From assembly GCF_006716235.1 (NCBI RefSeq), contig NZ_VFOR01000001.1, positions 496,001-560,000 on the forward strand: a stretch of DNA of 64,000 nt, read 5' to 3'. Source of the DNA: Propioniferax innocua (GTDB taxonomy: Bacteria > Actinomycetota > Actinomycetes > Propionibacteriales > Propionibacteriaceae). Shown here piece after piece: positions 1 through 64,000 of the stretch. The notes beneath the pieces were generated by a model that was not told the DNA's origin, searched no databases, and saw only the letters and a list, made by a program, of their open reading frames with translations. Positions within the stretch are counted from its first letter, which is position 1. Each line of letters opens with the position of its first letter. Both the position numbers and the translations under genes were made by a program.

Positions 1-21
1 ACCGAGGAGACGAACGCCGCA

Positions 22-585
22 ATGTCTCATCAGATCATGTCTTCGGGCCCGTTCGCCCCGGCACCGAGCCCGGCCCCCATGCCCGCTCCCGAGCCAGCCC
101 CTGCGCCGGAATCGAGCCCTGAACCGGAATCGAACTCTGCACCGGAATCGGCCCCTGCATCTGCCCCCGCATCCACCGGTGGGGACGGCGGTTCACTGCC
201 CGGCGGAGAGATCACCTATGAGGCCACCCCGGAAGTGAAGCAGTGGATCGGCGAAGCACGTCAGATCATGATCGCTGACGGCATCGACCCCTCCCTCATC
301 AACGCCAACGATCTGGCGATCATCGCGATGCATGAGTCCGGCGGTGACCCGAACGCCGCGAATGACTGGGATATCAACGCGCAGAACGGCACCCCTTCGA
401 TCGGACTGATGCAGACCATCGGCCCCACGTTCGATGCCCATGCAATGCCCGGACACACCGACATCCATAATCCGGTCGACAACATCATCGCCGCGTCCCG
501 CTACGCGATCGACCGATACGGGTCGGTCTCCGCCACTCCCGGCCCCGCCTCGGTGAACAGCGGTGGCCCCTACCTGCCCTACTGA
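22..585 (+). CDS. Lytic transglycosylase (SLT-like) domain protein
   Basis: Probable peptidoglycan-cleaving lytic transglycosylase of 187 residues. Residues 1-60 are a Pro/Ala/Glu-rich low-complexity stretch. Residues about 75-170 look like the SLT fold often seen at the end of phage tape-measure proteins: a Glu in AIIAMHESGG (likely catalytic), then SIGLMQTI and NIIAASRYAIDRYG. No signal peptide or membrane segment is visible, so export would need a non-Sec route or an unseen upstream part. The ATG at 22 has GAGGAG 12 bases upstream, but the frame stays open to the window edge, so the start is uncertain. A cell-wall hydrolase gene follows 45 bases downstream, suggesting a joint role in wall cleavage. 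The domain call is fairly firm; the biological role is not known. Confidence 0.75.
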   Translation: MSHQIMSSGPFAPAPSPAPMPAPEPAPAPESSPEPESNSAPESAPASAPASTGGDGGSLPGGEITYEATPEVKQWIGEARQIMIADGIDPSLINANDLAIIAMHESGGDPNAANDWDINAQNGTPSIGLMQTIGPTFDAHAMPGHTDIHNPVDNIIAASRYAIDRYGSVSATPGPASVNSGGPYLPY

Positions 586-630
586 CCGCGTTCGAATCAC
601 CACATCTGACACAACTTTCGGAGGACACTC

Positions 631-1836
631 ATGTTTGACATCGGTGGAATGATCGATGACGCGGCGGGCAACATCGGCGGCATGGTTGACGACGCCATCG
701 ACGATTTCGGCGGCACCATCAGCAATGCCGCTGACGACTTCTTCGACGGCGGCGGCATGGACGCTCTGTCCGGCCCCATCGGCGGTGCCCTGGACACAGC
801 CGTCGATGTGTTCGGCCTGGGTGCGCCGAACGTCAACGAGAACGCACTGACCAGCGCGGCGCACGGCTGGACCTCGTTGGGCGACCACATCTCCGAGGCC
901 CTTGACGTCGGCTCCCACGTGAGCCGGTCCGTCGCCGATGGGAACATCGGCCAGAGCATCACCAGCTTCCTCGACGCTTTCGGCGGCCGCCCGAACAGCC
1001 CGCTTCCGGGCGGCGACATGCTCGTGCAGGGCGTGGACGCCGTCGCGGGTGGGCTCTTCGGTGCAGCCGGTGCCTCACACGCCGCCAAGCTTACGGCCGT
1101 GATCCAAGGTGTCCAGTACGCCTCCAAGGTGCAGCAGGCGATCGCGGCGGCTCCCGCCACCGGCGGCCAGTCACTGACGCTGATCCCGGGCTTCCGCGAG
1201 TTGGCGGCGGGCAATGTGCAGGGCGCAATCGCCACAGCCGCACAGTTCCTCGACGGCGGTTCCTCCGGCCCGGTTCACGGACTTCTCGGCGAACTGTTGC
1301 AGGGAACCGGACTCGTCGACCGCCTGGGTGGCCAAGCGCCGACCGCTCCGCCGGCCGGCGGAGCACCTGCACCGACGCCCGCTCCCGGAGTGGCACCTGC
1401 TCCCTCCGCTCCCCCTTCGGGCGGGGGCGGTGACGTCGACGGCCTCGTCCAGAGCTACTTGGACCGCCACATCCCCTACGCCTGGGGTGGCGGGCATGGC
1501 GCAGAACCCGGACCGACGCAGGGCGTCTCGGACGGCGGTGGCCCTGCCGATGCACAAGGTGACTACAACAAGACCGGTCTCGACTGCTCCGGCCTCGCCC
1601 GCGAGTTCCTGTGGCAACAGAAGGGCATCGACATCGGCGCCGGGTCGACCCACACCACGATCAACCAGGGAACGCCCGTCTCCGAGGCGGATCTGCAACC
1701 CGGCGACCTCGTCTATCCGAATCCCGACCACGTGCAGGTCTACATCGGTGACGGTGAGGTCCTGGAGGCTCCCCAGTCCGGTGAATACGTGAAAGTCTCC
1801 CCCTACGCCGGAGGCGAGCTGCGTCGCTACGAGTGA
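631..1836 (+). CDS. NlpC/P60 cell-wall hydrolase with long Gly/Asp-rich N-terminus
   Basis: A 401-residue protein ending in an NlpC/P60 cysteine peptidase domain (about residues 265-401). The nucleophile is in LDCSGLA (Cys319) and the general base in DHVQVYIG (His367). These enzymes cut D-Glu-diamino acid bonds in peptidoglycan stem peptides. Residues 1-90 are rich in Gly and Asp with repeated IGGMIDDA/IGGMVDDA-type heptads, followed by an Ala-rich region and a Pro-rich linker (about 235-265). No signal peptide is seen. The start is supported by GGAGG at 619-623. It lies directly after the transglycosylase-like gene in the same direction, so the two probably work together. The N-terminal region resembles no family I can name. 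Confidence 0.82.
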   Translation: MFDIGGMIDDAAGNIGGMVDDAIDDFGGTISNAADDFFDGGGMDALSGPIGGALDTAVDVFGLGAPNVNENALTSAAHGWTSLGDHISEALDVGSHVSRSVADGNIGQSITSFLDAFGGRPNSPLPGGDMLVQGVDAVAGGLFGAAGASHAAKLTAVIQGVQYASKVQQAIAAAPATGGQSLTLIPGFRELAAGNVQGAIATAAQFLDGGSSGPVHGLLGELLQGTGLVDRLGGQAPTAPPAGGAPAPTPAPGVAPAPSAPPSGGGGDVDGLVQSYLDRHIPYAWGGGHGAEPGPTQGVSDGGGPADAQGDYNKTGLDCSGLAREFLWQQKGIDIGAGSTHTTINQGTPVSEADLQPGDLVYPNPDHVQVYIGDGEVLEAPQSGEYVKVSPYAGGELRRYE

Positions 1837-1839
1837 CCC

Positions 1840-2502
1840 TCAGCGGGGCAGCCCGTCCAACCCATGCCACAGGATCGCCACGAGATCCTGCACCACGGTG
1901 TGACGCGGGCGGCGTCGAGGCTCATCGAGCCACGCCTCGGCGGTGACCTGGACCGCCCCGACCATGGCGGTGCTCCACACCCGCACCCTCGCGTCGTCAC
2001 CGCCCAAGTGGGGCCCGAGGATATCGGCGATCAGTTCGGCGACCCGCTCGGCGATCCCACGAACCTGCTGCTCGGCCACCGAACTCGACACCTGGGGCGG
2101 GCTCACCACGAAGCGGTAGACCTCCGGATCCTTCTCCGCCAATGAGAAGAACGCGTCGGTGAGTGACGTGACCACGTCCCGTGGCTCGGCCCCCGGCGCC
2201 GCAGCATGGCGCAGGCGTCGCTCAAGGCGCATCGACACATGCGCGGTGACCGCCGCATACAGGCCCACGCGGTCTCCGAAGTGTCGATAGATCGCCGGCT
2301 TTCGTGTGCCCGCCACACGGGCGATCGCCTCCAGCCCCACCCCATGACCGTGTCCACGGATCGCATGCAGTGCCGCATCGACCAGTTCGGTACGACGCTG
2401 GCGGTTGTGATCGGCCCATCGGAGCGCCCTTCCGTCCTGCGGGGCCTTGTCCGGCGTCGGCGCAGAGCCATCCGACTGTGACCATTCACCCTGCTTCGAC
2501 AT
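1840..2502 (-). CDS. TetR family transcriptional regulator of the fadA2-fabG4-htdX operon
   Basis: A 220-residue TetR-type repressor. The N-terminal helix-turn-helix (about residues 35-80) contains GLEAIARVAGTRKPAIYRHF, the usual TetR recognition-helix pattern; the C-terminal part is a variable ligand-binding domain. I chose the ATG at 2502 because longer open frame upstream would cross the operator-like palindromes and encodes no recognisable sequence; the Shine-Dalgarno sequence is weak. The gene is divergent from a three-gene acyl-CoA operon, and two copies of GTAT-N3-ATAC lie between them (2530-2556). It therefore most likely represses that operon and itself, with an acyl-CoA-like ligand. 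The ligand is inferred. Confidence 0.85.
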   Translation of the reverse strand: MSKQGEWSQSDGSAPTPDKAPQDGRALRWADHNRQRRTELVDAALHAIRGHGHGVGLEAIARVAGTRKPAIYRHFGDRVGLYAAVTAHVSMRLERRLRHAAAPGAEPRDVVTSLTDAFFSLAEKDPEVYRFVVSPPQVSSSVAEQQVRGIAERVAELIADILGPHLGGDDARVRVWSTAMVGAVQVTAEAWLDEPRRRPRHTVVQDLVAILWHGLDGLPR

Positions 2503-2529
2503 GCCTCGCACTGTATCGCGGTCCACGCC

Positions 2530-2556
2530 GTATCGCATACGGTGAGTATCAGATAC
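2530..2556. promoter_or_regulatory. Double palindromic operator between TetR gene and fadA2 operon
   Basis: Two perfect 11-bp palindromes with the same arms, GTATCGCATAC (2530-2540) and GTATCAGATAC (2546-2556), are separated by 5 bp. They sit in the 133-bp divergent intergenic region. A half-site GTATCGCG lies at 2513-2520. Twin sites on one DNA face fit binding by two TetR dimers. Assignment to the adjacent TetR protein is inferred from position. Confidence 0.65.
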
Positions 2557-2635
2557 CCTCGGCAGCAGACACGGTGGAACCACCACCGGCCGGGCCCGCC
2601 TCGAGCCGGCGCTCGACGACCCCATGGGAGTGAAC

Positions 2636-3931
2636 ATGACCAACATGCCACGCAAGGTCGCCATCGTGGGCGGCAACCGAACCCCATTCGCCCGTTCGAA
2701 CACCGCCTACCGACGTGCAAGCAACCAGGACCTGCTCACCGCCGCCCTCGACGGCCTCATCGCTCGTTTCGGGCTCGCCGGGAAACGTCTCGGACAGGTG
2801 ACCGCCGGTGCTGTCATGAAACACAGCCGCGACTTCAATCTGACCCGTGAATCCGTCCTCGCCACTGCGTTGGATCCTGCAACACCGGGCATCGACATCC
2901 AGATGGCCTGTGGCACGGGGTTGGAGGCTGCGACGACGGTTGCCAACAAAATCGCGCTCGGCCAGATCGACGCCGGTGTCGCCGGTGGTTCCGACACGAC
3001 CTCGGACGCTCCGATCGCGGTCAACGAGGGGCTGCGTCGGGTTCTGCTCGATCTCGGCGCAGCCAAGACCGCGGCGCAACGCGCCAAGGCTCTCGCCGGC
3101 CTGCGTCCCGGGCACATCTCCCCCGTCCTCCCGGCCACCGATGAGCCCCGGACCGGGCTGTCGATGGGCGAGCACATGGCTCGTACCGCGCTGGCTTTCG
3201 ACGTCACCCGTGCCGAACAGGACGCCATCGCCGCCGCCTCACACCAGAAGCTGGCCGCCGCCTACGAACGTGGCTTCTTCGACGACCTCATCACGCCCTA
3301 CCTGGGTCTGACGCAGGACAACAACCTGCGTCCGGATTCCAATGCGGAGAAGCTGGCCGGATTGCGCACCGTCTTCGGCGATCCCGAGACCGCCACGATG
3401 ACCGCCGGAAACTCGACCCCGCTGACCGACGGCGCGTCCACGGTCCTCCTCGCCTCCACCGAGTGGGCGGAGGAGCACAACCTCGATCCGCTGGCGTGGT
3501 TCGTTGACGCCGAGACCGCAGCGGTCGACTTCGTGCATGGAGACGAAGGGCTTCTCATGGCGCCGACGCACGCCGTACCGCGGCTCCTGGCACGCCATGA
3601 TCTCGGGCTCGACGATTTCGACCGCGTCGAGATCCATGAGGCCTTCGCCGCGACGGTGGCCTGCACACTGAAGGCATGGGAGTCCGACACCTACTGTCGC
3701 GACACGCTCGGCCTCGATGGTGCGCTCGGCAGCATCGACCCCGAGAAGATCAACGTGAACGGTTCGTCGCTGGCTGCGGGCCATCCGTTCGCCGCCACCG
3801 GCGGACGGATCCTCGCCGCCACGGCGAAGGAACTCAATGAACTCAAGCAGCGTGAGGGCGGCACCAGGCGTGCCCTCATCTCGATCTGTGCAGCAGGCGG
3901 CCAGGGTGTCGCCGCGATCGTGGAGGCCTGA
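2636..3931 (+). CDS. fadA2: Acetyl-CoA acetyltransferase (thiolase)
   Basis: A 431-residue thiolase that cleaves or forms 3-oxoacyl-CoA using CoA and acetyl-CoA. The acyl-accepting cysteine is in IQMACGTG (Cys92). The C-terminal motifs NGSSLAAGHPFAATG and ICAAGGQG carry the catalytic His and second Cys. I chose the ATG at 2636, not the ones at 2624 or 2645, because GGGAG (2626-2630) lies five bases upstream. The order thiolase, high-molecular-weight FabG, MaoC hydratase matches the mycobacterial fadA2-fabG4-htdX set (order partly rearranged there), suggesting a fatty-acid elongation or beta-oxidation module. The genes are 1 bp apart, so this is one operon, probably controlled by the divergent TetR gene. 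Confidence 0.9.
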   Translation: MTNMPRKVAIVGGNRTPFARSNTAYRRASNQDLLTAALDGLIARFGLAGKRLGQVTAGAVMKHSRDFNLTRESVLATALDPATPGIDIQMACGTGLEAATTVANKIALGQIDAGVAGGSDTTSDAPIAVNEGLRRVLLDLGAAKTAAQRAKALAGLRPGHISPVLPATDEPRTGLSMGEHMARTALAFDVTRAEQDAIAAASHQKLAAAYERGFFDDLITPYLGLTQDNNLRPDSNAEKLAGLRTVFGDPETATMTAGNSTPLTDGASTVLLASTEWAEEHNLDPLAWFVDAETAAVDFVHGDEGLLMAPTHAVPRLLARHDLGLDDFDRVEIHEAFAATVACTLKAWESDTYCRDTLGLDGALGSIDPEKINVNGSSLAAGHPFAATGGRILAATAKELNELKQREGGTRRALISICAAGGQGVAAIVEA

Positions 3932-3932
3932 C

Positions 3933-5258
3933 ATGACAGATACCTACACCCAGTTCGTCAACAGTGGTTTCGGACGCTCACTCGCCAAACAACTCGGGCT
4001 CCCCGCCCCAGTGCCGCTGCGGCGTCACACCAAGGGTGGGCCGCTGTGTGACGGGCCCGTCGCCGTGATCGGTGAAGGGGAGCACGTCTCCGATATCGTG
4101 CAGCTTCTGCTCGACCACGGCATCGACACCAGCACCGACGCCGAAACGTACGGCGGCGTCGTGTTCGACATGTCCGATGCCCGCTCCCCCCGCGATCTCG
4201 CACACATGCGTGAGAACGGCGCCGACATCGTCAAACGTCTGGGACGCAATGCTCGGATCGTGGTGGTGGGCACCGACCCCGACCTGCTGGATGCTCCGGC
4301 GGAGGTCGCCACGCAGCGGGCCCTCGACGGTTTCGTGCGCTCCCTCGCCAAGGAGTTGCGTTCCGGTGCGACGGCCAACCTCGTCTATGCGCCGGTGGAG
4401 CACAACCGTCCGGCGGTCCGCAGCGCTGTGGAGTTCTTCCTCTCGGGACGCTCCGCGTTCGTCGATGGACAGCATGTGCGTCTGGACGAGAACACGCCCG
4501 GAGTGAACCTCTCGGCCGATGAGCCGTTGGCCGGCAAGGTCGCTGTGGTGACCGGCGCCGCGCGTGGCATCGGCGCGGCGATCGTCGAGGTTCTGGCCCG
4601 CGATGGCGCAACAGTGGTCGGCGTCGATGTGCCTGCCGCGCAGGACGCACTGGCGAAGGTCGTCAACCGTGCCCGCGGCACCTCGCTCGCGCTCGATGTG
4701 ACGGCCCCCGACGCCGGGGAGCGCATCCTGCAGCACTGCCACAAACGTCATGGTGGTTTCGACATCGTGGTGCACAACGCCGGGATCACCCGTGACAAGT
4801 TGTTCGTCAACATGTCGGCCGAGAAGTGGGATCAGGTGATGGCGGTCAACCTCGAGAGCATCCTGCAGCTGAACGAGGTCTTCCTCGGCGACGAGGGGCT
4901 GGGCACCGATGGTCGCGTCATCTGTCTGTCGTCGCAGTCGGGGTTCGCGGGTAACCGGGGCCAGACCAACTACAGCGCCACCAAGGCCGGTGTCATCGGG
5001 CTCGTGGACACCACTGCCGACATCGCCGCCGACCGCGGCATCACCGTGAACGCCGTGGCCCCCGGGCTCATCGAGACCGAGATGACCGGGCGTATGCCGT
5101 TCGCGACCAGGGAGGTGGCGCGTCGCCTCAGCTCCCTGCAGCAGGGCGGTGATCCGGTGGACGTGGCCGAGGCGATCGCATGGCTCGCGCAACCGGCGTC
5201 GGGTGCCATCACGGGTCAGACGCTGCGCGTGTGCGGCCAGAACTTCATCGGGGCCTGA
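3933..5258 (+). CDS. fabG4: 3-oxoacyl-ACP/acyl-CoA reductase, high-molecular-weight FabG type
   Basis: A 441-residue short-chain dehydrogenase that reduces 3-oxoacyl thioesters with NAD(P)H. It is longer than a standard FabG (about 250 residues): residues 1-195 form a flavodoxin-like N-terminal domain, as in mycobacterial FabG4. The catalytic domain has the cofactor motif TGAARGIG (207-214), HNAGITRD (281-288), a serine in CLSSQSG and the NYSATKAG pair Tyr347/Lys351. GGAGG ends 6 bases before the ATG, inside the end of fadA2. It lies between the thiolase and MaoC genes, consistent with a multi-step acyl-CoA cycle. Confidence 0.9.
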   Translation: MTDTYTQFVNSGFGRSLAKQLGLPAPVPLRRHTKGGPLCDGPVAVIGEGEHVSDIVQLLLDHGIDTSTDAETYGGVVFDMSDARSPRDLAHMRENGADIVKRLGRNARIVVVGTDPDLLDAPAEVATQRALDGFVRSLAKELRSGATANLVYAPVEHNRPAVRSAVEFFLSGRSAFVDGQHVRLDENTPGVNLSADEPLAGKVAVVTGAARGIGAAIVEVLARDGATVVGVDVPAAQDALAKVVNRARGTSLALDVTAPDAGERILQHCHKRHGGFDIVVHNAGITRDKLFVNMSAEKWDQVMAVNLESILQLNEVFLGDEGLGTDGRVICLSSQSGFAGNRGQTNYSATKAGVIGLVDTTADIAADRGITVNAVAPGLIETEMTGRMPFATREVARRLSSLQQGGDPVDVAEAIAWLAQPASGAITGQTLRVCGQNFIGA

Positions 5259-5259
5259 C

Positions 5260-6126
5260 ATGGGCGACCTGACCGTTCTTCCCGAACCGCCGTCCCTGCC
5301 GCGCGAGTTCGCCCGTGCCCTGCTCACGTTCGGACGCGACGGCGTCGACGGAGAGATTCCCGGAACCCTCGTGCAGACGACCACCACGGTGGACCGCGAC
5401 CGACTCATGGACCACCAACGCCTGTGCGGGTTCAAGGTCAACGACACGTTGCCGCCCACGTACCCACATCTGCTGGGGTTTCCACTACAGGTGCATCTGA
5501 TGGGCTCAGCGGATTTCCCGCTGCCGATGCTCGGCATGGTCCACGTGTCCAACGAGATCACCGTGCACCGTGAGCTCCATGTCGACGACGAACTGACCCT
5601 CCAAGTCGGGGCCGAGGCGATGCGTCCCCACGCCAAGGGGGTGACGGTGGATCTGGTGGCTGCGGTGACCGTGGCCGGGGAACTGGCATGGGAATCACGC
5701 AGTACCTATCTGCACCGCTGCACTCCCCCGTCGGACGCCGAAGACCCGGATCCTGTCGAGGCCGCAATGCCCGAACCGCCCGCCGTTCCTGCGGGACCGG
5801 CCGCGGCGGTGTGGAAGCTGCCAGCGGATCTGGGGCGTCGCTATGCCGGGGTGGCCGGCGACATCAACCCCATCCATCTGCATCCGTGGACGGCGAAGGC
5901 CATGGGGTTCCCACGCGCCATCGCGCACGGCATGTGGACCTATTCGCGGACGCTCGCAGCGCTCGGGGCGGACGGAATCGGAACGTCGCGGGTGTGGTTC
6001 CGCAAACCGGTGCTGCTGCCGGGGCGGGTTGCGCTCCACGTCGCCGAGGATCATCGGACCGCAGCACTGGCATCGCCCAAGGACCCCGACAGGATTCACT
6101 TGGTTCTGACGCACCAGGCCCTCTGA
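5260..6126 (+). CDS. htdX: MaoC-like (R)-3-hydroxyacyl thioester dehydratase
   Basis: A 288-residue double-hotdog protein like mycobacterial HtdX, which hydrates or dehydrates enoyl/3-hydroxyacyl thioesters. The C-terminal hotdog has the hydratase-2 signature with the likely catalytic Asp and His in GDINPIHLHPW, followed by MGFPRAIAHGMW. The N-terminal half (residues 1-150) has a degenerate hotdog. It starts 1 bp after the fabG4 stop, so translation is probably coupled, and it completes the thiolase-reductase-dehydratase set. A 9-bp inverted repeat at 6137-6170 follows the stop and may end the transcript. The symbol is by analogy with the mycobacterial gene. Confidence 0.85.
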   Translation: MGDLTVLPEPPSLPREFARALLTFGRDGVDGEIPGTLVQTTTTVDRDRLMDHQRLCGFKVNDTLPPTYPHLLGFPLQVHLMGSADFPLPMLGMVHVSNEITVHRELHVDDELTLQVGAEAMRPHAKGVTVDLVAAVTVAGELAWESRSTYLHRCTPPSDAEDPDPVEAAMPEPPAVPAGPAAAVWKLPADLGRRYAGVAGDINPIHLHPWTAKAMGFPRAIAHGMWTYSRTLAALGADGIGTSRVWFRKPVLLPGRVALHVAEDHRTAALASPKDPDRIHLVLTHQAL

Positions 6127-6136
6127 AGATCAGGCC

Positions 6137-6170
6137 AGCCGAGGCCGATGTCGGCCAGCGCGCCTCGGCT
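6137..6170 (+). terminator. Hairpin after the fadA2-fabG4-htdX operon
   Basis: AGCCGAGGC (6137-6145) pairs perfectly with GCCTCGGCT (6162-6170). It lies 10 bp after the htdX stop and 14 bp before the next start. No T-tract follows, so it is a weak or factor-assisted terminator at best. Confidence 0.4.
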
Positions 6171-6184
6171 CGTAGGCTGATGGC

Positions 6185-6505
6185 ATGAAGCCTGCAGAAG
6201 ATGTCCAGACCGCCCCGATCGCCGCCCTCGGCCTGATCGGCGGCTATCTCACCGCCCGTGAATCGGGCATCCGCTGGCTCGGCGGTGTACTGCTGGGCGC
6301 AGCCGGGATCTACGCCGGACGCTCGTGGCTCGCCCGCGGCGGAGTCAAGGATGTGGCGCTCCTGAGCGCCCTCTACCTGGGCGGGTTCGGAGCATCGCAT
6401 CCGCTGGCCAAGAAGGTCGGTCCGTGGCCGAGCGTTCTCGCGGTGACCGCGCTCTCAGCGGGAGCCGCTGCCGTCGTCTCCGACAGCAAGGCTCCCAACA
6501 ACTGA
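6185..6505 (+). CDS. Small hydrophobic membrane protein, unknown function
   Basis: A 106-residue protein, mostly hydrophobic and glycine-rich, with about three candidate membrane segments (AALGLIGGYL, GVLLGAAGIY, LLSALYLGGF and a C-terminal Ala-rich one). The frame is well bounded by a hairpin upstream and a strong 9-bp terminator stem downstream, and codon use matches the neighbours. I do not recognise the family. It is the last gene on the plus strand before convergent polA and could be co-transcribed with the acyl-CoA operon by read-through. Confidence 0.65.
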   Translation: MKPAEDVQTAPIAALGLIGGYLTARESGIRWLGGVLLGAAGIYAGRSWLARGGVKDVALLSALYLGGFGASHPLAKKVGPWPSVLAVTALSAGAAAVVSDSKAPNN

Positions 6506-6511
6506 CCGGAC

Positions 6512-6537
6512 GCCTTCTCGGCCTCCGGCGAGAAGGC
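6512..6537. terminator. Bidirectional terminator between the small membrane gene and polA
   Basis: GCCTTCTCG (6512-6520) and CGAGAAGGC (6529-6537) form a perfect 9-bp stem with an 8-nt loop. It fits exactly between the convergent stop codons at 6505 and 6538. Confidence 0.7.
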
Positions 6538-9306
6538 TCAGTGAGCGGCGTCGTGCCAGGAACGGCCGACGCCGACGCTGACGTCGAGGGCGACAGCGAG
6601 CTCCATGGCATGCCCCATACGGTCGCGCACGATCTGCTCGAGTTGTTCACGTTCCCCGGGCGCCACCTCCAGCACGAGCTCATCGTGAACCTGCAGCATC
6701 GTGCGGGATGTCAGGCCGGCCTCGGCGAGGGCCTTCTCCACCTCGAGCATCGCGATCTTGATGATGTCGGCCGCCGAACCCTGGATCGGTGCATTGAGAG
6801 CCATGCGTTCAGCCATCTCGCGTCGCTGCCGGTTCGATGAGGTGAGGTCGGGAAGGTAGCGGCGTCGGCCGAGAATGGTCGCGGTGAACTGCGTCCGGCG
6901 CGCCTGCTCCACGATGCCGTGCAGATAGTCGCGCACGCCACCGAAGCGTTCGAAGTACCCCTCCATGAGGGCTTTGGCCTCACTGACCTCGATGCCGAGC
7001 TGCTGCGAGAGCCCGTAGGCGCTGAGCCCGTAGGCGAGGCCGTAGTTCATGGCCTTGATCCTGGCGCGCTGTTCCCCGTCCACCGCGTCGGGTTCGACGC
7101 CGAACACGTGGCTGGCCATCGTGGTGTGGAAGTCGAAGCCCGAGTTGAACGCGTCGATCAGCCCGTCGTCCTCGGACATGTGCGCCATGATGCGCATCTC
7201 GATCTGCGAGTAGTCAGCCGTCATCAACGATTCGAACCCGTCACCGACCACGAAGGCCTCGCGGATACGTCGACCCTCCGCGGTGCGGATGGGGATGTTC
7301 TGCAGATTCGGATCGGTGCTGGAGAGGCGCCCCGTCGCGGCAATGGTCTGCTCGAAGGTGGTGTGGATGCGGCCGTCGTCGGAAACTGCATCGAGGAGTC
7401 CATCGACGGTCTGCCTGAGCCTGATGGAGTCCCGATGGGCCAGCAGATGCGCCAGGAAGGGATGCTCGGTGGTGGCGTACAGGTGCTGGAGCGCTGCGGC
7501 GTCGGTGGTGTAACCGGACTTGGTGCGGCGCGTCTTGGGCATCTCGAGTTTCTCGAACAGGACGCGTTGGAGCTGCTTGGGCGATCCGAGGTTGATCTCC
7601 TCCCCGAGCACCTCGTAGGCGGCCTGCTGGGCGGCCTGCACCTTGTCGTCGAAGCCGGATCGCAACTCATCGAGCTTGTCGGTGTCGATGGCGATACCGG
7701 TCTCCTCCATCGTCGCGAGGGTCCGCTGAAGGGGCAGTTCGACATCGGTCAGGAGCCCGAGCTGTTCGCGATCGGTGAGTTCGTCCTGCAGGGCGAGGGC
7801 GAGATCGATGATCGCCCGGGCCCGGATCATGGCGTCCTCGCGTTCCTGCTCGAGCTCGGCGTCGTCGGCGAAGAGCGCGTCCTGCGTGGTATCGGTGGCA
7901 CCGGCGTTGTTGAGGCGCAGTTCCCGCTTGAGGTGACGCATCGTCAGATCAGCCAGATCGTAGGTGCGTTGATCCGGTCGCAGGATGTAGGCGGCGAGCT
8001 GGGTGTCGCACGTCAGGCCGCGCGGATCCCATCCTCGGGCGCGCAGGGCGTGGAGCGGCCCCTTGCCGTCATGGAGGGCCTTCGCCCGTGTCTCATCGGC
8101 GAACCATTCGGCCAGGGCGGCGTCGTCCTCGGGTGACAGATCGGTCAGGTCGATCCATGCTGCGGCCCCGGCGGCGGTGGCCAGGGCGAGCGAGGTGGCG
8201 TCGCCTGTTCCGCGACCCCAGGTGCCGGCCACGGTGAGCCCGACCGTGGCATCGGCCGTGGCGTTTTCGGTGAGCCAGTCGGCGACCTGACCGGTCTCCA
8301 GCGTCGTGCCGTCGATCTGGAAGCCGCCCTGGGGTTCTTCGTCCTCATTGGGCAGCGCTTCGATCAGACGGTCGCGCAGGACGCGGAATTCGAGCGCGTC
8401 AAAGAGTTCGTGTGTGGCTTCGCGGTCCCAGTCTCGTCGTTCGAGGTCGGCCAGGGTCACCGGCAGGTCGAGGTCACGCACCAGCGCGTTGAGGCGTCGG
8501 TTCGTGCGGACCTGCTCGATGTTCTCGCGCAGATTGTTGCCCGCGACTCCCTTGATGGAGTCGGCGTGGGCGAGAATGCCGTCGAGCCCGTCGTACTGGT
8601 CGATCCATTTGGCGGCCGTCTTGGGCCCCACCTTCGGAACGCCCGGCAGGTTGTCGGAGGTCTCCCCCACCAGAGCCGCGAGTTCGGGGTATCGCGCGGG
8701 CGGGACGAGGTACTTCTCCTCCACCGCCTCGGGGGTCATGCGCGCCAGATCGGAGACGCCCTTGCGCGGATACAGCACCGTCACATGGTCGGTGACGAGC
8801 TGCATCGCATCACGGTCGCCGGTGCAGATGAACACGTCCATGGGTGCCGAGCCCTTGGACGCCGAGGTGGCCAGCGTCGCGATGATGTCGTCGGCCTCGT
8901 AACCCTCGAGTTCCACATGGACGATGCCCAAAGCGTCGAGGACCTCTTTGATGAGCGCGACCTGACCACGGAACTCATCGGGAGATTTCTCCCGCTGCGC
9001 CTTGTAGTCGGGGAACTCCTCGGAACGGAAGGTCTGACGCGAGACATCGAAGGCCACCGCGAGGTGTGTTGGCTGCTCGTCGCGGAGCACATTGATGAGC
9101 ATCGAGGTGAACCCGAAGACGGCATTGGTGTGCTGCCCGGTCGCGGTGGCGAAGTTGTCCACCGGCAACGCGTAGAACGCGCGGTAGGCCACCGAGTGCC
9201 CGTCGATGAGCAACAACCGGGGCTTTGCGTCACTGCTGGTCTGGCCCCTGCTGGTCTGGGATGCGTCTGCTGAGTCCACCACGTCGTCGATGGTAGCGAG
9301 AGGCAC
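6538..9306 (-). CDS. polA: DNA polymerase I
   Basis: A 922-residue family A DNA polymerase that fills gaps and removes RNA primers. Order of domains: 5'-3' exonuclease (about 28-320, beginning LLLIDGHSVAYRAFY), a degenerate 3'-5' exonuclease-like domain (about 330-520) and the polymerase (about 550-922). Polymerase motif A is DYSQIEMRIM, the O-helix is RIKAMNYGLAYG and motif C is VHDELVLEV. The O-helix has Tyr where E. coli Pol I has Phe762, as in mycobacterial PolA; in other family A enzymes this residue lowers discrimination against dideoxynucleotides. The start is GTG at 9306 without a clear ribosome site, so it could be a few codons off. Its pdtaR-thioesterase-polA neighbourhood is conserved in actinobacteria. 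Confidence 0.95.
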   Translation of the reverse strand: MPLATIDDVVDSADASQTSRGQTSSDAKPRLLLIDGHSVAYRAFYALPVDNFATATGQHTNAVFGFTSMLINVLRDEQPTHLAVAFDVSRQTFRSEEFPDYKAQREKSPDEFRGQVALIKEVLDALGIVHVELEGYEADDIIATLATSASKGSAPMDVFICTGDRDAMQLVTDHVTVLYPRKGVSDLARMTPEAVEEKYLVPPARYPELAALVGETSDNLPGVPKVGPKTAAKWIDQYDGLDGILAHADSIKGVAGNNLRENIEQVRTNRRLNALVRDLDLPVTLADLERRDWDREATHELFDALEFRVLRDRLIEALPNEDEEPQGGFQIDGTTLETGQVADWLTENATADATVGLTVAGTWGRGTGDATSLALATAAGAAAWIDLTDLSPEDDAALAEWFADETRAKALHDGKGPLHALRARGWDPRGLTCDTQLAAYILRPDQRTYDLADLTMRHLKRELRLNNAGATDTTQDALFADDAELEQEREDAMIRARAIIDLALALQDELTDREQLGLLTDVELPLQRTLATMEETGIAIDTDKLDELRSGFDDKVQAAQQAAYEVLGEEINLGSPKQLQRVLFEKLEMPKTRRTKSGYTTDAAALQHLYATTEHPFLAHLLAHRDSIRLRQTVDGLLDAVSDDGRIHTTFEQTIAATGRLSSTDPNLQNIPIRTAEGRRIREAFVVGDGFESLMTADYSQIEMRIMAHMSEDDGLIDAFNSGFDFHTTMASHVFGVEPDAVDGEQRARIKAMNYGLAYGLSAYGLSQQLGIEVSEAKALMEGYFERFGGVRDYLHGIVEQARRTQFTATILGRRRYLPDLTSSNRQRREMAERMALNAPIQGSAADIIKIAMLEVEKALAEAGLTSRTMLQVHDELVLEVAPGEREQLEQIVRDRMGHAMELAVALDVSVGVGRSWHDAAH

Positions 9307-9359
9307 CGAAAGATCTGGGAACCCTGCCCAAAGCCACGCGATCCTGCCAGACTGTACAG

Positions 9360-9779
9360 ATGATTCCTGACTGGTACGCCTCGGGCGAGGCTTTCCCCCA
9401 CGATCGACTCAACGAGAAGATGGGTTTCGAGGCCATCGAGGTCTCCGCCGAACGAACGGTCGGCCGCATGCCCGTGGAGGGCAACACCCAACCGATGGGT
9501 ATCTGGCACGGTGGCGCAACGTGCGTCCTGGCCGAATCGCTGGCGTCGATCGCCGCCTTCGCACATGCCCGGGAGCACGGCAAGGTCGCGATGGGGGTAG
9601 AGATCAACGCGACCCACCACCGGCCCGGAACCAGCGGGTGGATCACCGGCGTGGCCACGGCCGTTCGGCTCGGTCGACAGTTGGCGACCTACGAGGTCGT
9701 GCTCAGCGATGACGCCGACAACCGTGTGGCGACCGCGCGTGTGACGTGTGTGATCGCCGAGGCGCCGAAGCGCGGGTGA
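9360..9779 (+). CDS. Hotdog-fold acyl-CoA thioesterase (PaaI/DUF4442-like)
   Basis: A 139-residue single hotdog domain. HGGATCVLAESLAS holds the His-Gly-Gly turn and Glu typical of PaaI-type thioesterases, followed by VEINATHHRP and a closing strand ending ARVTCVI. It probably hydrolyses an aryl- or acyl-CoA thioester; substrate unknown. It is divergent from polA (53 bp apart) and its stop lies 3 bp from the convergent pdtaR stop. A small hotdog protein between pdtaR and polA is common in actinobacteria, so the location is ancestral. Confidence 0.82.
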   Translation: MIPDWYASGEAFPHDRLNEKMGFEAIEVSAERTVGRMPVEGNTQPMGIWHGGATCVLAESLASIAAFAHAREHGKVAMGVEINATHHRPGTSGWITGVATAVRLGRQLATYEVVLSDDADNRVATARVTCVIAEAPKRG

Positions 9780-9782
9780 GCG

Positions 9783-10508
9783 TCAGCCCTTCTTCGCCTT
9801 CTTGGCGTGATCGATGACGCCTTCGGCGACCTCGCGCATGGTGCGGCGCATATCCATGGCCGACTTCTGGATCCAGCGGAAGGCCTCGGCCTCACTCATG
9901 CCGTACTGCTGCTGCAGCAGCCCCTTGGCCTGATCCACGGCCTTGCGGGAGGCGAGTCGCTCCTCGAGGTCCTCGACCTCGTCCTCCACAGCGCGAATCT
10001 CGGCGTAACGGGCCATGGCGATCTCGATGGCCGGCACGACGTCGGACGCGTCGAACGGCTTGACCACGTAGGCCATGGCACCGGCCTCACGGGCACGCTC
10101 CACGAGCTCACGCTGCGAGAAGGCGGTGAGCATGACCACCGGGGCGATGCGCTCCTCGGCGATGATCGATGCCGCTGCGATGCCGTCCTGCTTGGGCATC
10201 TTCACATCCATGACCACGAGGTCGGGCTCGAGCTCGCGCGCCATGGTCACGGCTGCTTCACCGTCGGCTGCTTCGCCGACCACGTCATAGCCCTGCTCCT
10301 TGAGGAGCTCGATGAGGTCGAGTCGGATCAAAGCCTCGTCCTCGGCCACCATGACGCGCGGACGCTTCTCGGATTTGGTCGTGACACCGTCCTCATTGAG
10401 GGCATCGGTCAACGGCGCCTCGTCGGGCATGGGGATCTTGGGCTTCTCTTCGGATGCAGGGGTATCCGGTTCACTCTTCTTCGACGTCACGAAGCCATTG
10501 TTCCCCAC
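9783..10508 (-). CDS. pdtaR: ANTAR-domain response regulator
   Basis: A response regulator whose output domain binds RNA and prevents terminator formation (antitermination). The receiver (about residues 50-170) has acidic residues in VAEDEALIR, the phospho-acceptor Asp101 in LVVMDVKMP and the conserved Lys in VVKPFDASD. A coiled linker leads to the ANTAR domain (about 185-238, AVDQAKGLLQQQYGMSEAEA). The annotated start is GTG at 10508; GTG at 10490 or an internal ATG (MPDEAPL) are possible, and the first 48 residues look unstructured. The partner kinase PdtaS is not in this window. Co-location with polA is typical of actinobacteria. Confidence 0.9.
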   Translation of the reverse strand: MGNNGFVTSKKSEPDTPASEEKPKIPMPDEAPLTDALNEDGVTTKSEKRPRVMVAEDEALIRLDLIELLKEQGYDVVGEAADGEAAVTMARELEPDLVVMDVKMPKQDGIAAASIIAEERIAPVVMLTAFSQRELVERAREAGAMAYVVKPFDASDVVPAIEIAMARYAEIRAVEDEVEDLEERLASRKAVDQAKGLLQQQYGMSEAEAFRWIQKSAMDMRRTMREVAEGVIDHAKKAKKG

Positions 10509-10631
10509 GAGTCAACACGGAACAAACCAGCATATACCAGTACGCCACTGGTCCCATGGGATCGTTCCCATGACGCATCCCCACGAAGGACCGACCAAAA
10601 GTGTCAGCCCCCCCCCTGAGATGCTCAAGAC

Positions 10632-10799
10632 ATGGAGACATCTTCGCTTCCGCCGAACTCGATATTCGGACGGTGGGCCAAACCCGGCCCTGCAGATCAA
10701 CCGCACCCACTCATCGACATCACCGAAGAAGACCTCGAAGAAGAACGCCGATACAACGAGTGGCTCTCCGAAGTCACCGACCCCAAACGTCACACCTGA
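10632..10799 (+). CDS. Possible small acidic protein (55 aa)
   Basis: An ATG frame of 55 codons in the gap between pdtaR and tRNA-Val. The product begins METSSLPPNSIFGRWAKPG and continues with an acidic amphipathic stretch (IDITEEDLEEERRYNEWL), a protein-like composition unlike the Arg/Pro-rich shadow frames around it. No strong ribosome site is visible. I do not recognise a family. It could be a genuine small protein or a remnant. Confidence 0.45.
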   Translation: METSSLPPNSIFGRWAKPGPADQPHPLIDITEEDLEEERRYNEWLSEVTDPKRHT

Positions 10800-11001
10800 C
10801 CCCACACCCGAGCAAACCACACCTGTCCGGAAAACCGGGTCAAGCTCCCATCTCCGCACACGCGGAGATTCGTCCCCCTTCTCGCCATCGGGTTGCACGC
10901 AGCCACGCTGCGGCCACAGTCGCAATTCGCAACTTGCCTGAATCCCACACCTTCAGAAAGCCCCTCTGGGGAATGGCGTCTCTAGTACACTCTCCCACTG
11001 C

Positions 11002-11078
11002 GGGCGCATAGCTCAGTTGGTTAGAGCACCTGCCTTACAAGCAGGGTGTCGGCGGTTCGAGTCCGTCTGTGCCCACCA
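11002..11078 (+). tRNA. tRNA-Val (anticodon TAC)
   Basis: Complete cloverleaf. The acceptor GGGCGCA pairs with TGTGCCC (one G-U). The anticodon stem CCTGC/GCAGG closes the loop CTTACAA, with anticodon TAC at 11036-11038. The T-loop is TTCGAGT, and CCA is encoded at 11076-11078. A weak -10-like TAGTAC lies at 10983-10988. Confidence 0.95.
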
Positions 11079-11225
11079 ATGAAGTCGGCGGTGCCTCTTT
11101 ACGGCATCAGACACCACACAATCGACAGCAGTGGCACACAGGCCCTGCACAATCAGGCACCGCCACCTCGAGAAGTCCTCGAAGCCCGATGCGAGAATCC
11201 CTGTGGGCAGGATCACCCAAGGGGA

Positions 11226-11255
11226 ATACCCGTATGGGGTATCCCCCTAATACCC
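11226..11255 (+). promoter_or_regulatory. CsoR-like copper operator overlapping the cueP promoter
   Basis: ATACCC-gtat-GGGGTAT (11226-11242), followed by CCCCC and AATACCC, has the G/C-tract inverted-repeat layout of CsoR-type copper operators. A -10-like TAATAC (11249-11254) lies 8 bases before the ATG, so the operator covers the promoter and transcription may start at or next to the initiation codon. No csoR gene is in this window. Confidence 0.55.
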
Positions 11256-11262
11256 TAGAGAC

Positions 11263-11877
11263 ATGCGCAATCGATCCATCGCCTCAGTCGCCGCCGCCTG
11301 TGCATCCATTGGTGCCCTCATGCTCACTGGATGCGGAACAAGCACTCCCACAGCCGAGCAGTCCACCTCTTCCAACGCCGCCGAGGCCTCCGCCGCCGAT
11401 CAGATACTCGCTCCCCTGGGGCTTGCAGGCGAGGATGCCGAGCAGGTCATCGAGGCACTCGACAGGACTCCCCTTGCCGAACGCCCCGAGGACACGATCG
11501 CTTCGGTCCGCCACAGCGAGCTCGTGCTGCAGAACCAGAGCACCGAAGCGACCCTGCCAATCGAGGGCGACAAGCACTACCTTTCGGTCGCGCCGTACGT
11601 TTCGCAGACTCACGAGTGTCATTTCCACAGCCTCACCACGTGCCAAGGCGAGCTGGCCAACACCCCGATCGATGTCAAGATCACCGATGCGCAGTCTGGT
11701 GACGTATTGATCGACAAAACCATCACGACCTACGACAACGGCTTCTTCGGCGTATGGCTCCCTCGTGACATCAGCTACGAGCTGACGATGTCGGCCGACG
11801 GCAAATCCGCCGTCGTCCCCGGGGCCACAGGCCAGGATGACCTCACCTGCATGACCACTCCGGCCAAGCTGACCTGA
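11263..11877 (+). CDS. cueP: CueP-family copper-binding lipoprotein
   Basis: A 204-residue lipoprotein: signal peptide with lipobox LTGC (Cys24), a Ser/Thr/Ala-rich linker and a CueP-like domain. The cysteines expected for copper binding are in ECHFHSLTTCQGE and near the end in DLTCMT, with the conserved GFFGVWLPRDISYEL stretch between them. CueP of Salmonella is a periplasmic copper chaperone/reductase; here it would sit on the outer face of the membrane. The upstream CsoR-like palindrome fits copper induction. The weak ribosome site and a -10 box 8 bases before the ATG suggest a leaderless transcript. The stop is 1 bp from a convergent regulator gene. Confidence 0.85.
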   Translation: MRNRSIASVAAACASIGALMLTGCGTSTPTAEQSTSSNAAEASAADQILAPLGLAGEDAEQVIEALDRTPLAERPEDTIASVRHSELVLQNQSTEATLPIEGDKHYLSVAPYVSQTHECHFHSLTTCQGELANTPIDVKITDAQSGDVLIDKTITTYDNGFFGVWLPRDISYELTMSADGKSAVVPGATGQDDLTCMTTPAKLT

Positions 11878-11878
11878 G

Positions 11879-12484
11879 TCAGATCCAGCCTTTTTCCTTG
11901 GCCCGCCTCACGGCTTCATGCCGGTTCCGCACGCCGAGCTTGGCCACGGTCGACGACAGGTAGTTCCGCACCGTGCCCGGTGACAGGCTCGCCCGGGCAG
12001 CGATCTCATCCACGGGCGCACCCTCGGCCGCCAGGGCCAGCACGTCCGCTTCACGCGCAGTGAGCGGTGAATCCCCCGCACCGATCGCCTCGGCGGCCAA
12101 CTGCGGGTCGACGTAGCGTCCGCCCCCGGCCACCGTTCGCACCGCCGACGCCAACTCCGCAGCGGTCACCGTCTTCGGAAGAAACCCGCGAACCCCCACA
12201 CCCAGAGCCTGCTTGAGATACCCCGGACGGCCGTGCGAGGTGACGATCAGGCACCGGCACGATGGCATCTCCTCCGCCAGGATCCGGGCCACCTCAATGC
12301 CATCGGGCTCAGGCATCTGCAGGTCGAGCAGCGCCACATCCGGCTCGTGCTTGCGCGCCACGGTCAGGGCTTCCCCACCGGAAGCGGCCAGGCCCACCAC
12401 GTGCAGGTCGTCCTCGAGTTCGAGCAGACCGGCGAAAGCCTGCCGGATCAGCGTCTCGTCCTCGGCGAGCATCACCCGGATCAT
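11879..12484 (-). CDS. LuxR-family (NarL-type) response regulator
   Basis: A 201-residue two-component response regulator: receiver with LAEDE and phospho-acceptor Asp54 (ALLDLQMP), and a C-terminal LuxR helix-turn-helix (SPLTAREADVLALAAEG, then LSPGTVRNYL). The start at 12484 is set by AGGAGGA four bases upstream. An in-frame extension upstream (MTGAVVTGAVV-type) is only translation of a 15-bp tandem repeat and is not coding. It lies 68 bp after its partner histidine kinase. It is DesR-like in architecture; targets are unknown, but the CPBP protease gene heads the same operon. Confidence 0.9.
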   Translation of the reverse strand: MIRVMLAEDETLIRQAFAGLLELEDDLHVVGLAASGGEALTVARKHEPDVALLDLQMPEPDGIEVARILAEEMPSCRCLIVTSHGRPGYLKQALGVGVRGFLPKTVTAAELASAVRTVAGGGRYVDPQLAAEAIGAGDSPLTAREADVLALAAEGAPVDEIAARASLSPGTVRNYLSSTVAKLGVRNRHEAVRRAKEKGWI

Positions 12485-12504
12485 CGTTCCTCCTGCCTCA
12501 GTCC

Positions 12505-12560
12505 CAGTCACCACAGCGCCAGTCACCACAGCGCCAGTCACCACAGCGCCGGTCACCGCA
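12505..12560 (-). repeat. 15-bp tandem repeat between histidine kinase stop and response regulator start
   Basis: Three perfect copies of a 15-bp unit (plus strand CAGTCACCACAGCGC, 12505-12549) continue into a degenerate fourth that contains the kinase stop codon (12553-12555). Each copy carries a TGA on the coding strand. It fills most of the 68-bp gap between the two genes. Confidence 0.85.
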
Positions 12561-13686
12561 CCTGCGCTGTGACCACGAACCTGTCCCCTTCATGTTTGCA
12601 CTCCACGACGCCACCAATGGTCTCCATACGCTCACGCATGCCTGCCAGACCACCGACGCCGGGTTTCATCGGGTGCGGTGCGTCATTGCTGATCACAAGG
12701 CGGCTCGACGTCAGCTCGATCTCCACGCGCCTGGCGTCCGAGTGACGAAGGATGTTGGTGACCCCTTCACGCAGAACCCAGGCGAAGGTGGACGCCACCT
12801 GCGGGTCCTTCACCTCAACAGTCGATGTGTCACACACGATCCCCGCCGACTCCAGCACCGCGCGGGCGCCACTGACCTCGGCGATCAGATCCAGCTCTCG
12901 GTAGCCACGGACCACCTCACGCACCCGCTCGCCCGATTCATCGGCCAGCGCGTGGATCGCTCGCATCTCCTGCTCGGCCCGCTCGTTCCGGCCCCGACGC
13001 GTCAGCTCCGCAGCCAACTCGCTCTTGACCGCGATCGACGCCAAGGTCTGGCCGAACAGATCATGCAGGTCGCGTGAGATCCGGGCCCGCTCCTCGCTGG
13101 CGGCCAGCCACCCTGCCGCGTCGCGGGCCTCCTTGAGGTCAACCATCACCCGCAGCATCCAGGCCGCGATCCATCCGGTGAACACCATCGCGGCGATCAC
13201 CGGCCCCCACAGGAACAGGTTGAAGGGTTCCGTGGGCGTCACACGCACCAACAAGATCGCCAGGGCGAACACCACCCCGCCTGCCACGAACGCCAGAGCC
13301 AATGCCCCCTCCATTCGCAGCCCCAACGCAACCAGGGTGAGCATCACTGCGATCGGGACGACCCACATCGACGACTCCACCCGCCACCAGAGCCCCGCAA
13401 GAACCCCGACCGACGCCACCGTCACCACGGTGATCATCATCAGCGGGCGGCCCATCCCCTGCCACGGTCGCGGCCGGACGCAGGCGTCCAACATGCGCTT
13501 GCAGAACCATCCCGACACCACGGTCAGAGCCACCACCACGGGCAACGAGACCAGTGCCCTGCGCGGATGATCCACAGCCGGGAACAGCAGCAGGAACAAC
13601 GGCAGGCCGACCACCGGGTACACGCACCAACGCGCGTACTGCTCGAACTGGTGGGGGTCGGTACGACGATCGTGCATGGACACCAT
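12553..13686 (-). CDS. Sensor histidine kinase, DesK/NarX-like (HisKA_3)
   Basis: A 377-residue sensor kinase with about five to six membrane segments in residues 20-185, then a dimerisation domain with the phospho-accepting His208 in ISRDLHDLFGQTLASIA, and a degenerate HATPase_c domain (LREGVTNILRHSDARR; glycine box GVGGLAGMRERME). The large membrane sensor region without an extracytoplasmic loop resembles DesK, which senses membrane state. ATGs at 13686 and 13677 are both possible. It follows the CPBP protease gene by 18 bp and precedes its response regulator. Confidence 0.9.
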   Translation of the reverse strand: MVSMHDRRTDPHQFEQYARWCVYPVVGLPLFLLLFPAVDHPRRALVSLPVVVALTVVSGWFCKRMLDACVRPRPWQGMGRPLMMITVVTVASVGVLAGLWWRVESSMWVVPIAVMLTLVALGLRMEGALALAFVAGGVVFALAILLVRVTPTEPFNLFLWGPVIAAMVFTGWIAAWMLRVMVDLKEARDAAGWLAASEERARISRDLHDLFGQTLASIAVKSELAAELTRRGRNERAEQEMRAIHALADESGERVREVVRGYRELDLIAEVSGARAVLESAGIVCDTSTVEVKDPQVASTFAWVLREGVTNILRHSDARRVEIELTSSRLVISNDAPHPMKPGVGGLAGMRERMETIGGVVECKHEGDRFVVTAQVR

Positions 13687-13704
13687 GGTGCTCGATCCGC
13701 GACC

Positions 13705-14715
13705 TCAGTGCGTGACCGGTTCCTCCGCAGGAACCGTGCGCTGCACCGGACGACGCTTCGTGATGATCCACGTGACCGCGGCGGCAGCCACCATGAGGCC
13801 GATGTACGGCAGCATCTCCAGCCCCACTTCCGCCTCTCCGCGCGTGGCCAGGCTGTCGGCGCCGTCACCGACCATGAACGTCCCGGCGGCCATGAGGACG
13901 ACGTTGTGCACCGAGTGGATGAGCGCAGGTACCTCGATTCCCCCGGTACGCCAGGCGATCACCGCGAGCGATGCGCCGAAGGTGAAGTAGTACAGCAGCA
14001 TCATCGGTTGGAAGGCGAAGTGGGCCAGCATGAACAGCGCGCTGCTCAGCACGAGCCCCACCACAACCCCCACGGCTCGGCGACGCCCCGCCCACGAGGC
14101 GAACCCACGGTTCAGCAGTCCGCGGAACAGGTATTCCTCACCGGTCGCCTGCAACGGGGTGGTCAACAACACCACTGCGGCCAACAGCCAGTCGACCAAC
14201 GCGGGTGCCTCGAGCTCCACGAACACCAGGTTGAGCACACCGACCACGAGCCAGACCGGCACGACGATGATGGCGGCCCGACCCAACAGCGACCATCGGA
14301 ATCGGCCCATCACCGAATGGAGATCACGGCTCGGCCCATACAGCAGGCGCTGCACACCCAGGCTGATCAGGATGCAGCTGCCCCAGGACAGATTGAGAGC
14401 GAGCATGGCCGCAGGGGTCACCATCCGGCCCCCGGTGAACTGCGGGAAGGCTTCGTCAAGGGCCCAGGCGCCCACGCTCAGCGTCAGGTTGACCAGGGGG
14501 AAGCCCACGACCACCACCAACAGGGCGACGAGTGGACGCCACCATCCACGACGCCGCACAGCCACCGGATAGGTCGTCCCGACGATGTCGTCATCCATGG
14601 CTCGCGGACGGATGTCACTGACGCCGGATGAGGGTTCCTCCGGCGTCCGGTACTGCGTGGGCAGGGTGTCGTGGGGCGTGTGATCGGACGGGGGCATGTG
14701 CTGTGTCGAGTTCAT
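13705..14715 (-). CDS. CPBP family intramembrane metalloprotease (CAAX-type)
   Basis: A 336-residue polytopic membrane protein. The Abi/CPBP signature appears as GEEYLFRGLLNRG (EExxxR), a second metal ligand in MLAHFAF and ALIHSVHN with the third His. The first 60 residues are polar and cytoplasmic. GGGAGG eight bases upstream supports the ATG at 14715. Families of this type process prenylated or other membrane substrates and are often linked to bacteriocin self-immunity or regulated proteolysis. It is first in an operon with a sensor kinase and regulator, so it may supply or remove a signal for that system; this is inference. Confidence 0.87.
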   Translation of the reverse strand: MNSTQHMPPSDHTPHDTLPTQYRTPEEPSSGVSDIRPRAMDDDIVGTTYPVAVRRRGWWRPLVALLVVVVGFPLVNLTLSVGAWALDEAFPQFTGGRMVTPAAMLALNLSWGSCILISLGVQRLLYGPSRDLHSVMGRFRWSLLGRAAIIVVPVWLVVGVLNLVFVELEAPALVDWLLAAVVLLTTPLQATGEEYLFRGLLNRGFASWAGRRRAVGVVVGLVLSSALFMLAHFAFQPMMLLYYFTFGASLAVIAWRTGGIEVPALIHSVHNVVLMAAGTFMVGDGADSLATRGEAEVGLEMLPYIGLMVAAAAVTWIITKRRPVQRTVPAEEPVTH

Positions 14716-14818
14716 GACCCCAGCCTCCCGCCGCTTCGGACGCTTCCCCCGTGCTGCGCATCACCGATCTGTGTGACACGTTCACGGCCATGAGGTGACA
14801 GATGTCATCTGCTGTCGG

Positions 14819-15280
14819 TCAGCGTCGACGCGGACGCTCCAGTTTCACCGCGGTCCAATCCGCCGAGAGGTTGGCCGCCGTCGAGGTCCGCGACAGTCCG
14901 GCGGTCGTGGCGGCTTCGCTCAAGTCGGCGGGATCCACGTGCTCGGGGCGTCCGACCTTCGGTGTCAACACCCAGACGAAACCTTTCTCGTCCAGGTCGG
15001 TCAGAGCGTCGACCACCCCGTCGGTCACATCGCCGTCGTCCTCACGCCACCACAGCAGCACCGTGTCCACGGCCTCCACCGCGTCCTCGATGAGCTCACC
15101 GTCGATGGTGTTCTCGATCGCCAGACGCAGATCATCATCCACGTCATCGTCCCAACCGAGCTCCTGCACCACCATGCCGGCGGTGAATCCCGACCTGCCG
15201 ACCAGTTCCATGATCGGGGACATCTCGCCCGATTCCTTCACACTGCCGGCTCCCTGCGCCGACGAGGCCTCGCCTGCCAC
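14819..15280 (-). CDS. DUF3052 family protein
   Basis: A conserved actinobacterial protein of unknown function (153 residues). Recognisable features are [27 protein letters not shown], an acidic centre (residues about 45-95) and [24 protein letters not shown] chose the GTG at 15280 because GTGAGG ends 5 bases upstream; a TTG one codon earlier is also open. It is divergent from aceE, as in mycobacteria (DUF3052 gene near aceE), so the pairing looks ancestral. Confidence 0.85.
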
Positions 15281-15442
15281 CAAATCCTCACTTCCGGTAT
15301 GCGGGTGATTCTGCCCTTGCAGTCTGGCATGAATCGCCCCCTGAGTGCGATGTCTTGGGTGGCGATGAGAGTATTACGACGCACACCGGATCGGCACCCC
15401 ACGCTCGGCCGAGGCCGGAACGACACATGGTTAGGAGATCGC

Positions 15443-18211
15443 ATGGTTGCAGGTGAACGCCCCGCCATCAATGCACAGGGAACGGCGAGTCAGCTTCCCG
15501 ACATCGACCCGGAGGAGACGCAGGAATGGCTCGATTCGTTCGACGCCATGCTCGAATCCCAAGGGCAGAATCGCGCGCGGTACCTGATGTTGAAGATGAT
15601 GGATCGCGCGCGTCAGCGTCACGTGGGTCTCCCGGCGTTCCGCAGCAGCGACTACATCAACACCATCGCGACCGAGGACGAGCCATGGTTCCCCGGTGAT
15701 GAGGAGATGGAGCGTCGTTTCCGTCGCATGATCCGCTGGAACGCGGCCATCATGGTCTCCAAGGCCAACCGTCCCGGTCTCGAGGTCGGCGGCCACATCG
15801 CGTCCTACGCCAGTGCGGCGACGCTGTACGAGATCGGCTACAACTACTTCTTCCGCGGCAAGGATCACCCCGGTGGCGGCGACCAGGTGTACGTGCAGGG
15901 CCACGCGGCCCCCGGCATCTATGCCCGCTCCTACCTTCTCGGCCGTCTCGATGAGAATCACATGGATGGGTTCCGCCAGGAGAAGTCGGCAGGCGCCGGC
16001 ATGGGTCTCTCCTCCTATCCGCACCCGCGGTCGATGCCCGACTTCTGGGAGTTCCCCACGGTGTCCATGGGCATCGGCCCACTCAACGCCATCTACCAGG
16101 CCCGGTTCAATCGCTACCTGCAGGACCGTGGCATCAAGGACACGTCCGATCAGCACGTGTGGGCCTTCCTGGGCGATGGCGAGATGGGCGAGCCCGAATC
16201 GCTCGGCGCCATCGGTCTGGCCGCCCGCGAGGAGCTCGACAACCTCACGTTCGTGATCAACTGCAACCTGCAGCAGCTCGACGGCCCGGTCCGTGGCAAC
16301 GGCAAGATCGTCCAGGAACTCGAGTCGTTCTTCCTCGGTGCCGGCTGGAACGTCATCAAGGTGCTGTGGGGACGCGACTGGGATCCCCTGCTCGCCCAGG
16401 ACACCGATGGCGTCCTCATCAACAAGATGAACACCACGCCCGACGGCCAGTTCCAGACCTACACCACCGAGAGCGGCGACTACATCCGTTCGCACTTCTT
16501 CGACGACCCACGTCTGCAGAAGATGGTGCAGGACTACACCGATGACGAGCTCACAAAGCTCTCCCGCGGTGGCCACGACTACCGCAAGGTGTATGCCGCC
16601 TACCACGCCGCACTGCACCACAAGGGTCAGCCGACGGTCATCCTCGCCCAGACGGTGAAGGGTTGGACGATCGAGGCCCTCGAGGCGAAGAACGCCACCC
16701 ACCAGATGAAGAAGCTCACGAGCAAGGATCTCAAGGCCTTCCGTGACCGCATCAAGCTGCCGATCCCCGATTCCAAACTCGAGGATCCATACAACCCGCC
16801 CTACTATCACCCGGGCATGGATGACGAGGTCATCCAGTACGTGTTGGGTCGACGCCAGAACCTCGGCGGATTCCTGCCACGTCGCAAGGTGGCTCCACGC
16901 AAGCTGGAGCTGCCGAAGAAGAAGCTCTACAAGCCCCTCCTGACCGCTCCCGAGAAGGGCAAGCAGCCGCCGAAGGTGGCCACCACGCAGGCACTGGTGC
17001 GTCTGCTGCGCGATCTGATGAAAGATCCAGAGTGGGGCAAGCGCGTCGTGCCGATCGCACCGGATGAGTACCGCACGTTCGGCATGGACTCGATGTTCCC
17101 GACCGCGAAGATCTACAGCCCGCACGGGCAGACCTACGAGTCGGTGGACCGCAAGCTGCTGTTGTCCTGGAAGGAGTCGGAGCAGGGCCAGCTCCTGCAC
17201 GAGGGCATCTCCGAGGCCGGCGGCCTGGCTTCGGCCACCGCCGCGGGTGCTTCGTACTCGGTGCACAACGAGCCGATGATCCCGTTCTTCCTGTTCTACT
17301 CGATGTTCGGGTTCCAGCGCGTCGGCGACTTCATCTGGGCCATGGCCGACCAGCTCTCGCGCGGTTTCCTCATCGGTGCCACCGCCGGACGCACGACGCT
17401 GACCGGTGAGGGCCTGCAGCACGCCGACGGGCACTCGCCACTTCTGGCGGCGACCAACCCCGCGGTCGTGCACTACGACCCGGCCTTCGGCTTCGAAGTG
17501 GCGCACATCGTCAAATCGGGCATGAAGCGCATGTACGGCTACGGAACCGACGAGGATCATCCCAACGGCGAGGACGTCATCTTCTACCTCACCGTGTACA
17601 ACGAGCCGGTCCCCCAGCCGGGGCCCCCGGAGGATCTCGACGTCGACTCGCTGCTCAAGGGCATGTACCTGTACCGCCCGAACAGCAACAACGGCGACGC
17701 CAAGACCCAGATCCTGGCGTCCGGCGTCGGTCTGCCGTGGGCGCTGAAGGCGCAGGAGATCCTGGCCAAGGATTGGCACGTCGACGCTGCGGTGTGGTCG
17801 GTCACGTCCTGGAACGAGTTGCGCCGTGAGGCCGAGGAGGTCGAGAACTGGAACTTCAACCACCCCGGTGACGATGCCCGCGAGCCGTTCATCACCTCGT
17901 CGCTGAAGGGCACCGAGGGCCCGGCGGTTGCGGTGAGCGACTACCAGTCGGCGGTGCAGAACCAGATCCGCCCGTGGGTGCCGCAGCCGATGACGACGCT
18001 GGGTGCCGACGGCTTCGGCTTCGCAGACACCCGTCCGGGTGCGCGTCGGTTCTTCCAGATCGATGCCGAGTCGATCGTGGTCGCGACGCTCATGTCGCTG
18101 GAGCGGGAGGGCAAGTACCGTTCCGGTGCCGCCCAGGAGGCTTACGACCGTTACCAGGTGGGCGATCCCACCTCGACGCACGGCGTGCCCCAGGAAGGTG
18201 GCGACGCCTGA
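15443..18211 (+). CDS. aceE: Pyruvate dehydrogenase E1 component, homodimeric type
   Basis: A 922-residue thiamine-diphosphate enzyme that decarboxylates pyruvate and acetylates the E2 lipoyl group. The length fits the single-chain AceE type. The ThDP/Mg site runs from [10 protein letters not shown] to [12 protein letters not shown] (about residues 245-285); the C-terminal transketolase-like part includes [15 protein letters not shown] and [19 protein letters not shown] five bases upstream fixes the ATG at 15443. E2 and E3 genes are not adjacent (the E2/E3 pair at 58-61 kb belongs to an acetoin-type operon). In related genomes a PucR gene and fab genes follow directly; here about 9.4 kb of accessory DNA intervenes. 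Confidence 0.96.
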
Positions 18212-18283
18212 GCCGCGCCATGACCCGGTGACTCATCCCGTGGCATGAGGCATCATCACCGACGCCCGATCCACAATGGAGGC

Positions 18284-19606
18284 ATGTCCTCCTCCGTGGG
18301 TCGGGCGTCGGCGTCTCTTCAGACGCCCGCGTCGGGTCGTGTCTCGCTGCTGGACCGTGCTCTGACATGGTCGTCGCGTCACCCGACCCTCGTGGACGCC
18401 GCCACGGCCCTGCCATGGACCGTGCTGGCCTTCATGGGCCCACCCATCTGGGTGGACACCGAACGTTGGCAGGATCTGGTGTGGGCCGCGTCGTGCGCGG
18501 CGTTGTTCCTGACGCTGACTCTGCGGCGACGCCGACCCCTGGCAGCGGTGGCCGGGCTTCTCGGGATCGGAGTCGTCCATGTGGTGACGCTCGGGACCTA
18601 CAGCTTCCTCGCCGTCATCACAACGGCCTGGGCCGGATACTGCATCCATCGACGACTGGCGCGTCGGGCCCGGTCCGTGGCCACGGCGGTCCTGTTCACC
18701 GGCACCGCGGTCGCGGCGCTCCGGTATTCACCGGAAGTGGTGGCACTGCCATGGATCGAACGTTGGCCGGTGGTGCTCATACAGTGGATGGGAGCCGGAT
18801 TCTTCTGCCTTCTGGGAACCGTCGCACGCAAACGTGACGAGGAGGCCGATGCGGCTCTCGAACGTGCACTGGCCGAGGAGCGGCAACGGACGCAGGAGTT
18901 CCGACTCGCGACGCTCGGCCAGCGGACCCGCATCGCACGCGAGATGCACGACATCGTCGCGCACTCACTCGGTGTCATCATCGCGCAGGCCGACGGGGGC
19001 CGTTACTCCCCCGACGCCGACGACGCGCGTACGGCCCTGTCCACGATCGCGGAGCTGGGCCGCGAGTCGTTGGGCGAGATGCGGTCACTCGTGGCGGTTC
19101 TCCGCACGGACGATCCACGAGGGACCGGCCCGACGCCAGGTGTCGACGACCTCGAGGCTCTCGTCGATGACTACCGTGCCGCGGGTCTGGACGTGCGTCT
19201 GCGGTGCAGTGGTCTCGGTGAGGTTTCAGGTGCGGGTCCGGAGGCGGCGTCGGCGCCGGGTGACATGTCTGTGGCTCGAGCGTCGTTGTCCCAGCCCGTT
19301 TCGCTGACCATCTATCGCATCGTCCAGGAGGCCCTGACGAACGTGCTCAAACATGCGTCGGGAGAACCTGTGGCCGTGACGGTCCGGGGCCTCGACGACG
19401 TGGTGGAGGTGCAGGTGTGGAACCGGTTGGCTGCCGATGATGATGCAGGACGCCGAGCAGATCCGCACACGCCCGACGGAGTCGCCGGGTTCGGTATCAC
19501 CGGGATGCGGGAGCGGGTCGCGATGCACCATGGGACTCTCCAGGTGGGCCCCGGAGCCGGCGGCTGGGTGGTTCTGGCCCGGGTGCCCCTCCGGGTGGCG
19601 TCATGA
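18284..19606 (+). CDS. Sensor histidine kinase (HisKA_3 family)
   Basis: A 440-residue sensor kinase with four to five membrane segments in residues about 45-180 and no large sensory domain. The phospho-accepting His222 is in IAREMHDIVAHSLGVIIAQ, and the ATP-binding domain has IYRIVQEALTNVLKHA and GFGITGMRERV. An ATG at 18284 follows GGAGG at only 1 base spacing, so the true start may be slightly different (an upstream ATG at 18245 is also open). The stop overlaps the response-regulator ATG (ATGA). Such intramembrane-sensing kinases often control the ABC exporter encoded next to them, as here. Confidence 0.9.
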   Translation: MSSSVGRASASLQTPASGRVSLLDRALTWSSRHPTLVDAATALPWTVLAFMGPPIWVDTERWQDLVWAASCAALFLTLTLRRRRPLAAVAGLLGIGVVHVVTLGTYSFLAVITTAWAGYCIHRRLARRARSVATAVLFTGTAVAALRYSPEVVALPWIERWPVVLIQWMGAGFFCLLGTVARKRDEEADAALERALAEERQRTQEFRLATLGQRTRIAREMHDIVAHSLGVIIAQADGGRYSPDADDARTALSTIAELGRESLGEMRSLVAVLRTDDPRGTGPTPGVDDLEALVDDYRAAGLDVRLRCSGLGEVSGAGPEAASAPGDMSVARASLSQPVSLTIYRIVQEALTNVLKHASGEPVAVTVRGLDDVVEVQVWNRLAADDDAGRRADPHTPDGVAGFGITGMRERVAMHHGTLQVGPGAGGWVVLARVPLRVAS

Positions 19607-20307
19607 CCGCGGAGACGAAGGTGATCCGCGTCGGGCTCGCCGATGACCAGGAACTGTTCACCCACGGCGTGGCCATGGTCGTGAATTCACAGGACGACCT
19701 CGCCGTGGCGTGGCAGGCCGCGAACGGGCGTCAGGCGGTGACGTGCAATGCCCGCGACCGGGCCGATGTGGTGTTGATGGACGTGCAGATGCCAGAACTC
19801 GATGGCATCGCCGCAACGAGTCGGCTGCTCGACACCTCGCCGGAGACGCGTGTCATCATGCTCACCACCTTCAACTGGGACGACTACATCACGCAGGGGC
19901 TGGCGGCAGGGGCGTCGGGATTCCTGTTGAAGGACACCTCCCCCGAAGACATGTTGCGAGCCATCCGCACGGTCCATGCCGGCGACGCGGTCATCTCCCC
20001 ACAGGCGACGAAGCGGCTGATCGAAGGCATGCGCCCGATGCTGGGCGTCGACACCGAACCGAGCCGGGACAGGGCCACGCGACGCATCCTGGACGAGCTC
20101 ACGCCACGGGAGACCGAGATTCTCGTGGCGATGGGCAAAGGGTGGAGCAACAGTGAGATCGCCGCACGCCTGTTCATCTCGATGCCCACGGTGAAGACCC
20201 ATGTCTCCCATGTGCTCGCCAAGACCGGATCGCGCGACCGTGTGCAGGCGGTGCTGTTCGCGTTCCGCCAAGGGCTCGTCTCGCGTCGCGACCTGTTGGA
20301 ACCCTGA
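19603..20307 (+). CDS. LuxR-family (NarL-type) response regulator
   Basis: A 234-residue regulator: receiver with LADDQ and phospho-acceptor Asp60 (VVLMDVQMP), and a C-terminal LuxR DNA-binding domain (LTPRETEILVAMGKGWSNSE, then MPTVKTHVSHVLAKTG). The 4-bp overlap with the kinase gene shows translational coupling. It probably activates the following ABC transporter operon; a CATACC/GGTATG inverted repeat lies in front of that operon. The stop codon sits in a 15-bp tandem repeat that supplies two further in-frame TGA codons. Confidence 0.92.
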   Translation: MTAETKVIRVGLADDQELFTHGVAMVVNSQDDLAVAWQAANGRQAVTCNARDRADVVLMDVQMPELDGIAATSRLLDTSPETRVIMLTTFNWDDYITQGLAAGASGFLLKDTSPEDMLRAIRTVHAGDAVISPQATKRLIEGMRPMLGVDTEPSRDRATRRILDELTPRETEILVAMGKGWSNSEIAARLFISMPTVKTHVSHVLAKTGSRDRVQAVLFAFRQGLVSRRDLLEP

Positions 20308-20341
20308 CACCCCGAACCCTGACACCCCGAGCCCTGATGCC
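20299..20341 (+). repeat. 15-bp tandem repeat carrying the response regulator stop codon
   Basis: GAACCCTGACACCCC occurs at 20299-20313 and 20314-20328, then a partial GAGCCCTGATGCC at 20329-20341. The first copy encodes Glu-Pro-stop of the response regulator. Because the period is 15, three TGA codons follow one another in the same frame. Confidence 0.85.
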
Positions 20342-20345
20342 GTCT

Positions 20346-20359
20346 CATACCGGGGTATG
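20346..20359 (+). promoter_or_regulatory. Inverted repeat upstream of the ABC exporter genes
   Basis: CATACC (20346-20351) and GGTATG (20354-20359) are perfect arms around a 2-bp centre, 60 bp before the ATPase start. It is a candidate binding site for the response regulator encoded just upstream. No clear -35/-10 pair was identified. Confidence 0.4.
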
Positions 20360-20418
20360 GCGCCAGAACCATGCGTGAAGCCGAGGTGCGTCGAGAATCC
20401 GGACGCGACTGTGGAGCC

Positions 20419-21291
20419 ATGGACATCATCACAACTCAGGGCCTCACGAAGGCCTATGGCGCAACGAGGGTCGTCGACGGTCTCGACCTGCGGGTGCCCC
20501 AGGGATCGGTCTTCGGTTTCCTGGGCCCCAATGGTTCGGGGAAATCGACGACGATGAAGATGCTGCTCTCGCTCGTGCGTCCCACCAACGGCAGCATCGA
20601 AGTGCTCGGAACCCCCATGGGCAGGGGGAATGGTGACGGGGATCGGGGCACTCGACGGCGTGTACTGGGCCGGATCGGATCGTTGATCGAGGCCCCATCG
20701 GTGTATCCGCACCTCACCGGGAACGAGAACATGCGGATCCAGCAGATGATCCTCGGCCTCACCGAGGCGCAGGTGCGGCGTGCCCTCGAAATCGTGCGCC
20801 TCGACACCGCGGGTCAGAAACTCGTCAAACAGTATTCGCTGGGGATGAAGCAGCGTCTGGGCATTGCGATGGCGATCGCCCACCAGCCGGAACTCCTGAT
20901 CCTCGATGAGCCCACCAACGGGCTCGACCCGGCGGGCATCGAGGAGATCCGGGAGCTGCTGCTGGAGCTCGCGGGTGAGGGCGTCACGATCATGGTGTCG
21001 TCGCATCAGCTCGCCGAGATCGAGCGCATGATCGACACGTTGGCCGTCATCGACCATGGCCGGCTCATGTTCCAGGGCACCAAGGCGGAACTGTTCCAAC
21101 AGGCGACCCCTGACCTGTTGATCACCACCGATGCCGGAGTCGTGCGACGCCGGGACGTCCCGGCCGATGCGACCCCCTATGTGGTCACCGAATTGGTTCG
21201 AGCCGGCGCACGGATCCATGAGGTGCGTCGGGAGCAGCAGACGCTGGAGGACATCTTCATCGAACTCACCGGACGCGGAGGTGCGTTGTGA
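20419..21291 (+). CDS. ABC transporter ATP-binding protein, antimicrobial-peptide exporter type
   Basis: A 290-residue ATPase with Walker A GPNGSGKST (36-44), signature YSLGMKQRLG, Walker B LLILDEPTNGLDP and a switch His in VSSHQLAEIE. The C-terminal extension is like that of BcrA/NisF-type exporters for bacitracin or lantibiotics. A Gly/Asp/Arg-rich insertion (about residues 70-85) is unusual. The ATG at 20419 has GGAG just upstream. The stop overlaps the permease start (GTGA). Together with two ABC-2 permeases and a two-component system it forms an inducible export/immunity module; the substrate is not known. Confidence 0.9.
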   Translation: MDIITTQGLTKAYGATRVVDGLDLRVPQGSVFGFLGPNGSGKSTTMKMLLSLVRPTNGSIEVLGTPMGRGNGDGDRGTRRRVLGRIGSLIEAPSVYPHLTGNENMRIQQMILGLTEAQVRRALEIVRLDTAGQKLVKQYSLGMKQRLGIAMAIAHQPELLILDEPTNGLDPAGIEEIRELLLELAGEGVTIMVSSHQLAEIERMIDTLAVIDHGRLMFQGTKAELFQQATPDLLITTDAGVVRRRDVPADATPYVVTELVRAGARIHEVRREQQTLEDIFIELTGRGGAL

Positions 21292-22082
21292 GCGGGCGGA
21301 GTACCTCGTTGCCGGGCTTCGGAAAGGCCGTGCGGCTGGAGTACGCCAAGATGCGTCGACTCCGCACCTCACTGGTGCTGGGAGCAGTGCTGCTGGCGAC
21401 CATCCTGTTCGGAACGATGCAACTGTTCGATGCCGATCACCGCGCTCGGATCAATGAACCGAACACGATGCACTGGGAGTTTCTGCTGCTGACCGGTTAC
21501 AGCTCGACGAAGGCCCTGTTCATGCCTCTGTTGGCTGCGGTTCTCGCGTCACGCCAGGTGGATATCGAGCACCACGGAAACGGATGGCTGCGGACGTCGA
21601 TGTTCGGTGTGACTCCCGGACGACTGTGCACGGTCAAACTCCTCGCGCTGATGCCCCTGGTGGTGCTGAGCACTGTCGTGGAGATGTCGGTTCTGGTGTT
21701 GGCGTCCAGAGCAGCGGGTGCGACGACACCGCTGCCATGGGTGCAGTGGCTCTGGTACGGCGCGGTGGTCGTGATCGTGACGCTGGGAGTCGTGGGACTC
21801 CACCTGTGGCTGGCCGCACGGGTCGAGAGCCAGCTCGTGGGCCTCGGCGTCGGCGTCCTGGGCGGATTCCTCGGGTTCTTCTCGATGCTGATGCCGCCAT
21901 GGTTCGCGCACCTGACGCCCTGGGGCTACCTGGCGGCAGGGCTTCCCTATCAATTGTCGCCAACCGGCGACGCACCCCTCATCGCCATCCCCCTGCCGTG
22001 GGGGTCCATGGCCCTGTTCTGTTGCGTGATGCTGGGCGTACTGGCCCTCGCACGCGTCCGTCTCGACCGAGTGGAGATCTGA
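21288..22082 (+). CDS. ABC-2 type permease, lantibiotic-immunity-like (first)
   Basis: A 264-residue membrane protein with six predicted segments: an N-terminal one after a basic stretch (LEYAKMRRLRTSL), then helices around residues 70, 115, 150, 180 and 235. The GTG start overlaps the ATPase stop by 4 bp, and the stop overlaps the next start (TGATG), so the three exporter genes are translationally coupled. The arrangement of one ATPase with two dissimilar permeases is that of LanFEG systems. Family assignment rests on topology and context, not on a signature motif. Confidence 0.82.
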   Translation: MSGRSTSLPGFGKAVRLEYAKMRRLRTSLVLGAVLLATILFGTMQLFDADHRARINEPNTMHWEFLLLTGYSSTKALFMPLLAAVLASRQVDIEHHGNGWLRTSMFGVTPGRLCTVKLLALMPLVVLSTVVEMSVLVLASRAAGATTPLPWVQWLWYGAVVVIVTLGVVGLHLWLAARVESQLVGLGVGVLGGFLGFFSMLMPPWFAHLTPWGYLAAGLPYQLSPTGDAPLIAIPLPWGSMALFCCVMLGVLALARVRLDRVEI

Positions 22083-22831
22083 TGAACGTCTGGAAGGCCG
22101 AACTGATCAAACTGCGGCGCGCATCGGCATGGGTCGTCGTGCTCGTGGTGCCCGTTCTCGCCGTGGTGATGGGAACAGCGAACTTCATCCTCAACGCCGG
22201 GGTACTGACGCAGTCCTGGGCGAGTCTGTGGGGGCAGATCACGCTGTTCTACGGGCTGTTCTTCCTGTCGCTGGGCGTGGCCACCCTGTGCTCGGCGCTG
22301 TGGCGCGTCGAACACCGAGGCGTCTGGCCCCGGCTCATGGCAGGGCCGGCGCGGGCGTCGAGCATCGTGACGGCGAAGTTGGGGGCAGGCTTTCTGTTGG
22401 TGGCCGCCATGCAGGTGCTACTCGTGTTGGGAACGTGGTTGGCCGGTTCCCTGGCCACGGATCTGGATCCCTGGGCGCTTCCGTGGAGCATCTGGGGGAG
22501 TGCCGTGGTGACGCTCATGGCGGCGACCGCGGTGGTCGCGCTGCAATCACTTCTGTCGATGGTGTGGAAGTCATTCACGGCCCCGGTGGCCGTGTGCTTC
22601 CTTGGGGTCGTGGCAGGGATCGGAGCGTTCTACGGAGACATCGCCGGGTTGAAAACCGTGATCCCCCAAGCGCTGCTGGCTCGTGCCGCGACGCTCGGCA
22701 GTGTGACAGTGGGAGACTCGGGCGCGCTGAACCTCTCAGGGACCCTGCCGATCATCCTGCCGTCGCTCGTGCTCACCGGCCTGTGCATCGCACTCTCCAC
22801 AGCGGTACTGCAGCGTCGCGATGTGGCCTGA
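22082..22831 (+). CDS. ABC-2 type permease, lantibiotic-immunity-like (second)
   Basis: A 249-residue membrane protein with about six segments and an N-terminus typical of ABC-2 immunity permeases (MNVWKAELIKLRRASAW). It contains WRVEHRGVWPRLMAGPARAS, a cytoplasmic loop often seen in EpiG/NisG-like proteins. It begins within the stop of the first permease and is the last gene of the kinase/regulator/exporter operon. The stop codon is the first base of a tandemly duplicated 23-bp unit. Confidence 0.82.
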   Translation: MNVWKAELIKLRRASAWVVVLVVPVLAVVMGTANFILNAGVLTQSWASLWGQITLFYGLFFLSLGVATLCSALWRVEHRGVWPRLMAGPARASSIVTAKLGAGFLLVAAMQVLLVLGTWLAGSLATDLDPWALPWSIWGSAVVTLMAATAVVALQSLLSMVWKSFTAPVAVCFLGVVAGIGAFYGDIAGLKTVIPQALLARAATLGSVTVGDSGALNLSGTLPIILPSLVLTGLCIALSTAVLQRRDVA

Positions 22832-22874
22832 CGCGGCGCGGTGTGAACGTCTGACGCGGCGCGGTGTGAACGTC
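22829..22874 (+). repeat. 23-bp tandem duplication starting at the permease stop codon
   Basis: A 23-bp unit beginning with the TGA stop (22829-22851) is repeated perfectly at 22852-22874, and a degraded third start (TGCACGGCGTGAA) follows. The period is not a multiple of three. Confidence 0.85.
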
Positions 22875-23217
22875 TGCACGGCGTGAAGCGGGGCTTCGGG
22901 GCATGAGTCTGATGGTGGCGAGCGAGAAACGCCGAAGCCTCGAACCGTGCGAGGAGCGCATTCCCGGCCGGATACGACAGGCCCCAGCGGCCGACCGAAC
23001 CGTCGCCGCGCCCGGGAAACATGGTCTACCCAGAAGCGTCGGAACCGGGCAGAATCAGAGCCAGCATCCCTCTTGCCCCATAGGACACGACATGCCCCCG
23101 CGCCCATGCCCGCTGCCCTGTTCCGATGCCCACGAACCGACCGATCGTTCCCTGCCACCCCCGGATCATCAACAAGACCCCGCCCGCCTTCGAGACCGAC
23201 GGAGACCGCGGAATCTC
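22875..23217. other. Intergenic stretch without a recognisable gene
   Basis: About 340 bp between the exporter operon and the lipoprotein gene. It contains a short hairpin GAAGC-GGG-GCTTC near 22885-22897 and an 8-bp inverted repeat (GGCTTCGG/CCGAAGCC, 22892-22939). Frames through it are Arg/Pro-rich and do not look like protein. The lipoprotein promoter must lie here, but no clear -35/-10 pair was identified. Confidence 0.5.
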
Positions 23218-23808
23218 GTGACCCGAACAAGACACTGCGCCACGATCCTCACGACCCTCATCGTGAGCACCGCAGCCCTCACGGCATGCACCCGTGCGGA
23301 AGCAGAACCTCCAGTCGCGCAGACACCTTCTGAGGCCTCTCCCACCACTGCGGTGACCTCGACGCCCGGGCCTGCCAAGGCCACAGTGAAACTCACCGAA
23401 ATGCCGGAAGACCCGGAAACACAAGCCGTCTTGATGGCATATGCGCGGTTTGAGCACGCCATGCAGAACATGGCCATCACCGGCGCCAGTGATGAGAGTG
23501 TCGACAGCGCACTTGCCCTCGTAGAACCTGACAGCGATGCAGAAAAGGTCGTCCAGCAGATGACTGTGCAATACGCAGATATGGGGCCCCGTCAAATCTC
23601 AGGAACCTTGAATGTCACGTACTACGACGTCGTGGATCAGTGGGACAGCACCATCCAGCTGTCGTTGTGTCTCGACGGAACTGGCATGACGCCAGTCTCA
23701 GGTCCTCCTCTACCGCACTATTTAGAGTCAACACCCGCCATGACCAAAACTAAGTCCGGATGGGTTGTCACGTATTACCGCGCCTACCAAGCAGACAAGT
23801 GCGAATGA
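23218..23808 (+). CDS. Putative lipoprotein, unknown function
   Basis: A 196-residue protein with a lipoprotein signal: basic start VTRTRHC, a hydrophobic core and lipobox LTAC, then a Pro/Ser/Thr linker. The rest has no motif I recognise; a NTF2-like fold is conceivable from the pattern VLMAYARFEHAMQNMA...YYDVVDQW near a conserved C-terminal YYRAY. I chose the GTG at 23218 because the signal peptide begins there. It has a rare TTA leucine codon at 23722-23724 and looser codon choice than the surrounding core genes. The stop overlaps the start of a secreted protein gene (ATGA), so the two are coupled. Confidence 0.75.
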   Translation: MTRTRHCATILTTLIVSTAALTACTRAEAEPPVAQTPSEASPTTAVTSTPGPAKATVKLTEMPEDPETQAVLMAYARFEHAMQNMAITGASDESVDSALALVEPDSDAEKVVQQMTVQYADMGPRQISGTLNVTYYDVVDQWDSTIQLSLCLDGTGMTPVSGPPLPHYLESTPAMTKTKSGWVVTYYRAYQADKCE

Positions 23809-24596
23809 ACCAGCCAACAACACGGCTCATCTTCACCGCCATAGCCAGCACATCCCTCGCGCTGATAAGCCTTGGCCTAGTTGACCAGTCAGCGCACTCG
23901 GCAAGCTGCCACTCCCCTATGCCAACAGCCGGCAACGCCACCGTCGGCTGTTCCACCGAGGGTTCAGGTGGATCCAGCAAGCCACCGCAACGGAAGTCGC
24001 CTGGGCGTCAGCGATCTGCTCCGAAGAAGCAAGCTCCGCAGTCTTCCACCGGGGTGTCAGAGCCAGACCCATGCGTCACTCCGGTGTACGTCGGCATCGG
24101 CAAGATCACCTGTTTCATCCCTGATGAAGTCCCCCAACAGGCTGCTGCCCCGAGCATCACTCCGGAACAGGCAGCACAGCACGCTCTGGCGTCCCTTCAG
24201 CTTCCCGAACCTTCGGTGACCTACACCCCCAGCCCTCGCGTGAACCCTTGGGGCAAGCATTTCATCGGCGTGCCCTATCGCTATGTCGTCACCGGAGTCT
24301 CTGCACAGTCACTCACTCACAGCGAGCAGGGCATCACCATCGAGATGACCACCACCGATCCCGTCATCACGATCGACCACGGCGATGGCACCATCCAGCA
24401 ATGCAGCACCACACATGCATGCACGCACCGCTATCAAGACCCGGGCACCTACATCACCACCGTCACCGCTCATTGGAGCATCACGTGGGAGGCTCTCGGG
24501 CAAAGCGGGACGATCACCACCACGACCACCTCCAGCAGCCCGCCCACCCGCTATCACGAGATCCACACGCTTCTCACCGAGCCGAAACAGAACTGA
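23805..24596 (+). CDS. Secreted protein with PKD-like segment, unknown function
   Basis: A 263-residue protein with an N-terminal signal-anchor or signal peptide (TTRLIFTAIASTSLALISLGL), a Ser/Lys/Gln-rich linker (about 60-100) and a C-terminal part with a PKD/Ig-like sequence: VITIDHGDGTIQQC followed by CTHRYQDPGTYITTVTAHW. Rare codons (ATA, CTA) near the 5' end suggest recent acquisition. It is coupled to the lipoprotein by a 4-bp overlap, which suggests an exported pair acting at the cell surface. No catalytic motif was found. Confidence 0.72.
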   Translation: MNQPTTRLIFTAIASTSLALISLGLVDQSAHSASCHSPMPTAGNATVGCSTEGSGGSSKPPQRKSPGRQRSAPKKQAPQSSTGVSEPDPCVTPVYVGIGKITCFIPDEVPQQAAAPSITPEQAAQHALASLQLPEPSVTYTPSPRVNPWGKHFIGVPYRYVVTGVSAQSLTHSEQGITIEMTTTDPVITIDHGDGTIQQCSTTHACTHRYQDPGTYITTVTAHWSITWEALGQSGTITTTTTSSSPPTRYHEIHTLLTEPKQN

Positions 24597-24646
24597 CCAC
24601 ACCCAGAGGTCCGAACAGCCCCGACCACACATCCGCCCTCAGCCAT

Positions 24647-24688
24647 CTCGACACCACTTCAGGGCAGTTCGACACCGCTTCGGGGCAG
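24647..24688 (+). repeat. 21-bp imperfect tandem duplication
   Basis: Two adjacent 21-bp units at 24647-24667 and 24668-24688, 18 of 21 positions identical (core TCGACACC-R-CTTC-R-GGGCAG), in the gap before the DUF222-HNH gene. Confidence 0.75.
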
Positions 24689-24750
24689 TCGCGACGATCA
24701 TCCAGAGGCGCCCTCGCCACCTCCCGGAAACTTCCGCCCCACCAAAAAGA

Positions 24751-24776
24751 AGATTTCGAACACAGGGCCGAAATCT
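24751..24776 (+). promoter_or_regulatory. Inverted repeat upstream of the HNH gene
   Basis: AGATTTCG (24751-24758) and CGAAATCT (24769-24776) form perfect 8-bp arms around 10 bp. The inner part TCGAACACAGGGCCGA matches the mycobacterial-type LexA box (TCGAAC-N4-GTTCGA) at 10 of 12 fixed positions. A -10-like CATAGT follows near 24792. DUF222 genes are DNA-damage-inducible in mycobacteria, so SOS control is possible. Confidence 0.45.
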
Positions 24777-24803
24777 GTCGTACCCCCCTGTCATAGTCGA
24801 GGC

Positions 24804-26609
24804 ATGGACACACGCATCACCGACACCTCCTCGGCGTCACTCCCCTTGGAGCTGACGCCGGTCGGTGCTGCACTCACCGCGATCGACGCGGCCCTCGAAC
24901 AGATCCCCACCGATGCCCGAAGCTGGCAGCTCCTCACCACTGAACAGGCCCGTCAGGCTCTCAGCGCCCTCTACGCGATCGAGCAACGTACCCGCGGCTT
25001 GGTCGATGCAGGCCTTGCCGCCGCTGAAGCACAGGCCTGGACCGATGACATCGGGTTGGGCACAGCAGCCTGGCTTCACAGTCACAACGCACAGAACCGA
25101 CGCGCCTGCGCCGGGCGCGTCAGGCAGGCCACGGCCATGACCCGTCATCAACCTGTCGCGGAGGCTGTGACCTCTGGTCATATGTCGATCGAGCAGGCCC
25201 GCAGTGCCACCACCGTCCTTGACGAACTTCCCGCCGAGCTCGGGCCAAACGAGACGGCCCGAGCAGCCGAGACACTCGTGACGTTGGCAGCCGATCACGA
25301 CCCGAAGTCATTGGCCGGGCTCTCACTGCATCTTCTCGAGGTCGCATGCCCCGACCGTGCCGACGAACTCGAAGAACAACGGCTCCTGGAGCAAGAAGCC
25401 CGCGCCGCACGAGAACGCGAACTCCATTTCAGCGATGACGGTCACGGAAGCGTCCGTATCCGCGGCAAACTACCCGTGGCCGAAGCATCCGGTCTCCGCA
25501 CCGCCATCGACGCGCTGGCCCATCGACGACGCGCCGAACTTGCCGACGCGGACCGACATCACCGACGCCTTCCGTTCGAAGATCCCCAAGCCGGGTTGGA
25601 CGCCAGCGACCCAACACCGGAGCCAACGTCCTGGCAGCAGGACCAACACGCGCAATCCTTCCTGGATGCCTCACTCGCACCCGACGCCGGCGCCGGGCCA
25701 TCGACGCTCATGGCTCGTTGTCGAGCCGATGCACTGCTCGAGCTGGTGTCCATCGCCAACAACCACGGCGACCTCCCGGCCCATGGCGGAGACCGCCCAC
25801 GTGTGGCGATCACCATCGGTCACAACCAGCTGACCGGCGCAACCGCCGGATCAGCCGAGCTCGAAGACGGCACTCGCATCAGTACCGCCAAGGCACGACA
25901 GATCGCCTGTGACGCCGGCGCTCTCCCCGTGGTGCTCGATGGCCCCGGCATACCGATCGATGTCGGTCGGGAACAGCGCTTCTACACCGGTGCCGCCCGT
26001 CTGGCCGTACTCACCCGCGACCAAGGCTGCGCGTTCCCCGGATGCGATCGGCCACCGAAGTCCTGCGACATCCACCACATCGTCCCGTGGTGGGCAGGTG
26101 GTCGCACCGATCTGGCCAACGGGGTCACCCTGTGTCCGCACCATCACGCGCTCGTAGAACCCCGGCCACCCCACAAACCCCCACAGCAGCCTCTGCCGGA
26201 CATACGGCATCACCGTCACCCACCACCACAGTCGGCGGCATCACTGCAACCGACAGCGCCTGAAAATACGGTGCTTCCCGCCGAACCACTTATCACTGTC
26301 ACCTCAACCACATCTGCTGATTCGCCCCGACCGGATCCACCAGCCAGCCCTGTTCCACCAGCCAGCCCTGCCCCACCAGCCAGCCCTGTTCCACCGGTCG
26401 CAGTGAATACCCGAGTCGAAGACGACACCCGACGCTGGCGTGTCCGCATGGGTTCGTCGGGGCTGCCGGAGTTCATCCCACCTGCCACTCTGGATACGAG
26501 CCAACGGCCACGCCAACACGCCCGCTTCCGTCTGCGGTCACGCCGCACCAGGTCAGCACCGCCGGTTCCCGAAAATTCCGAGCCCCGAACGAGGAATGGG
26601 CCACCGTGA
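24804..26609 (+). CDS. DUF222 / HNH endonuclease domain protein (13E12 repeat family)
   Basis: A 601-residue protein of the family known as 13E12/REP13E12 in mycobacteria. The N-terminal DUF222 region covers about residues 20-330 and the HNH nuclease about 400-450: CAFPGC-x2-CDIHHIVPWWAGG-x5-NGVTLCPHHH, with complete metal and catalytic His residues. The C-terminal tail (450-601) is low-complexity and contains a threefold PPASP-type repeat coded by an 18-bp minisatellite. The start ATG has CGAGG just upstream. These genes behave as mobile or repetitive elements in actinobacteria. It lies in an accessory stretch and is followed by minisatellite DNA, which fits a mobile history; no terminal repeats were found. 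Confidence 0.9.
   Translation: MDTRITDTSSASLPLELTPVGAALTAIDAALEQIPTDARSWQLLTTEQARQALSALYAIEQRTRGLVDAGLAAAEAQAWTDDIGLGTAAWLHSHNAQNRRACAGRVRQATAMTRHQPVAEAVTSGHMSIEQARSATTVLDELPAELGPNETARAAETLVTLAADHDPKSLAGLSLHLLEVACPDRADELEEQRLLEQEARAARERELHFSDDGHGSVRIRGKLPVAEASGLRTAIDALAHRRRAELADADRHHRRLPFEDPQAGLDASDPTPEPTSWQQDQHAQSFLDASLAPDAGAGPSTLMARCRADALLELVSIANNHGDLPAHGGDRPRVAITIGHNQLTGATAGSAELEDGTRISTAKARQIACDAGALPVVLDGPGIPIDVGREQRFYTGAARLAVLTRDQGCAFPGCDRPPKSCDIHHIVPWWAGGRTDLANGVTLCPHHHALVEPRPPHKPPQQPLPDIRHHRHPPPQSAASLQPTAPENTVLPAEPLITVTSTTSADSPRPDPPASPVPPASPAPPASPVPPVAVNTRVEDDTRRWRVRMGSSGLPEFIPPATLDTSQRPRQHARFRLRSRRTRSAPPVPENSEPRTRNGPP
26337..26390 (+). repeat. 18-bp coding minisatellite in the HNH gene
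   Basis: Three 18-bp units, CCACCAGCCAGCCCTGTT at 26337-26354 and 26373-26390 and a variant ending in CC at 26355-26372. They encode PPASPV/A repeats in the linker tail. Confidence 0.85.
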
Positions 26610-26737
26610 ATAGTCGTGCCGAGTAGTCGCGCCAAGTAGGCATACCAAGCAGTCACGAGGAATGTGCCACCGTGAATAGTCGCGCCGAGTAGGCATACCG
26701 AGCAGTCACGCCAAGCAGGCACACCGAGTGGTCGTGC
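26591..26737 (+). repeat. 13-bp minisatellite with a 66-bp duplication over the HNH stop codon
   Basis: Seven 13-bp units with consensus G-K-C-R-Y-R-CC-R-AG-Y-A run in two blocks (26613-26651 and 26679-26730, e.g. GTCGCGCCGAGTA). A 22-bp segment that contains the HNH stop codon (26591-26612) recurs 66 bp later (26657-26678) with one mismatch, so the stop context has been copied in frame. The array fills the gap to the convergent HAD gene. Confidence 0.8.
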
Positions 26738-26751
26738 TCGCCAGCGTCGCG

Positions 26752-27429
26752 TCAGAACCGGGCGCGTTCAGCGTTCCAGAAGTCGTGGGCCGTTGCGTAG
26801 CGAGGGAATCCCCGGTCCTCGTCCGGTTCATGGCCGTATCCCCATTCGGCGTAGGCGCCACGCATCCCGTGTGCCAAGGCGCTGTCCATGTCGTAGTGGC
26901 GGTCGCCGATCATGACCGCATCGCGGGTATCGATGCCAAGCGCGCGGAGATCGTCCAGGCAACGTCCGACGATGTCCGCCTTCACATGATGTCCATCCCC
27001 TGCTGCTCCATCGACCACGATGAATCGCGCTTCGAGCCCCTTCTGCGCAACGATGCGGCGGGCCACCACCTCGGGTTTGGATGTTGCGATCGCGTGCACG
27101 TGCCCGGCGGCGGTGGCTGCGTCGATCACGTCGAGGACGCCGTCGAACAACGGGGCCGAAGCGATCTCGGCGTGTGCTGTTCCAGCGCGATAGGTCGCAA
27201 TCACCTCGTCGACCCGTTCAGCGGGAACGCCACACCAGCGAGGCAGGCTCTCCGCCAAGGGAGGCCCGACGCAGCGGGACACGGCCTCCGGCCCGGGGTC
27301 GAGGAGTCCGCAGTCCGTGATCGCGTCGCGTATGCCCCGCATGATGCTGGGCCCGGACTCGATCAGCGTCCCATCCATGTCCCACACGAACACCGGCCTC
27401 TGCTGACCCTGCCCCTTCGACAACGTCAT
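26752..27429 (-). CDS. HAD-superfamily phosphatase, phosphoglycolate phosphatase-like
   Basis: A 225-residue HAD hydrolase. Motif I is WDMDGTLIES with both catalytic Asp residues, motif II is IATSKP and motif III/IV is MIGDRHYDM with a preceding Lys (KADIVG). A helical cap lies between motifs I and II (about residues 35-95). The closest general type is Gph, which removes phosphate from 2-phosphoglycolate, but the substrate cannot be told from sequence. GGAG six bases upstream supports the ATG. It is convergent with the HNH gene across the minisatellite and divergent from fasR. Confidence 0.85.
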   Translation of the reverse strand: MTLSKGQGQQRPVFVWDMDGTLIESGPSIMRGIRDAITDCGLLDPGPEAVSRCVGPPLAESLPRWCGVPAERVDEVIATYRAGTAHAEIASAPLFDGVLDVIDAATAAGHVHAIATSKPEVVARRIVAQKGLEARFIVVDGAAGDGHHVKADIVGRCLDDLRALGIDTRDAVMIGDRHYDMDSALAHGMRGAYAEWGYGHEPDEDRGFPRYATAHDFWNAERARF

Positions 27430-27557
27430 CCTCTTCTCCTACACCAGCGACCCGACGACCGTCACACGGCTGAATCGAATCACACCCCACGAGCCCCACG
27501 CCCACGGCCCCTGAGCCTCTGGACTCATCCACCACTGATCACGCAGGCACCACCAAC

Positions 27558-27589
27558 CACATGAACCACTGCCCACATGAACCACTGAC
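27558..27589 (+). repeat. 16-bp tandem duplication upstream of fasR
   Basis: CACATGAACCACTGCC (27558-27573) is followed by CACATGAACCACTGAC (27574-27589), one mismatch. It lies in the divergent region between the HAD gene and fasR. Confidence 0.8.
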
Positions 27590-27646
27590 CACAGGCACCG
27601 CGGGACGCCGAGTCACTGCGGGTCAATGCCATCTAAGATGCCCCCC

Positions 27647-28855
27647 ATGTCCACGTCCCGCGTCACCGCCCACGGCCGGTCGCGTCCGCCCGCGCTGTCG
27701 GCACGCACGCGCGCGTCGGTGACAAAACGTCTCCGCACTGTGGCGAGCGCGATGGCGACCGCGACGACGGTCGCGATGGAGCAGCGCCTGACGTGGTTTC
27801 CCTCCCTCGACGCCAACACACGTTCGTGGGTGAGCGTGCTGGCCCGCAATGGCATCGACGCCTTCATCGAGTGGTTCGCCGACCCTGATTCCGACGCCTC
27901 CCCCGGCGATGTCTTCGCTGCCGCCCCACCCACTCTGGCGCGCAGTATCAGCCTGCATCAGACCGTGGAACTCGTCCGGACCACCATCGATGTGATCGAG
28001 GAGCAGGCCCACGAATTGATGTCTCGCAGCGACCGTCCCCCGGTGCTCGACGCTCTGCTCCTCTACAGTCGCGATCTCGCCTTCGCCGCCGCAGAGGTCT
28101 ATGCCCGGGCGGCCGAAACCCGAGGGGCATGGGACGCACGCTTCGAGGCGCTCGTGGTCGACTCGGTCGTCCGTGGCGAGGCAGACGAGACCGTTCTCTC
28201 TCGTGCATCGGCGTTGGGGTGGCAGACGACCGGTGCCGTGGCAGTCGTCGCCGGTCAGGCGCCCTCGGTGGATCTCCCCCACGACGGCAACCTCCTACGC
28301 CGCAGCGGCCGCCGCCATGGTCTGGACCTGCTCTCCGCGGTACAGGGCGACCGACTCATCCTGATCGCCGGCGGCACCGCCATCGACGAGGGTCAGCATC
28401 TGGCTGCGGTCGGGCACCTGACCGAGCATTTCGGCCCGGACGCCATCGTGGTCGGCCCCGTCGTCGACCACCTCGTCGACGCCCACTCATCTGCCCGCGA
28501 AGCTCTCTCCGGCCTGCGCGCGGCCGTGGCCTGGCCCACCGCTCCACGCCCGGTGGCCACCGCCGATCTTCTCCCCGAACGAGCCTTGAACGGTGACGGT
28601 CACGCGCGTCGCCACCTCGGGCGTCACCTCTACGGTTCCCTGGTGGACGCCGGGGGTGCCCTGCTCGAAACCCTCGTGGCATTCCTGGATCAGGGTTCAT
28701 CGATTGAGGGAGCCAGCCGTGTCCTCTTCGTGCATGCCAACACGGTGCGCTATCGGTTGCGCCGCATCCACGAGGTCACCGGTTTCAATCCCACTGACGC
28801 CCGCGAGGCGTACGTCCTCCAAATGGCCGTGACGCTGGGACGTCTGCTCAGCTGA
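27647..28855 (+). CDS. fasR: PucR-family transcriptional regulator of fatty acid synthesis
   Basis: A 402-residue regulator with the C-terminal PucR helix-turn-helix: LVAFLDQGSSIEGASRVLFVHANTVRYRLRRIHEVTGFNP. A preceding GGDEF-like/CdaR-type region spans about 165-330. In Streptomyces coelicolor the equivalent gene, FasR, sits before fabD and activates the fabD-fabH-acpP-fabF operon; position here is identical. Starts at 27626, 27638 and 27647 are open. I chose 27647 because TAAGAT (27633-27638) resembles a -10 box with transcription beginning at about that ATG, i.e. a leaderless message; there is no ribosome site. Confidence in the family is high, in the start moderate. Confidence 0.88.
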   Translation: MSTSRVTAHGRSRPPALSARTRASVTKRLRTVASAMATATTVAMEQRLTWFPSLDANTRSWVSVLARNGIDAFIEWFADPDSDASPGDVFAAAPPTLARSISLHQTVELVRTTIDVIEEQAHELMSRSDRPPVLDALLLYSRDLAFAAAEVYARAAETRGAWDARFEALVVDSVVRGEADETVLSRASALGWQTTGAVAVVAGQAPSVDLPHDGNLLRRSGRRHGLDLLSAVQGDRLILIAGGTAIDEGQHLAAVGHLTEHFGPDAIVVGPVVDHLVDAHSSAREALSGLRAAVAWPTAPRPVATADLLPERALNGDGHARRHLGRHLYGSLVDAGGALLETLVAFLDQGSSIEGASRVLFVHANTVRYRLRRIHEVTGFNPTDAREAYVLQMAVTLGRLLS

Positions 28856-28879
28856 GCTGCTTCACACTCACAGGTCCGC

Positions 28880-28909
28880 TTGGCAAGACCGTTGTGGAAA
28901 CCCTACAAA
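28880..28909 (+). promoter_or_regulatory. Candidate promoter of the fab operon
   Basis: TTGGCA (28880-28885) and TACAAA (28904-28909) are spaced by 18 bp, about 67 bp before fabD, in the gap after fasR. CGCTTGGC occurs at 28877 and again about 57 bp later, a possible regulator site. FasR control is expected from the family. Confidence 0.45.
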
Positions 28910-28976
28910 CCTCAGCAGCAAGTTTGGGAGGGTCGCTTGGCGCCGATCCGGTGTCGCCCTTGGAAGAGTGGCATCC

Positions 28977-30194
28977 GTGCTTGCAATCGTCTGCCCCGGA
29001 CAAGGGGCCCAAACCCCAGGATTCCTCTCGCCATGGCTGGAGGATGACGCCTTCGCCACACGTTTCGAGTGGTTGGCGACGGTCGCCGGCATCGACCTCG
29101 TCCATTACGGAACCGAAGCTGACGCCGAGACGATCCGTGACACGGCCATCGCCCAGCCACTGCTGGTGGCCGCCGGGCTCGTGACGAGTCTCGCGCTCTT
29201 CCCGAGTCCCGCCGACGCCTTCCCGATGATCGGTGTCGGGGCCGGCCACTCGGTCGGCGAGATCACCGCCGCAGCGGCCGCCGGTGCACTCACCGCGGAG
29301 CAGGCGATGGTGCTGGTCCGTGAGCGCGGAAGAGCGATGGCCGAGGCCAGCGCCGTCACGCCCACCTCGATGATGGCCCTCATCGGTGGGGACGCCGACG
29401 AGGTCCTCGCGGCCATCGAGCGTCACGGAGCCACTGCCGCCAACCACAACGGCACCGGTCAGATCGTGGCCGCCGGCACCGTCGAACAGCTCGAGGCTCT
29501 CGCCGCTGACCTGCCACGACGCGTCCGCGGCATGCAGCTCAGCGTCGCCGGCGCATTTCACACCGAGCACATGGCCCCGGCCGTGTCACACCTTGACCGC
29601 CTCACCCGCGCCATCTCGACGCACGATCCGCGCGTCCGGCTGCTCTCCAACCGCGACGGTGCCGTCGTCCACAGCGGACGCGAAGTGCTCGACCGCATCG
29701 TCGGTCAGGTCGCCCGTCCGGTGCGCTGGGACCTCTGCATGGAGACCATGGCCGACCTCGGCGTCACCGGCCTCCTGGAGCTGCCCCCGGCTGGCACGCT
29801 GACCGGTATCGCGAAGCGCAACCTCAAGGGCGTCGAGCTGTTCAAACTGAACACCCCCGACGAACTCGAGGAGGCCACCGCCTTCGTTCACCGGCACGCC
29901 GAACCCTCCGGCGGCGAAGAACTGCACAACAACCCGGCCTGGCGCCTGGTCGTCTCTCCCGGAAAAGGTCAGTTCGAACGCACCGAGGGCCTCGAGCCGG
30001 GCAGCATCCTTCCGCCCGGCAGCACCGTCGGAACCGTGGCCAACTCCCGGGGCGAGAGCGCTGTCGAGGCCCCCCGCGGTGGCGTCGTGGTGGAGATCCT
30101 CGCCGAGGACGGCGACCCGGTCAGCCCCGGGCAGGCCCTCGTGCGTCTGCACCCGACCGCCGAAAGCACTGGCCACACCGAGGTGACACGATGA
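28977..30194 (+). CDS. fabD: Malonyl-CoA:ACP acyltransferase with C-terminal biotinyl/lipoyl-like extension
   Basis: A 405-residue enzyme that loads malonate onto ACP. The acyltransferase domain (1-300) begins LAIVCPGQGAQTPGF and has the active-site serine in GAGHSVGE and a His in AGAFHTEHM. Unlike a standard FabD (about 310 residues) it continues with a linker and a domain at about 315-395 (SILPPGSTVGTV, APRGGVVVEILAEDGDPVSP) that looks like a biotinyl/lipoyl beta-barrel, with no modifiable lysine at the turn. The GTG at 28977 has GGAAGAG eight bases upstream; a GTG at 28968 overlaps that site. It is coupled to fabH by ATGA. Confidence 0.92.
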   Translation: MLAIVCPGQGAQTPGFLSPWLEDDAFATRFEWLATVAGIDLVHYGTEADAETIRDTAIAQPLLVAAGLVTSLALFPSPADAFPMIGVGAGHSVGEITAAAAAGALTAEQAMVLVRERGRAMAEASAVTPTSMMALIGGDADEVLAAIERHGATAANHNGTGQIVAAGTVEQLEALAADLPRRVRGMQLSVAGAFHTEHMAPAVSHLDRLTRAISTHDPRVRLLSNRDGAVVHSGREVLDRIVGQVARPVRWDLCMETMADLGVTGLLELPPAGTLTGIAKRNLKGVELFKLNTPDELEEATAFVHRHAEPSGGEELHNNPAWRLVVSPGKGQFERTEGLEPGSILPPGSTVGTVANSRGESAVEAPRGGVVVEILAEDGDPVSPGQALVRLHPTAESTGHTEVTR

Positions 30195-31222
30195 CCTCCC
30201 CCAACGCTCCGACCGCCACCTCACGAACGCACCGTGCGCCCCGCGTTGCTCTCAAAGGTTCCACCGGGTCACCCTTTGCACGAGTCCTCGGTTTCGGCTC
30301 CTACCGGCCGCGCCGCCGCGTCGACAACGAGGAGATGTGCCGCATCATCGACTCGACTCCCGAGTGGATCGAGCAGCGCTCCGGCATCATCGAGCGTCGC
30401 TGGGCAAGCGATGACGAAACCCTTCTGCACATGTGCACCGAGGCCGGCAAGATGGCCATGGAGCGCGCCGGCATCACCGGTGATCAGGTGGGTGCGGTCA
30501 TCCTCGCCACCGTCACCTGGCCGGTTCGCACGCCCGCGGGCGGCCCCCAGGTGGCCGCGGCCCTGGGTGCGAACGGCGCCCCCGCCTATGATCAATCCGC
30601 CGGTTGCGCCGGTTTCTGTTATGGGCTGACTCAGGCCGAGGGTCTGGTGCGCTCCGGCGCGGCCGAGTACGTGGTGGTGATCGGCGCCGACCGGCTCACC
30701 GACATCACCGACTTCCAGGACCGCAGCTCGGCCTTCCTGCTGGCCGACGGTGCGGGAGCCGCGGTCGTCGGGCCCAGCGACACCCCGGGCATGGGCCCGG
30801 CAGTGTGGGGTTCGGACGGCGAGGCTTCCGGCGTCATGGGCATGACGCCCACCGCCGACGGCAGCGAGCTGAAATTCCACATGCAGGGCCGCGACGTGTT
30901 CAAGTGGGCCTGCACCTATGTGGCCCGCCAGTCAGCGGAGATGCTCGAGAAGGCCGGGATCGGACCCGAAGATCTCGACGTGTTCATCCCGCACCAGGCG
31001 AACAATCGAATCATCGACGCCATGATGCGGACTCTGCGTCTTCCCGAGCACATCACCGTTGCCCGGGACATCAAATATCAAGGAAACACATCTTCGGCAT
31101 CGGTGCCTCTGGCCATCGAGCGCCTCTACGATGACAACCTCGTCGAGAGCGGCCAGACCGCACTGATAATGGGCTTCGGTGCCGGGCTCTGCTATGCCGG
31201 TCAGGTCATTCAACTGCCCTGA
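30191..31222 (+). CDS. fabH: 3-oxoacyl-ACP synthase III
   Basis: A 343-residue condensing enzyme that starts fatty acid synthesis from an acyl-CoA primer and malonyl-ACP. The triad is Cys139 (SAGCAGF), His268 (IPHQANNRI) and Asn299 (KYQGNTSSAS). In actinobacteria FabH selects branched or straight primers. The first 25 residues are extra relative to E. coli FabH. The ATG lies within the fabD stop (ATGA). The stop codon is inside a 17-bp tandem repeat, and a hairpin (31269-31289) separates it from acpP. Confidence 0.95.
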   Translation: MTSPNAPTATSRTHRAPRVALKGSTGSPFARVLGFGSYRPRRRVDNEEMCRIIDSTPEWIEQRSGIIERRWASDDETLLHMCTEAGKMAMERAGITGDQVGAVILATVTWPVRTPAGGPQVAAALGANGAPAYDQSAGCAGFCYGLTQAEGLVRSGAAEYVVVIGADRLTDITDFQDRSSAFLLADGAGAAVVGPSDTPGMGPAVWGSDGEASGVMGMTPTADGSELKFHMQGRDVFKWACTYVARQSAEMLEKAGIGPEDLDVFIPHQANNRIIDAMMRTLRLPEHITVARDIKYQGNTSSASVPLAIERLYDDNLVESGQTALIMGFGAGLCYAGQVIQLP

Positions 31223-31250
31223 ACACCCAACTGCCCTGAACACCCAACTG
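31211..31250 (+). repeat. 17-bp tandem repeat carrying the fabH stop codon
   Basis: CAACTGCCCTGAACACC at 31211-31227 is repeated exactly at 31228-31244 and begins a third time (CAACTGCCTGA). The first unit encodes the last codons and stop of fabH. Confidence 0.88.
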
Positions 31251-31268
31251 CCTGACGTATTTCGACCC

Positions 31269-31289
31269 GCTGGCGGCCCCGCTGCCAGC
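31269..31289 (+). terminator. Hairpin between fabH and acpP
   Basis: GCTGGC (31269-31274) pairs with GCCAGC (31284-31289) over a 9-nt loop. No T-tract follows; it may be an RNA processing or partial termination site in front of the separately translated acpP. Confidence 0.35.
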
Positions 31290-31377
31290 AGTACAACTCA
31301 ACACAGCCATCCACATCATCAAATCCTCCGAACCTTCATCACCGAAGGTGTCGGACTCCACCACGAAAGGAACCACC

Positions 31378-31623
31378 ATGGCCACCACTGAAGAGATCCG
31401 TTCCTCGCTCGCCGAGATCGTCAACGAGGTCTGCAACGTGCCTGTCGAGGACGTGCAGATGGACAAGTCCTTCGTCGACGACCTCGACGCCGACTCGCTC
31501 GCCATGAACGAGATCATCTACGCCGCCGAGGACAAGTTCGGCGTCGAGATCCCCGACGAGGAGTCCAAGAACCTCAAGACCGTCGGCGACGCCGTCGCCT
31601 ACATCGAGAACCATCAGGGCTGA
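31378..31623 (+). CDS. acpP: Acyl carrier protein
   Basis: An 81-residue acidic helical protein that carries growing acyl chains on 4'-phosphopantetheine attached to Ser40 of DLDADSLAMNE. The length and helix pattern (EIRSSLAEIVNEVCNV, IIYAAEDKFGVEIPDEE) are standard. AAAGGA upstream supports the ATG at 31378. It lies 155 bp after fabH and is followed by a perfect 14-bp inverted repeat before fabF, consistent with separately adjusted, high expression of ACP within the operon. Confidence 0.95.
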   Translation: MATTEEIRSSLAEIVNEVCNVPVEDVQMDKSFVDDLDADSLAMNEIIYAAEDKFGVEIPDEESKNLKTVGDAVAYIENHQG

Positions 31624-31633
31624 TCCCCTGCAC

Positions 31634-31661
31634 GGCGGGGCCGGATCGATCCGGCCCCGCC
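31634..31661 (+). terminator. Perfect GC-rich inverted repeat between acpP and fabF
   Basis: GGCGGGGCCGGATC (31634-31647) is followed directly by its reverse complement GATCCGGCCCCGCC (31648-31661). As RNA it gives a 12-bp stem with a TCGA loop, 10 bp after the acpP stop. No T-tract follows, so partial termination or 3'-end protection of the acpP message is more likely than a complete stop. Confidence 0.6.
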
Positions 31662-31736
31662 ACTCTGGCGCCGGCATGGCGCCCCCCATCTCCCAACTTT
31701 TCCCTCCCCTCACTGCTTCGTCAGGAAGGAACGCTG

Positions 31737-32987
31737 ATGTCCCGTACGGTCGTGATCACCGGCATGGGCGCCACCACCCCGCTGGGTGGCGATGCCCCGA
31801 GCACATGGCAGGCTCTCAAGGTCGGCACCTCCGGCGTCCAGGCTCTCACCCACGATTGGGCCGAAGGCCTCCCGACGAAGATCGCCGCACCATGCGCCGT
31901 CGAACCCGATCTACCGCGGGTCGAAGCCCGGCGCATGGATCGCGTCAGTCAGCTCGCCGTCACCGCTGCCCTCGAGGCCTGGGGAGACGCCGGTTTCGCG
32001 GTCGGTGAGGACAACGACGTCGACGGGGAACGTCTGGCCGTCAGCTGTGGCACCGGTATCGGCGGGCTGCAGTCGCTCATCGGCAACTGGGATGTGCAGA
32101 AGGAGCGCGGTGTCCGACGTGTCTCCCCCTACGCCATTCCTCTGCTCATGGCGAACGCCCCGGCGTCGAACATCGGTCTGCGCATCGGCGCCATGGCAGG
32201 CCTGCACACGCCGGTCTCGGCCTGTGCCTCCAGCAACGAGGCCCTCGCCCAGGCAGCGGACATTCTGCGTCTGGGCCGTGCCGACGTGGTCGTCGCCGGC
32301 GGTGGCGAGGCCGTCATCCACCCATTCACGATGGCCGGCTTCGGCCAGATGATGGCGCTCAGCCGCCGCAACGACGAACCTCAACGCGCCTCACGTCCGT
32401 GGGACGTGGACCGTGACGGCTTCGTTCTCGGTGAGGGCGCGGCCTTCTTCGTCATCGAGACGCTCGAACACGCACAGGCACGCGGCGCCAAGATCTACGG
32501 GACCATCGCCGGTGCAGGCCTCAGCGCCGACTCACATGACATGGTCCAGCCCGACCCGAGCGGTCGCGGCCAGATGCTCGCCATGCGGCGCGCACTCGCC
32601 GAGGCCGAAATCGATGCTTCCTCCATCAAGCACGTGAACGCCCATGCCACAGCAACCCCGCAGGGCGATATCACCGAGGCAAAGTCGATCCGCGGTGTGT
32701 TGGGCGATGGCACCGAGGCCGTGGTGACCGGCACCAAGTCCATGACCGGTCACCTGTTGGGCGGTGCCGGGGCCATGGAGTCCCTGGCCACCGTCATGGC
32801 GCTCAAGGACCGCACAGTGCCTCCAACGATCAATCTCGAGAATCCCGAGAGCGACCTCGGTATCGATATCGCCGCCAACACCGCCCGCGACCTGCCAGCC
32901 GGCGACCTTGCCGCCATCAACAACTCGTTCGGTTTCGGCGGGCCCAATGTGGCGCTGTGCTTCACCAACGAGAACGTGACCGACTGA
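31737..32987 (+). CDS. fabF: 3-oxoacyl-ACP synthase II
   Basis: A 416-residue elongation condensing enzyme. The active site is Cys163 (VSACASSNEA), His303 (NAHATATPQGD) and His339 (MTGHLLGGAG), with a conserved NNSFGFGGPNV near the end. AGGAAGGA upstream fixes the ATG at 31737. It follows acpP in the fab operon and precedes the acyl-CoA carboxylase subunit that supplies the extender unit. Confidence 0.95.
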   Translation: MSRTVVITGMGATTPLGGDAPSTWQALKVGTSGVQALTHDWAEGLPTKIAAPCAVEPDLPRVEARRMDRVSQLAVTAALEAWGDAGFAVGEDNDVDGERLAVSCGTGIGGLQSLIGNWDVQKERGVRRVSPYAIPLLMANAPASNIGLRIGAMAGLHTPVSACASSNEALAQAADILRLGRADVVVAGGGEAVIHPFTMAGFGQMMALSRRNDEPQRASRPWDVDRDGFVLGEGAAFFVIETLEHAQARGAKIYGTIAGAGLSADSHDMVQPDPSGRGQMLAMRRALAEAEIDASSIKHVNAHATATPQGDITEAKSIRGVLGDGTEAVVTGTKSMTGHLLGGAGAMESLATVMALKDRTVPPTINLENPESDLGIDIAANTARDLPAGDLAAINNSFGFGGPNVALCFTNENVTD

Positions 32988-33038
32988 GCCTCGCTCCCCG
33001 CGCACCTCGTCATCCCGCTCATTCACTCAAGGAGTCCC

Positions 33039-34490
33039 ATGCCTGACGCTTCGGCCCCCGACACCACCGCTTCCGCCCCCGCGAAGCCGGTGAAGCCCCC
33101 GAAGCCCCCGCGCGAAGAGGATCCCCGCAACCCGAATCACCGACTCGCGGCGCTCTTCGACGACGGGACCATGGAGCTGCTGACCCCCGACGACGGCTCG
33201 GGAATGCTCGCGGCCAAAGGCATGATCAACGGCAACCGCACGGTTGCGTTCTGTTCGGATGCCACCATCATGGGCGGCGCGCTCGGTGTCGATGGATGCA
33301 GGGTCGTGGTCCGTGCCTACGAGCAGGCGCTCGTGGATCGCATTCCGGTCATCGGCATCTGGCATTCCGGTGGCGCCCGTCTGGCCGAAGGCGCTGCATC
33401 ACTCGATGCCGTGGGCCAGATCTTCAATGTGATGACGCGGGCCTCGGGAAAGATCCCGCAGATCTCGGTGGTGCTCGGTTTTGCCGCCGGCGGTGCCGCC
33501 TACGGACCGGCTCTGACCGATGTGGTCGTCCTCGCCCCTGAAGGCCGTATCTTCGTGACCGGGCCGGACGTGGTTCGTTCGGTCACCGGCGAGGATGTCG
33601 ACATGCTCCGTCTCGGCGGTCCCGACACCCATGGACGCCGCTCCGGCGTCGTCCATCTGGTGGCCGACGACGAGGCCCATGCCTTGGAGCACGGGCGTCA
33701 GCTCGTGGAACTGTTCAGTGAACAGGGCACGGTGGGTGAGGTCGTCGACACCGACCTCATGGCACTCCTCCCCGATTCCCCCAAGCGCGCCTACGACGTG
33801 CATCCGCTCATCGAAGGGCTCCTCGACGAGGGCACCGCGCTGGAGCTGCACGGACGTTGGGCACCGAACATCGCCACCGTCATGGGCAGGCTCGGTGGAC
33901 GCACCGTCGGTGTGATCGCCAACAATCCACTGCGTCTGGGTGGATGTCTCGATTCGCTCTCGGCGGAGAAGGCCGCCCGGTTCGTGCGCCTGTGCGACGC
34001 GTTCGGCATCCCTCTGATCGTGCTGGTGGATGTGCCCGGGTACCTTCCCGGTGTCGGCCAGGAGTGGGACGGTGTGGTACGCCGTGGCGCAAAGCTGCTG
34101 CACGCCTTCGCCGAGGCGACCGTGCCCCGTGTGACGCTGGTGACCCGCAAGGCCTACGGCGGCGCCTACATCGCCATGAACGCTGCATCATTGGGCGCGA
34201 CGCGCGTCTTCGCCTGGCCCGATGCCGAGATCGCGGTGATGGGGTCGGTGGCGGCCATCCGAATCCTGCACCGACGCAAACTCGCCGCCGTGGCCGAAGA
34301 CATGCGCCCGCAGCTCGAGGCCGAACTCGCCGAGGAACATGAGCGCATCTCCGGTGGTGTGCAGCGAGCGATCGAGATCGGCGTCGTGCATGAGCTCGTG
34401 GAGCCGACGCTCACCCGCTCCACCCTGGCCAGCACGATCGCGGCCCACGACTACGGCAACCGCGGGCAGCACACCAACATCCCGCTCTGA
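33039..34490 (+). CDS. accD: Acetyl/propionyl-CoA carboxylase carboxyltransferase (beta) subunit
   Basis: A 483-residue carboxyltransferase that moves CO2 from biotin to an acyl-CoA to make malonyl- or methylmalonyl-CoA. Both crotonase-like halves are visible: IPVIGIWHSGGARLAEG and LGFAAGGAAYGPALTD (N-terminal half), GIPLIVLVDVPGYLPG and RKAYGGAYIAMNA (C-terminal half). The first 30 residues are a Pro/Lys-rich tail. AAGGAG precedes the ATG. The biotin-carrying alpha subunit is encoded elsewhere. Position at the end of a fab cluster matches accD6 of mycobacteria, pointing to malonyl-CoA supply for FAS. Confidence 0.92.
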   Translation: MPDASAPDTTASAPAKPVKPPKPPREEDPRNPNHRLAALFDDGTMELLTPDDGSGMLAAKGMINGNRTVAFCSDATIMGGALGVDGCRVVVRAYEQALVDRIPVIGIWHSGGARLAEGAASLDAVGQIFNVMTRASGKIPQISVVLGFAAGGAAYGPALTDVVVLAPEGRIFVTGPDVVRSVTGEDVDMLRLGGPDTHGRRSGVVHLVADDEAHALEHGRQLVELFSEQGTVGEVVDTDLMALLPDSPKRAYDVHPLIEGLLDEGTALELHGRWAPNIATVMGRLGGRTVGVIANNPLRLGGCLDSLSAEKAARFVRLCDAFGIPLIVLVDVPGYLPGVGQEWDGVVRRGAKLLHAFAEATVPRVTLVTRKAYGGAYIAMNAASLGATRVFAWPDAEIAVMGSVAAIRILHRRKLAAVAEDMRPQLEAELAEEHERISGGVQRAIEIGVVHELVEPTLTRSTLASTIAAHDYGNRGQHTNIPL

Positions 34491-34525
34491 CGCGCCGCAT
34501 CCACTGGACCGACGAGGCGGCTCAG

Positions 34526-34573
34526 CGCAGATTCAGAGCAGCGCAGAGCAGACTCAGGTCGGAGCAGGCTCAG
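34526..34573 (-). repeat. Degenerate 16-bp tandem repeat at the DUF3145 gene end
   Basis: Three diverged 16-bp units (e.g. CGCAGAGCAGACTCAG, GTCGGAGCAGGCTCAG) run from 34526 to 34573; the last contains the DUF3145 stop (34570-34572). Confidence 0.6.
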
Positions 34574-35064
34574 ACCACCTTGTGGAGCCAGCGGACGGGA
34601 GCGTCCTCGCCGGCGTGGCGGAAGGCCTCGAGTTCGTCATCCCAGGGCCGCCCCAAGAGTTTGTCGAGGGCGACGCGCAGGGGCTCACCGCCTGCGGAGT
34701 CCTCCAACATGGCGGCCTTGATGCGGTCCTCGTGAACCATGACATCGCCGAACTCACCGGTGGTGGCGCGGAACACCCCGAGCGATGGCGTGTAGGCGTA
34801 GCGTTCGCCCTCGGCGTCGGCGCTAGCTTCCTCGGTGACCTCGAAACGCACGCGTCCCCATCGGGAGAGGGCGCTGCTGATGGCGGCGGCGGACCCGGTC
34901 GGCCCGCGCCATGCATATTCGGCCCGCTGACTGCGGTCGGCCGGTTGTGGCGTCCACTCGAAGTTCACGGGGACACCAAGTACGCCGCCCACGGCCCACT
35001 CGATGTGGGGGCACAGCGCTGACGGCGTCGAGTGGATCCAGATCACTCCGGTGCCACTGCTCAT
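34570..35064 (-). CDS. DUF3145 family protein
   Basis: A conserved actinobacterial protein of unknown function, 164 residues. Typical features are GVIWIHSTPSALCPHIEWA at the start, WTPQPADRSQRAEYAW, and a C-terminal LGRPWDDELEAFRHAGEDAPVRWLHKVV. AGGAGGA upstream confirms the ATG. It is convergent with accD, and its association with the fatty acid cluster recurs in related genomes as far as I recall, but no role is established. Confidence 0.85.
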   Translation of the reverse strand: MSSGTGVIWIHSTPSALCPHIEWAVGGVLGVPVNFEWTPQPADRSQRAEYAWRGPTGSAAAISSALSRWGRVRFEVTEEASADAEGERYAYTPSLGVFRATTGEFGDVMVHEDRIKAAMLEDSAGGEPLRVALDKLLGRPWDDELEAFRHAGEDAPVRWLHKVV

Positions 35065-35249
35065 GTGTGTTCCTCCTCGTCGGCGTGAGTTCAGCCTTCC
35101 CCTGCCTCCTCACACACGGGTGGAACACCGCCATTGTGCCTCAGACCCGGCAGGAAGCGAAACCTGCTTCGATGCAGGCCTCCGGATGCTAGACTGGACG
35201 CCGCCAAGAGGTCGACGCCAAAGAGACACCGACGGCAGCAGGAGGCACC

Positions 35250-35675
35250 ATGAGCCGGGCACCACGGGACGCCGCCACAGTCCCCACCACCGACGCCGAG
35301 CCTCCCCTCGTCCTCTACGACGCCGACTGCGGTTTCTGCACCCGATGCGCCGCGTGGGTGGAGCGTGCGCCGTTCGCGGTCCGTCTCACGTCGCTGCACG
35401 AGACGGATCTCCCTGCACTGGGCATCGATCCTGACCGGGCGTACCAGGAGATGCCGGTGCTCTGCGCGGACGGGTCAGTGCGTTGGGGGCACCATGCGTG
35501 GGCGAAGATCCTCAGTACCGGTCCCCTGCCCACGCGGATCCTCGGACGGGTTCTCGACAGCCGCGTGATGGAGCGTCCCGCCCATACGGTCTATCGCCTC
35601 ATCGCACAGAACCGCCACCGCATGCCCGGCAGTGACGGGACCTGCGCGGTGTCGCGTCCCGTCGGGCAGGAGTGA
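35250..35675 (+). CDS. DCC-family thiol-disulfide oxidoreductase (DUF393)
   Basis: A 141-residue protein with the name-giving DxDCxxC motif: LVLYDADCGFCTRC, Cys27 and Cys30 (a third Cys at 33). The family is thought to carry out thiol-disulfide exchange; partners unknown. GGAGG six bases before the ATG supports the start. A -10-like TAGACT lies about 58 bases upstream. The stop is 11 bp from the convergent yggS-like stop. Confidence 0.85.
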   Translation: MSRAPRDAATVPTTDAEPPLVLYDADCGFCTRCAAWVERAPFAVRLTSLHETDLPALGIDPDRAYQEMPVLCADGSVRWGHHAWAKILSTGPLPTRILGRVLDSRVMERPAHTVYRLIAQNRHRMPGSDGTCAVSRPVGQE

Positions 35676-35686
35676 TCAGGCCGACG

Positions 35687-36403
35687 TCACGTGTAGTCGC
35701 GGGCGCCGAAGATCGCCGTGCCGACGCGGACCGTGGTGGCGCCGTGGGCGATGGCGAGTTCGAAATCCCCTGACATCCCCATCGACAGATCATCGACGCA
35801 GCCGGTGACCGTGTCATCGTCGCGGAGCCGCTGCTGCACATCGACGAGGCGGTCGAAACATGCGGCCACCTCGCTCTGGTCCTGGGCGCGGTCCCCCGCG
35901 ATCGCCACGGTCATCAGACCGGTCAGGCGCAGCCGGTCGAAGGCCGCCAGTTCACGGGCCAGCGTCAGTGCCGCGTCGGGTTCGACGCCGAACTTCTGTT
36001 CCTCACCGGAGGTGTTGACCTGGATCATCACATCGAGCGTGCGGTCCTCGGTGTCGAGCCGTTTCTGGAGCTCCCGGGCCAGTGCGACAGAATCCAGTGT
36101 CTGGAGTTCATCGGCGAAACGTGCCACGAACTTGGCCTTGTTGCGTTGCAGGTGTCCCACGATGCTCCATCGGGCGTCGAGGCCCTGCTCAACGCACTCG
36201 GTGGCCTTCGCCTCGGCCTCCTGCACCTTGTTCTCGGCGAGCATCAGGCCGGGCTCATGCCTCAGGAGTCCGGAGATGTGATCCACCGGCCACGTCTTCG
36301 CCACCGGCAGCAGTCGCACGGATCCCGGTTCGCGTCCGGCCTTCCTCGACGCCTCGGCGACCCGTTCGGTCACCTCTTCGTAGCGTTTCACCACGCCGTC
36401 CAT
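35687..36403 (-). CDS. YggS-family pyridoxal phosphate-binding protein
   Basis: A 238-residue homologue of YggS/PLPBP, which binds pyridoxal 5'-phosphate and balances its free pool. The PLP lysine is Lys36 in LLPVAKTWP, followed by GENK-like LAENKVQEAEAK, HLQRNKAKF and the phosphate-binding SMGMSGDFELAI. The ATG at 36403 is chosen because AAGGAG lies seven bases upstream; upstream in-frame codons at 36418 and 36445 are less likely. It is downstream of the VWA operon on the same strand, 72 bp after it. Confidence 0.92.
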   Translation of the reverse strand: MDGVVKRYEEVTERVAEASRKAGREPGSVRLLPVAKTWPVDHISGLLRHEPGLMLAENKVQEAEAKATECVEQGLDARWSIVGHLQRNKAKFVARFADELQTLDSVALARELQKRLDTEDRTLDVMIQVNTSGEEQKFGVEPDAALTLARELAAFDRLRLTGLMTVAIAGDRAQDQSEVAACFDRLVDVQQRLRDDDTVTGCVDDLSMGMSGDFELAIAHGATTVRVGTAIFGARDYT

Positions 36404-36475
36404 CGCATGCTCCTTCATCAACGACACGACCTGCCTTCCCGACACGACCGTGGCACCAGATGCCTTCGCTTCGGG

Positions 36476-37423
36476 TCAGGGCCAGCGCGCGGCCAGCGAC
36501 ACCATTCCGAGTGATGCGAGGATCGCGAAGGTGAGCCCGAAACCGACGTACCGCGCGGTCACCTCACGGTACTCCTTGGCGACGCCGGCGCTGCGGGCGA
36601 TCTCACTGAACGCCTGCGTCAACTGCTCGGCCGATTCCGCCACGAAAGCCTGTCCGCCACCGGCGTTCGCGATCTCGCGGAGCTGCTCGGGGTTGACCGG
36701 CACCGGGATCGTCTGGCCGGTGTCGGGGTCGCGCATCGTTCCGGAGGTCGTGCCGTAGGCGATGGTGTGCACCGGCACGTGTTGTTCCTTCGCGTCGGCC
36801 GCGGCGGTGAACGGGTCCCGCCCGAAGCGGCTCTCACCGTCGCTCATCACCACGATGGTGGCCGGCACCGGCCGATCGGGGTGGTCGGGGTCCGGCGGCA
36901 CCTGGGCGAGGGAATCAAGGCCCTCGTAGATGCCTTCACCGATCGCCGTGCTGGGACGCAGACGCAGACTGTCCACGGCGTTCCGGGCTTCCTGATGGTC
37001 GTTCGAGGGGCCGGAGACCAACGACGCCTGACGGGCGAAGTCGACGATCGCAATGTTGAAGCCATCGGGCATCTCGTCGATGAAGCCGTTGGCGGCATCC
37101 TTGGCCGCCGTGAGTCGGTCGGGCGCCACGTCGGTGGCCTCCATCGAATACGAGACGTCGAAGCACAGCACAACGGTTGCTCGTTCCACAGGCACTTCCA
37201 CCTCGGCCTGGGGGCGGGCCCAGGCCGCCAGCATCGACGCCAGGCTCAGCACCGAGAGCAGGACCACCACGTGCTTGACCCAACCGCGTTGACGGTCGAG
37301 CATCTGCTGCAGATCCTTCTCGGAGTGGTCGTTGCGCCATGCCAGCAAGATCACGTAGAGGAAACCCAGGGCCGGCACGAGCAGCAGCCACCACAGCCGC
37401 TCGGGATTGGCGAATTCAATCAC
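36476..37423 (-). CDS. VWA-domain membrane protein (BatA-like)
   Basis: A 315-residue protein: membrane segments near residues 12-30 and 50-68, a von Willebrand A domain (about 82-275) with the metal site DVSYS (Asp89, Ser91, Ser93) and downstream Thr/Asp (SDGES), and a C-terminal membrane segment. The topology is that of BatA/BatB, whose partners are MoxR ATPases. The GTG at 37423 is set by AGGAAGG five bases upstream. It is last in a MoxR-DUF58-VWA-VWA operon. The cysteine beside the metal site (LCFDVS) is a difference from its sister protein. Confidence 0.9.
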   Translation of the reverse strand: MIEFANPERLWWLLLVPALGFLYVILLAWRNDHSEKDLQQMLDRQRGWVKHVVVLLSVLSLASMLAAWARPQAEVEVPVERATVVLCFDVSYSMEATDVAPDRLTAAKDAANGFIDEMPDGFNIAIVDFARQASLVSGPSNDHQEARNAVDSLRLRPSTAIGEGIYEGLDSLAQVPPDPDHPDRPVPATIVVMSDGESRFGRDPFTAAADAKEQHVPVHTIAYGTTSGTMRDPDTGQTIPVPVNPEQLREIANAGGGQAFVAESAEQLTQAFSEIARSAGVAKEYREVTARYVGFGLTFAILASLGMVSLAARWP

Positions 37424-37469
37424 GATGGCCTTCCTCTCCCATGTCACTTCCGAATCGGGGAACTTCGCG

Positions 37470-37499
37470 TCCGAATGTTCTGGGTCCGGGCGTTCTGGG
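37470..37499 (-). repeat. 15-bp degenerate tandem repeat between the two VWA genes
   Basis: TCCGAATGTTCTGGG (37470-37484) and TCCGGGCGTTCTGGG (37485-37499), 12 of 15 identical, just after the stop of the first VWA gene. Confidence 0.65.
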
Positions 37500-37525
37500 G
37501 ACTCGTCGTTGCGCGGTGTTGTGTG

Positions 37526-38494
37526 TCATGGCCATCGCACCGCCAATGAGATAGCGGCCAACGCAGCGAGGACGGCGAACCCGAACCCCCATCCGACGTA
37601 CTGCGCGGTCACCTCCACTTCCTCGGTCCGGTGCCCCACTTCGGAACCGATCTCGTCGAACACCGCATCCAGTTGCTTGGCGTCGGCGGCCTCATAGGAT
37701 TTTCCCTCGGTGGTCTGCGCCACCTGCTCCAGTTCCTCCTTGTTGACCGCCACCTGATGGCGTTCCCCGTCGAGATCGACGAATCCGGTCTGGGTCCCAT
37801 AGGCGATGGTGTGCACCGGGACCCCCGCCTCCTTGGCGAGATCGGCCCCCTGCAGGGCAGGGCGTCCGCTGTTGGACTCCCCATCGCTGAGCAGAACGAT
37901 CGCGCCGGGAGCGATGTCCTCGGATTGCTCCCCATCGCCACCCGGTACTCGTCGCAGCGCGTCCAGGCCCAACGCGATCGCCTCTCCCACGGCGGTGCCG
38001 TCCTTGAGCTTCAGGGCGTCGATGACGCGGGTCGCTGCTGCTCGGTCGGTGTCCGCGGAGAACCGGATGCCGGAATTTCCGGCCATCTCCACCACGGCCA
38101 CGTTCATGTTCGGGGGCATGGATTCCACGAAGTCAGTGGCGGCGGTCTTCGCCGCGTCCAACCGGTTCGGTTCGACGTCGGTGGCCCCCATCGATTGGGA
38201 GGTGTCGATGACCACCACGACGGTGGCTCGCTCCACCGGGACCCTGGCCTCGGCCGATGGTTTCGCGAAGGCGATGGTCAGGGCCGCCAGCGACAACATC
38301 GAGAGGGCGACGGCGAGGTGGCGTCGCCACTGCTTCTGCGGACGCATGACCGCCGCGAGCATCGAGGTGTTCGTGAACCGCATGCCCCGACGCCCTCGCC
38401 GCCGCATCGCAATGATGTACAGCGTCACGAGCAGGGGGATGACCAGCAGCCACAGCAACCGGCCCGGGAGCTCGAATGTCGGGAACCAACCCAT
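37526..38494 (-). CDS. VWA-domain membrane protein (BatA-like), first copy
   Basis: A 322-residue protein with two N-terminal membrane segments (residues about 12-30, 60-78), a VWA domain with metal site DTSQS (Asp97, Ser99, Ser101) and a C-terminal membrane segment. It is a paralogue of the following gene product: both share the RVPVERATVV/EVPVERATVV lead and the YVGxGxxFA...RWP ending. The ATG at 38494 overlaps the DUF58 stop by 1 base (TGATG). Paired VWA proteins probably form a membrane complex with MoxR and DUF58. Confidence 0.9.
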   Translation of the reverse strand: MGWFPTFELPGRLLWLLVIPLLVTLYIIAMRRRGRRGMRFTNTSMLAAVMRPQKQWRRHLAVALSMLSLAALTIAFAKPSAEARVPVERATVVVVIDTSQSMGATDVEPNRLDAAKTAATDFVESMPPNMNVAVVEMAGNSGIRFSADTDRAAATRVIDALKLKDGTAVGEAIALGLDALRRVPGGDGEQSEDIAPGAIVLLSDGESNSGRPALQGADLAKEAGVPVHTIAYGTQTGFVDLDGERHQVAVNKEELEQVAQTTEGKSYEAADAKQLDAVFDEIGSEVGHRTEEVEVTAQYVGWGFGFAVLAALAAISLAVRWP

Positions 38495-39528
38495 CAACGG
38501 CTCACTCCTCGGGGCGGGGCATGCAGGGTGCTGGCAACCCGGCGGTAGGTGAGCACGAATCGCGCGATGTCATGCACCCAGTCTCTGTCAGTGCGCAACT
38601 GGATGTGGCCGACGCCGGCCCGCCGCAATGCGATCCGGATCCGTTCACGCTGCGCGGCCGAGGCCTGGTTCATCCGACGCCGGGCCGCGGGATCGGAGGT
38701 GTTCACGTACTGCTCGAAGTCTGTCTCCGGGTCGCGGATGAGGATCTCCCCCACGTTGGGGAACTCGAGTTCGCGTCGGTCCACGACCTCCACGGCCAGA
38801 ACCTGGTTGCGGACCGTGAGCCGTCGGAGGGCGCGTTCCCACGGGGGTTCCACATTGGGGTCGAGTTCCTGGTCGCCGGGTGTCAGGAAGTCCGAGACGA
38901 CCACGCGCATCCCGCGTCGACGCTGTGTTCGGGCGAGTTGTTCGATGCCCTCGGGAAGGTCGATCGTTCCCTTCGCATGATCGGGGACCATCGGCTCGTT
39001 CAGCATGGAGCGCAACAGCCCGTAGAGGGCGTTGCGTCCGGAGCGGGCCGGGAGGCGCTGCACCTTCTCGGGCCGCATGATCATGCCACCGAAGCGGTCG
39101 CCCATCTTCTGGCTGAGGAAGCCGATCGTCGCGATGGCGGCGATGCCCAGGTCTCGTTTGGTGACGCCCTCGGTGCCCCAGTTCATCGACGGGGTCACAT
39201 CGAGCATGGCCCACACCTCCAACTCGCGGTCGGAGACAGTGTCACGCACGTGCGGCACGGTGGTGCGGGCGGTGACGGCCCAGTCCATCATCCGCACGTC
39301 GTCCTGGCCCGGCTGATAGGTGCGGGCGTCATTGGTGTCGCTGCCCGGCCCGGGAAGCAGCCCCAGATGGTCACCTTGGAGGAACCCCTCCAGTCGACGC
39401 ACCACGGCGAGCTCGAGTCGGCGCAGCGCCGCTTCGGGTGCCAATCGGTTCAACGGCACCGTGGGCGCGGTCGGGACGCCCACCACCGACGCGAGGGCTG
39501 CGGGCGTCTCGGATTCGGGACGGCTCAT
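38494..39528 (-). CDS. DUF58-domain protein of the MoxR operon
   Basis: A 344-residue protein. The DUF58 signature is ARTYQPGQDDVRMMDWAVTART, and a degenerate VWA-like fold follows with LDVTPSMNWGTE in the metal-site position. The family is soluble and always encoded with MoxR and VWA proteins. It starts 13 bp after the MoxR stop and overlaps the next gene, so it is the second gene of the operon. Function is inferred from context: bridging MoxR to VWA proteins. Confidence 0.9.
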   Translation of the reverse strand: MSRPESETPAALASVVGVPTAPTVPLNRLAPEAALRRLELAVVRRLEGFLQGDHLGLLPGPGSDTNDARTYQPGQDDVRMMDWAVTARTTVPHVRDTVSDRELEVWAMLDVTPSMNWGTEGVTKRDLGIAAIATIGFLSQKMGDRFGGMIMRPEKVQRLPARSGRNALYGLLRSMLNEPMVPDHAKGTIDLPEGIEQLARTQRRRGMRVVVSDFLTPGDQELDPNVEPPWERALRRLTVRNQVLAVEVVDRRELEFPNVGEILIRDPETDFEQYVNTSDPAARRRMNQASAAQRERIRIALRRAGVGHIQLRTDRDWVHDIARFVLTYRRVASTLHAPPRGVSR

Positions 39529-39541
39529 GCACGACCCCCGA

Positions 39542-40729
39542 TCAGTTCGGTCGGTACTGCTGCGGGTTCTGCCCGGGCGGCGGGAACTGTGCGAGCTGCT
39601 CCGGCGTCGGCTGCTGCCCCTGCGGCGGATAACCCTGCTGCGGATAGCCCCCCTGCTGCGGATAACTCTGCTGCGGATAGGGCTGCTGCGGGGCCGACGG
39701 CTGGTGCTGCGGCTGTTGCTGACCCTGATCCCACACCGGCGTCGGCGCCGGAACCATGGCGACCACGCGCTCGATCACCTGCGTGGGATCGATGTTGTCG
39801 GCCACGGCGTCGAAACCGAGCACGAGACGGTGCGCCATGACGTCCTTGGCCACGGCCTGGACATCGGTGGGCAGCACGTAGTCACGTCCGTGGATCAGAG
39901 CGAGGGCGCGCGAGGCGTTGACCAGGCCGAGCGTCGCACGCGGCGAGCAGCCGATCTGAATGACCGGGTCGAGGTCGGGCATGTTGAACTCGGCGGGGGT
40001 TCGCGTCGCCAACACCAGCCGCACGATGTATTCGGCGACGTGCTTGTGCACGAACACGTCGGTGGCCATGCCCTGGAGCTGCTTGACCAAGTCGGGGTTC
40101 AGCACCGGTTGGGGCTCGGGGGTCCGCTGGCTCATGCGGCGCAGGATCTCGAATTCCTCGTCACCGGCCGGATACGGCACGTCGACCTTCAGGAGGAAGC
40201 GGTCGCGCTGGGCCTCCGGAAGCGGGTAGACGCCCTCGGACTCCACGGGGTTCTGCGTCGCGATCACGATGAAGGGATCTGGCGCCGGGTAGGTCTGGCC
40301 ACCGAGCGAGACCTGCTTCTCGGCCATCAGCTCCAGCATCGCCGACTGCACCTTGGCCGGGGCCCGGTTGATCTCGTCAGCGAGCACGAAGTTCACAAAG
40401 ACCGGGCCGAGTTCGATCTCGAACCTCTCCTGGTTCGCGGAGTAGATACGCGTACCGACGATGTCGGAGGGCACGAGGTCGGGGGTGAACTGGACGCGGG
40501 AGAAGTCGCCGCCCACGACGGTGGCGAAGCTCCGCACCGCGAGCGTCTTGGCGACGCCGGGAACGCCTTCGAGCAGACAGTGTCCCCTGGCCAACAGCGA
40601 CACCATGAGCTGCTCGACCATGTGCTCCTGACCGACGATCACTCGCTGCACCTGTTCGATGGACGTGCGCAGCAGGTCGGACGCCTGCTCCGGTGTCATC
40701 TGTGCGCCCATCTCGGGGGACTCCGTCAC
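39542..40729 (-). CDS. MoxR-family AAA+ ATPase with Gln/Pro-rich tail
   Basis: A 395-residue AAA+ ATPase, a chaperone-like enzyme that acts with VWA proteins. Walker A is GVPGVAKT (55-62) and Walker B VLADEINRAP; sensor regions ATQNPVESEGVYPLPEAQRDRF are typical of MoxR. The C-terminal 55 residues are a Gln/Pro/Tyr/Gly tail of PYPQQ/GYPQQ repeats, not part of the usual fold. The GTG at 40729 has AGGAGG four to five bases upstream. It is first in the operon and divergent from a membrane protein gene. Confidence 0.93.
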   Translation of the reverse strand: MTESPEMGAQMTPEQASDLLRTSIEQVQRVIVGQEHMVEQLMVSLLARGHCLLEGVPGVAKTLAVRSFATVVGGDFSRVQFTPDLVPSDIVGTRIYSANQERFEIELGPVFVNFVLADEINRAPAKVQSAMLELMAEKQVSLGGQTYPAPDPFIVIATQNPVESEGVYPLPEAQRDRFLLKVDVPYPAGDEEFEILRRMSQRTPEPQPVLNPDLVKQLQGMATDVFVHKHVAEYIVRLVLATRTPAEFNMPDLDPVIQIGCSPRATLGLVNASRALALIHGRDYVLPTDVQAVAKDVMAHRLVLGFDAVADNIDPTQVIERVVAMVPAPTPVWDQGQQQPQHQPSAPQQPYPQQSYPQQGGYPQQGYPPQGQQPTPEQLAQFPPPGQNPQQYRPN

Positions 40730-40852
40730 GCCGCCTCCTGCTGGATTCGTCCTGATTCGTGGATCGTTCGGCACGTTGCCGTGGGAACCTTACCCAACGT
40801 GGTGGCGCGAACACACACGATCGTCGGCGCGGCGGTGGCACAATGGCGCTCG

Positions 40853-41656
40853 ATGCCCGAAGTGAACCTCGCCCCGCTGCTGCCGTCCGACCCGCCACAC
40901 ATCGATGAGTTCTGGCTCGACGCACGCCTGCACGCCAGCCCGTCGGGTGTGGTGTACATCGCCCATGGTCGGGATACCCGCGTCCGGCTCATTCTGCTCA
41001 GCGACGGCGCTGCCAACGACAAAGCCGCCCGCGACCGGTTCTCAGGGCTCATCAATGGCCTGCACATCGACGAGGTCGTGGCCCGTGGCGGGCACGATCA
41101 GGATCAGGGACGTCTGGGGCGACGTTTCCGGGCCCCCAAGGACTCCCCTCTCCCGGCCGATTCCCAGGAACTCGCGCCGTGGGTCGCGATGCCGTGGACG
41201 CGGGACCCACAGGAGGTCGAGCAGGTGCGCGAGATCCTGCAGGGCGTCGAGTTGGAGGATGTCGTTCAGCCCGATGCCGAGGGCCCCGACTACGAGCACT
41301 ACTGGTTGAAGAACACCAAGGCGGGCCGGACGCGGACCTTTCCCCTGCCGTGGCCCGGTCGATCCGACCGCGCGGGGTGGCTCAGCATCCTGACGTCGTG
41401 GCTGCTGATGTTGCTGTTCGCGGTGCTCGCCCTGCTCATCGCCTATCTGTTGTTCCGCGAATCCGATCCGGTTCCCGAGCCGTCCCCGGTACCTCAAAGT
41501 GGCGAGCCGACCCCATCGTCGACAGCCAGCCCCTCGGACACCGCCTCCCCGAGCGAAAGTCCCGAACCCAGCGAATCCCAGAGCCCGTCGGATTCGGCCA
41601 GCCCGACCCCGTCCGACACGGCCGAGGGAACGCCGACGCCGCCGTCCCGTCTGTGA
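40853..41656 (+). CDS. Membrane protein with possible degenerate kinase N-lobe and Ser/Pro tail
   Basis: A 267-residue protein. Residues 14-60 (HIDEFWLDARLHASPSGVVY and the following strand) resemble the glycine-loop region of Hanks-type Ser/Thr kinases, but the glycines are lost and the position of the VAIK lysine is Leu (VRLILLSDG), so it would be a pseudokinase fragment. A single membrane segment lies at about 185-207, followed by a roughly 55-residue Ser/Pro/Glu tail. The start ATG lacks a ribosome site; CACAAT seven bases upstream may be a -10 box of a leaderless message. It is divergent from the MoxR operon and 13 bp before a HAD gene. Confidence 0.65.
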   Translation: MPEVNLAPLLPSDPPHIDEFWLDARLHASPSGVVYIAHGRDTRVRLILLSDGAANDKAARDRFSGLINGLHIDEVVARGGHDQDQGRLGRRFRAPKDSPLPADSQELAPWVAMPWTRDPQEVEQVREILQGVELEDVVQPDAEGPDYEHYWLKNTKAGRTRTFPLPWPGRSDRAGWLSILTSWLLMLLFAVLALLIAYLLFRESDPVPEPSPVPQSGEPTPSSTASPSDTASPSESPEPSESQSPSDSASPTPSDTAEGTPTPPSRL

Positions 41657-41669
41657 TTGACTCACCTGC

Positions 41670-42494
41670 ATGACTCTCCGGCCACGTCTGATCGTCAGCG
41701 ATCTCGATGGCACCTTCCTCGACCCGATGGGGCAGGTGACCGCCATCAATCGTGACGCGGTCGTCGATGCGGTCGACGCCGGCATCGGTGTGCTGCTGGC
41801 CACCGGGCGTCCTCCCCGTTGGCTCGGTGTCATCGAGGATCTCCCCGTCGGCCATCCGCTCGTGATCTCCAGCAACGGCGCCCTGTTGTGGGATCTTCAG
41901 GAGCGACGCCCCCTCATCAGTCACCCGGTCGACGCCGTGGTTGCCCAGGACGCCATGGCCGCGATCCGTGACGAGCTGCCCGAGGTCACCTTCGGCGTCG
42001 AGATCGGAATGCGTTTCGGGCACGAACCCGGCTGGGACTGGTTCGAGGAGGCACCGGTGGGTGACGCCTTCTTCACCGCCACCGGAACCGATCTCGTCGC
42101 AGAACCGTTCGTGAAGTTCCTCGTGCAGCACGTCGGCCTGCCCAGTGATCCCCTGGCAGCCACAGTGGAGCAGATCGTCGGTGATGCGCTCACCGTGACG
42201 CATTCGAATTTCCACTCCTCCATCGGCCTGCTGGAGGTCTCCGCCCCCGGCGTCAGCAAGGCGACTCTGCTTCAGGAGTGGTGTATCGACCAAGGCATCG
42301 ATGCTGCGGATGTGGCGGCGTTCGGTGACATGCCGAACGACCGCACCATGCTGGAGTGGGTCGGGCAGCCGCACATCATGGAGCAGTCACACCCCAGCCT
42401 GCATTCGGTGGTGGGATCCAGCGGGCGTCCGGCGGTGCGTATCGGTTCGAACGCCGCATCCGCGGTGGGGGCGAGGATCCGCGAGTGGCTGTGA
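41670..42494 (+). CDS. HAD-superfamily phosphatase, Cof type
   Basis: A 274-residue HAD hydrolase with a C2B-type cap. Motif I is VSDLDGTFLDP, motif II LLATGRPP, and motif IV FGDMPNDRTML, after the Lys in GVSKATLL. Cof enzymes remove phosphate from sugar phosphates or cofactors; the substrate here is unknown. The gene overlaps the following mannosyltransferase gene by 4 bp (GTGA), so it may act on a sugar phosphate in the same pathway. Confidence 0.9.
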   Translation: MTLRPRLIVSDLDGTFLDPMGQVTAINRDAVVDAVDAGIGVLLATGRPPRWLGVIEDLPVGHPLVISSNGALLWDLQERRPLISHPVDAVVAQDAMAAIRDELPEVTFGVEIGMRFGHEPGWDWFEEAPVGDAFFTATGTDLVAEPFVKFLVQHVGLPSDPLAATVEQIVGDALTVTHSNFHSSIGLLEVSAPGVSKATLLQEWCIDQGIDAADVAAFGDMPNDRTMLEWVGQPHIMEQSHPSLHSVVGSSGRPAVRIGSNAASAVGARIREWL

Positions 42495-43756
42495 CGAAGG
42501 GGCAGCCTTCGGGTTTCTGGCCCGCGTGTGCGGCATACCTGTTCCCGATGCTCGCAGCTGTCATGGCAGGCATGCGCTCCAGTGACACCTCACCATGGGG
42601 CATCGCTCCGATCACCGCCGACTTCCGTGTTTATGTGGTGGCCGCCCGCGTCCTGCTGGAGGGTGGCGATTTCTACGCCCCCGTCCCCGGTGTGTTCCCC
42701 TACATCTATCCCCCGCTGGCAGCCTTGTTGGCCACGCCATTCACCCTCGTGCCATGGGTGGCGGCCCAGACGATCTGGTTGGCGTTGCAGGGCGCCTTGG
42801 TCGTACTGGTCCTTCGTCGGTTGGGACTGAGCCTGACCGCGGCCGGTATGGCCGGTGTCGCCGTGATTCTGCTGCTGGCACCATTCGGCTCTGTCATGGA
42901 GCTGGGGCAGGTGGGTGTGCTGCTGCTGGCACTGGTCGTGCTCGACCTCATCCGTCCTGCGGAAGATCGGCGGCGTCGTCTCCCGGCAGGGATCGGCCTC
43001 GGGGTCGCGACCGGTATCAAACTCACCCCCGCTGTGTTCATCATCCACCTCTGGTTGATCGGACGCCGTCGAGATGCAGCGGTCGCGTCGGGTACGTTCC
43101 TCGCCACGGTGGCGCTGGGGCTCGCGGTGGCCCCGACTCGGGCATGGGGCTATTGGTGGCGGCTGGCGATGGGGGATTCGGGCGCGAACATGGATTCCAG
43201 CGGATGGCTGTTCAATCTTTCCGTCGTCTCCGCCACGCAGAGATTCTTGGGGTTGGAGACCGGTAAGAGCGTTGGCCTCATGCTCGCCCTGATTCTCCTC
43301 GTGGTCGGACTGGCCGCCGCAGCTCTCGCGCATCGGCGCGGTCAATCGCTGCTGGCTCTGGGCGTGCTGGGCCTCACCAGCAGCTTGGCGAACCCCATCG
43401 CTTGGATCCACCACCTCGTATGGGTGCTGCTTCTGATCGCAGCGCTGCTTCCCGCCGCTTTCACCACGGACTCGTCAGGCAAGCACGCCGATGGCCCCAC
43501 TTCCGAGGACCTTCCGAGCCCCATGCGCTGGCTGGTACTGCTGGTGACGATCTGGATGTGCACACAGCCACAGCTCACCATCGGCGGCGCGCCACATGCG
43601 GTCGAGGAGATCCATGGTTACACCGCGTGGGAGAAGACCCTCGCGGCCATGCCGGATATTCTCGTGGCCGTACTTGCCGTCTCGGTGCTTGTGTGGTGTC
43701 TGCAGATGCAGCGCGACGCGACCCGAACCCGACCGATGGAATCCGACGTCTCGTGA
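42491..43756 (+). CDS. GT87 family polyprenyl-phosphate-mannose-dependent glycosyltransferase (first)
   Basis: A 421-residue polytopic membrane protein with about ten segments, of the GT87 alpha-mannosyltransferase family (PimE and relatives). Characteristic features are an acidic DFRVYVVAARVLLEGGDFY loop after the first membrane segment, FPYIYPPLAAL, ELGQVGVLLL, GVATGIKLTP and ANPIAWIHHLVW. Such enzymes add mannose to lipoglycans outside the membrane using polyprenyl-phosphate-mannose. The GTG start overlaps the HAD gene (GTGA) and the stop overlaps the next gene in the same way. Confidence 0.85.
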   Translation: MTKGQPSGFWPACAAYLFPMLAAVMAGMRSSDTSPWGIAPITADFRVYVVAARVLLEGGDFYAPVPGVFPYIYPPLAALLATPFTLVPWVAAQTIWLALQGALVVLVLRRLGLSLTAAGMAGVAVILLLAPFGSVMELGQVGVLLLALVVLDLIRPAEDRRRRLPAGIGLGVATGIKLTPAVFIIHLWLIGRRRDAAVASGTFLATVALGLAVAPTRAWGYWWRLAMGDSGANMDSSGWLFNLSVVSATQRFLGLETGKSVGLMLALILLVVGLAAAALAHRRGQSLLALGVLGLTSSLANPIAWIHHLVWVLLLIAALLPAAFTTDSSGKHADGPTSEDLPSPMRWLVLLVTIWMCTQPQLTIGGAPHAVEEIHGYTAWEKTLAAMPDILVAVLAVSVLVWCLQMQRDATRTRPMESDVS

Positions 43757-45159
43757 ATGTGGTCAAGGTCCTGAAGAACCTGCTGTGGACGCTCGTCCTG
43801 GCCGTTCCTCCGCTGTTCGCGGCGCTCTGGTCCGGAGCGACCGCCATCGCGAACGGCGCCTTCAGCCCGTGGTCACCGCAGATGATCGACATGGACGTCT
43901 ATCGACGCACGGCCGAGATCTTTCTCGTCGGCGGCGACATCTACAACGTCCCGGACGAGTTGCCGTTCATCTATCCCCCGGTCGCAGCACTGCTGTCCCT
44001 GCCGTTCACCTGGTTCGAGCTGGCCACCACGCAGCAGCTGTGGCTCGTGGTGAACGCCCTGTTCGTCATCGCGATGGTGCACCGGCTGGGGCTCACCGGT
44101 TGGCGGTTGTCGCTGGCGTCGGCCGCAGCGATCCTGATGATCGAACCCCTGCGAACCACGCTGGGCTTCGGTCAGGTGAACATCGCCATGACCGCATTGG
44201 TGTTCCTCGACATCGTGCCCGGCCCGCGGGCTCTCGACCGGCTTGGATTGCCGCGTCTGCCGCAGGGCTGGCTCATCGGTATCGCCACCGCGATCAAGCT
44301 GACGCCCGCACTGTTCGCGGTGTACCTCTTCTTCTCCGGCAAGGTGAAGCCCGCACTCGTGGCGTTCGGTTCGTTCTGCGTCGCGACGGTCGTCGGGTTC
44401 GCATTCCTGCCGCAGGCGTCGATGACGTTCTGGACACGGCTGCTCGAGGGTGACTCGGGCATCAACACGGGCCTGAAGTACTTCACCAACCAGTCGGTCA
44501 TCGGCAACTACATCCGGTTCTCCAAGGAGAATCCCGATCAGATCCCGTCCGAGGGTCTGCTACTCGCTGTGCTCGTCGGTGCCGTCGGACTCGCCGCGGC
44601 GATCCTCTGGGAACGCAACGGTCACCGCACCTTCGCCGTGACCCTGTGTGGATTCACGACGCTGATGATGTCGCCGATCTCGTGGAGCCACCACTTCATC
44701 TGGTTCCTGCCCCTCATCGCCTTGGCGCTGCGGGACAGCGACCTGCCCAAGCCCCTGCGTATCGTCGCCATCGGGTACGGCATCTGGGGTGCGCATGCAC
44801 CGTTCAATGAGTTCGGTGACTACTACGTGTATGAGAAGCCACTCGATGAGTTCGAGTTGACCCCCCTCTCCCTGCTCGTGGACGCCGGATCGATGATCAT
44901 CTGCATCGCAATGTTCGTGCTGGCCTTCGGGTATGGGCTCGTCGAACGGCGTCGCCAAGGCTATGGCTGGCTTCCCCTGACGCTGCGCGCGACGGAGAAG
45001 AAGCGCGCCGGCTTCGAGGCCCGGGAAAGCGACGACGCAGAAGCCGATGCCGCAGGAGCTGCTGAGCAGGACTCTCTCGCTGGGCGGAACCCCGCCGACG
45101 AGAAGCCCGATTCGGACGCGGATACGAAACCGGCCGCACCACGCGGCACAGGGCGTTAG
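43753..45159 (+). CDS. GT87 family polyprenyl-phosphate-mannose-dependent glycosyltransferase (second)
   Basis: A 468-residue paralogue of the preceding enzyme: MDVYRRTAEIFLVGGDIYNV, FIYPPVAALLSLPF, LGFGQVNIAMT, GIATAIKLTPALF and SPISWSHHFIW line up with it motif by motif. A charged C-terminal tail (about 60 residues, Ala/Glu/Asp-rich) is extra. The GTG at 43753 is within the stop of the first copy (GTGA). The tandem pair suggests two successive or branch-specific mannosyl transfers in lipomannan- or PIM-like glycolipids. The TAG stop overlaps a -10-like box for the following tRNA. Confidence 0.85.
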   Translation: MNVVKVLKNLLWTLVLAVPPLFAALWSGATAIANGAFSPWSPQMIDMDVYRRTAEIFLVGGDIYNVPDELPFIYPPVAALLSLPFTWFELATTQQLWLVVNALFVIAMVHRLGLTGWRLSLASAAAILMIEPLRTTLGFGQVNIAMTALVFLDIVPGPRALDRLGLPRLPQGWLIGIATAIKLTPALFAVYLFFSGKVKPALVAFGSFCVATVVGFAFLPQASMTFWTRLLEGDSGINTGLKYFTNQSVIGNYIRFSKENPDQIPSEGLLLAVLVGAVGLAAAILWERNGHRTFAVTLCGFTTLMMSPISWSHHFIWFLPLIALALRDSDLPKPLRIVAIGYGIWGAHAPFNEFGDYYVYEKPLDEFELTPLSLLVDAGSMIICIAMFVLAFGYGLVERRRQGYGWLPLTLRATEKKRAGFEARESDDAEADAAGAAEQDSLAGRNPADEKPDSDADTKPAAPRGTGR

Positions 45160-45162
45160 AAT
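45157..45162 (+). promoter_or_regulatory. -10-like box of the CAU tRNA, sharing the GT87 stop codon
   Basis: TAGAAT at 45157-45162 is 11 bp before the tRNA 5' end. Its first three bases are the TAG stop of the mannosyltransferase. No -35 match was identified. Confidence 0.4.
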
Positions 45163-45172
45163 CGCGTTCTCC

Positions 45173-45246
45173 GGGGCGTTAGCTCAGCTGGTCAGAGCAC
45201 GGGACTCATAATCCCTTGGTCGCGGGTTCAAGCCCCGCACGCCCCA
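45173..45246 (+). tRNA. tRNA with anticodon CAT (elongator Met or Ile2)
   Basis: A cloverleaf of 74 nt: GGGGCGT pairs perfectly with ACGCCCC, anticodon stem GGGA/TCCC around CTCATAA (CAT at 45207-45209), and T-arm GCGGG/CCCGC. CCA is not encoded. The 5' end pairs fully at position 1, so it is not an initiator tRNA. Elongator Met and TilS-modified Ile2 cannot be told apart by eye. Confidence 0.92.
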
Positions 45247-45261
45247 CGAAAGCCCGGTGGA

Positions 45262-45275
45262 GAGCCAGTTGGCTC
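45262..45275. terminator. Short hairpin between the CAU tRNA and the acyl-CoA dehydrogenase stop
   Basis: GAGCC-AGTT-GGCTC (45262-45275) overlaps the last bases of the convergent acyl-CoA dehydrogenase gene. It is short and lacks a T-tract. Confidence 0.35.
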
Positions 45276-46425
45276 ACAGGGTCCGCGCAACGAGTTCCTT
45301 CATGATCTCGTTGGTGCCGCCATAGATCTTCTGGACCCGTGCCGACGCATACATGCGGGCGATGGGGAATTCGGTCATGTAGCCGTAGCCTCCGAAGATC
45401 TGCAGGCAGCGATCGATGACGCGACACTGCACGTCGGTCGTGTGGAACTTCACCAGCGAGGCCCCCGCGGCGTCGAGGTCTCCTGCGATGTGGCTGGCGA
45501 TGCAGGCATCGAGCATGGTTCGCGCCGCGAAGGTCTCCGCCGCGCATTCCGCGAGGACGAATCGGGTGTTCTGGAACCCCATGAGGGGCTGACCGAAGGC
45601 CGTGCGCTCCTTGGCATAGTCCCGTGCAAGACGCAGTGCCCCCTCCGCGGCCCCGACGGCCTGAACGGCGATGGCCAGACGTTCCTGTGCGAGTTGCTGC
45701 ATCAGCTGGCCGAACCCCTGCCCCTCTGCGCCCAAGAGATTGCCAGTCGGCACACGGCAGTCGGTGAAGGACAGTTCGCGGGTGTCCTGCCCGTGAGCTC
45801 CGATCTTGTCGAGCACCCGCCCCCGTTCGAACCCCTCCAGGTCCTTGGTCTCGACCACGATGAGGGACAGCCCCTTGCCTCCGGGTTCGTCGGAGGTGCG
45901 AGCGACCAGCACGATGAGGTCACAGTGCGTGCCGTTGGAGATGAACGTCTTCGATCCGTTGATCACGTACTCATCGCCCTCGCGGCGTGCTCTGGTGCGG
46001 ATCTGCTGCAGGTCCGACCCGGTTCCCGGTTCGGTCATGCCGATGGCGCCGACGAGATCGCCGCTCGCCATGGCCGGCAACCATCTCTGCTTCTGCTGTT
46101 CGGTGCCGTAGGCGAGGATGTAATGGGCCACGATGGAACTGTGGACGACATTCGCCCAAGCATCATCGCCGACGCGTCCCTGCTCATAGGTGAGGACGGC
46201 CTCATGGGCGAAGGTTCCCCCGCTGCCGCCGTATTCCTCCGGGATCGACAGACACAGCAACCCCGCCGCCCCGGCCACACGCCACAGGTCACGGTCCACC
46301 GCGCGCTGCTCGGACCACCGCGCGAGGTGGGGAACGACCTCCTTGTCCAGAAAGGTCCGCGCCAAGGTCTGGACATCGTCGAGGTCATCGGTCATCCACA
46401 CCGGTCGGTGGGTGTCGAGAATCAT
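45274..46425 (-). CDS. Acyl-CoA dehydrogenase
   Basis: A 383-residue FAD enzyme that introduces the 2,3-double bond in acyl-CoAs. Typical regions are PEEYGGSGG, AIGMTEPGTGSDLQQIRTRA (FAD/substrate loop), ERTAFGQPLMGFQ and the end IYGGTNEIMKELVARTL. It resembles long- or branched-chain dehydrogenases; the substrate is not clear. The ATG at 46425 is chosen because AGGAGAG lies seven bases upstream. It stands alone, convergent with the CAU tRNA. Confidence 0.92.
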   Translation of the reverse strand: MILDTHRPVWMTDDLDDVQTLARTFLDKEVVPHLARWSEQRAVDRDLWRVAGAAGLLCLSIPEEYGGSGGTFAHEAVLTYEQGRVGDDAWANVVHSSIVAHYILAYGTEQQKQRWLPAMASGDLVGAIGMTEPGTGSDLQQIRTRARREGDEYVINGSKTFISNGTHCDLIVLVARTSDEPGGKGLSLIVVETKDLEGFERGRVLDKIGAHGQDTRELSFTDCRVPTGNLLGAEGQGFGQLMQQLAQERLAIAVQAVGAAEGALRLARDYAKERTAFGQPLMGFQNTRFVLAECAAETFAARTMLDACIASHIAGDLDAAGASLVKFHTTDVQCRVIDRCLQIFGGYGYMTEFPIARMYASARVQKIYGGTNEIMKELVARTL

Positions 46426-46682
46426 GGATCGCTCTCCTGCTCGTGATGCTGTGGCGCTGGGATCAGTCGTCGGCATCGTCGCCTTGGCTCATCCCGGGGC
46501 GTTCACCAAAGTATGGAGTGGGTCACATTCTGGCACCTCCTGTCGTTCTCCAGGCAACGACCTGACCTCCCGGATCTCGGAGCTGCTCCAACCAGAACGC
46601 AATCCGCTCGTGGATACGCGGTGATACGAGCTCAACGGAGCACAGATCGATGCCCCGGCCACTGCACCCCTAAAGTTGCGCC

Positions 46683-46892
46683 ATGACTCTCACGACACGG
46701 CTCCTGCCACTGGCGATGGTGGTGGCATGGGTCTTCGGCCTCGTGGTCCCCTGCTGGACGGCGGCGCGGGCGACGGGGCTCCCGACCGGCGGCATGAGCG
46801 TGGCCGCCCCCACGATCAGTTCGCTCACATGGCTCGCAGGATGTGCCGCCCTGTTCGTGGCCGGGGTCTGTTCCATGAGCCAACCGTCCTGA
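46683..46892 (+). CDS. Small two-helix membrane protein
   Basis: A 69-residue protein with membrane segments at about 7-26 (LLPLAMVVAWVFGLVVPCW) and 45-64 (SSLTWLAGCAALFVAGV). A -10-like TAAAGT (46671-46676) ends 6 bases before the ATG, suggesting leaderless initiation, and an intrinsic terminator with a T-rich tail follows the stop at 46896-46920. This pairing of start and end signals supports a real gene. Function unknown. Confidence 0.58.
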   Translation: MTLTTRLLPLAMVVAWVFGLVVPCWTAARATGLPTGGMSVAAPTISSLTWLAGCAALFVAGVCSMSQPS

Positions 46893-46895
46893 CCC

Positions 46896-46920
46896 GGCAG
46901 GGCCGCAAAGCCTGCCTGTT
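46896..46920 (+). terminator. Intrinsic terminator after the small membrane gene
   Basis: GGCAGG (46896-46901) pairs with CCTGCC (46911-46916), followed by TGTTATT on the plus strand. It lies between the convergent stops at 46892 and 46919. Confidence 0.6.
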
Positions 46921-47767
46921 ATTCACTGACCTTGGCTGCGAGTGCAGTGAACAGGTCGGCGACAGCCGGCACATCAGGCACCACGAGGTCGGCTTTCTCC
47001 ACCACGGGATGATCGGCATCGGCGGCAACCGCCACCGAGAAACCGGCCACCCCCGGCTCACCGCCCGTCTCCGCCGACCGCAACGATCGAACCGCCTCGA
47101 ACGCCGGCAGGTCTCCCAAGTCGTCGCCGCAGAACACGACGGTTTCAGCTGCGTTCTCAGCCACCAGTGCCCGCAGGGCGTCCCCCTTGTCGACGCCTCG
47201 GGCACGCACCTCGAGGATGTTGTGACCGGGCTCCAGCCTGAGGCCGAGGAGTTCGGCGAGTTCAGCCACCGGACCCCGGATCGCTTCCATGGCAGCGGCC
47301 GGGTCACTGGCCCGACGCGTGTGCACTCCGACGGCCCGGCCCTTGTCCTCCACATGGAGATCGGGCCAGCCGGCGTCGGCCAACAGCTGGGGAAGCTTGA
47401 CTGCGAACTCCCGTACCGCGGGCGGATCCTCGGGCAGATCGAACTGGCCGGTGGCGGCATCCCACCTCTCGACGCCGTACTGCCCCAGCACCACCAGGCG
47501 CTTCAACGCTGGGTGCTCTCCGAAGCGTCCCAGCCGGACAGCCGTGTGCACGGGACGTCCGGTGATGATCGCAACGTGCGCGCCGGCTTCGGCGAGGGCG
47601 GCCAGACCAGCCACTGCACGCGGATCAGCGCCGGCGGCCTCGGGGTCGTCCACGAGCGGGGAGATGGTGCCGTCGAAGTCGGTGGCCACCAGAGCCCGGG
47701 AGGGGTCTGCGAGGAATCGGTCAAGGGCTTCTCGGGCCGGGCCGGCGAGATCATCGAAGAGGCTCAT
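46919..47767 (-). CDS. otsB: Trehalose-6-phosphate phosphatase
   Basis: A 282-residue HAD-type phosphatase that converts trehalose 6-phosphate to trehalose. Motif I is VATDFDGTISPLV, motif II IITGRP and motif IV GDDLGD, with the conserved KGRAVGVHTR and LEVRARGVDKGDAL (Lys). The gene is divergent from otsA with 48 bp between the start codons, so one compact region controls both steps of the pathway. Trehalose serves as a compatible solute and stress protectant. Confidence 0.94.
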   Translation of the reverse strand: MSLFDDLAGPAREALDRFLADPSRALVATDFDGTISPLVDDPEAAGADPRAVAGLAALAEAGAHVAIITGRPVHTAVRLGRFGEHPALKRLVVLGQYGVERWDAATGQFDLPEDPPAVREFAVKLPQLLADAGWPDLHVEDKGRAVGVHTRRASDPAAAMEAIRGPVAELAELLGLRLEPGHNILEVRARGVDKGDALRALVAENAAETVVFCGDDLGDLPAFEAVRSLRSAETGGEPGVAGFSVAVAADADHPVVEKADLVVPDVPAVADLFTALAAKVSE

Positions 47768-47815
47768 GGGTCCACTGTCACACAGCCACAGTAAGATCCG
47801 GGCCAGGAGGGGTTC

Positions 47816-49219
47816 ATGAACAACCAGTTCGAGAAACGTTCCGATTTCGTCGTGGTCGCCAACCGACTCTCCGTGGATCGGGTGGTGGCCGATGATGGTT
47901 CCGAGACCTGGCGCACCTCGCCCGGCGGCCTCGTCACCGCGCTGGAGCCAGTCATGCAGTCACGCAGGGGCAGCGCCTGGGTGGGCTGGCCCGGTTCGCC
48001 CGATGAAGAGCTCGAGCCCTTCGTCCACGACGGGATCCAACTCGTTCCTGTGTCCCTGTCCGCACAGGACGTCACCGAGTATTACGAGGGCTTCTCCAAT
48101 GCGACGCTCTGGCCGCTGTTCCACGACGGTGTCGCCTTCCCCGAATACCATCGCGAATGGTGGGACGCCTACGTACGCGTCAATCGCCGTTTCGCCGAGG
48201 CCGCTGCCGCAGTGGCTGCAGAAGGCGCGCAGGTGTGGGTGCAGGACTATCAACTGCTCCTGGTCCCCCGCATGCTCCGGACGCTGCGTCCCGACCTGTA
48301 CATCGGTTTCTTCCTGCACATCCCCTTCCCGCCGATGGAACTCTTCGTGCAGCTCCCGTGGCGGGCCGAGATCCTGGACGGTCTGCTCGGCTCCGACCTG
48401 GTCGGTTTCCAGATCGCCGGCGGAGCGAGCAACTTCATTCATCTGGTCTCCGAACGTCTCGGTTACCCGACCGGTGACGACACCGTGACACTCCCCGACG
48501 GACGTGTCTGCGCCGCCCGCGCCTACCCCATCTCCATTCCGACGCAGCGTTTCGCCGACCTGGCAGCCGACCCCGCCGTCCAGGAACGTGCCCGCGAGAT
48601 CCGCGCCGAACTCGACGACCCCGAGCTGTTGTTCCTCGGCGTCGACCGGCTCGACTACACCAAGGGCATCAAGCACCGTCTCCGCGCGTTCGGCGAGCTC
48701 GTCACCTCCGGCCAGCTCGACCCGGACAGGGCCGCCTTCCTGCAGGTGGCCACACCTTCGCGGGAACGCGTCGAGGAATACAAGATGCTGCGCGACGAGA
48801 TCGATCGCATCGTCGGGCGGATCAACGGTTCGGTCGGCCGGATCGGGCGCCAGCCGGTGACCTACCTCCACACGCATTACCCGCGTGAAGAGATGGTCGC
48901 GATGTACTCCGCCGCCGATGTCATGGTGGTCTCGCCACTGCGCGATGGCATGAACCTCGTGGCCAAGGAGTACATCGCCTGTCGGCGCAATGGTGACGGC
49001 GCACTGGTGCTGAGCGAGTTCACCGGCGCGGCCGATGAACTCAGCGAGTGGACCTACTCCATAAACCCGTACGACATCAACGGCATGAAGGCCACGATGC
49101 TTCGAGCCGCCACGGACGCTCCCGAAGAACGCCAACGCCGGATGGCGGCACTGCGTGAGCAGGTGTTCACCCATGACATCGACCGCTGGGCCGAATCCTT
49201 CCTCGCGGACATGGGCTGA
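47816..49219 (+). CDS. otsA: Trehalose-6-phosphate synthase
   Basis: A 467-residue GT20 enzyme that joins a nucleotide-activated glucose to glucose 6-phosphate. Diagnostic stretches are [49 protein letters not shown] and [20 protein letters not shown] before the ATG fixes the start. Together with divergent otsB it forms the complete OtsAB pathway. Confidence 0.95.
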
Positions 49220-49249
49220 CCTCCCGCCGCTTCAGACCCCGCTCTTCAA

Positions 49250-49437
49250 TCAAGCGCCGCCGTGCGCCGAGGAGCCGACACACGCGCCGAGGATCGGTGC
49301 GGTGGCGTCGACCAACAACACCGGCGCACCGGGGTGCAGCATCGCCGAGTCGATGGCGCTCAGGGAGATGGAGCTCAGGGAGTCGGGGCCACCGCCGCAG
49401 TCCCGCCAGCGATGACCACCAAGTCCGTGTCAGCCAC
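49250..49437 (-). pseudogene. Small gene apparently broken by a frameshift
   Basis: On the minus strand a GTG at 49437 has a strong ribosome site (GGAGG, five bases upstream) and encodes VADTDLVVIAGGTAAVAPTP before a stop at 49375. From the CCCC run at 49385-49388 (GGGG on the plus strand) the next frame continues smoothly as SLSSISLSAIDSAML...LLVDATAPILGACV to a stop at 49250. Inserting one base in that run would restore a 62-residue protein. I do not recognise the family. A sequencing error or programmed frameshift are alternatives to decay. No other gene is seen in the 49220-49492 gap. Confidence 0.5.
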
Positions 49438-49492
49438 GCTGTCCTCCGGTCCGGGTCAAACCCACAGCCGAGCTCATGGAAGCATTGGTGCC

Positions 49493-50218
49493 ATGACAAC
49501 ACACATCGTGGCAATGGGTGGCGGGGGTTTCTCGATGTCGAGCGACAAAACAGTCACCAACCTCGACCGTTACGTGATAAATCTCTGCGACGAACCGCAC
49601 CCCATGGTGTGCTTCGTACCCACGGCTTCGGCCGATGATCCGGCCTATGTGCGCCGTTTCTTCGATGCCTTCGCACCCACTGGCGTCCGCACCTCGGTGT
49701 TGACGCTGTGGGAGAACGCCGCCGATTCGGTGAAGCAGGCCGAGGAGGCCGACATCCTCTATGTCGGCGGTGGCTCCACGGTCAACCTGCTCGCGCTGTG
49801 GCAGGCCCACGGCGTCACCGACATGATCAAGCGCCGCATCAAGAACGGGAACCTCGTTCTGGCCGGACTCTCGGCCGGGGCCAGCGCCTGGTTCGAAGGG
49901 TGCACCACCGACTCCTTCGGAGCCGACGCCCTGCGCACCTGGCGCGGTGGCATGGGGCTGATCAACGGCAGCTTCTGCCCGCACTACGACGGTGAGGCCG
50001 AGCGCGCTCCCCTGTTCGCGAACTCGATCGCCACCGGTGCCCTGCCGGACGGTTACGGCGTCGAGGACGGTGCGGCGATCCACGCCATCGACGGTGAGAT
50101 CCATCGCTTCATCGCCGAACGCCCGGGCCCGAAGGTCCACCGTGTCTACGGCATGTTCACCCCCACCACCAGTGGCGTCGTGACCGAAGAACAACGGACG
50201 CGTCAGGTGCGGTTGTAA
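49493..50218 (+). CDS. pepE: Peptidase E-like protein (S51 family)
   Basis: A 241-residue serine peptidase of the S51 family, known for cleaving Asp-X dipeptides. The nucleophile elbow is LAGLSAGASAWFE (Ser127) and the likely general base is His164 in FCPHYDGE; the glycine-rich MGGGGF start and YVGGGSTVNLLALW are typical. Cyanophycinase belongs to the same family, but the length fits peptidase E. GGAAG ten bases upstream is a weak ribosome site for the ATG at 49493. It precedes the LLM operon but is separated from it by a strong promoter. Confidence 0.87.
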   Translation: MTTHIVAMGGGGFSMSSDKTVTNLDRYVINLCDEPHPMVCFVPTASADDPAYVRRFFDAFAPTGVRTSVLTLWENAADSVKQAEEADILYVGGGSTVNLLALWQAHGVTDMIKRRIKNGNLVLAGLSAGASAWFEGCTTDSFGADALRTWRGGMGLINGSFCPHYDGEAERAPLFANSIATGALPDGYGVEDGAAIHAIDGEIHRFIAERPGPKVHRVYGMFTPTTSGVVTEEQRTRQVRL

Positions 50219-50252
50219 GACTCCCTGCCCCGAGGCCCTCGGTTTCCACAAC

Positions 50253-50281
50253 TTGATATTGGTTCAATATTTAACTAATAT
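50253..50281 (+). promoter_or_regulatory. Sigma-70-type promoter with overlapping MarR-type operator
   Basis: TTGATA (50253-50258), a 17-bp spacer and TAATAT (50276-50281) make a near-consensus promoter. The same bases hold two overlapping palindromes, ATATT-ggttc-AATAT (50256-50270) and ATATT-taact-AATAT (50267-50281), so bound repressor would cover both hexamers. The MarR protein encoded at the end of the operon is the obvious candidate. Confidence 0.75.
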
Positions 50282-50333
50282 GGTCGATTGTCGAACCCGA
50301 GCTCCGCGTCGCGGGCAGAACGAAGAGGCCCTC

Positions 50334-51476
50334 ATGGACATCGGAATCTTCACCATCGGCGACGTCACGGTCGATCCCACCACCGGTCACGCTCCGAGCG
50401 AGCACGAACGGATCCAGAACACCGTGACGATCGCCCGCCACGCCGAGCAGGCGGGCCTGGATGTGTTCGCCACCGGACAACACCACAATCCGCCCTTCGT
50501 GGCCCCGGCCAACCCTCCGATCCTGATGGCTCATCTGGCCGCCATGACCGACAGCATCCGGTTGAGCACCGCCACCACCCTGATAACCACCACCGACCCG
50601 GTGCGCATCGCCGAGGACTATTCCTACGTGCAGCATCTGTCGCTGGGCCGGGTGGATCTCATGTTGGGGCGCGGCAACACCGGACCGGTCTATCCGTGGT
50701 TCGGCAAGGACATCCGCGCTGGAATCCCGCTGGCGGTGGAGAACTACGCCCTGCTGCATCGCCTGTGGCGTGAGGAGTCGGTGGACTGGAACGGCCGCTA
50801 CCGCACTCCCCTGCAGGATTTCACCGCGACTCCTCGCCCACTGGACGACGTGGCACCGTTCGTGTGGCACGGCTCCATCCGCTCACCGGAGATCGCCGAG
50901 CAGGCCGCCTATTACGGGGACGGGTTCTTTCACAACAACATCTTCTGGCCCATGTCCCACACCGCACGCATGGTGAATCTGTACCGCCAGCGCTTCGAGC
51001 ACTACGGCCACGGTGCTGCCCATCAGGCCTTCGTGGGCTTGGGCGGCCAGGTGTTCATGCGACGCACTTCCCAGGACGCGGTGCGTGAGTTCCGCCCTTA
51101 CTTCGACAACGCACCGGTGTACGGCCACGGCCCTTCGCTGGAGGAGTTCACGGCCCAGACGCCGCTGACCGTCGGAACGCCCGAACAGGTCATCGAGCGC
51201 ACACTGTCGTTCCAGGAGTGGGCCGGTGACTACCAGCGTCAGCTCTTCCTGATCGACCATGCCGGGCTACCGTTGAAGACCGTGTTGGAGCAGATCGACA
51301 TGCTCGGCGAGGATGTGGCACCGGCGCTCCGCAAGGAGTTCGATGCACGGCGCCCCGCCGACGTACCCGATGCCCCAACACACGAGTGGCTCGTGGAGCG
51401 TCACCGAGCAGGCAAGGACCCGGCTCCCGGCGGACGCCCCGGATCCCCCGCCGTGAACGAACGCGAAGGAGAATGA
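50334..51476 (+). CDS. Luciferase-like FMN-dependent monooxygenase (CE1758 family type)
   Basis: A 380-residue bacterial luciferase-like oxygenase that uses reduced flavin from a partner reductase. Recognisable parts are MDIGIFTIGDV at the start, VFATGQHHNPPF, VDLMLGRGNTGPVYPWFGKDI and a loop AEQAAYYGDGFF. The gene pair with an FMN reductase matches the LLM-duo arrangement described for Corynebacterium efficiens CE1758/CE1759. I chose the ATG at 50334 where similarity begins; an upstream in-frame codon lies inside the promoter. Substrate unknown. It overlaps the reductase start by 1 bp. Confidence 0.88.
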   Translation: MDIGIFTIGDVTVDPTTGHAPSEHERIQNTVTIARHAEQAGLDVFATGQHHNPPFVAPANPPILMAHLAAMTDSIRLSTATTLITTTDPVRIAEDYSYVQHLSLGRVDLMLGRGNTGPVYPWFGKDIRAGIPLAVENYALLHRLWREESVDWNGRYRTPLQDFTATPRPLDDVAPFVWHGSIRSPEIAEQAAYYGDGFFHNNIFWPMSHTARMVNLYRQRFEHYGHGAAHQAFVGLGGQVFMRRTSQDAVREFRPYFDNAPVYGHGPSLEEFTAQTPLTVGTPEQVIERTLSFQEWAGDYQRQLFLIDHAGLPLKTVLEQIDMLGEDVAPALRKEFDARRPADVPDAPTHEWLVERHRAGKDPAPGGRPGSPAVNEREGE

Positions 51477-52102
51477 TGCGCCTCACCGCCGTCTGGACCG
51501 GTCTCAGCAGCGAGTCCTCCACCACCAGGCTGACCGAACGCCTCATCGACGCCGCCGTTGCATCGGCCCGGACGAATGGCATCGACCCCGTGGTCACGCG
51601 CATCAACCTGCGTCGACTCGCCACGGGTCTGGTCAACATGACGGTGACGCCGACGCCCGACCCGGAGTTGGAGGAAGCCTTCGAGGCGGTCCAGCAGGCC
51701 GATGCGGTCATCACCGCGACCCCCATCTACAAGACCGCTCCGGTGGGCATCCACATGCTGTTCTGGCAATTGGTCGACGAGGGTGCGCTCGCCGCCACGC
51801 CCGTCCTCCTGGCAAGCACCGGCGGCACCCCGCGTCATTCCTTGGCGGCCGAGAACACCCTTCGACCGATGCTGGGATACCTCAAGGGTCTGGTCATCCC
51901 CACTTCGGTGTTCGCCGCCACCGACGACTGGGGCGACCCCGAGGATGCGACGAGACTGACTCGCCGCATCGAGACCGCCGCCGCGGAGCTGATGGCTTGG
52001 GCCTCGGGGAGCGTCGGCGGAGGCGTCCGTGCCGACAAGACCGCAGATCCCCTGGATCCCGCCGGCGTCACGCCCTTCGAGCAGATCCTGGAGCAGCGAT
52101 GA
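51476..52102 (+). CDS. NADPH-dependent FMN reductase (CE1759 family type)
   Basis: A 208-residue flavodoxin-fold reductase that would supply FMNH2 to the adjacent monooxygenase. Visible features are an N-terminal strand LTAVWTGLSSESSTTRL (flavin phosphate loop), ADAVITATPIYKTAPVG and LLASTGGTPRHSLA. AAGGAG (51466-51471) favours the ATG at 51476 over the one at 51473. The start overlaps the monooxygenase stop and the gene end overlaps marR (ATGA). Confidence 0.87.
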   Translation: MRLTAVWTGLSSESSTTRLTERLIDAAVASARTNGIDPVVTRINLRRLATGLVNMTVTPTPDPELEEAFEAVQQADAVITATPIYKTAPVGIHMLFWQLVDEGALAATPVLLASTGGTPRHSLAAENTLRPMLGYLKGLVIPTSVFAATDDWGDPEDATRLTRRIETAAAELMAWASGSVGGGVRADKTADPLDPAGVTPFEQILEQR

Positions 52103-52557
52103 CCGACCGACCGCTGTTGGCGGAGAACCGCACCCTCGATGCGTGGCGTCGGTATTTCGAGGCTTCCCAGCTCCTCATCACCCGTCTGGACGAGGCGCTG
52201 CGCACCGAGACCGGCAGCGACCTGGGCGAGTTCAACATGCTGGTGAGCCTGGCCGAGGCCCCCGAGCGGACGCTGACGCTCAGTGCACTGGCGCGCCGCG
52301 TCGTGTTCTCCATCCCGCGGATGAGCTATCGGGTCAACCAGCTTCTCGAGCGCGGGTGGGTGACCAAACGTGCCTGTCCGAACGATGGCCGCGCATCGGA
52401 GGTGACGCTGACCGACGCCGGGCTGGAGCGGTTGCGTCACGTCGGTTCAGTGCATCGCGAGCACATCGCCCAGATCTTCGACGCCTCTCTCGACCTCACC
52501 GAGGCCGAGACCCTGGCCGAACTCACCGAGAGGATGCGCGCACGGCTCACCCCATGA
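52099..52557 (+). CDS. MarR family transcriptional regulator
   Basis: A 152-residue winged-helix regulator. The DNA-binding part has LGEFNMLVSLAEAPERTLTLSALARRVVFSIPRMSYRVNQLLERGWVTKR, ending with the wing ACPNDGRASEVTLTDAG. It is the third gene of the LLM operon (4-bp overlap) and probably represses it through the palindromes at 50256-50281. Its last 11 bp overlap the end of the convergent DASS transporter gene. Confidence 0.9.
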   Translation: MTDRPLLAENRTLDAWRRYFEASQLLITRLDEALRTETGSDLGEFNMLVSLAEAPERTLTLSALARRVVFSIPRMSYRVNQLLERGWVTKRACPNDGRASEVTLTDAGLERLRHVGSVHREHIAQIFDASLDLTEAETLAELTERMRARLTP

Positions 52558-54172
52558 GGGAGAACACCCACGTGGCCAGCGTCATCGTGGTGAGGGTGAT
52601 GAGTACGATCCCGATGAGGTTCAGCCACAGGCCACCGCGCACCATCTGACCGATGGTCACATAGCCTGAACCGAATGCGATCGCGTTGGGCGGCGTCGCC
52701 ACCGGCAGCATGAACGCACACGTGGCGGCGAGCGCCACGGGGATCGCCAGCAGCATCGGATGCATGCCCAAGCCGAGTGCCACACCTCCGGCGACGGGGA
52801 GGAACGTCGCGGCGGTGGCTGTGTTCGACGTGAGTTCGGTGAGGAACAGGATCGCTGCGGCGAACACGACGACGAGGATGACCAGGGGGACGCCACCCAG
52901 GCCGGCTGCACGCTCACCGATCCAATCGGTCAGTCCGCTGTCGCCGAACTGGCTCGACAATGCCAGACCACCGCCGAAGAGCAGGAGCACGCCCCACGGC
53001 AGCTTCACCGCCGAGTCCCAGTCGAGCAGTTTGACGCCGCGTCCGGACCCGGAGGGCAGGATGAACAGGATGAGCCCCACCGCCATCGCGATCACCGAAT
53101 CGGCCTTGTTCAGGTCAGGGAACAGGAACGGCACCGTGATCCACGACACTGCCGCGAGGATGAAGATGATGAGCACCATCACCTCACCGCGGGAGATCGG
53201 CCCCAATTTGTTCAGCTCCTCACGCATGAACTGACGCCCACCGGGCAGATGGTCGATCTCGGGCTTGAACAGCACCTTGGTCAGCAGGAACCACGCGATC
53301 GTCATGAACACGATCGCGAGCGGAACGCCGACGAGCATCCACTGGCCGAACCCGATGTGGATGTCATGGTTGTCGGCCAGGTATCCGACCATGAGGGTGT
53401 TGGGTGGCGTTCCGATGATGGTGCCCAGCGACCCCAGCGAGGCCGCGTAGGCGATGCCGAGCATCAGCGCGGTGCCGAAATTGGACTTCTTGACCGTCGC
53501 GAGGGCGTCTCCTGCTCCCGCCTCGGGATCATCGGCGCCGCCGGATGACTCGGCCTCAGGTTCTGCATCGGAATCCAGTTCCCCGTCGGTGAGCTTGTTC
53601 ACCAACAGCACCACCGAGACACCGATCGGCAACATCATGACCGCCGTGGCGGTGTTGGAGACCCACATGCTCAAGAATCCGGTGGCGATCATGAACCCTG
53701 CGATCACCATGGAGGGCTTGCTGCCCATGAGCAGCACCGTGGCCAGTGCGATGCGTCGGTGCAGGTTCCACCGCTGCATGGCCAGGGCCAGCAGGAAGCC
53801 GCCCATGAACAGGAAGATGATGTTGTTGCCGTAGGAGCCGCCGACATCGTCGAACTTCACGCCGCCGAAGATCGGGAAGGCGACCAGCGGAACGAGCGCC
53901 GTGGCCGGGATGGGCAACGCTTCGGTCATCCACCACACGCCCATGAGTACGGCGGTGGCCGCCGTGAGTTTCGCTGAATGCGCGACCTCTCCCATGAGGA
54001 GATAGACGATCACCGCACCGAGGAGTCCGCCGAAGAACCCGGCCCAGCGTACCTGCATGGTCTTTCGCTCGACCGGCTCCGCACGTTCACCCGGGGAGCG
54101 TCCATCGACCTCGGCGGGTTTCCCCGTCGATCGATATTGCCGGAGATGATCTCCTGTTGGTTCGGGCTTCAT
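52547..54172 (-). CDS. DASS/SLC13-family sodium:dicarboxylate symporter
   Basis: A 541-residue transporter for dicarboxylates or similar anions. About 11-12 membrane segments begin after a 65-residue polar N-terminus. The two inverted repeats each carry an SNT signature: SMWVSNTATAVMMLP and ELTSNTATAATFLP, with GTIIGTPPNTL and VATPPNAIAFGSGY as the paired TP motifs that bind sodium and substrate. An acidic loop (about 215-245) is family-variable. GGGGGA upstream supports the ATG at 54172. It is convergent and overlapping with marR. Confidence 0.92.
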   Translation of the reverse strand: MKPEPTGDHLRQYRSTGKPAEVDGRSPGERAEPVERKTMQVRWAGFFGGLLGAVIVYLLMGEVAHSAKLTAATAVLMGVWWMTEALPIPATALVPLVAFPIFGGVKFDDVGGSYGNNIIFLFMGGFLLALAMQRWNLHRRIALATVLLMGSKPSMVIAGFMIATGFLSMWVSNTATAVMMLPIGVSVVLLVNKLTDGELDSDAEPEAESSGGADDPEAGAGDALATVKKSNFGTALMLGIAYAASLGSLGTIIGTPPNTLMVGYLADNHDIHIGFGQWMLVGVPLAIVFMTIAWFLLTKVLFKPEIDHLPGGRQFMREELNKLGPISRGEVMVLIIFILAAVSWITVPFLFPDLNKADSVIAMAVGLILFILPSGSGRGVKLLDWDSAVKLPWGVLLLFGGGLALSSQFGDSGLTDWIGERAAGLGGVPLVILVVVFAAAILFLTELTSNTATAATFLPVAGGVALGLGMHPMLLAIPVALAATCAFMLPVATPPNAIAFGSGYVTIGQMVRGGLWLNLIGIVLITLTTMTLATWVFSLMG

Positions 54173-54299
54173 GGCATTCCCCCACGTCGTCGTGTACTGG
54201 CCCTCGGTGTGGCTTGACTGGCCGATCATAGGGCTTGGTGAGCGTGAGTGCCATGATCTGCGGTGGAATCGCAAGACCAGATCGCATCAGCTCCCGCGA

Positions 54300-54329
54300 T
54301 TGAGCATCCATGGATGGTTCTGCTACAGT
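54300..54329 (+). promoter_or_regulatory. Promoter of tRNA-Asn
   Basis: TTGAGC (54300-54305), 18-bp spacer, TACAGT (54324-54329), placing the transcription start about 9 bp before the tRNA 5' end. Confidence 0.6.
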
Positions 54330-54344
54330 CGTGCATCGCGCCGA

Positions 54345-54419
54345 TCCCCGGTAGCTCAACGGCAGAGCATTCGACTGTTAATCGAAGGGTTACTGGTTCG
54401 AATCCAGTCCGGGGAGCCA
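54345..54419 (+). tRNA. tRNA-Asn (anticodon GTT)
   Basis: Acceptor TCCCCGG pairs with CCGGGGA; the anticodon loop CTGTTAA carries GTT at 54377-54379; T-arm ACTGG/CCAGT; discriminator G and encoded CCA (54417-54419). Confidence 0.96.
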
Positions 54420-54426
54420 TGGAGGA

Positions 54427-54473
54427 AGCCGGCTCTGACTTGCCGAATGCAGGTCAGAGTCGGCTTTCTGTTT
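54427..54473 (+). terminator. Rho-independent terminator of tRNA-Asn
   Basis: A 17-bp stem (54427-54443 with 54449-54465, two G-U pairs) around a 5-nt loop CGAAT, followed by TTCTGTTTCT. It begins 8 bp after the tRNA. Confidence 0.85.
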
Positions 54474-54479
54474 CTCCTG

Positions 54480-54517
54480 CATCATCTGTGCATCACTACA
54501 TCATCTGTGCGTCATGA
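54480..54517 (-). repeat. 19-bp imperfect tandem repeat
   Basis: CATCATCTGTGC starts two adjacent 19-bp units (54480-54498 and 54499-54517). It lies between the tRNA-Asn terminator and the end of the next minus-strand gene. Confidence 0.65.
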
Positions 54518-54537
54518 ACCAGCGGCCACTCGCGTCC

Positions 54538-54567
54538 GGCTCACTCATGCTGGGCTCACTCATACTG
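54538..54567 (-). repeat. 15-bp tandem repeat carrying a stop codon
   Basis: GGCTCACTCATGCTG (54538-54552) and GGCTCACTCATACTG (54553-54567). On the minus strand the inner copy ends the gene above it with GAG-TGA, and the outer copy repeats GAG-TGA in the same frame. Confidence 0.85.
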
Positions 54568-55065
54568 GGCCCGCAGTGCGGCGAGTGCATCGTTCAGCAC
54601 CGCACGGTTCTCGGGAGTGTCCTTGGTGCCGCGTCCCAGCGTCGCTGTCCACACGATGGGCGCGGAAGGATCGCCCGGGTCCCGACGCCCCGCCACATCC
54701 CCACCGTTGCGGGTCTCGGGGATCTCGACGTGCTCGGCGACGAGGATCGAGGATTCGACCAGTTCCTTGAACACCAAGGGGATGTCTCTCGGATCGCCGT
54801 CGGGACGGAACGTGGCGGTTCCGGTGGAGTGCTTCCATTTCAGGGTGCGCAGGTCGTTGTTCCAACTGCCGTTCTCCACCTCCGGCCAGCGCCAACGCTT
54901 CCACTCCCCCGGCTCGCCGACGAACAGCCCCGCTCGGCTGAGGACGCACCAACGTCCTCGTGCGTCCCGGCCCCAGGCCAGTGCCCGGGCAGCGCCACCA
55001 CCGATCTCGGTGAGGGATCTCTGGACGTCACGGTCCAGCCGTCGACCACGCAGTGCTTCGAACAT
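54556..55065 (-). CDS. Conserved-looking hypothetical protein downstream of a sigma factor
   Basis: A 169-residue soluble protein, rich in Trp (EWKRWRWPEVENGSWNNDLRTLKWKH), with alternating strands that suggest a PH-like or beta-rich fold. No motif I can assign. The ATG at 55065 has GGAG three bases upstream and lies 7 bp after the sigma factor stop, so the two are co-transcribed; it could be a regulator or target of that factor. The gene end has a duplicated in-frame stop. Confidence 0.72.
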   Translation of the reverse strand: MFEALRGRRLDRDVQRSLTEIGGGAARALAWGRDARGRWCVLSRAGLFVGEPGEWKRWRWPEVENGSWNNDLRTLKWKHSTGTATFRPDGDPRDIPLVFKELVESSILVAEHVEIPETRNGGDVAGRRDPGDPSAPIVWTATLGRGTKDTPENRAVLNDALAALRAQYE

Positions 55066-55072
55066 GACTCCA

Positions 55073-55945
55073 TCATGCCGCCTCGGGCAGGACGCGCAAT
55101 CGAGCGAGGGCGGACTGCTCGAGGCGTCGACACCGACGTTTCGACATCCGCAGCCCCGCCGCCACTGCCTCCAGTGAGCGCGGCGGCTCCCCATCCAACC
55201 CGAATCGACGCCGGACGACCTCACCTTCATCCTCCGGAAGTGTCTCGATGGCCGAGGCCACCCACGCATACAGACGCCGGTCGTCGGCACCGGGGTCAGG
55301 ACGTCCCGGAAGGACGTCGGGCACGATGTCATCCAGAGACAGCGGCGGGGCGTGAGCCACCATCTCGCTGACCCAGGTGAGGGAACGACCGGTGCGGGCA
55401 GCCAGTTCCTCGAGGCGGGGCCGACGTCCCTGCTCCTGCTCGAGCTCGACCTCCACCCGTTGGAGCCGACGCAGCCCCCGAGCGGTGTGGCGTCCAAGGC
55501 CACTCTCGCGACGCACCGCATCGTCGATGGCCGCACGGATCCACGAAGAGGCATAGGTGGCGAAGCGGACGCCGGCGTCAGGGTCGAACCGCTCCATGGC
55601 CTGAACCAGACCGAGGAATCCCTCTTGGACGAGGTCATCCACAGAGCCGCAGAAGCGGTGTGCGGCACGGTTGGCGAAGTAGAGCACCAGGCCGAGGTTT
55701 CCGGTCAGATAGCGTTCACGCGCCCGCTGCCCCTCGGCCACGAGTATCCCCAGCTCGCGCCGGGTGGCGGTACTGCGCAACTGTCCATCGAGAGCGGCGG
55801 CGGCCAGCGTTCCGATCTCGATCGTTCTGATCAGCTCGTCCTCCTCGCTCTGGGTGAGCGACTGATCCTGTGACCATCGGTAGGTTCCAGATCCGCTGCG
55901 GTCGGCGGAGACGTCGGTGGCTGTGGGCAGGTGTGTGATGTCCAT
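55073..55945 (-). CDS. RNA polymerase sigma-70 family factor (group 2/3-like)
   Basis: A 290-residue alternative sigma factor. A region 1.2-like segment (TQSEEDELIRTIEIG) precedes region 2 (NLGLVLYFANRAAHRFCGSVDDLVQEGFLGLVQAMERFDP, then FATYASSWIRAAIDDAVRR), region 3 (ARGLRRLQRVEVELEQEQGRRPRLEELAARTGRS) and region 4 (LPEDEGEVVRRRFGL...SLEAVAAGLRMSKRRCRRLEQ). Region 4.2 is less conserved than in housekeeping factors. The ATG at 55945 is preferred; a GTG at 55978 is also open. It is likely a stress or development factor; no anti-sigma gene is adjacent. Confidence 0.85.
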   Translation of the reverse strand: MDITHLPTATDVSADRSGSGTYRWSQDQSLTQSEEDELIRTIEIGTLAAAALDGQLRSTATRRELGILVAEGQRARERYLTGNLGLVLYFANRAAHRFCGSVDDLVQEGFLGLVQAMERFDPDAGVRFATYASSWIRAAIDDAVRRESGLGRHTARGLRRLQRVEVELEQEQGRRPRLEELAARTGRSLTWVSEMVAHAPPLSLDDIVPDVLPGRPDPGADDRRLYAWVASAIETLPEDEGEVVRRRFGLDGEPPRSLEAVAAGLRMSKRRCRRLEQSALARLRVLPEAA

Positions 55946-56140
55946 GCCGACATGTTCATGAGTTCGCACGTGCGCCACACCGTCGTGAGGTGTGGATGTG
56001 GAGTCATCCCCTGGACAACACCGGGATCATCACGGCGTCACAGGACAACATCTGCCCACGGATCATGATGGTTCCACGTTCAACAGTTATGGTTCTTGCG
56101 TCGGTCACTTCCCGTGGCGACAGTTTCGAAAGGTTTCACC

Positions 56141-56453
56141 ATGTCACCCACCATGCCTCAACGTCTCTGGGCCGAGCTTCTCGGTACTTTCTGGCTCGTG
56201 TTCGGCGGTTGCGGCTCCGCTGTGCTGGCAGCCACCGCAGTCACCGACTCCAATTTCCCCGTTGGCATCGGCTGGGCGGGCGTCTCGCTCGCTTTCGGCC
56301 TCACCGTGCTGACCGGCGCCTACGCGCTCGGTGTTCCTGCTCGCCCCGGTGGTGGGCGCCCTGATCGCGGGAGCCACCTACTCAGTCCTCACCGGCGACA
56401 AGGGTGAGGACGAGCTGGACGCCGAGAGCGAACGCGCAGCCATGAAGGGCTGA
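56141..56453 (+). pseudogene. Aquaporin Z remnant with large internal deletion
   Basis: The start is intact: AAAGG before the ATG and an AqpZ-like N-terminus ([24 protein letters not shown] through [15 protein letters not shown]). The sequence then jumps, in another frame, to the family's last membrane helix ([19 protein letters not shown]) and a normal acidic tail ending at the TGA 56451-56453. Helices 3-5 and both NPA pore motifs are missing, roughly 150 residues. As read, the first frame stops at 56407. It cannot make a working channel. The junction lies near 56325. Confidence 0.82.
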
Positions 56454-56513
56454 TCTGCCTCCCTGCTCATCACGAGCAGGGCATCACAGCACGACCTCCG
56501 CGCCCGCGGATCG

Positions 56514-58397
56514 TCAGTCGTTGAAACCGACGCTGGCGGTCTGCAGGCGCGTTCGTCGTTGTTCGAGTTCCAGCAGCTCGCCGAAGCGGCGACGATACTC
56601 GTCCCCGCCCTCGATGGGGTCGGTGCGCTGCAGCCACGATTTGAGGTCAGCGATCTGTCGCAGAACCGTGAGCAGCCGCAACTTGGCCGCATGTGTGGCG
56701 AAATAGCGGGCATCGGGCTCGTGCAGGATCGGCTCCACAGCCAGTTCGACGATGAGACCGGCCACACCCGGATCTTCGGTGAGGTCACGCATCCCCGACG
56801 CCCATTCCCGCACACCTGTCGTGGCCGCTTCGCGAGCGGCTTCGTAGACCATCTTGTAGGCATCGGCGGTGAAGTCGTCCGCTTCGATGCCGTACCACGA
56901 CGCGTCAAGCAGCTCGGGATGCTGGATGAGCAGTTTGAGGGTGTCGCGTTCCACCGCGAGTTCCCGAACCCCGGGGGGCGGAATGGGCACGCCCCGCCTG
57001 CTCGGCTGCTCGGGTTCGGGGCCATCTCCCTTGACAGGCTGTGAACGTCTGCGTGGTTCCGGTTCCGGGCGGTCACCACGACGCTGTGCGCGGGCGATTT
57101 CACGACGGACCTCATCCATGTCTATCCCGATGAGGCCCGACAGCTCACGGGCGTACTGCCCCACCAGACCCTTGTCACGCACCGAGGTCACAAGGGGCGC
57201 GGCCGCCCGCAGTGCTGCGAGGCGTCCGTCGGCCCGATCGAGGTCGAACTCGGCGATGGTGCGTTCCATCACGAACCGGTACAGCGGGATGCGCTGGCCG
57301 ATCAGGTCACGCACAGCCTCATCGCCGTGTTGCAGGCGCAGGTCGCAGGGATCGAGCCCGTTGGGTTCCACGGCCACGTACGTCTGTGAGGTGAAGTTCC
57401 GGTCGCCCTTGAATACCTTCATGGCCGCAGCCTGACCGGCAGCGTCACCATCGAAGGTGAAGATGACCTCGCCGTTGAAGGCGTCATGGTTACCCATGAG
57501 CCGTTGCAGGAGTTTGGCATGGTCGTCACCAAAAGCGGTGCCGCACGAGGCCACTGCCGTGTCGACCCCTGCCAGGTGGGCGGCCATCACATCGGTGTAT
57601 CCCTCGACCACCACAGCCTGGGCCTTCTTGCCGATATTGCGCCGGGCCAGATCCAGACCGTAGAGCACACTCGACTTGCGGTACACCGGGGTGTCGGTGG
57701 TGTTGATGTATTTGGCGGGCATGCGGTCGTCGTCGAAGATGCGGCGGGCACCGAACCCCACCACGTGACCGCCGGAGTCCCGGATGGGCCACAGCAGGCG
57801 TCCCTGGAAGAAATCCCAGCCACCGTTCTCCCGCACGAGCCCGGCCTTGATCAGAACACTGGAGGGGAACCCCTGTCGTTCCAGATGGTGACGCAGGTCC
57901 CGGCCTCCTCGCGGGGCGAAGCCGACGCCGAAATGCTCAGCCGCCTCACGGCTGAACCCTCTTTGATCCAAGAACTGACGCCCGGCGAGCGCTGCCGGCG
58001 TCATGAGCTGGCGTTCGAAGAATTCCGCTGCGGCCTGATTGGCTTCGAGGATGCGGGTCCGCAGCCCGGGTTCAGTGCGGTGACCACCGCCATCGGTGTA
58101 GCGCAGTTGGACGCCGACCTTGTCGGCCAGCATCTCGACGGCCTCCACGAACGACAGGTTGTCGATCTTCTGCACGAACGTGATGACATCGCCGCCCTCA
58201 CCACAACCGAAGCAGTGGAAGAACCCTCGCGAGGGAGTCACCTGGAACGAAGGGGTCTTTTCGTCATGAAACGGGCACAGCCCCTTGAGGGTTCCGGAGC
58301 CGGCGCGCTTGAGCATCACGTGCGCACCGACGATGTCGTCGATACGCGCGCGGGCCCGGACCTCTGCGATGTCCTCGTCGTTGATCAGTCCGGCCAC
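56514..58397 (-). CDS. dnaG: DNA primase
   Basis: A 627-residue primase that makes RNA primers at the replication fork. The zinc-binding domain is CPFHDEKTPSF plus CFGCGEGGD (about 41-66); the TOPRIM catalytic part has VVEGYTDVMAAH and FTFDGDAAGQAA; the C-terminal helicase-interaction domain follows a Pro/Arg/Glu-rich linker (about 430-465). The GTG at 58397 has no ribosome site; TAGACT ends 6 bases upstream, so the message is probably leaderless. It lies 31 bp after lpdA on the same strand but has its own promoter. Confidence 0.95.
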   Translation of the reverse strand: MAGLINDEDIAEVRARARIDDIVGAHVMLKRAGSGTLKGLCPFHDEKTPSFQVTPSRGFFHCFGCGEGGDVITFVQKIDNLSFVEAVEMLADKVGVQLRYTDGGGHRTEPGLRTRILEANQAAAEFFERQLMTPAALAGRQFLDQRGFSREAAEHFGVGFAPRGGRDLRHHLERQGFPSSVLIKAGLVRENGGWDFFQGRLLWPIRDSGGHVVGFGARRIFDDDRMPAKYINTTDTPVYRKSSVLYGLDLARRNIGKKAQAVVVEGYTDVMAAHLAGVDTAVASCGTAFGDDHAKLLQRLMGNHDAFNGEVIFTFDGDAAGQAAAMKVFKGDRNFTSQTYVAVEPNGLDPCDLRLQHGDEAVRDLIGQRIPLYRFVMERTIAEFDLDRADGRLAALRAAAPLVTSVRDKGLVGQYARELSGLIGIDMDEVRREIARAQRRGDRPEPEPRRRSQPVKGDGPEPEQPSRRGVPIPPPGVRELAVERDTLKLLIQHPELLDASWYGIEADDFTADAYKMVYEAAREAATTGVREWASGMRDLTEDPGVAGLIVELAVEPILHEPDARYFATHAAKLRLLTVLRQIADLKSWLQRTDPIEGGDEYRRRFGELLELEQRRTRLQTASVGFND

Positions 58398-58403
58398 ACG
58401 CGG

Positions 58404-58434
58404 AGTCTACCGAGTCCACCTACCGGATTCACAA
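58404..58434 (-). promoter_or_regulatory. Candidate leaderless promoter of dnaG overlapping the lpdA stop
   Basis: On the minus strand TTGTGA (58434-58429), which is the last Leu codon and stop of lpdA, and TAGACT (58409-58404) are spaced by 19 bp. TAGACT ends 6 bp before the dnaG GTG. Confidence 0.45.
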
Positions 58435-59847
58435 GGAATTGACCGGGCGACCGAGTGCCTTGAGAACCGCTTCGTGCACCACTTCCGAGCGAGTGGGATG
58501 GGGAATGATCGAGCGAGCGAATTCCGCTGCCGTCATCTGCGCGGTATGGGCGACACTTATCATCCCGATCAGTTCTGTGACCCCGGCCCCCACAAGATTC
58601 GCGCCGACGAATCGTCCAGAATCCCTGTCGATCGTCACCTCTGCGAACCCGGTTGTCTCCCCTGCCCCCAGGCAGCGGCCATTATCGGCCATGGAGACCT
58701 TCCCCGTGGCAACGTCATACCCGCGACGTCGCGCCTCGGCTGCCGAGATCCCGATGCTGGCCACCTCCGGGTCGGTGTACGTGCAACGAGGTATCCACTC
58801 CTTCCAATCACCTGGTTCCGGCACTCGGCGGACGCCAGCCAATGCATCCACACATCGAATGGCTTCGGCGGTGGCCTTGTGCGCCAAGCAGGGTCCCCCG
58901 GCCACATCACCGACGGCATAGAGACCCCACACGCCGGTTTTACCGGCATCGTCGGTGATGATCGACCCGTCACCCCGCAGGATGTCGAATCTCTCCAGCC
59001 CCAGCCCGCTGGTGTTCGCCTGGACCCCCACTGCCAGCAACATGGCGTCACAACCGGACCGCTGCCGATCACCGGCCGAGGTCTCCCACTCCACCATGAT
59101 CGATTCGGAGTCGGACTGGTCGACCCCCACGATGGTCGCATCGGCAGCGGTCACGATGCCTCGAGAACTCAAAGCAGCGTCCACCACCTCCGAAACAGCA
59201 GCTTCTTCGGCGGGAAGCACTGCCGAAGCAGCCTCGAGCAGGGTGACTCTCGAGCCCAGTGCCTGATAGATCGACGCGAACTCCGAACCTATGGCGCCAG
59301 ATCCCACAACCACGAGTGAGTCGGGGATCCGGTCTGGGATGAGGGCTTCACGATAGGTCCACACACGGGAATCACCCATGTCGATCCCATCCAGCTGGCG
59401 AGGCTTCGCCCCGGTGGCCACGATGATGTGATCGGCCAACAACCGCATGGTCCGGCCGGGGGATGTTTCCACCTCCACCTCTCCCTTGTCCACCACACGA
59501 GCAACTCCGTTGACGAGTTCCGCGCCGTGACCGGCGAGAAGTCCGGTGACACCGGAGGCAAGCTGCGCCGAGACGGCTCTGGAATGAGCCACGACATCAG
59601 CGATGGACACCTCCGGCTCGCCGTACCGCACACCATGTGGGGCAGACTGCATCCCACCGCGAATCAACTCGGCGGTGTGCAGAAGACTCTTGGTGGGGAT
59701 GCACCCCCAGTTGAGGCAGATCCCGCCGGGAGCATCCCGTTCCACGATCACCGTTTTCAGCCCCAACTGCGCTGCACGGATCGCCGCCGGGTACCCGCCC
59801 GGCCCCGCGCCGATCACGACGACATCACATTCACGAACGTCGGACAT
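58429..59847 (-). CDS. lpdA: Dihydrolipoamide dehydrogenase (E3) of the acetoin dehydrogenase operon
   Basis: A 472-residue flavoprotein that reoxidises the lipoyl group of E2 with NAD+. FAD motif VIGAGPGGYPAAIRAAQLG, redox disulfide Cys44/Cys49 in GGICLNWGCIPTKS, NAD motif VVGSGAIGSEFASIY, and the C-terminal active-site His-Glu in IIPHPTRSEVVHEA. GAGGAG before the ATG supports the start. It follows acoC by 10 bp and is the last gene of the operon. Confidence 0.94.
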   Translation of the reverse strand: MSDVRECDVVVIGAGPGGYPAAIRAAQLGLKTVIVERDAPGGICLNWGCIPTKSLLHTAELIRGGMQSAPHGVRYGEPEVSIADVVAHSRAVSAQLASGVTGLLAGHGAELVNGVARVVDKGEVEVETSPGRTMRLLADHIIVATGAKPRQLDGIDMGDSRVWTYREALIPDRIPDSLVVVGSGAIGSEFASIYQALGSRVTLLEAASAVLPAEEAAVSEVVDAALSSRGIVTAADATIVGVDQSDSESIMVEWETSAGDRQRSGCDAMLLAVGVQANTSGLGLERFDILRGDGSIITDDAGKTGVWGLYAVGDVAGGPCLAHKATAEAIRCVDALAGVRRVPEPGDWKEWIPRCTYTDPEVASIGISAAEARRRGYDVATGKVSMADNGRCLGAGETTGFAEVTIDRDSGRFVGANLVGAGVTELIGMISVAHTAQMTAAEFARSIIPHPTRSEVVHEAVLKALGRPVNSL

Positions 59848-59857
59848 GATGCACTCC

Positions 59858-61450
59858 TCAGGCGAAGATCAGGCTGGGCGTTTCCAGAAGACGCTTCAGC
59901 TCGCTGCAGTACCGCGCAGCCATGGCGCCATCAATCACCCGATGGTCCGAAGACAGGGTCAGCGGCAGCAGTGTTCGAAGCACCGGCGCACCATCGTCAT
60001 CAGGTACGAACTCCCGGCTCCCACCACCGACCGCCAGGATCGCCACCTGGGGTGGATTGATGATGGCGTCGAAGTGCGAGATGCCGAACATCCCCAGATT
60101 CGACACGGTGAACGTACCGCCCTGGAACTCCTCGGGCGTCAACGTTCCCGCCTTGGCCCGTGTGGCCAGGTCCGTCACCTCAGCAGAGATCTCGGTCACC
60201 TTCATCTGATCGGCTCCACGGACGATCGGTGTTATCAACCCCTCGTCGGTCGAGACCGCGACCGACAGATCCACATGCTCGAAGCGCATGATGGTCTCGG
60301 TGGCTGAGTCGTACTGAGCGTTGATACCGGGGACAGCCACAAGAGCCTGCGCCGCGGCCGCCAACACCAGGTCGTTGACGGTCAACCGCGCATCGTCACG
60401 ATGCTCATTCACTTCGGCGCGAATCGCCAGGAGAGCATCGATCTGCGCGTGGGTCGTCACTCGGAAATGTGGCGACTGCTGGTAACTCTCCTGCAGACGA
60501 CCGGCGATGACCTTCCGCATCGCGCTCATCGGCTCGCGGTGAACAGGATTCTCCTGTTTCCCTGAAGCCGATGGTGCCGGATCACCCGCGGACAAAGACT
60601 CTGCTGCCCCGCCGCTGGAGAACCGAGCCACATGCCCCAGCACATCACTGCGTGTGACGCGGTCGGCACGGCCCGATGGTCGGATCTCGTGAAGATTCAC
60701 CCCGTGCTCTGCAGCGAGCCGTCGAGCGATCGGAGTGGCCGCCACCTGTGAATCATCAGCACGGACACCGACCCGGCCAACCCGCGGACGGTCATTGCCG
60801 AAGGCCACGTGTCCGCCTTCGGCAGCGATCGCCTTCTGGACATCCTGCACACTCACGCGGCCACCACGTGCAGTCGGTGTGATACCGGCGAGCATGATCC
60901 CCATCCGCTCGGCCAGCCTCGACGCATGGGGGGTTGCAGGGACAGGCGATTCATCACGACCCCGGAACCGTTCGGGGATTCGAACGTCATCGACGTCACC
61001 ACTGCCACCGGCAGGAGCGGCAGGAGCGGCAGGGGTCGATGATGTCCCCTTCGTCGACGTGGTCGGCGCCAGATCACGGGAGCCTTCCTCGGACGCTCCG
61101 ACGCTCTCAGCCGGTCCTGTCTCCTCAGCCTTTCCCGAGTCATCGGGGGCCGGGGCAGCACCGACACGAGCGTCGATGTAGTCCTGAATATCACTGTCGG
61201 ACACGTCCGCATCAGCGATGACGCCGACGAGCGTCCCGACCGGATGGGTCTCGCCTTCCTGCGCCAGCACACGTCGCAGGATGCCCGATTCGACGGCTTC
61301 CAGGTCGCCGGCGATCTTGGAGGATTCAACGCTCGCCACCGCGTCCCCGGCCGACACCTCGGAACCCTCGGCCACGAGCCAGCCGACGAGCGTCCCCTCG
61401 TCCATCGTCATACCCCATTTGGGAATCTCGAGTGGGTGGATCGATGACAT
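59858..61450 (-). CDS. acoC: Dihydrolipoamide acetyltransferase (E2), acetoin dehydrogenase type
   Basis: A 530-residue E2 that passes the acetyl group from E1 to CoA. The N-terminal lipoyl domain (1-80) has the modified Lys45 in VESSKIAGDLEA. After a Ser/Ala/Pro linker come two peripheral subunit-binding domains, ATPHASRLAERMG...GGRVSVQDV and ATPIARRLAAEHG...RVTRSDV; most E2 proteins have one. The catalytic domain (about 305-530) ends with the active-site SSDHRVIDGAM. It starts 1 bp after the acoB stop. The operon order acoA-acoB-acoC-lpdA plus divergent acoR favours acetoin over pyruvate or branched-chain substrates, but that is inference. Confidence 0.9.
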   Translation of the reverse strand: MSSIHPLEIPKWGMTMDEGTLVGWLVAEGSEVSAGDAVASVESSKIAGDLEAVESGILRRVLAQEGETHPVGTLVGVIADADVSDSDIQDYIDARVGAAPAPDDSGKAEETGPAESVGASEEGSRDLAPTTSTKGTSSTPAAPAAPAGGSGDVDDVRIPERFRGRDESPVPATPHASRLAERMGIMLAGITPTARGGRVSVQDVQKAIAAEGGHVAFGNDRPRVGRVGVRADDSQVAATPIARRLAAEHGVNLHEIRPSGRADRVTRSDVLGHVARFSSGGAAESLSAGDPAPSASGKQENPVHREPMSAMRKVIAGRLQESYQQSPHFRVTTHAQIDALLAIRAEVNEHRDDARLTVNDLVLAAAAQALVAVPGINAQYDSATETIMRFEHVDLSVAVSTDEGLITPIVRGADQMKVTEISAEVTDLATRAKAGTLTPEEFQGGTFTVSNLGMFGISHFDAIINPPQVAILAVGGGSREFVPDDDGAPVLRTLLPLTLSSDHRVIDGAMAARYCSELKRLLETPSLIFA

Positions 61451-61451
61451 G

Positions 61452-62468
61452 TCAGGCCTCCACGACTGCTCGGATGGCTGCTGCGATCTTCTCCGGGCCC
61501 GGAAGCCAAGCCTGTTCCAACGGTGTGGAGAACGGGACCGGGGAATGCGGTGGCACCACCAGTTGGATGGGAGCCTTCAGTGAATCGAAGGCCTGTGATG
61601 CGGCCAACGCAGCCACATCATGGGCAAATCCACAGCGTGCCGCAGACTCATCGACCACCACGAGTCGACCGGTGGATGCAACCGATTCAAGGATCCCGTC
61701 CTCGTCCAGCGGCGATGTGGTCCGAGGGTCGACCACCTCCACGCTGATGCCTTCCTCCTTCAGCTCATCGGCGACCTTGATCGCATCGACTGCGGCCTTG
61801 GCCAACGCCACCACCGTCACGTCGGTTCCCTCACGCGGATAGGCGGCGACACCCAACGGCAGCGTGTAGGACGATTCGGGAACATCGACCTTCAGGTCGT
61901 ACAGAGCCTTGTGCTCACAGAACAGAACGGGGTCATCATCCCGGATGGCCTCGAGCAGCAGCCCCCTCGCGTCATAGGCATTGGAAGGGACGACCACCTT
62001 GACACCGGCGGTGGAGGTGAAGATGTTGTACGGCGAGTTCGAATGCTGAGCTGCCGCACCGACGCCCGCGCCGATGATCCCGCGCACCACCAACGGTGTC
62101 CGGGCCTTGCCGCCGAACATGTAGCGGAACTTCGCGGCCTGGTTGTAGATCATGTCGTAGGCGACGCCGAAGAAGTCCATGAACATCAGTTCAGCCACCG
62201 GCCGCAGACCGGTGACAGCGGCGCCTGCGGCCATGCCGACGATCGCCGATTCGGTGATCGGTGTGTCGATGACCCGGTCATCACCGAACTCGGTCCACAA
62301 CCCCTGTGTCACGCCGAAGACGCCGCCGAAGGCCTCCACGGAGGTGTCCGGGTTCGTTCCCCCCTTACCGCCGCGGAGGTCTTCTCCGATGAGGACGACA
62401 TCGGAATCGGAGCGCATCGCATCGGCCAGAGCCGCTCGGATGCCTTCACGAAAGCTCATCGTTGTCAT
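61452..62468 (-). CDS. acoB: E1 beta subunit of acetoin dehydrogenase-type complex
   Basis: A 338-residue transketolase-like beta subunit. Typical parts are MSFREGIRAALADAM, VVLIGEDLR, ITESAIVGMAAGAA, and the C-terminal VVVDESAARCGFAHDVAALA. It forms the E1 heterotetramer with AcoA, using thiamine diphosphate. GGAGA nine bases upstream supports the ATG. It is 15 bp from acoA and 1 bp from acoC. Confidence 0.93.
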   Translation of the reverse strand: MTTMSFREGIRAALADAMRSDSDVVLIGEDLRGGKGGTNPDTSVEAFGGVFGVTQGLWTEFGDDRVIDTPITESAIVGMAAGAAVTGLRPVAELMFMDFFGVAYDMIYNQAAKFRYMFGGKARTPLVVRGIIGAGVGAAAQHSNSPYNIFTSTAGVKVVVPSNAYDARGLLLEAIRDDDPVLFCEHKALYDLKVDVPESSYTLPLGVAAYPREGTDVTVVALAKAAVDAIKVADELKEEGISVEVVDPRTTSPLDEDGILESVASTGRLVVVDESAARCGFAHDVAALAASQAFDSLKAPIQLVVPPHSPVPFSTPLEQAWLPGPEKIAAAIRAVVEA

Positions 62469-62483
62469 GGCTGAGTTCTCCTG

Positions 62484-63446
62484 TCAGTAGGAGACGTAGA
62501 CATCGGTGTCCACGTCGGAGGGGTCAGGAAGGGCAGCAGCGCGCGCAGTGGCGACGGCTTCATCAACCAGTTGTCTACTGGCTTCGACGATCGCATCGAG
62601 TTCGGCTCCATCGACACGTCCATCGACACGCTCGCGGAACTTCGTCAAAGGATCGGTCCGAGCCTTCATCTCCTCGAGTTGTTCGGGAGTGCGATACAGC
62701 GTCTGGTCTCCTTCGAAATGGCCGTAGAAACGATTGCACGTGGCTTCGATGACCGATGGCCCACCGCCGGAACGGGCTCGCTCGATCGCTTCACCAGCAG
62801 CCTCGTGCACCGCGAAGAAGTCCGACCCGTCGACCGACACTGCGGGGAGGCCAAAACCCCCTGCACGTTCGGCGATGCTGTTGGCGCCCACGGCGAATTC
62901 CGATCCTGTCGCTTCGCCCATCCCGTTGTTCTCGAACACGAAGAGGACCGGGAGCTGCAGCACCACCGCCATGTTCATGGCTTCGAAGGTCAGCCCCTGG
63001 TTCGAGCCCCCATCGCCGGTGAAGGAGACCGCGACATTGCCCTCCCCTTTGTATTTCGCAGTGAGCGCGGCACCCACCGTGAGCGGAGGTCCACCGCCGA
63101 CGATGCCATTGGCCCCCAACATGCCCTGCGCAAGATCGGCGATATGCATGGACCCGCCCTTGCCGTGGCAGAGCCCTTCCTTGCGTCCGAATATCTCGAG
63201 CATCATCCCGGTGATGTCACAGCCCTTGGCGATGCAGTGACCGTGGCCCCGATGCGTCGACGCGATGGAATCTGCAGCCGTCAAGTGCTCACACACTCCC
63301 ACGGCGATGGCTTCCTCCCCCGCATACAGGTGAATGAAGCCGGGTATGTCACCCCCGGTGTTCTCTTCGTGCAGCCTGTCCTCGAATGCCCGGATCTCTG
63401 ACATCTTGCGGAAGGCACTGAGCAGCTGTTCAGTGGACAACTCCAT
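62484..63446 (-). CDS. acoA: E1 alpha subunit of acetoin dehydrogenase-type complex
   Basis: A 320-residue thiamine diphosphate-binding subunit: the cofactor motif is SFTGDGGSNQGLTFEAMNMA, continuing to LFVFENNGMGEATG, with HRGHGHCIAKG and CHGKGGSMH upstream. The enzyme cleaves acetoin to acetaldehyde and an acetyl group. The short length without the extra N-terminus of branched-chain E1 alpha fits AcoA. It is the first gene of the operon and is divergent from acoR across a 241-bp region with repeated TGCAAC elements. Confidence 0.92.
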   Translation of the reverse strand: MELSTEQLLSAFRKMSEIRAFEDRLHEENTGGDIPGFIHLYAGEEAIAVGVCEHLTAADSIASTHRGHGHCIAKGCDITGMMLEIFGRKEGLCHGKGGSMHIADLAQGMLGANGIVGGGPPLTVGAALTAKYKGEGNVAVSFTGDGGSNQGLTFEAMNMAVVLQLPVLFVFENNGMGEATGSEFAVGANSIAERAGGFGLPAVSVDGSDFFAVHEAAGEAIERARSGGGPSVIEATCNRFYGHFEGDQTLYRTPEQLEEMKARTDPLTKFRERVDGRVDGAELDAIVEASRQLVDEAVATARAAALPDPSDVDTDVYVSY

Positions 63447-63573
63447 GTCTCAGACCTCACTTCATCGTGATGAACGTTCCGACCCCGCTGAGGGAGTCGC
63501 AGGTTCAGGGGACGATAACGAGTCGTGCAGCACCCACTCATCCCATCTGGGTCCGAGGAGCCTGAAATCCTGC

Positions 63574-63610
63574 TGCAACAGGCTTTCCGACGCTTGCAAC
63601 GAGGTGCAAC
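63574..63610 (+). promoter_or_regulatory. Phased TGCAAC repeats in the acoA-acoR intergenic region
   Basis: TGCAAC occurs as direct copies at 63574-63579, 63595-63600 and 63605-63610, with steps of 21 and 10 bp, i.e. on the same helix face. A related TTGCAAT lies at 63683-63689 on the acoR start. They are candidate sites for the acoR product. A -10-like TAGAAT for acoR lies near 63651. Confidence 0.5.
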
Positions 63611-63687
63611 GCTCTTTTCCAGCCCCATGCACGACGCCTGTAGGTGGCGTAGAATGACAACCCCGGAAAGCCACGCGGGAGGTTGCA

Positions 63688-64000
63688 ATGCCGCATCCGT
63701 CTCCAGGAGAACCGGCTCTGCTGTTCGATGAGGACCCTCAGGCATACGCCGATCTGCTCGCCACGTTGCACTCGGCACGCCGCAATGGTCGACGCCTGCC
63801 TGCCCGACCACGCCCGATCATTCAACACTCATGGAACCGAGTGCAGCGCATGGGCCTGCCCGTTGACCACCGTGATCCCGATGTGGACGAGCGCACCGTC
63901 GAGGCCGAACATGACGCGCTCAAGGAGGCCCACCGAGCAGGGGCCTCCCAGCTGGAGAAACTTTTCCATACCGTTCTGGCAGGATCCATCGATGGTTCAG
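63688..64000 (+). CDS. acoR: AcoR-type regulator of acetoin catabolism (partial)
   Basis: The first 104 codons of a gene that runs off the window. GGGAGG five bases before the ATG fixes the start. The product begins MPHPSPGEPALLFDE and has RPIIQHSWNRVQRMGLPVD, the N-terminal pattern of AcoR-like activators before their GAF domain. In actinobacteria such proteins bind next to aco operons. It is divergent from acoA, which supports the assignment. The output domain is not visible. Confidence 0.8.
   Translation, partial: MPHPSPGEPALLFDEDPQAYADLLATLHSARRNGRRLPARPRPIIQHSWNRVQRMGLPVDHRDPDVDERTVEAEHDALKEAHRAGASQLEKLFHTVLAGSIDGS

Follow-up and report, generated by a model that had tools for sequence, protein, structure and literature searches.

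The gene at positions 40,853–41,656 (forward strand) of the window, a 64,000-nucleotide stretch of the Propioniferax innocua genome, was found to encode a 267-aa protein in which the N-lobe of a Ser/Thr kinase is followed by a juxtamembrane segment and one membrane helix, and this gene lay divergent from a MoxR–DUF58–VWA–VWA operon wherever the flank could be read. Taking all the evidence together, we favor, with some reserve, the reading that the product is a single-pass membrane pseudokinase, made of an N-lobe only, that would tether the MoxR–DUF58–VWA machine. MoxR matches are common in the class sample, yet the operons of this type are poorly understood, and a membrane protein that is strictly linked to them and has a recognizable fold offers a handle on the machine; what the DUF58 protein next to MoxR1 does is still described as unclear (PMC12067865). 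Furthermore, half a kinase retained as a conserved domain would widen the definition of a pseudokinase.

Layout of the gene and its locus

The open reading frame listed in the first-pass annotation proved to be a real gene, with an ATG start and with matches in 47 of 57 related genomes, the window's own included. These matches were distributed as 33/33 in the Propionibacteriaceae (f1, the family of the window, own genome counted), 7/8 in family f2, 0/8 in f3 and 7/8 in f4, where they were weak. The frame was open further upstream (778 aa). Since most homologues aligned from residues 1–8 of the 267-aa protein, the ATG at 40,853 was taken as the likely start.

The encoded protein comprised a kinase N-lobe (residues ~13–133, β1-β2-β3-αC-β4-β5-αD; 40,889–41,251), a conserved juxtamembrane segment (residues ~144–170; 41,282–41,362), a transmembrane helix (residues 173–204; 41,369–41,464) and a Ser/Pro-rich tail (41,465–41,653). 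The N-lobe was delimited by the AlphaFold model, the PDB matches and the profile matches to true kinases, and the juxtamembrane segment by the alignments, its AlphaFold confidence (pLDDT) being low. The helix was predicted by AlphaFold and carried a hydrophobic peak from residue 183. Both this helix and the Ser/Pro tail (~50% Ser+Pro) had been proposed in the earlier annotation and were borne out. Across 61 proteins the tail had a median length of 90 aa and 56% Ser+Pro, and in 57 of them the net charge before the helix was higher than after it. By the positive-inside rule and from the composition of the tail, the N-terminus is probably inside and the C-terminal tail probably extracytoplasmic. 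Receptor kinases such as PknB have the same order of a kinase part, one membrane helix and an outer C-terminus.

On the opposite strand, Pfam named the neighbors as the annotation had read them: a MoxR AAA+ ATPase (39,542–40,774; PF07726, E 3.2e-60) with a Walker-A-like GVPGVAKT, a DUF58 protein (38,494–39,528; PF01882, E 1.4e-59) and two VWA proteins (37,526–38,497 and 36,476–37,447), each with three hydrophobic peaks and a MIDAS-like DxSxS, at residue 98 in the first and 97 in the second. An open reading frame at 35,687–36,445 adjoined the second VWA gene on the same strand; by its sequence pattern it looks like the PLP-binding protein YggS. Directly downstream of the pseudokinase gene and on its strand, a gene for a Cof-type HAD phosphatase (41,670–42,494; Pfam and NCBIfam) started 13 bp after the stop. 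A HAD phosphatase match adjoined the pseudokinase at 24 of 30 loci, own included, and its membership in the MoxR system is uncertain.

The pseudokinase and MoxR genes shared an intergenic region (40,775–40,852), their starts being 78 bp apart provided that MoxR begins at the GTG at 40,774. This region contained a −10-like CACAAT (40,839–40,844) ~8 nt 5′ of the ATG. Upstream of many homologues (L031–L091), GGCACAATGG or TGTGGTGAGAT was recognized by eye as a −10-like element, and a script pattern for the TGTGGTGAGAT kind and its variants matched 21 of 61 upstream regions, the window not being among them. As the −10-like element stood only ~8 nt before the ATG, a leaderless transcript of the pseudokinase gene is suggested.

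Sequence and predicted fold of the N-lobe

Four alignments were used. A1 had 27 rows (the window and 26 of the 29 other loci from the related-genome search, these 26 being 44–57% identical to the window protein), A2 and A4 had 43 rows each (the window and 42 of the 63 named loci), and the broad alignment A3 had 30 rows (the window, nine f1 loci and 20 of 22 prepared distant stretches, families f2, f4 and f20 included). The first-pass annotation had placed the kinase-like pattern in the first 60 residues. An N-lobe pattern was present there, but its extent was longer, reaching the hinge and αD at residues ~13–133. The reported absence of the ATP lysine was confirmed: at the β3 site (position 47; I47 in the window), lysine was found in 0/27, 0/43 and 0/30 rows of A1, A2 and A3, so that every aligned row lacked this mark of a Hanks-type kinase (PF00069). 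The reported absence of the glycines was correct for the first two of the GxGxxG loop (positions 27 and 29), mostly lost across the alignments, but not for the third. G32 was retained in 26/27, 43/43 and 30/30 rows, respectively, and was all that was left of the PF00069 glycine-rich loop.

Position 66, which by hand alignment falls approximately at the site of the αC glutamate, was variable, and D56, R62, W110 and W151 were invariant in all rows of three alignments. After αD, the juxtamembrane segment carried the motif GP[D/E]Y..W, with G144, P145 and W151 present in 43/43 family rows and W151 in 30/30 rows of A3. This was accompanied by WPLPWPGR in the family of the window, the shorter WPLPWP being found in f1 and in the one aligned f2 row.

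The claim that no C-lobe follows also stood. The window protein had neither the HRD nor the DFG motif of the PF00069 C-lobe, and nothing resembling a C-lobe was seen beyond αD in the aligned sequences. The Pfam scan gave no match for the window protein at E ≤ 1 and no kinase match for ten distant relatives at E ≤ 10, whilst an HMM built from 10 true kinases matched the relatives at model positions 2–98 only. With the window protein, NCBIfam gave a single match, far below the cut-off and over the helix and tail, and PADLOC gave nothing. What remains is a kinase half from which the ATP lysine, the C-lobe and the greater part of the glycine loop are missing, and therefore, judged by its sequence, the 267-aa protein is not expected to be catalytically active as a kinase.

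A structure prediction compared with PknB-type N-lobes had been proposed as a check on the kinase assignment, and the predicted fold was indeed that of a kinase N-lobe, the nearest folds being mycobacterial PknI, PknB and PknA. AlphaFold was run on residues 1–207 with a 43-row alignment (pLDDT 82.3, pTM 0.69) and separately on residues 1–137 alone (pLDDT 87.9, pTM 0.84). The longer model had strands at 20–29, 32–38, 43–50, 77–79 and 110–114 and helices at 57–68, 119–133 and, the long one, 173–204, which gives the order β1-β2-β3-αC-β4-β5-αD. The top Foldseek rows were PknI of M. tuberculosis, with probability 1.0 and modest E-values (1.8e-3 and 3.6e-3, none ≤1e-3). VIA-align, which re-aligned only Foldseek's own list, placed the model on PknB (1o6y) with Z 10.0 and 9.7, at 2.1 Å over 86 residues. 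In each of the four outputs (two of Foldseek and two of VIA-align), the best 50 PDB rows were all kinases. AlphaFold may nevertheless be reproducing a well-known fold.

Evidence from sequence profiles pointed in the same direction. In the class sample, the A1 profile also matched long open reading frames at positions ~2–68 with E down to 1.8e-9; 16 of these lay in fetched loci, and the 10 run through Pfam were all PF00069 (E ≤ 4.3e-25). The A3 profile aligned from β1 through the hinge (positions ~4–117) with open reading frames of family f22, its kinase matches having E ~1e-15 to 1e-16 and the best 3.3e-16; nine such loci were fetched (eight f22, one f62), and the eight from f22 were all PF00069 in Pfam (E ≤ 3.6e-39). 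The reverse search, with the 10-kinase HMM against the f20 relatives, gave E 5.6e-11 to 1.1e-15. Reversed decoys searched with two profiles yielded 0/4058 matches at E ≤ 1.

Weaker and stray matches were recorded as well. A search with A3 at E ≤ 10 of the genome to which the window belongs found the gene itself (2.7e-72) and, weakly, two other places (4.1e-5 and 0.016), both Pkinase loci, and the narrower A1 at the same threshold found only the gene itself, as a single copy, and no kinase. Against PDB sequences, the best A3 match had only E 0.02 (PknA residues 11–66). One stray forward match of A1 (E 0.002) fell in the helix region of an unrelated open reading frame (L181), and single A1 matches at E 1e-4 to 1e-7 also occurred in families f3, f36, f41, f46, f48 and f49, the f41 match (L156) being a true kinase by Pfam. 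Overall, β1–β3, αC and β4–β5 were collinear with kinases and above chance, and there is hardly any doubt that this N-lobe and that of actinobacterial Hanks kinases go back to a common ancestor. The window protein has the fold and the collinear sequence in common with PknB, PknI and PknA, but not the ATP lysine, the C-lobe or, for the most part, the glycine loop.

Distribution and linkage to the MoxR operon

Within the sampled class, the gene turned up in four families (f1, f2, f4 and f20). At E ≤ 1e-12, A3 had matches in 94/147 genomes of the order (49 f1, 37 f2 and 8 f4); among the listed genomes one f1 and one f2 genome had no A3 match, and outside the listing a further 33 had none. The A1 count in the class sample was 124/394 at E ≤ 1e-3, true kinases counted in. 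At least 63 loci were named, all from Propionibacteriaceae genera or broader actinobacterial bins, and the open frames of the f20 relatives in the class sample were mostly of 243–347 aa. One f2 genome (G493) carried two copies of the locus on contigs C1 and C5 (L254 and L255), with the same scores and spacing, which reflects either a duplication or an assembly effect.

The pairing with MoxR was consistent in all of the locus sets, which overlap in species. In the related genomes, MoxR lay divergent next door at 30/30 loci, the window's own counted. A set of 20 distant relatives (18 found in the search of the class, one f2 and one f4), picked by profile match and ORF length with their neighbors unseen, had MoxR, DUF58 and VWA matches in 20/20 cases, and MoxR was divergent at 20/20 further loci (ten f2, seven f4 and three f1). 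Among the 63 named loci, MoxR was immediately divergent at 59 and divergent at L044 with ~2.9 kb between, which amounts to 60/60 readable loci, as L059, L092 and L093 start at a contig end, where the flank is unreadable, and stand outside the 60. These results supported the earlier proposal that the gene belongs with the MoxR operon. A conserved neighborhood across actinobacteria had been suggested as its test; the link to MoxR held at every readable locus, but the gene was confined to four families.

The operon was also followed in the opposite direction. MoxR of the window, which matched in 126 of the 148 genomes of the class sample, was used as a query in these genomes, and all 58 non-own matches listed at E ≤ 1.9e-99 were examined. 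The N-lobe gene was present at 10 of these 58 MoxR-clade loci, each of the ten listed f20 genomes contributing one, and absent at the other 48, of which 47 were readable and one (L184) had no readable upstream flank. Since most MoxR-clade loci of the sample lack the gene, the machine can work without the pseudokinase. Hence, the gene accompanies the MoxR operon wherever the flank is readable, and the converse is lineage-limited. Co-expression is not a given, because MoxR and the pseudokinase gene run in opposite directions. The pseudokinase is very probably part of the MoxR system. One f20 genome (G179) had three MoxR-clade operons (L183, L213 and L131), with the pseudokinase only at L131.

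Proposed role and alternative explanations

Kinase folds without catalytic activity can act as binding modules, EssB (PMC3694306) and MviN (PMC12599244) being membrane examples. Kinase folds beside MoxR have precedents in the bifidobacterial PFNA operon (PMC6803598) and, as inactive kinases, in VMAP systems (PMC7159879). The simplest reading is that of a tether or scaffold that docks by way of its N-lobe and juxtamembrane motif. The N-lobe would bind no ATP and transfer no phosphate; on the cytoplasmic side of the membrane, it would serve instead to bind other proteins. Jointly with the GP[D/E]Y..W / WPLPWPGR segment, it would dock a product of the operon, the likeliest candidates being a membrane VWA protein and the MoxR ring. 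The Ser/Pro tail would extend into the cell wall. In this way the pseudokinase would hold MoxR–DUF58 to the membrane-bound VWA proteins, and it could pass on to the ATPase a signal from the wall or from a kinase. We give about an even chance to a scaffold or tether being its working mode.

Several described systems resemble parts of this arrangement. EssB, a membrane pseudokinase thought to recognize partners (PMC3694306), and YukC, of type VII secretion, likewise have a cytoplasmic pseudokinase, a membrane helix and an outer domain; nevertheless, EssB retains both lobes, whereas the window protein has only one, and the system and the phylum are different. MviN (ActPs3) is described as actinobacterial, with degraded catalytic motifs and, in many cases, a membrane region that follows the kinase domain (PMC12599244), features that the window protein shares, but the deletions of ActPs3 lie within the kinase domain and do not remove the whole C-lobe, and its gene context is another one. 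In the VMAP MoxR–vWA systems, as described, mostly catalytically disrupted kinase domains occur beside the MoxR–vWA pair (PMC7159879). Those kinases are described as effector domains of ternary conflict systems, and no VMAP component was recognized at the window locus by the models used; Pfam on six proteins named only MoxR, DUF58, the two VWA proteins and HAD, and PADLOC on five found nothing, a coverage that had no models dedicated to a third component of the VMAP, iSTAND, FtsH or β-propeller kind.

The review of bacterial pseudokinases covers seven families, ActPs1-3, GLW, CP1, DYD and DLHK (PMC12599244). Going by their descriptions in the available text, a family of the N-lobe alone is not among them, and the window protein fits none of the seven because its C-lobe is absent, the presence of a C-lobe in all seven being partly inferred. 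A text search of the open-licence PMC literature, as far as its texts were available, found no description of a MoxR-linked N-lobe pseudokinase family. It is conceivable, and we put this forward tentatively, that these proteins form a new class of N-lobe-alone pseudokinases, a dedicated non-catalytic adaptor of membrane MoxR–DUF58–VWA systems in Propionibacteriaceae and three other actinobacterial families. The retained half of the kinase would then do no more than bind partners and tether them to the membrane, and it would join Hanks-kinase signaling or wall sensing to an AAA+ chaperone.

An alternative, which we regard as unlikely, is that the protein acts on active Ser/Thr kinases as a decoy or an allosteric partner, its N-lobe pairing back-to-back, as in PknB, with that of a true receptor kinase, switching the kinase on or off and so linking kinase signaling to MoxR. 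In its favor, the genome of the window has eight strong Pkinase matches. Against this, the β2–β3 loop was ~2 residues shorter than that of PknB in a hand alignment, with no evident counterpart of L33, a residue of the PknB dimer interface; PknB L33 and D76 mutants are named in titles of PDB entries. A conserved back-to-back dimer interface was considered and rejected, as the L33 counterpart is missing and the distant relatives do not keep the pattern. The residues placed by hand at the sites of PknB R10 and D76, D, E, G, A or P at position 19 (R10) and R in 42/43 rows at position 78 (D76), hint at a charge swap. Moreover, the kinase HMM picked up no complete kinase in the flanking sequence that was fetched for the 58 MoxR-clade loci. 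In favor of a kinase partner, the pseudokinase domain of MviN is described as dimerizing back-to-back like some canonical bacterial kinases (PMC12599244), and in the bifidobacterial PFNA operon (Pkb2-FN3-MoxR-DUF58-TGM), which similarly has a kinase beside MoxR–DUF58, MoxR is reported as a substrate of Pkb2 (PMC6803598, PMC12067865). Pkb2, however, is an active kinase, whereas only an N-lobe is left of the kinase in the window, and this N-lobe has no catalytic residues.

The tether reading has also to be weighed against an envelope sensor, in which the outer tail would sense the wall and the N-lobe would relay to the MoxR machine, as in a receptor kinase without an output domain. The probable N-in, C-out layout would suit this role, and so would three f4 relatives (L143, 7200–7787; L160; L161) in which a C-terminal domain with four shared cysteines lay beyond the helix; in the post-helix region of L143 and of one f2 relative, no Pfam family scored above the cut-off. 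In the family of the window, by contrast, the tail consists of low-complexity Ser/Pro sequence in which a folded sensor is not evident, and we consider this role quite improbable. There is a small chance that the pseudokinase is instead a substrate or cargo, inserted or remodeled by MoxR–VWA and not a part of the machine. Its strict neighborhood with the MoxR operon would be explained, and MoxR–vWA pairs are described as proposed remodelers of partner proteins (PMC7159879), but the gene was absent at most MoxR-clade loci of the class sample. Finally, a chance neighbor or a decaying kinase gene is scarcely credible: the loss of the C-lobe and of the catalytic residues would suit decay, but the intact frame, the same neighbor at every readable locus of four families and the four residues invariant in three alignments refute it as far as conservation goes.
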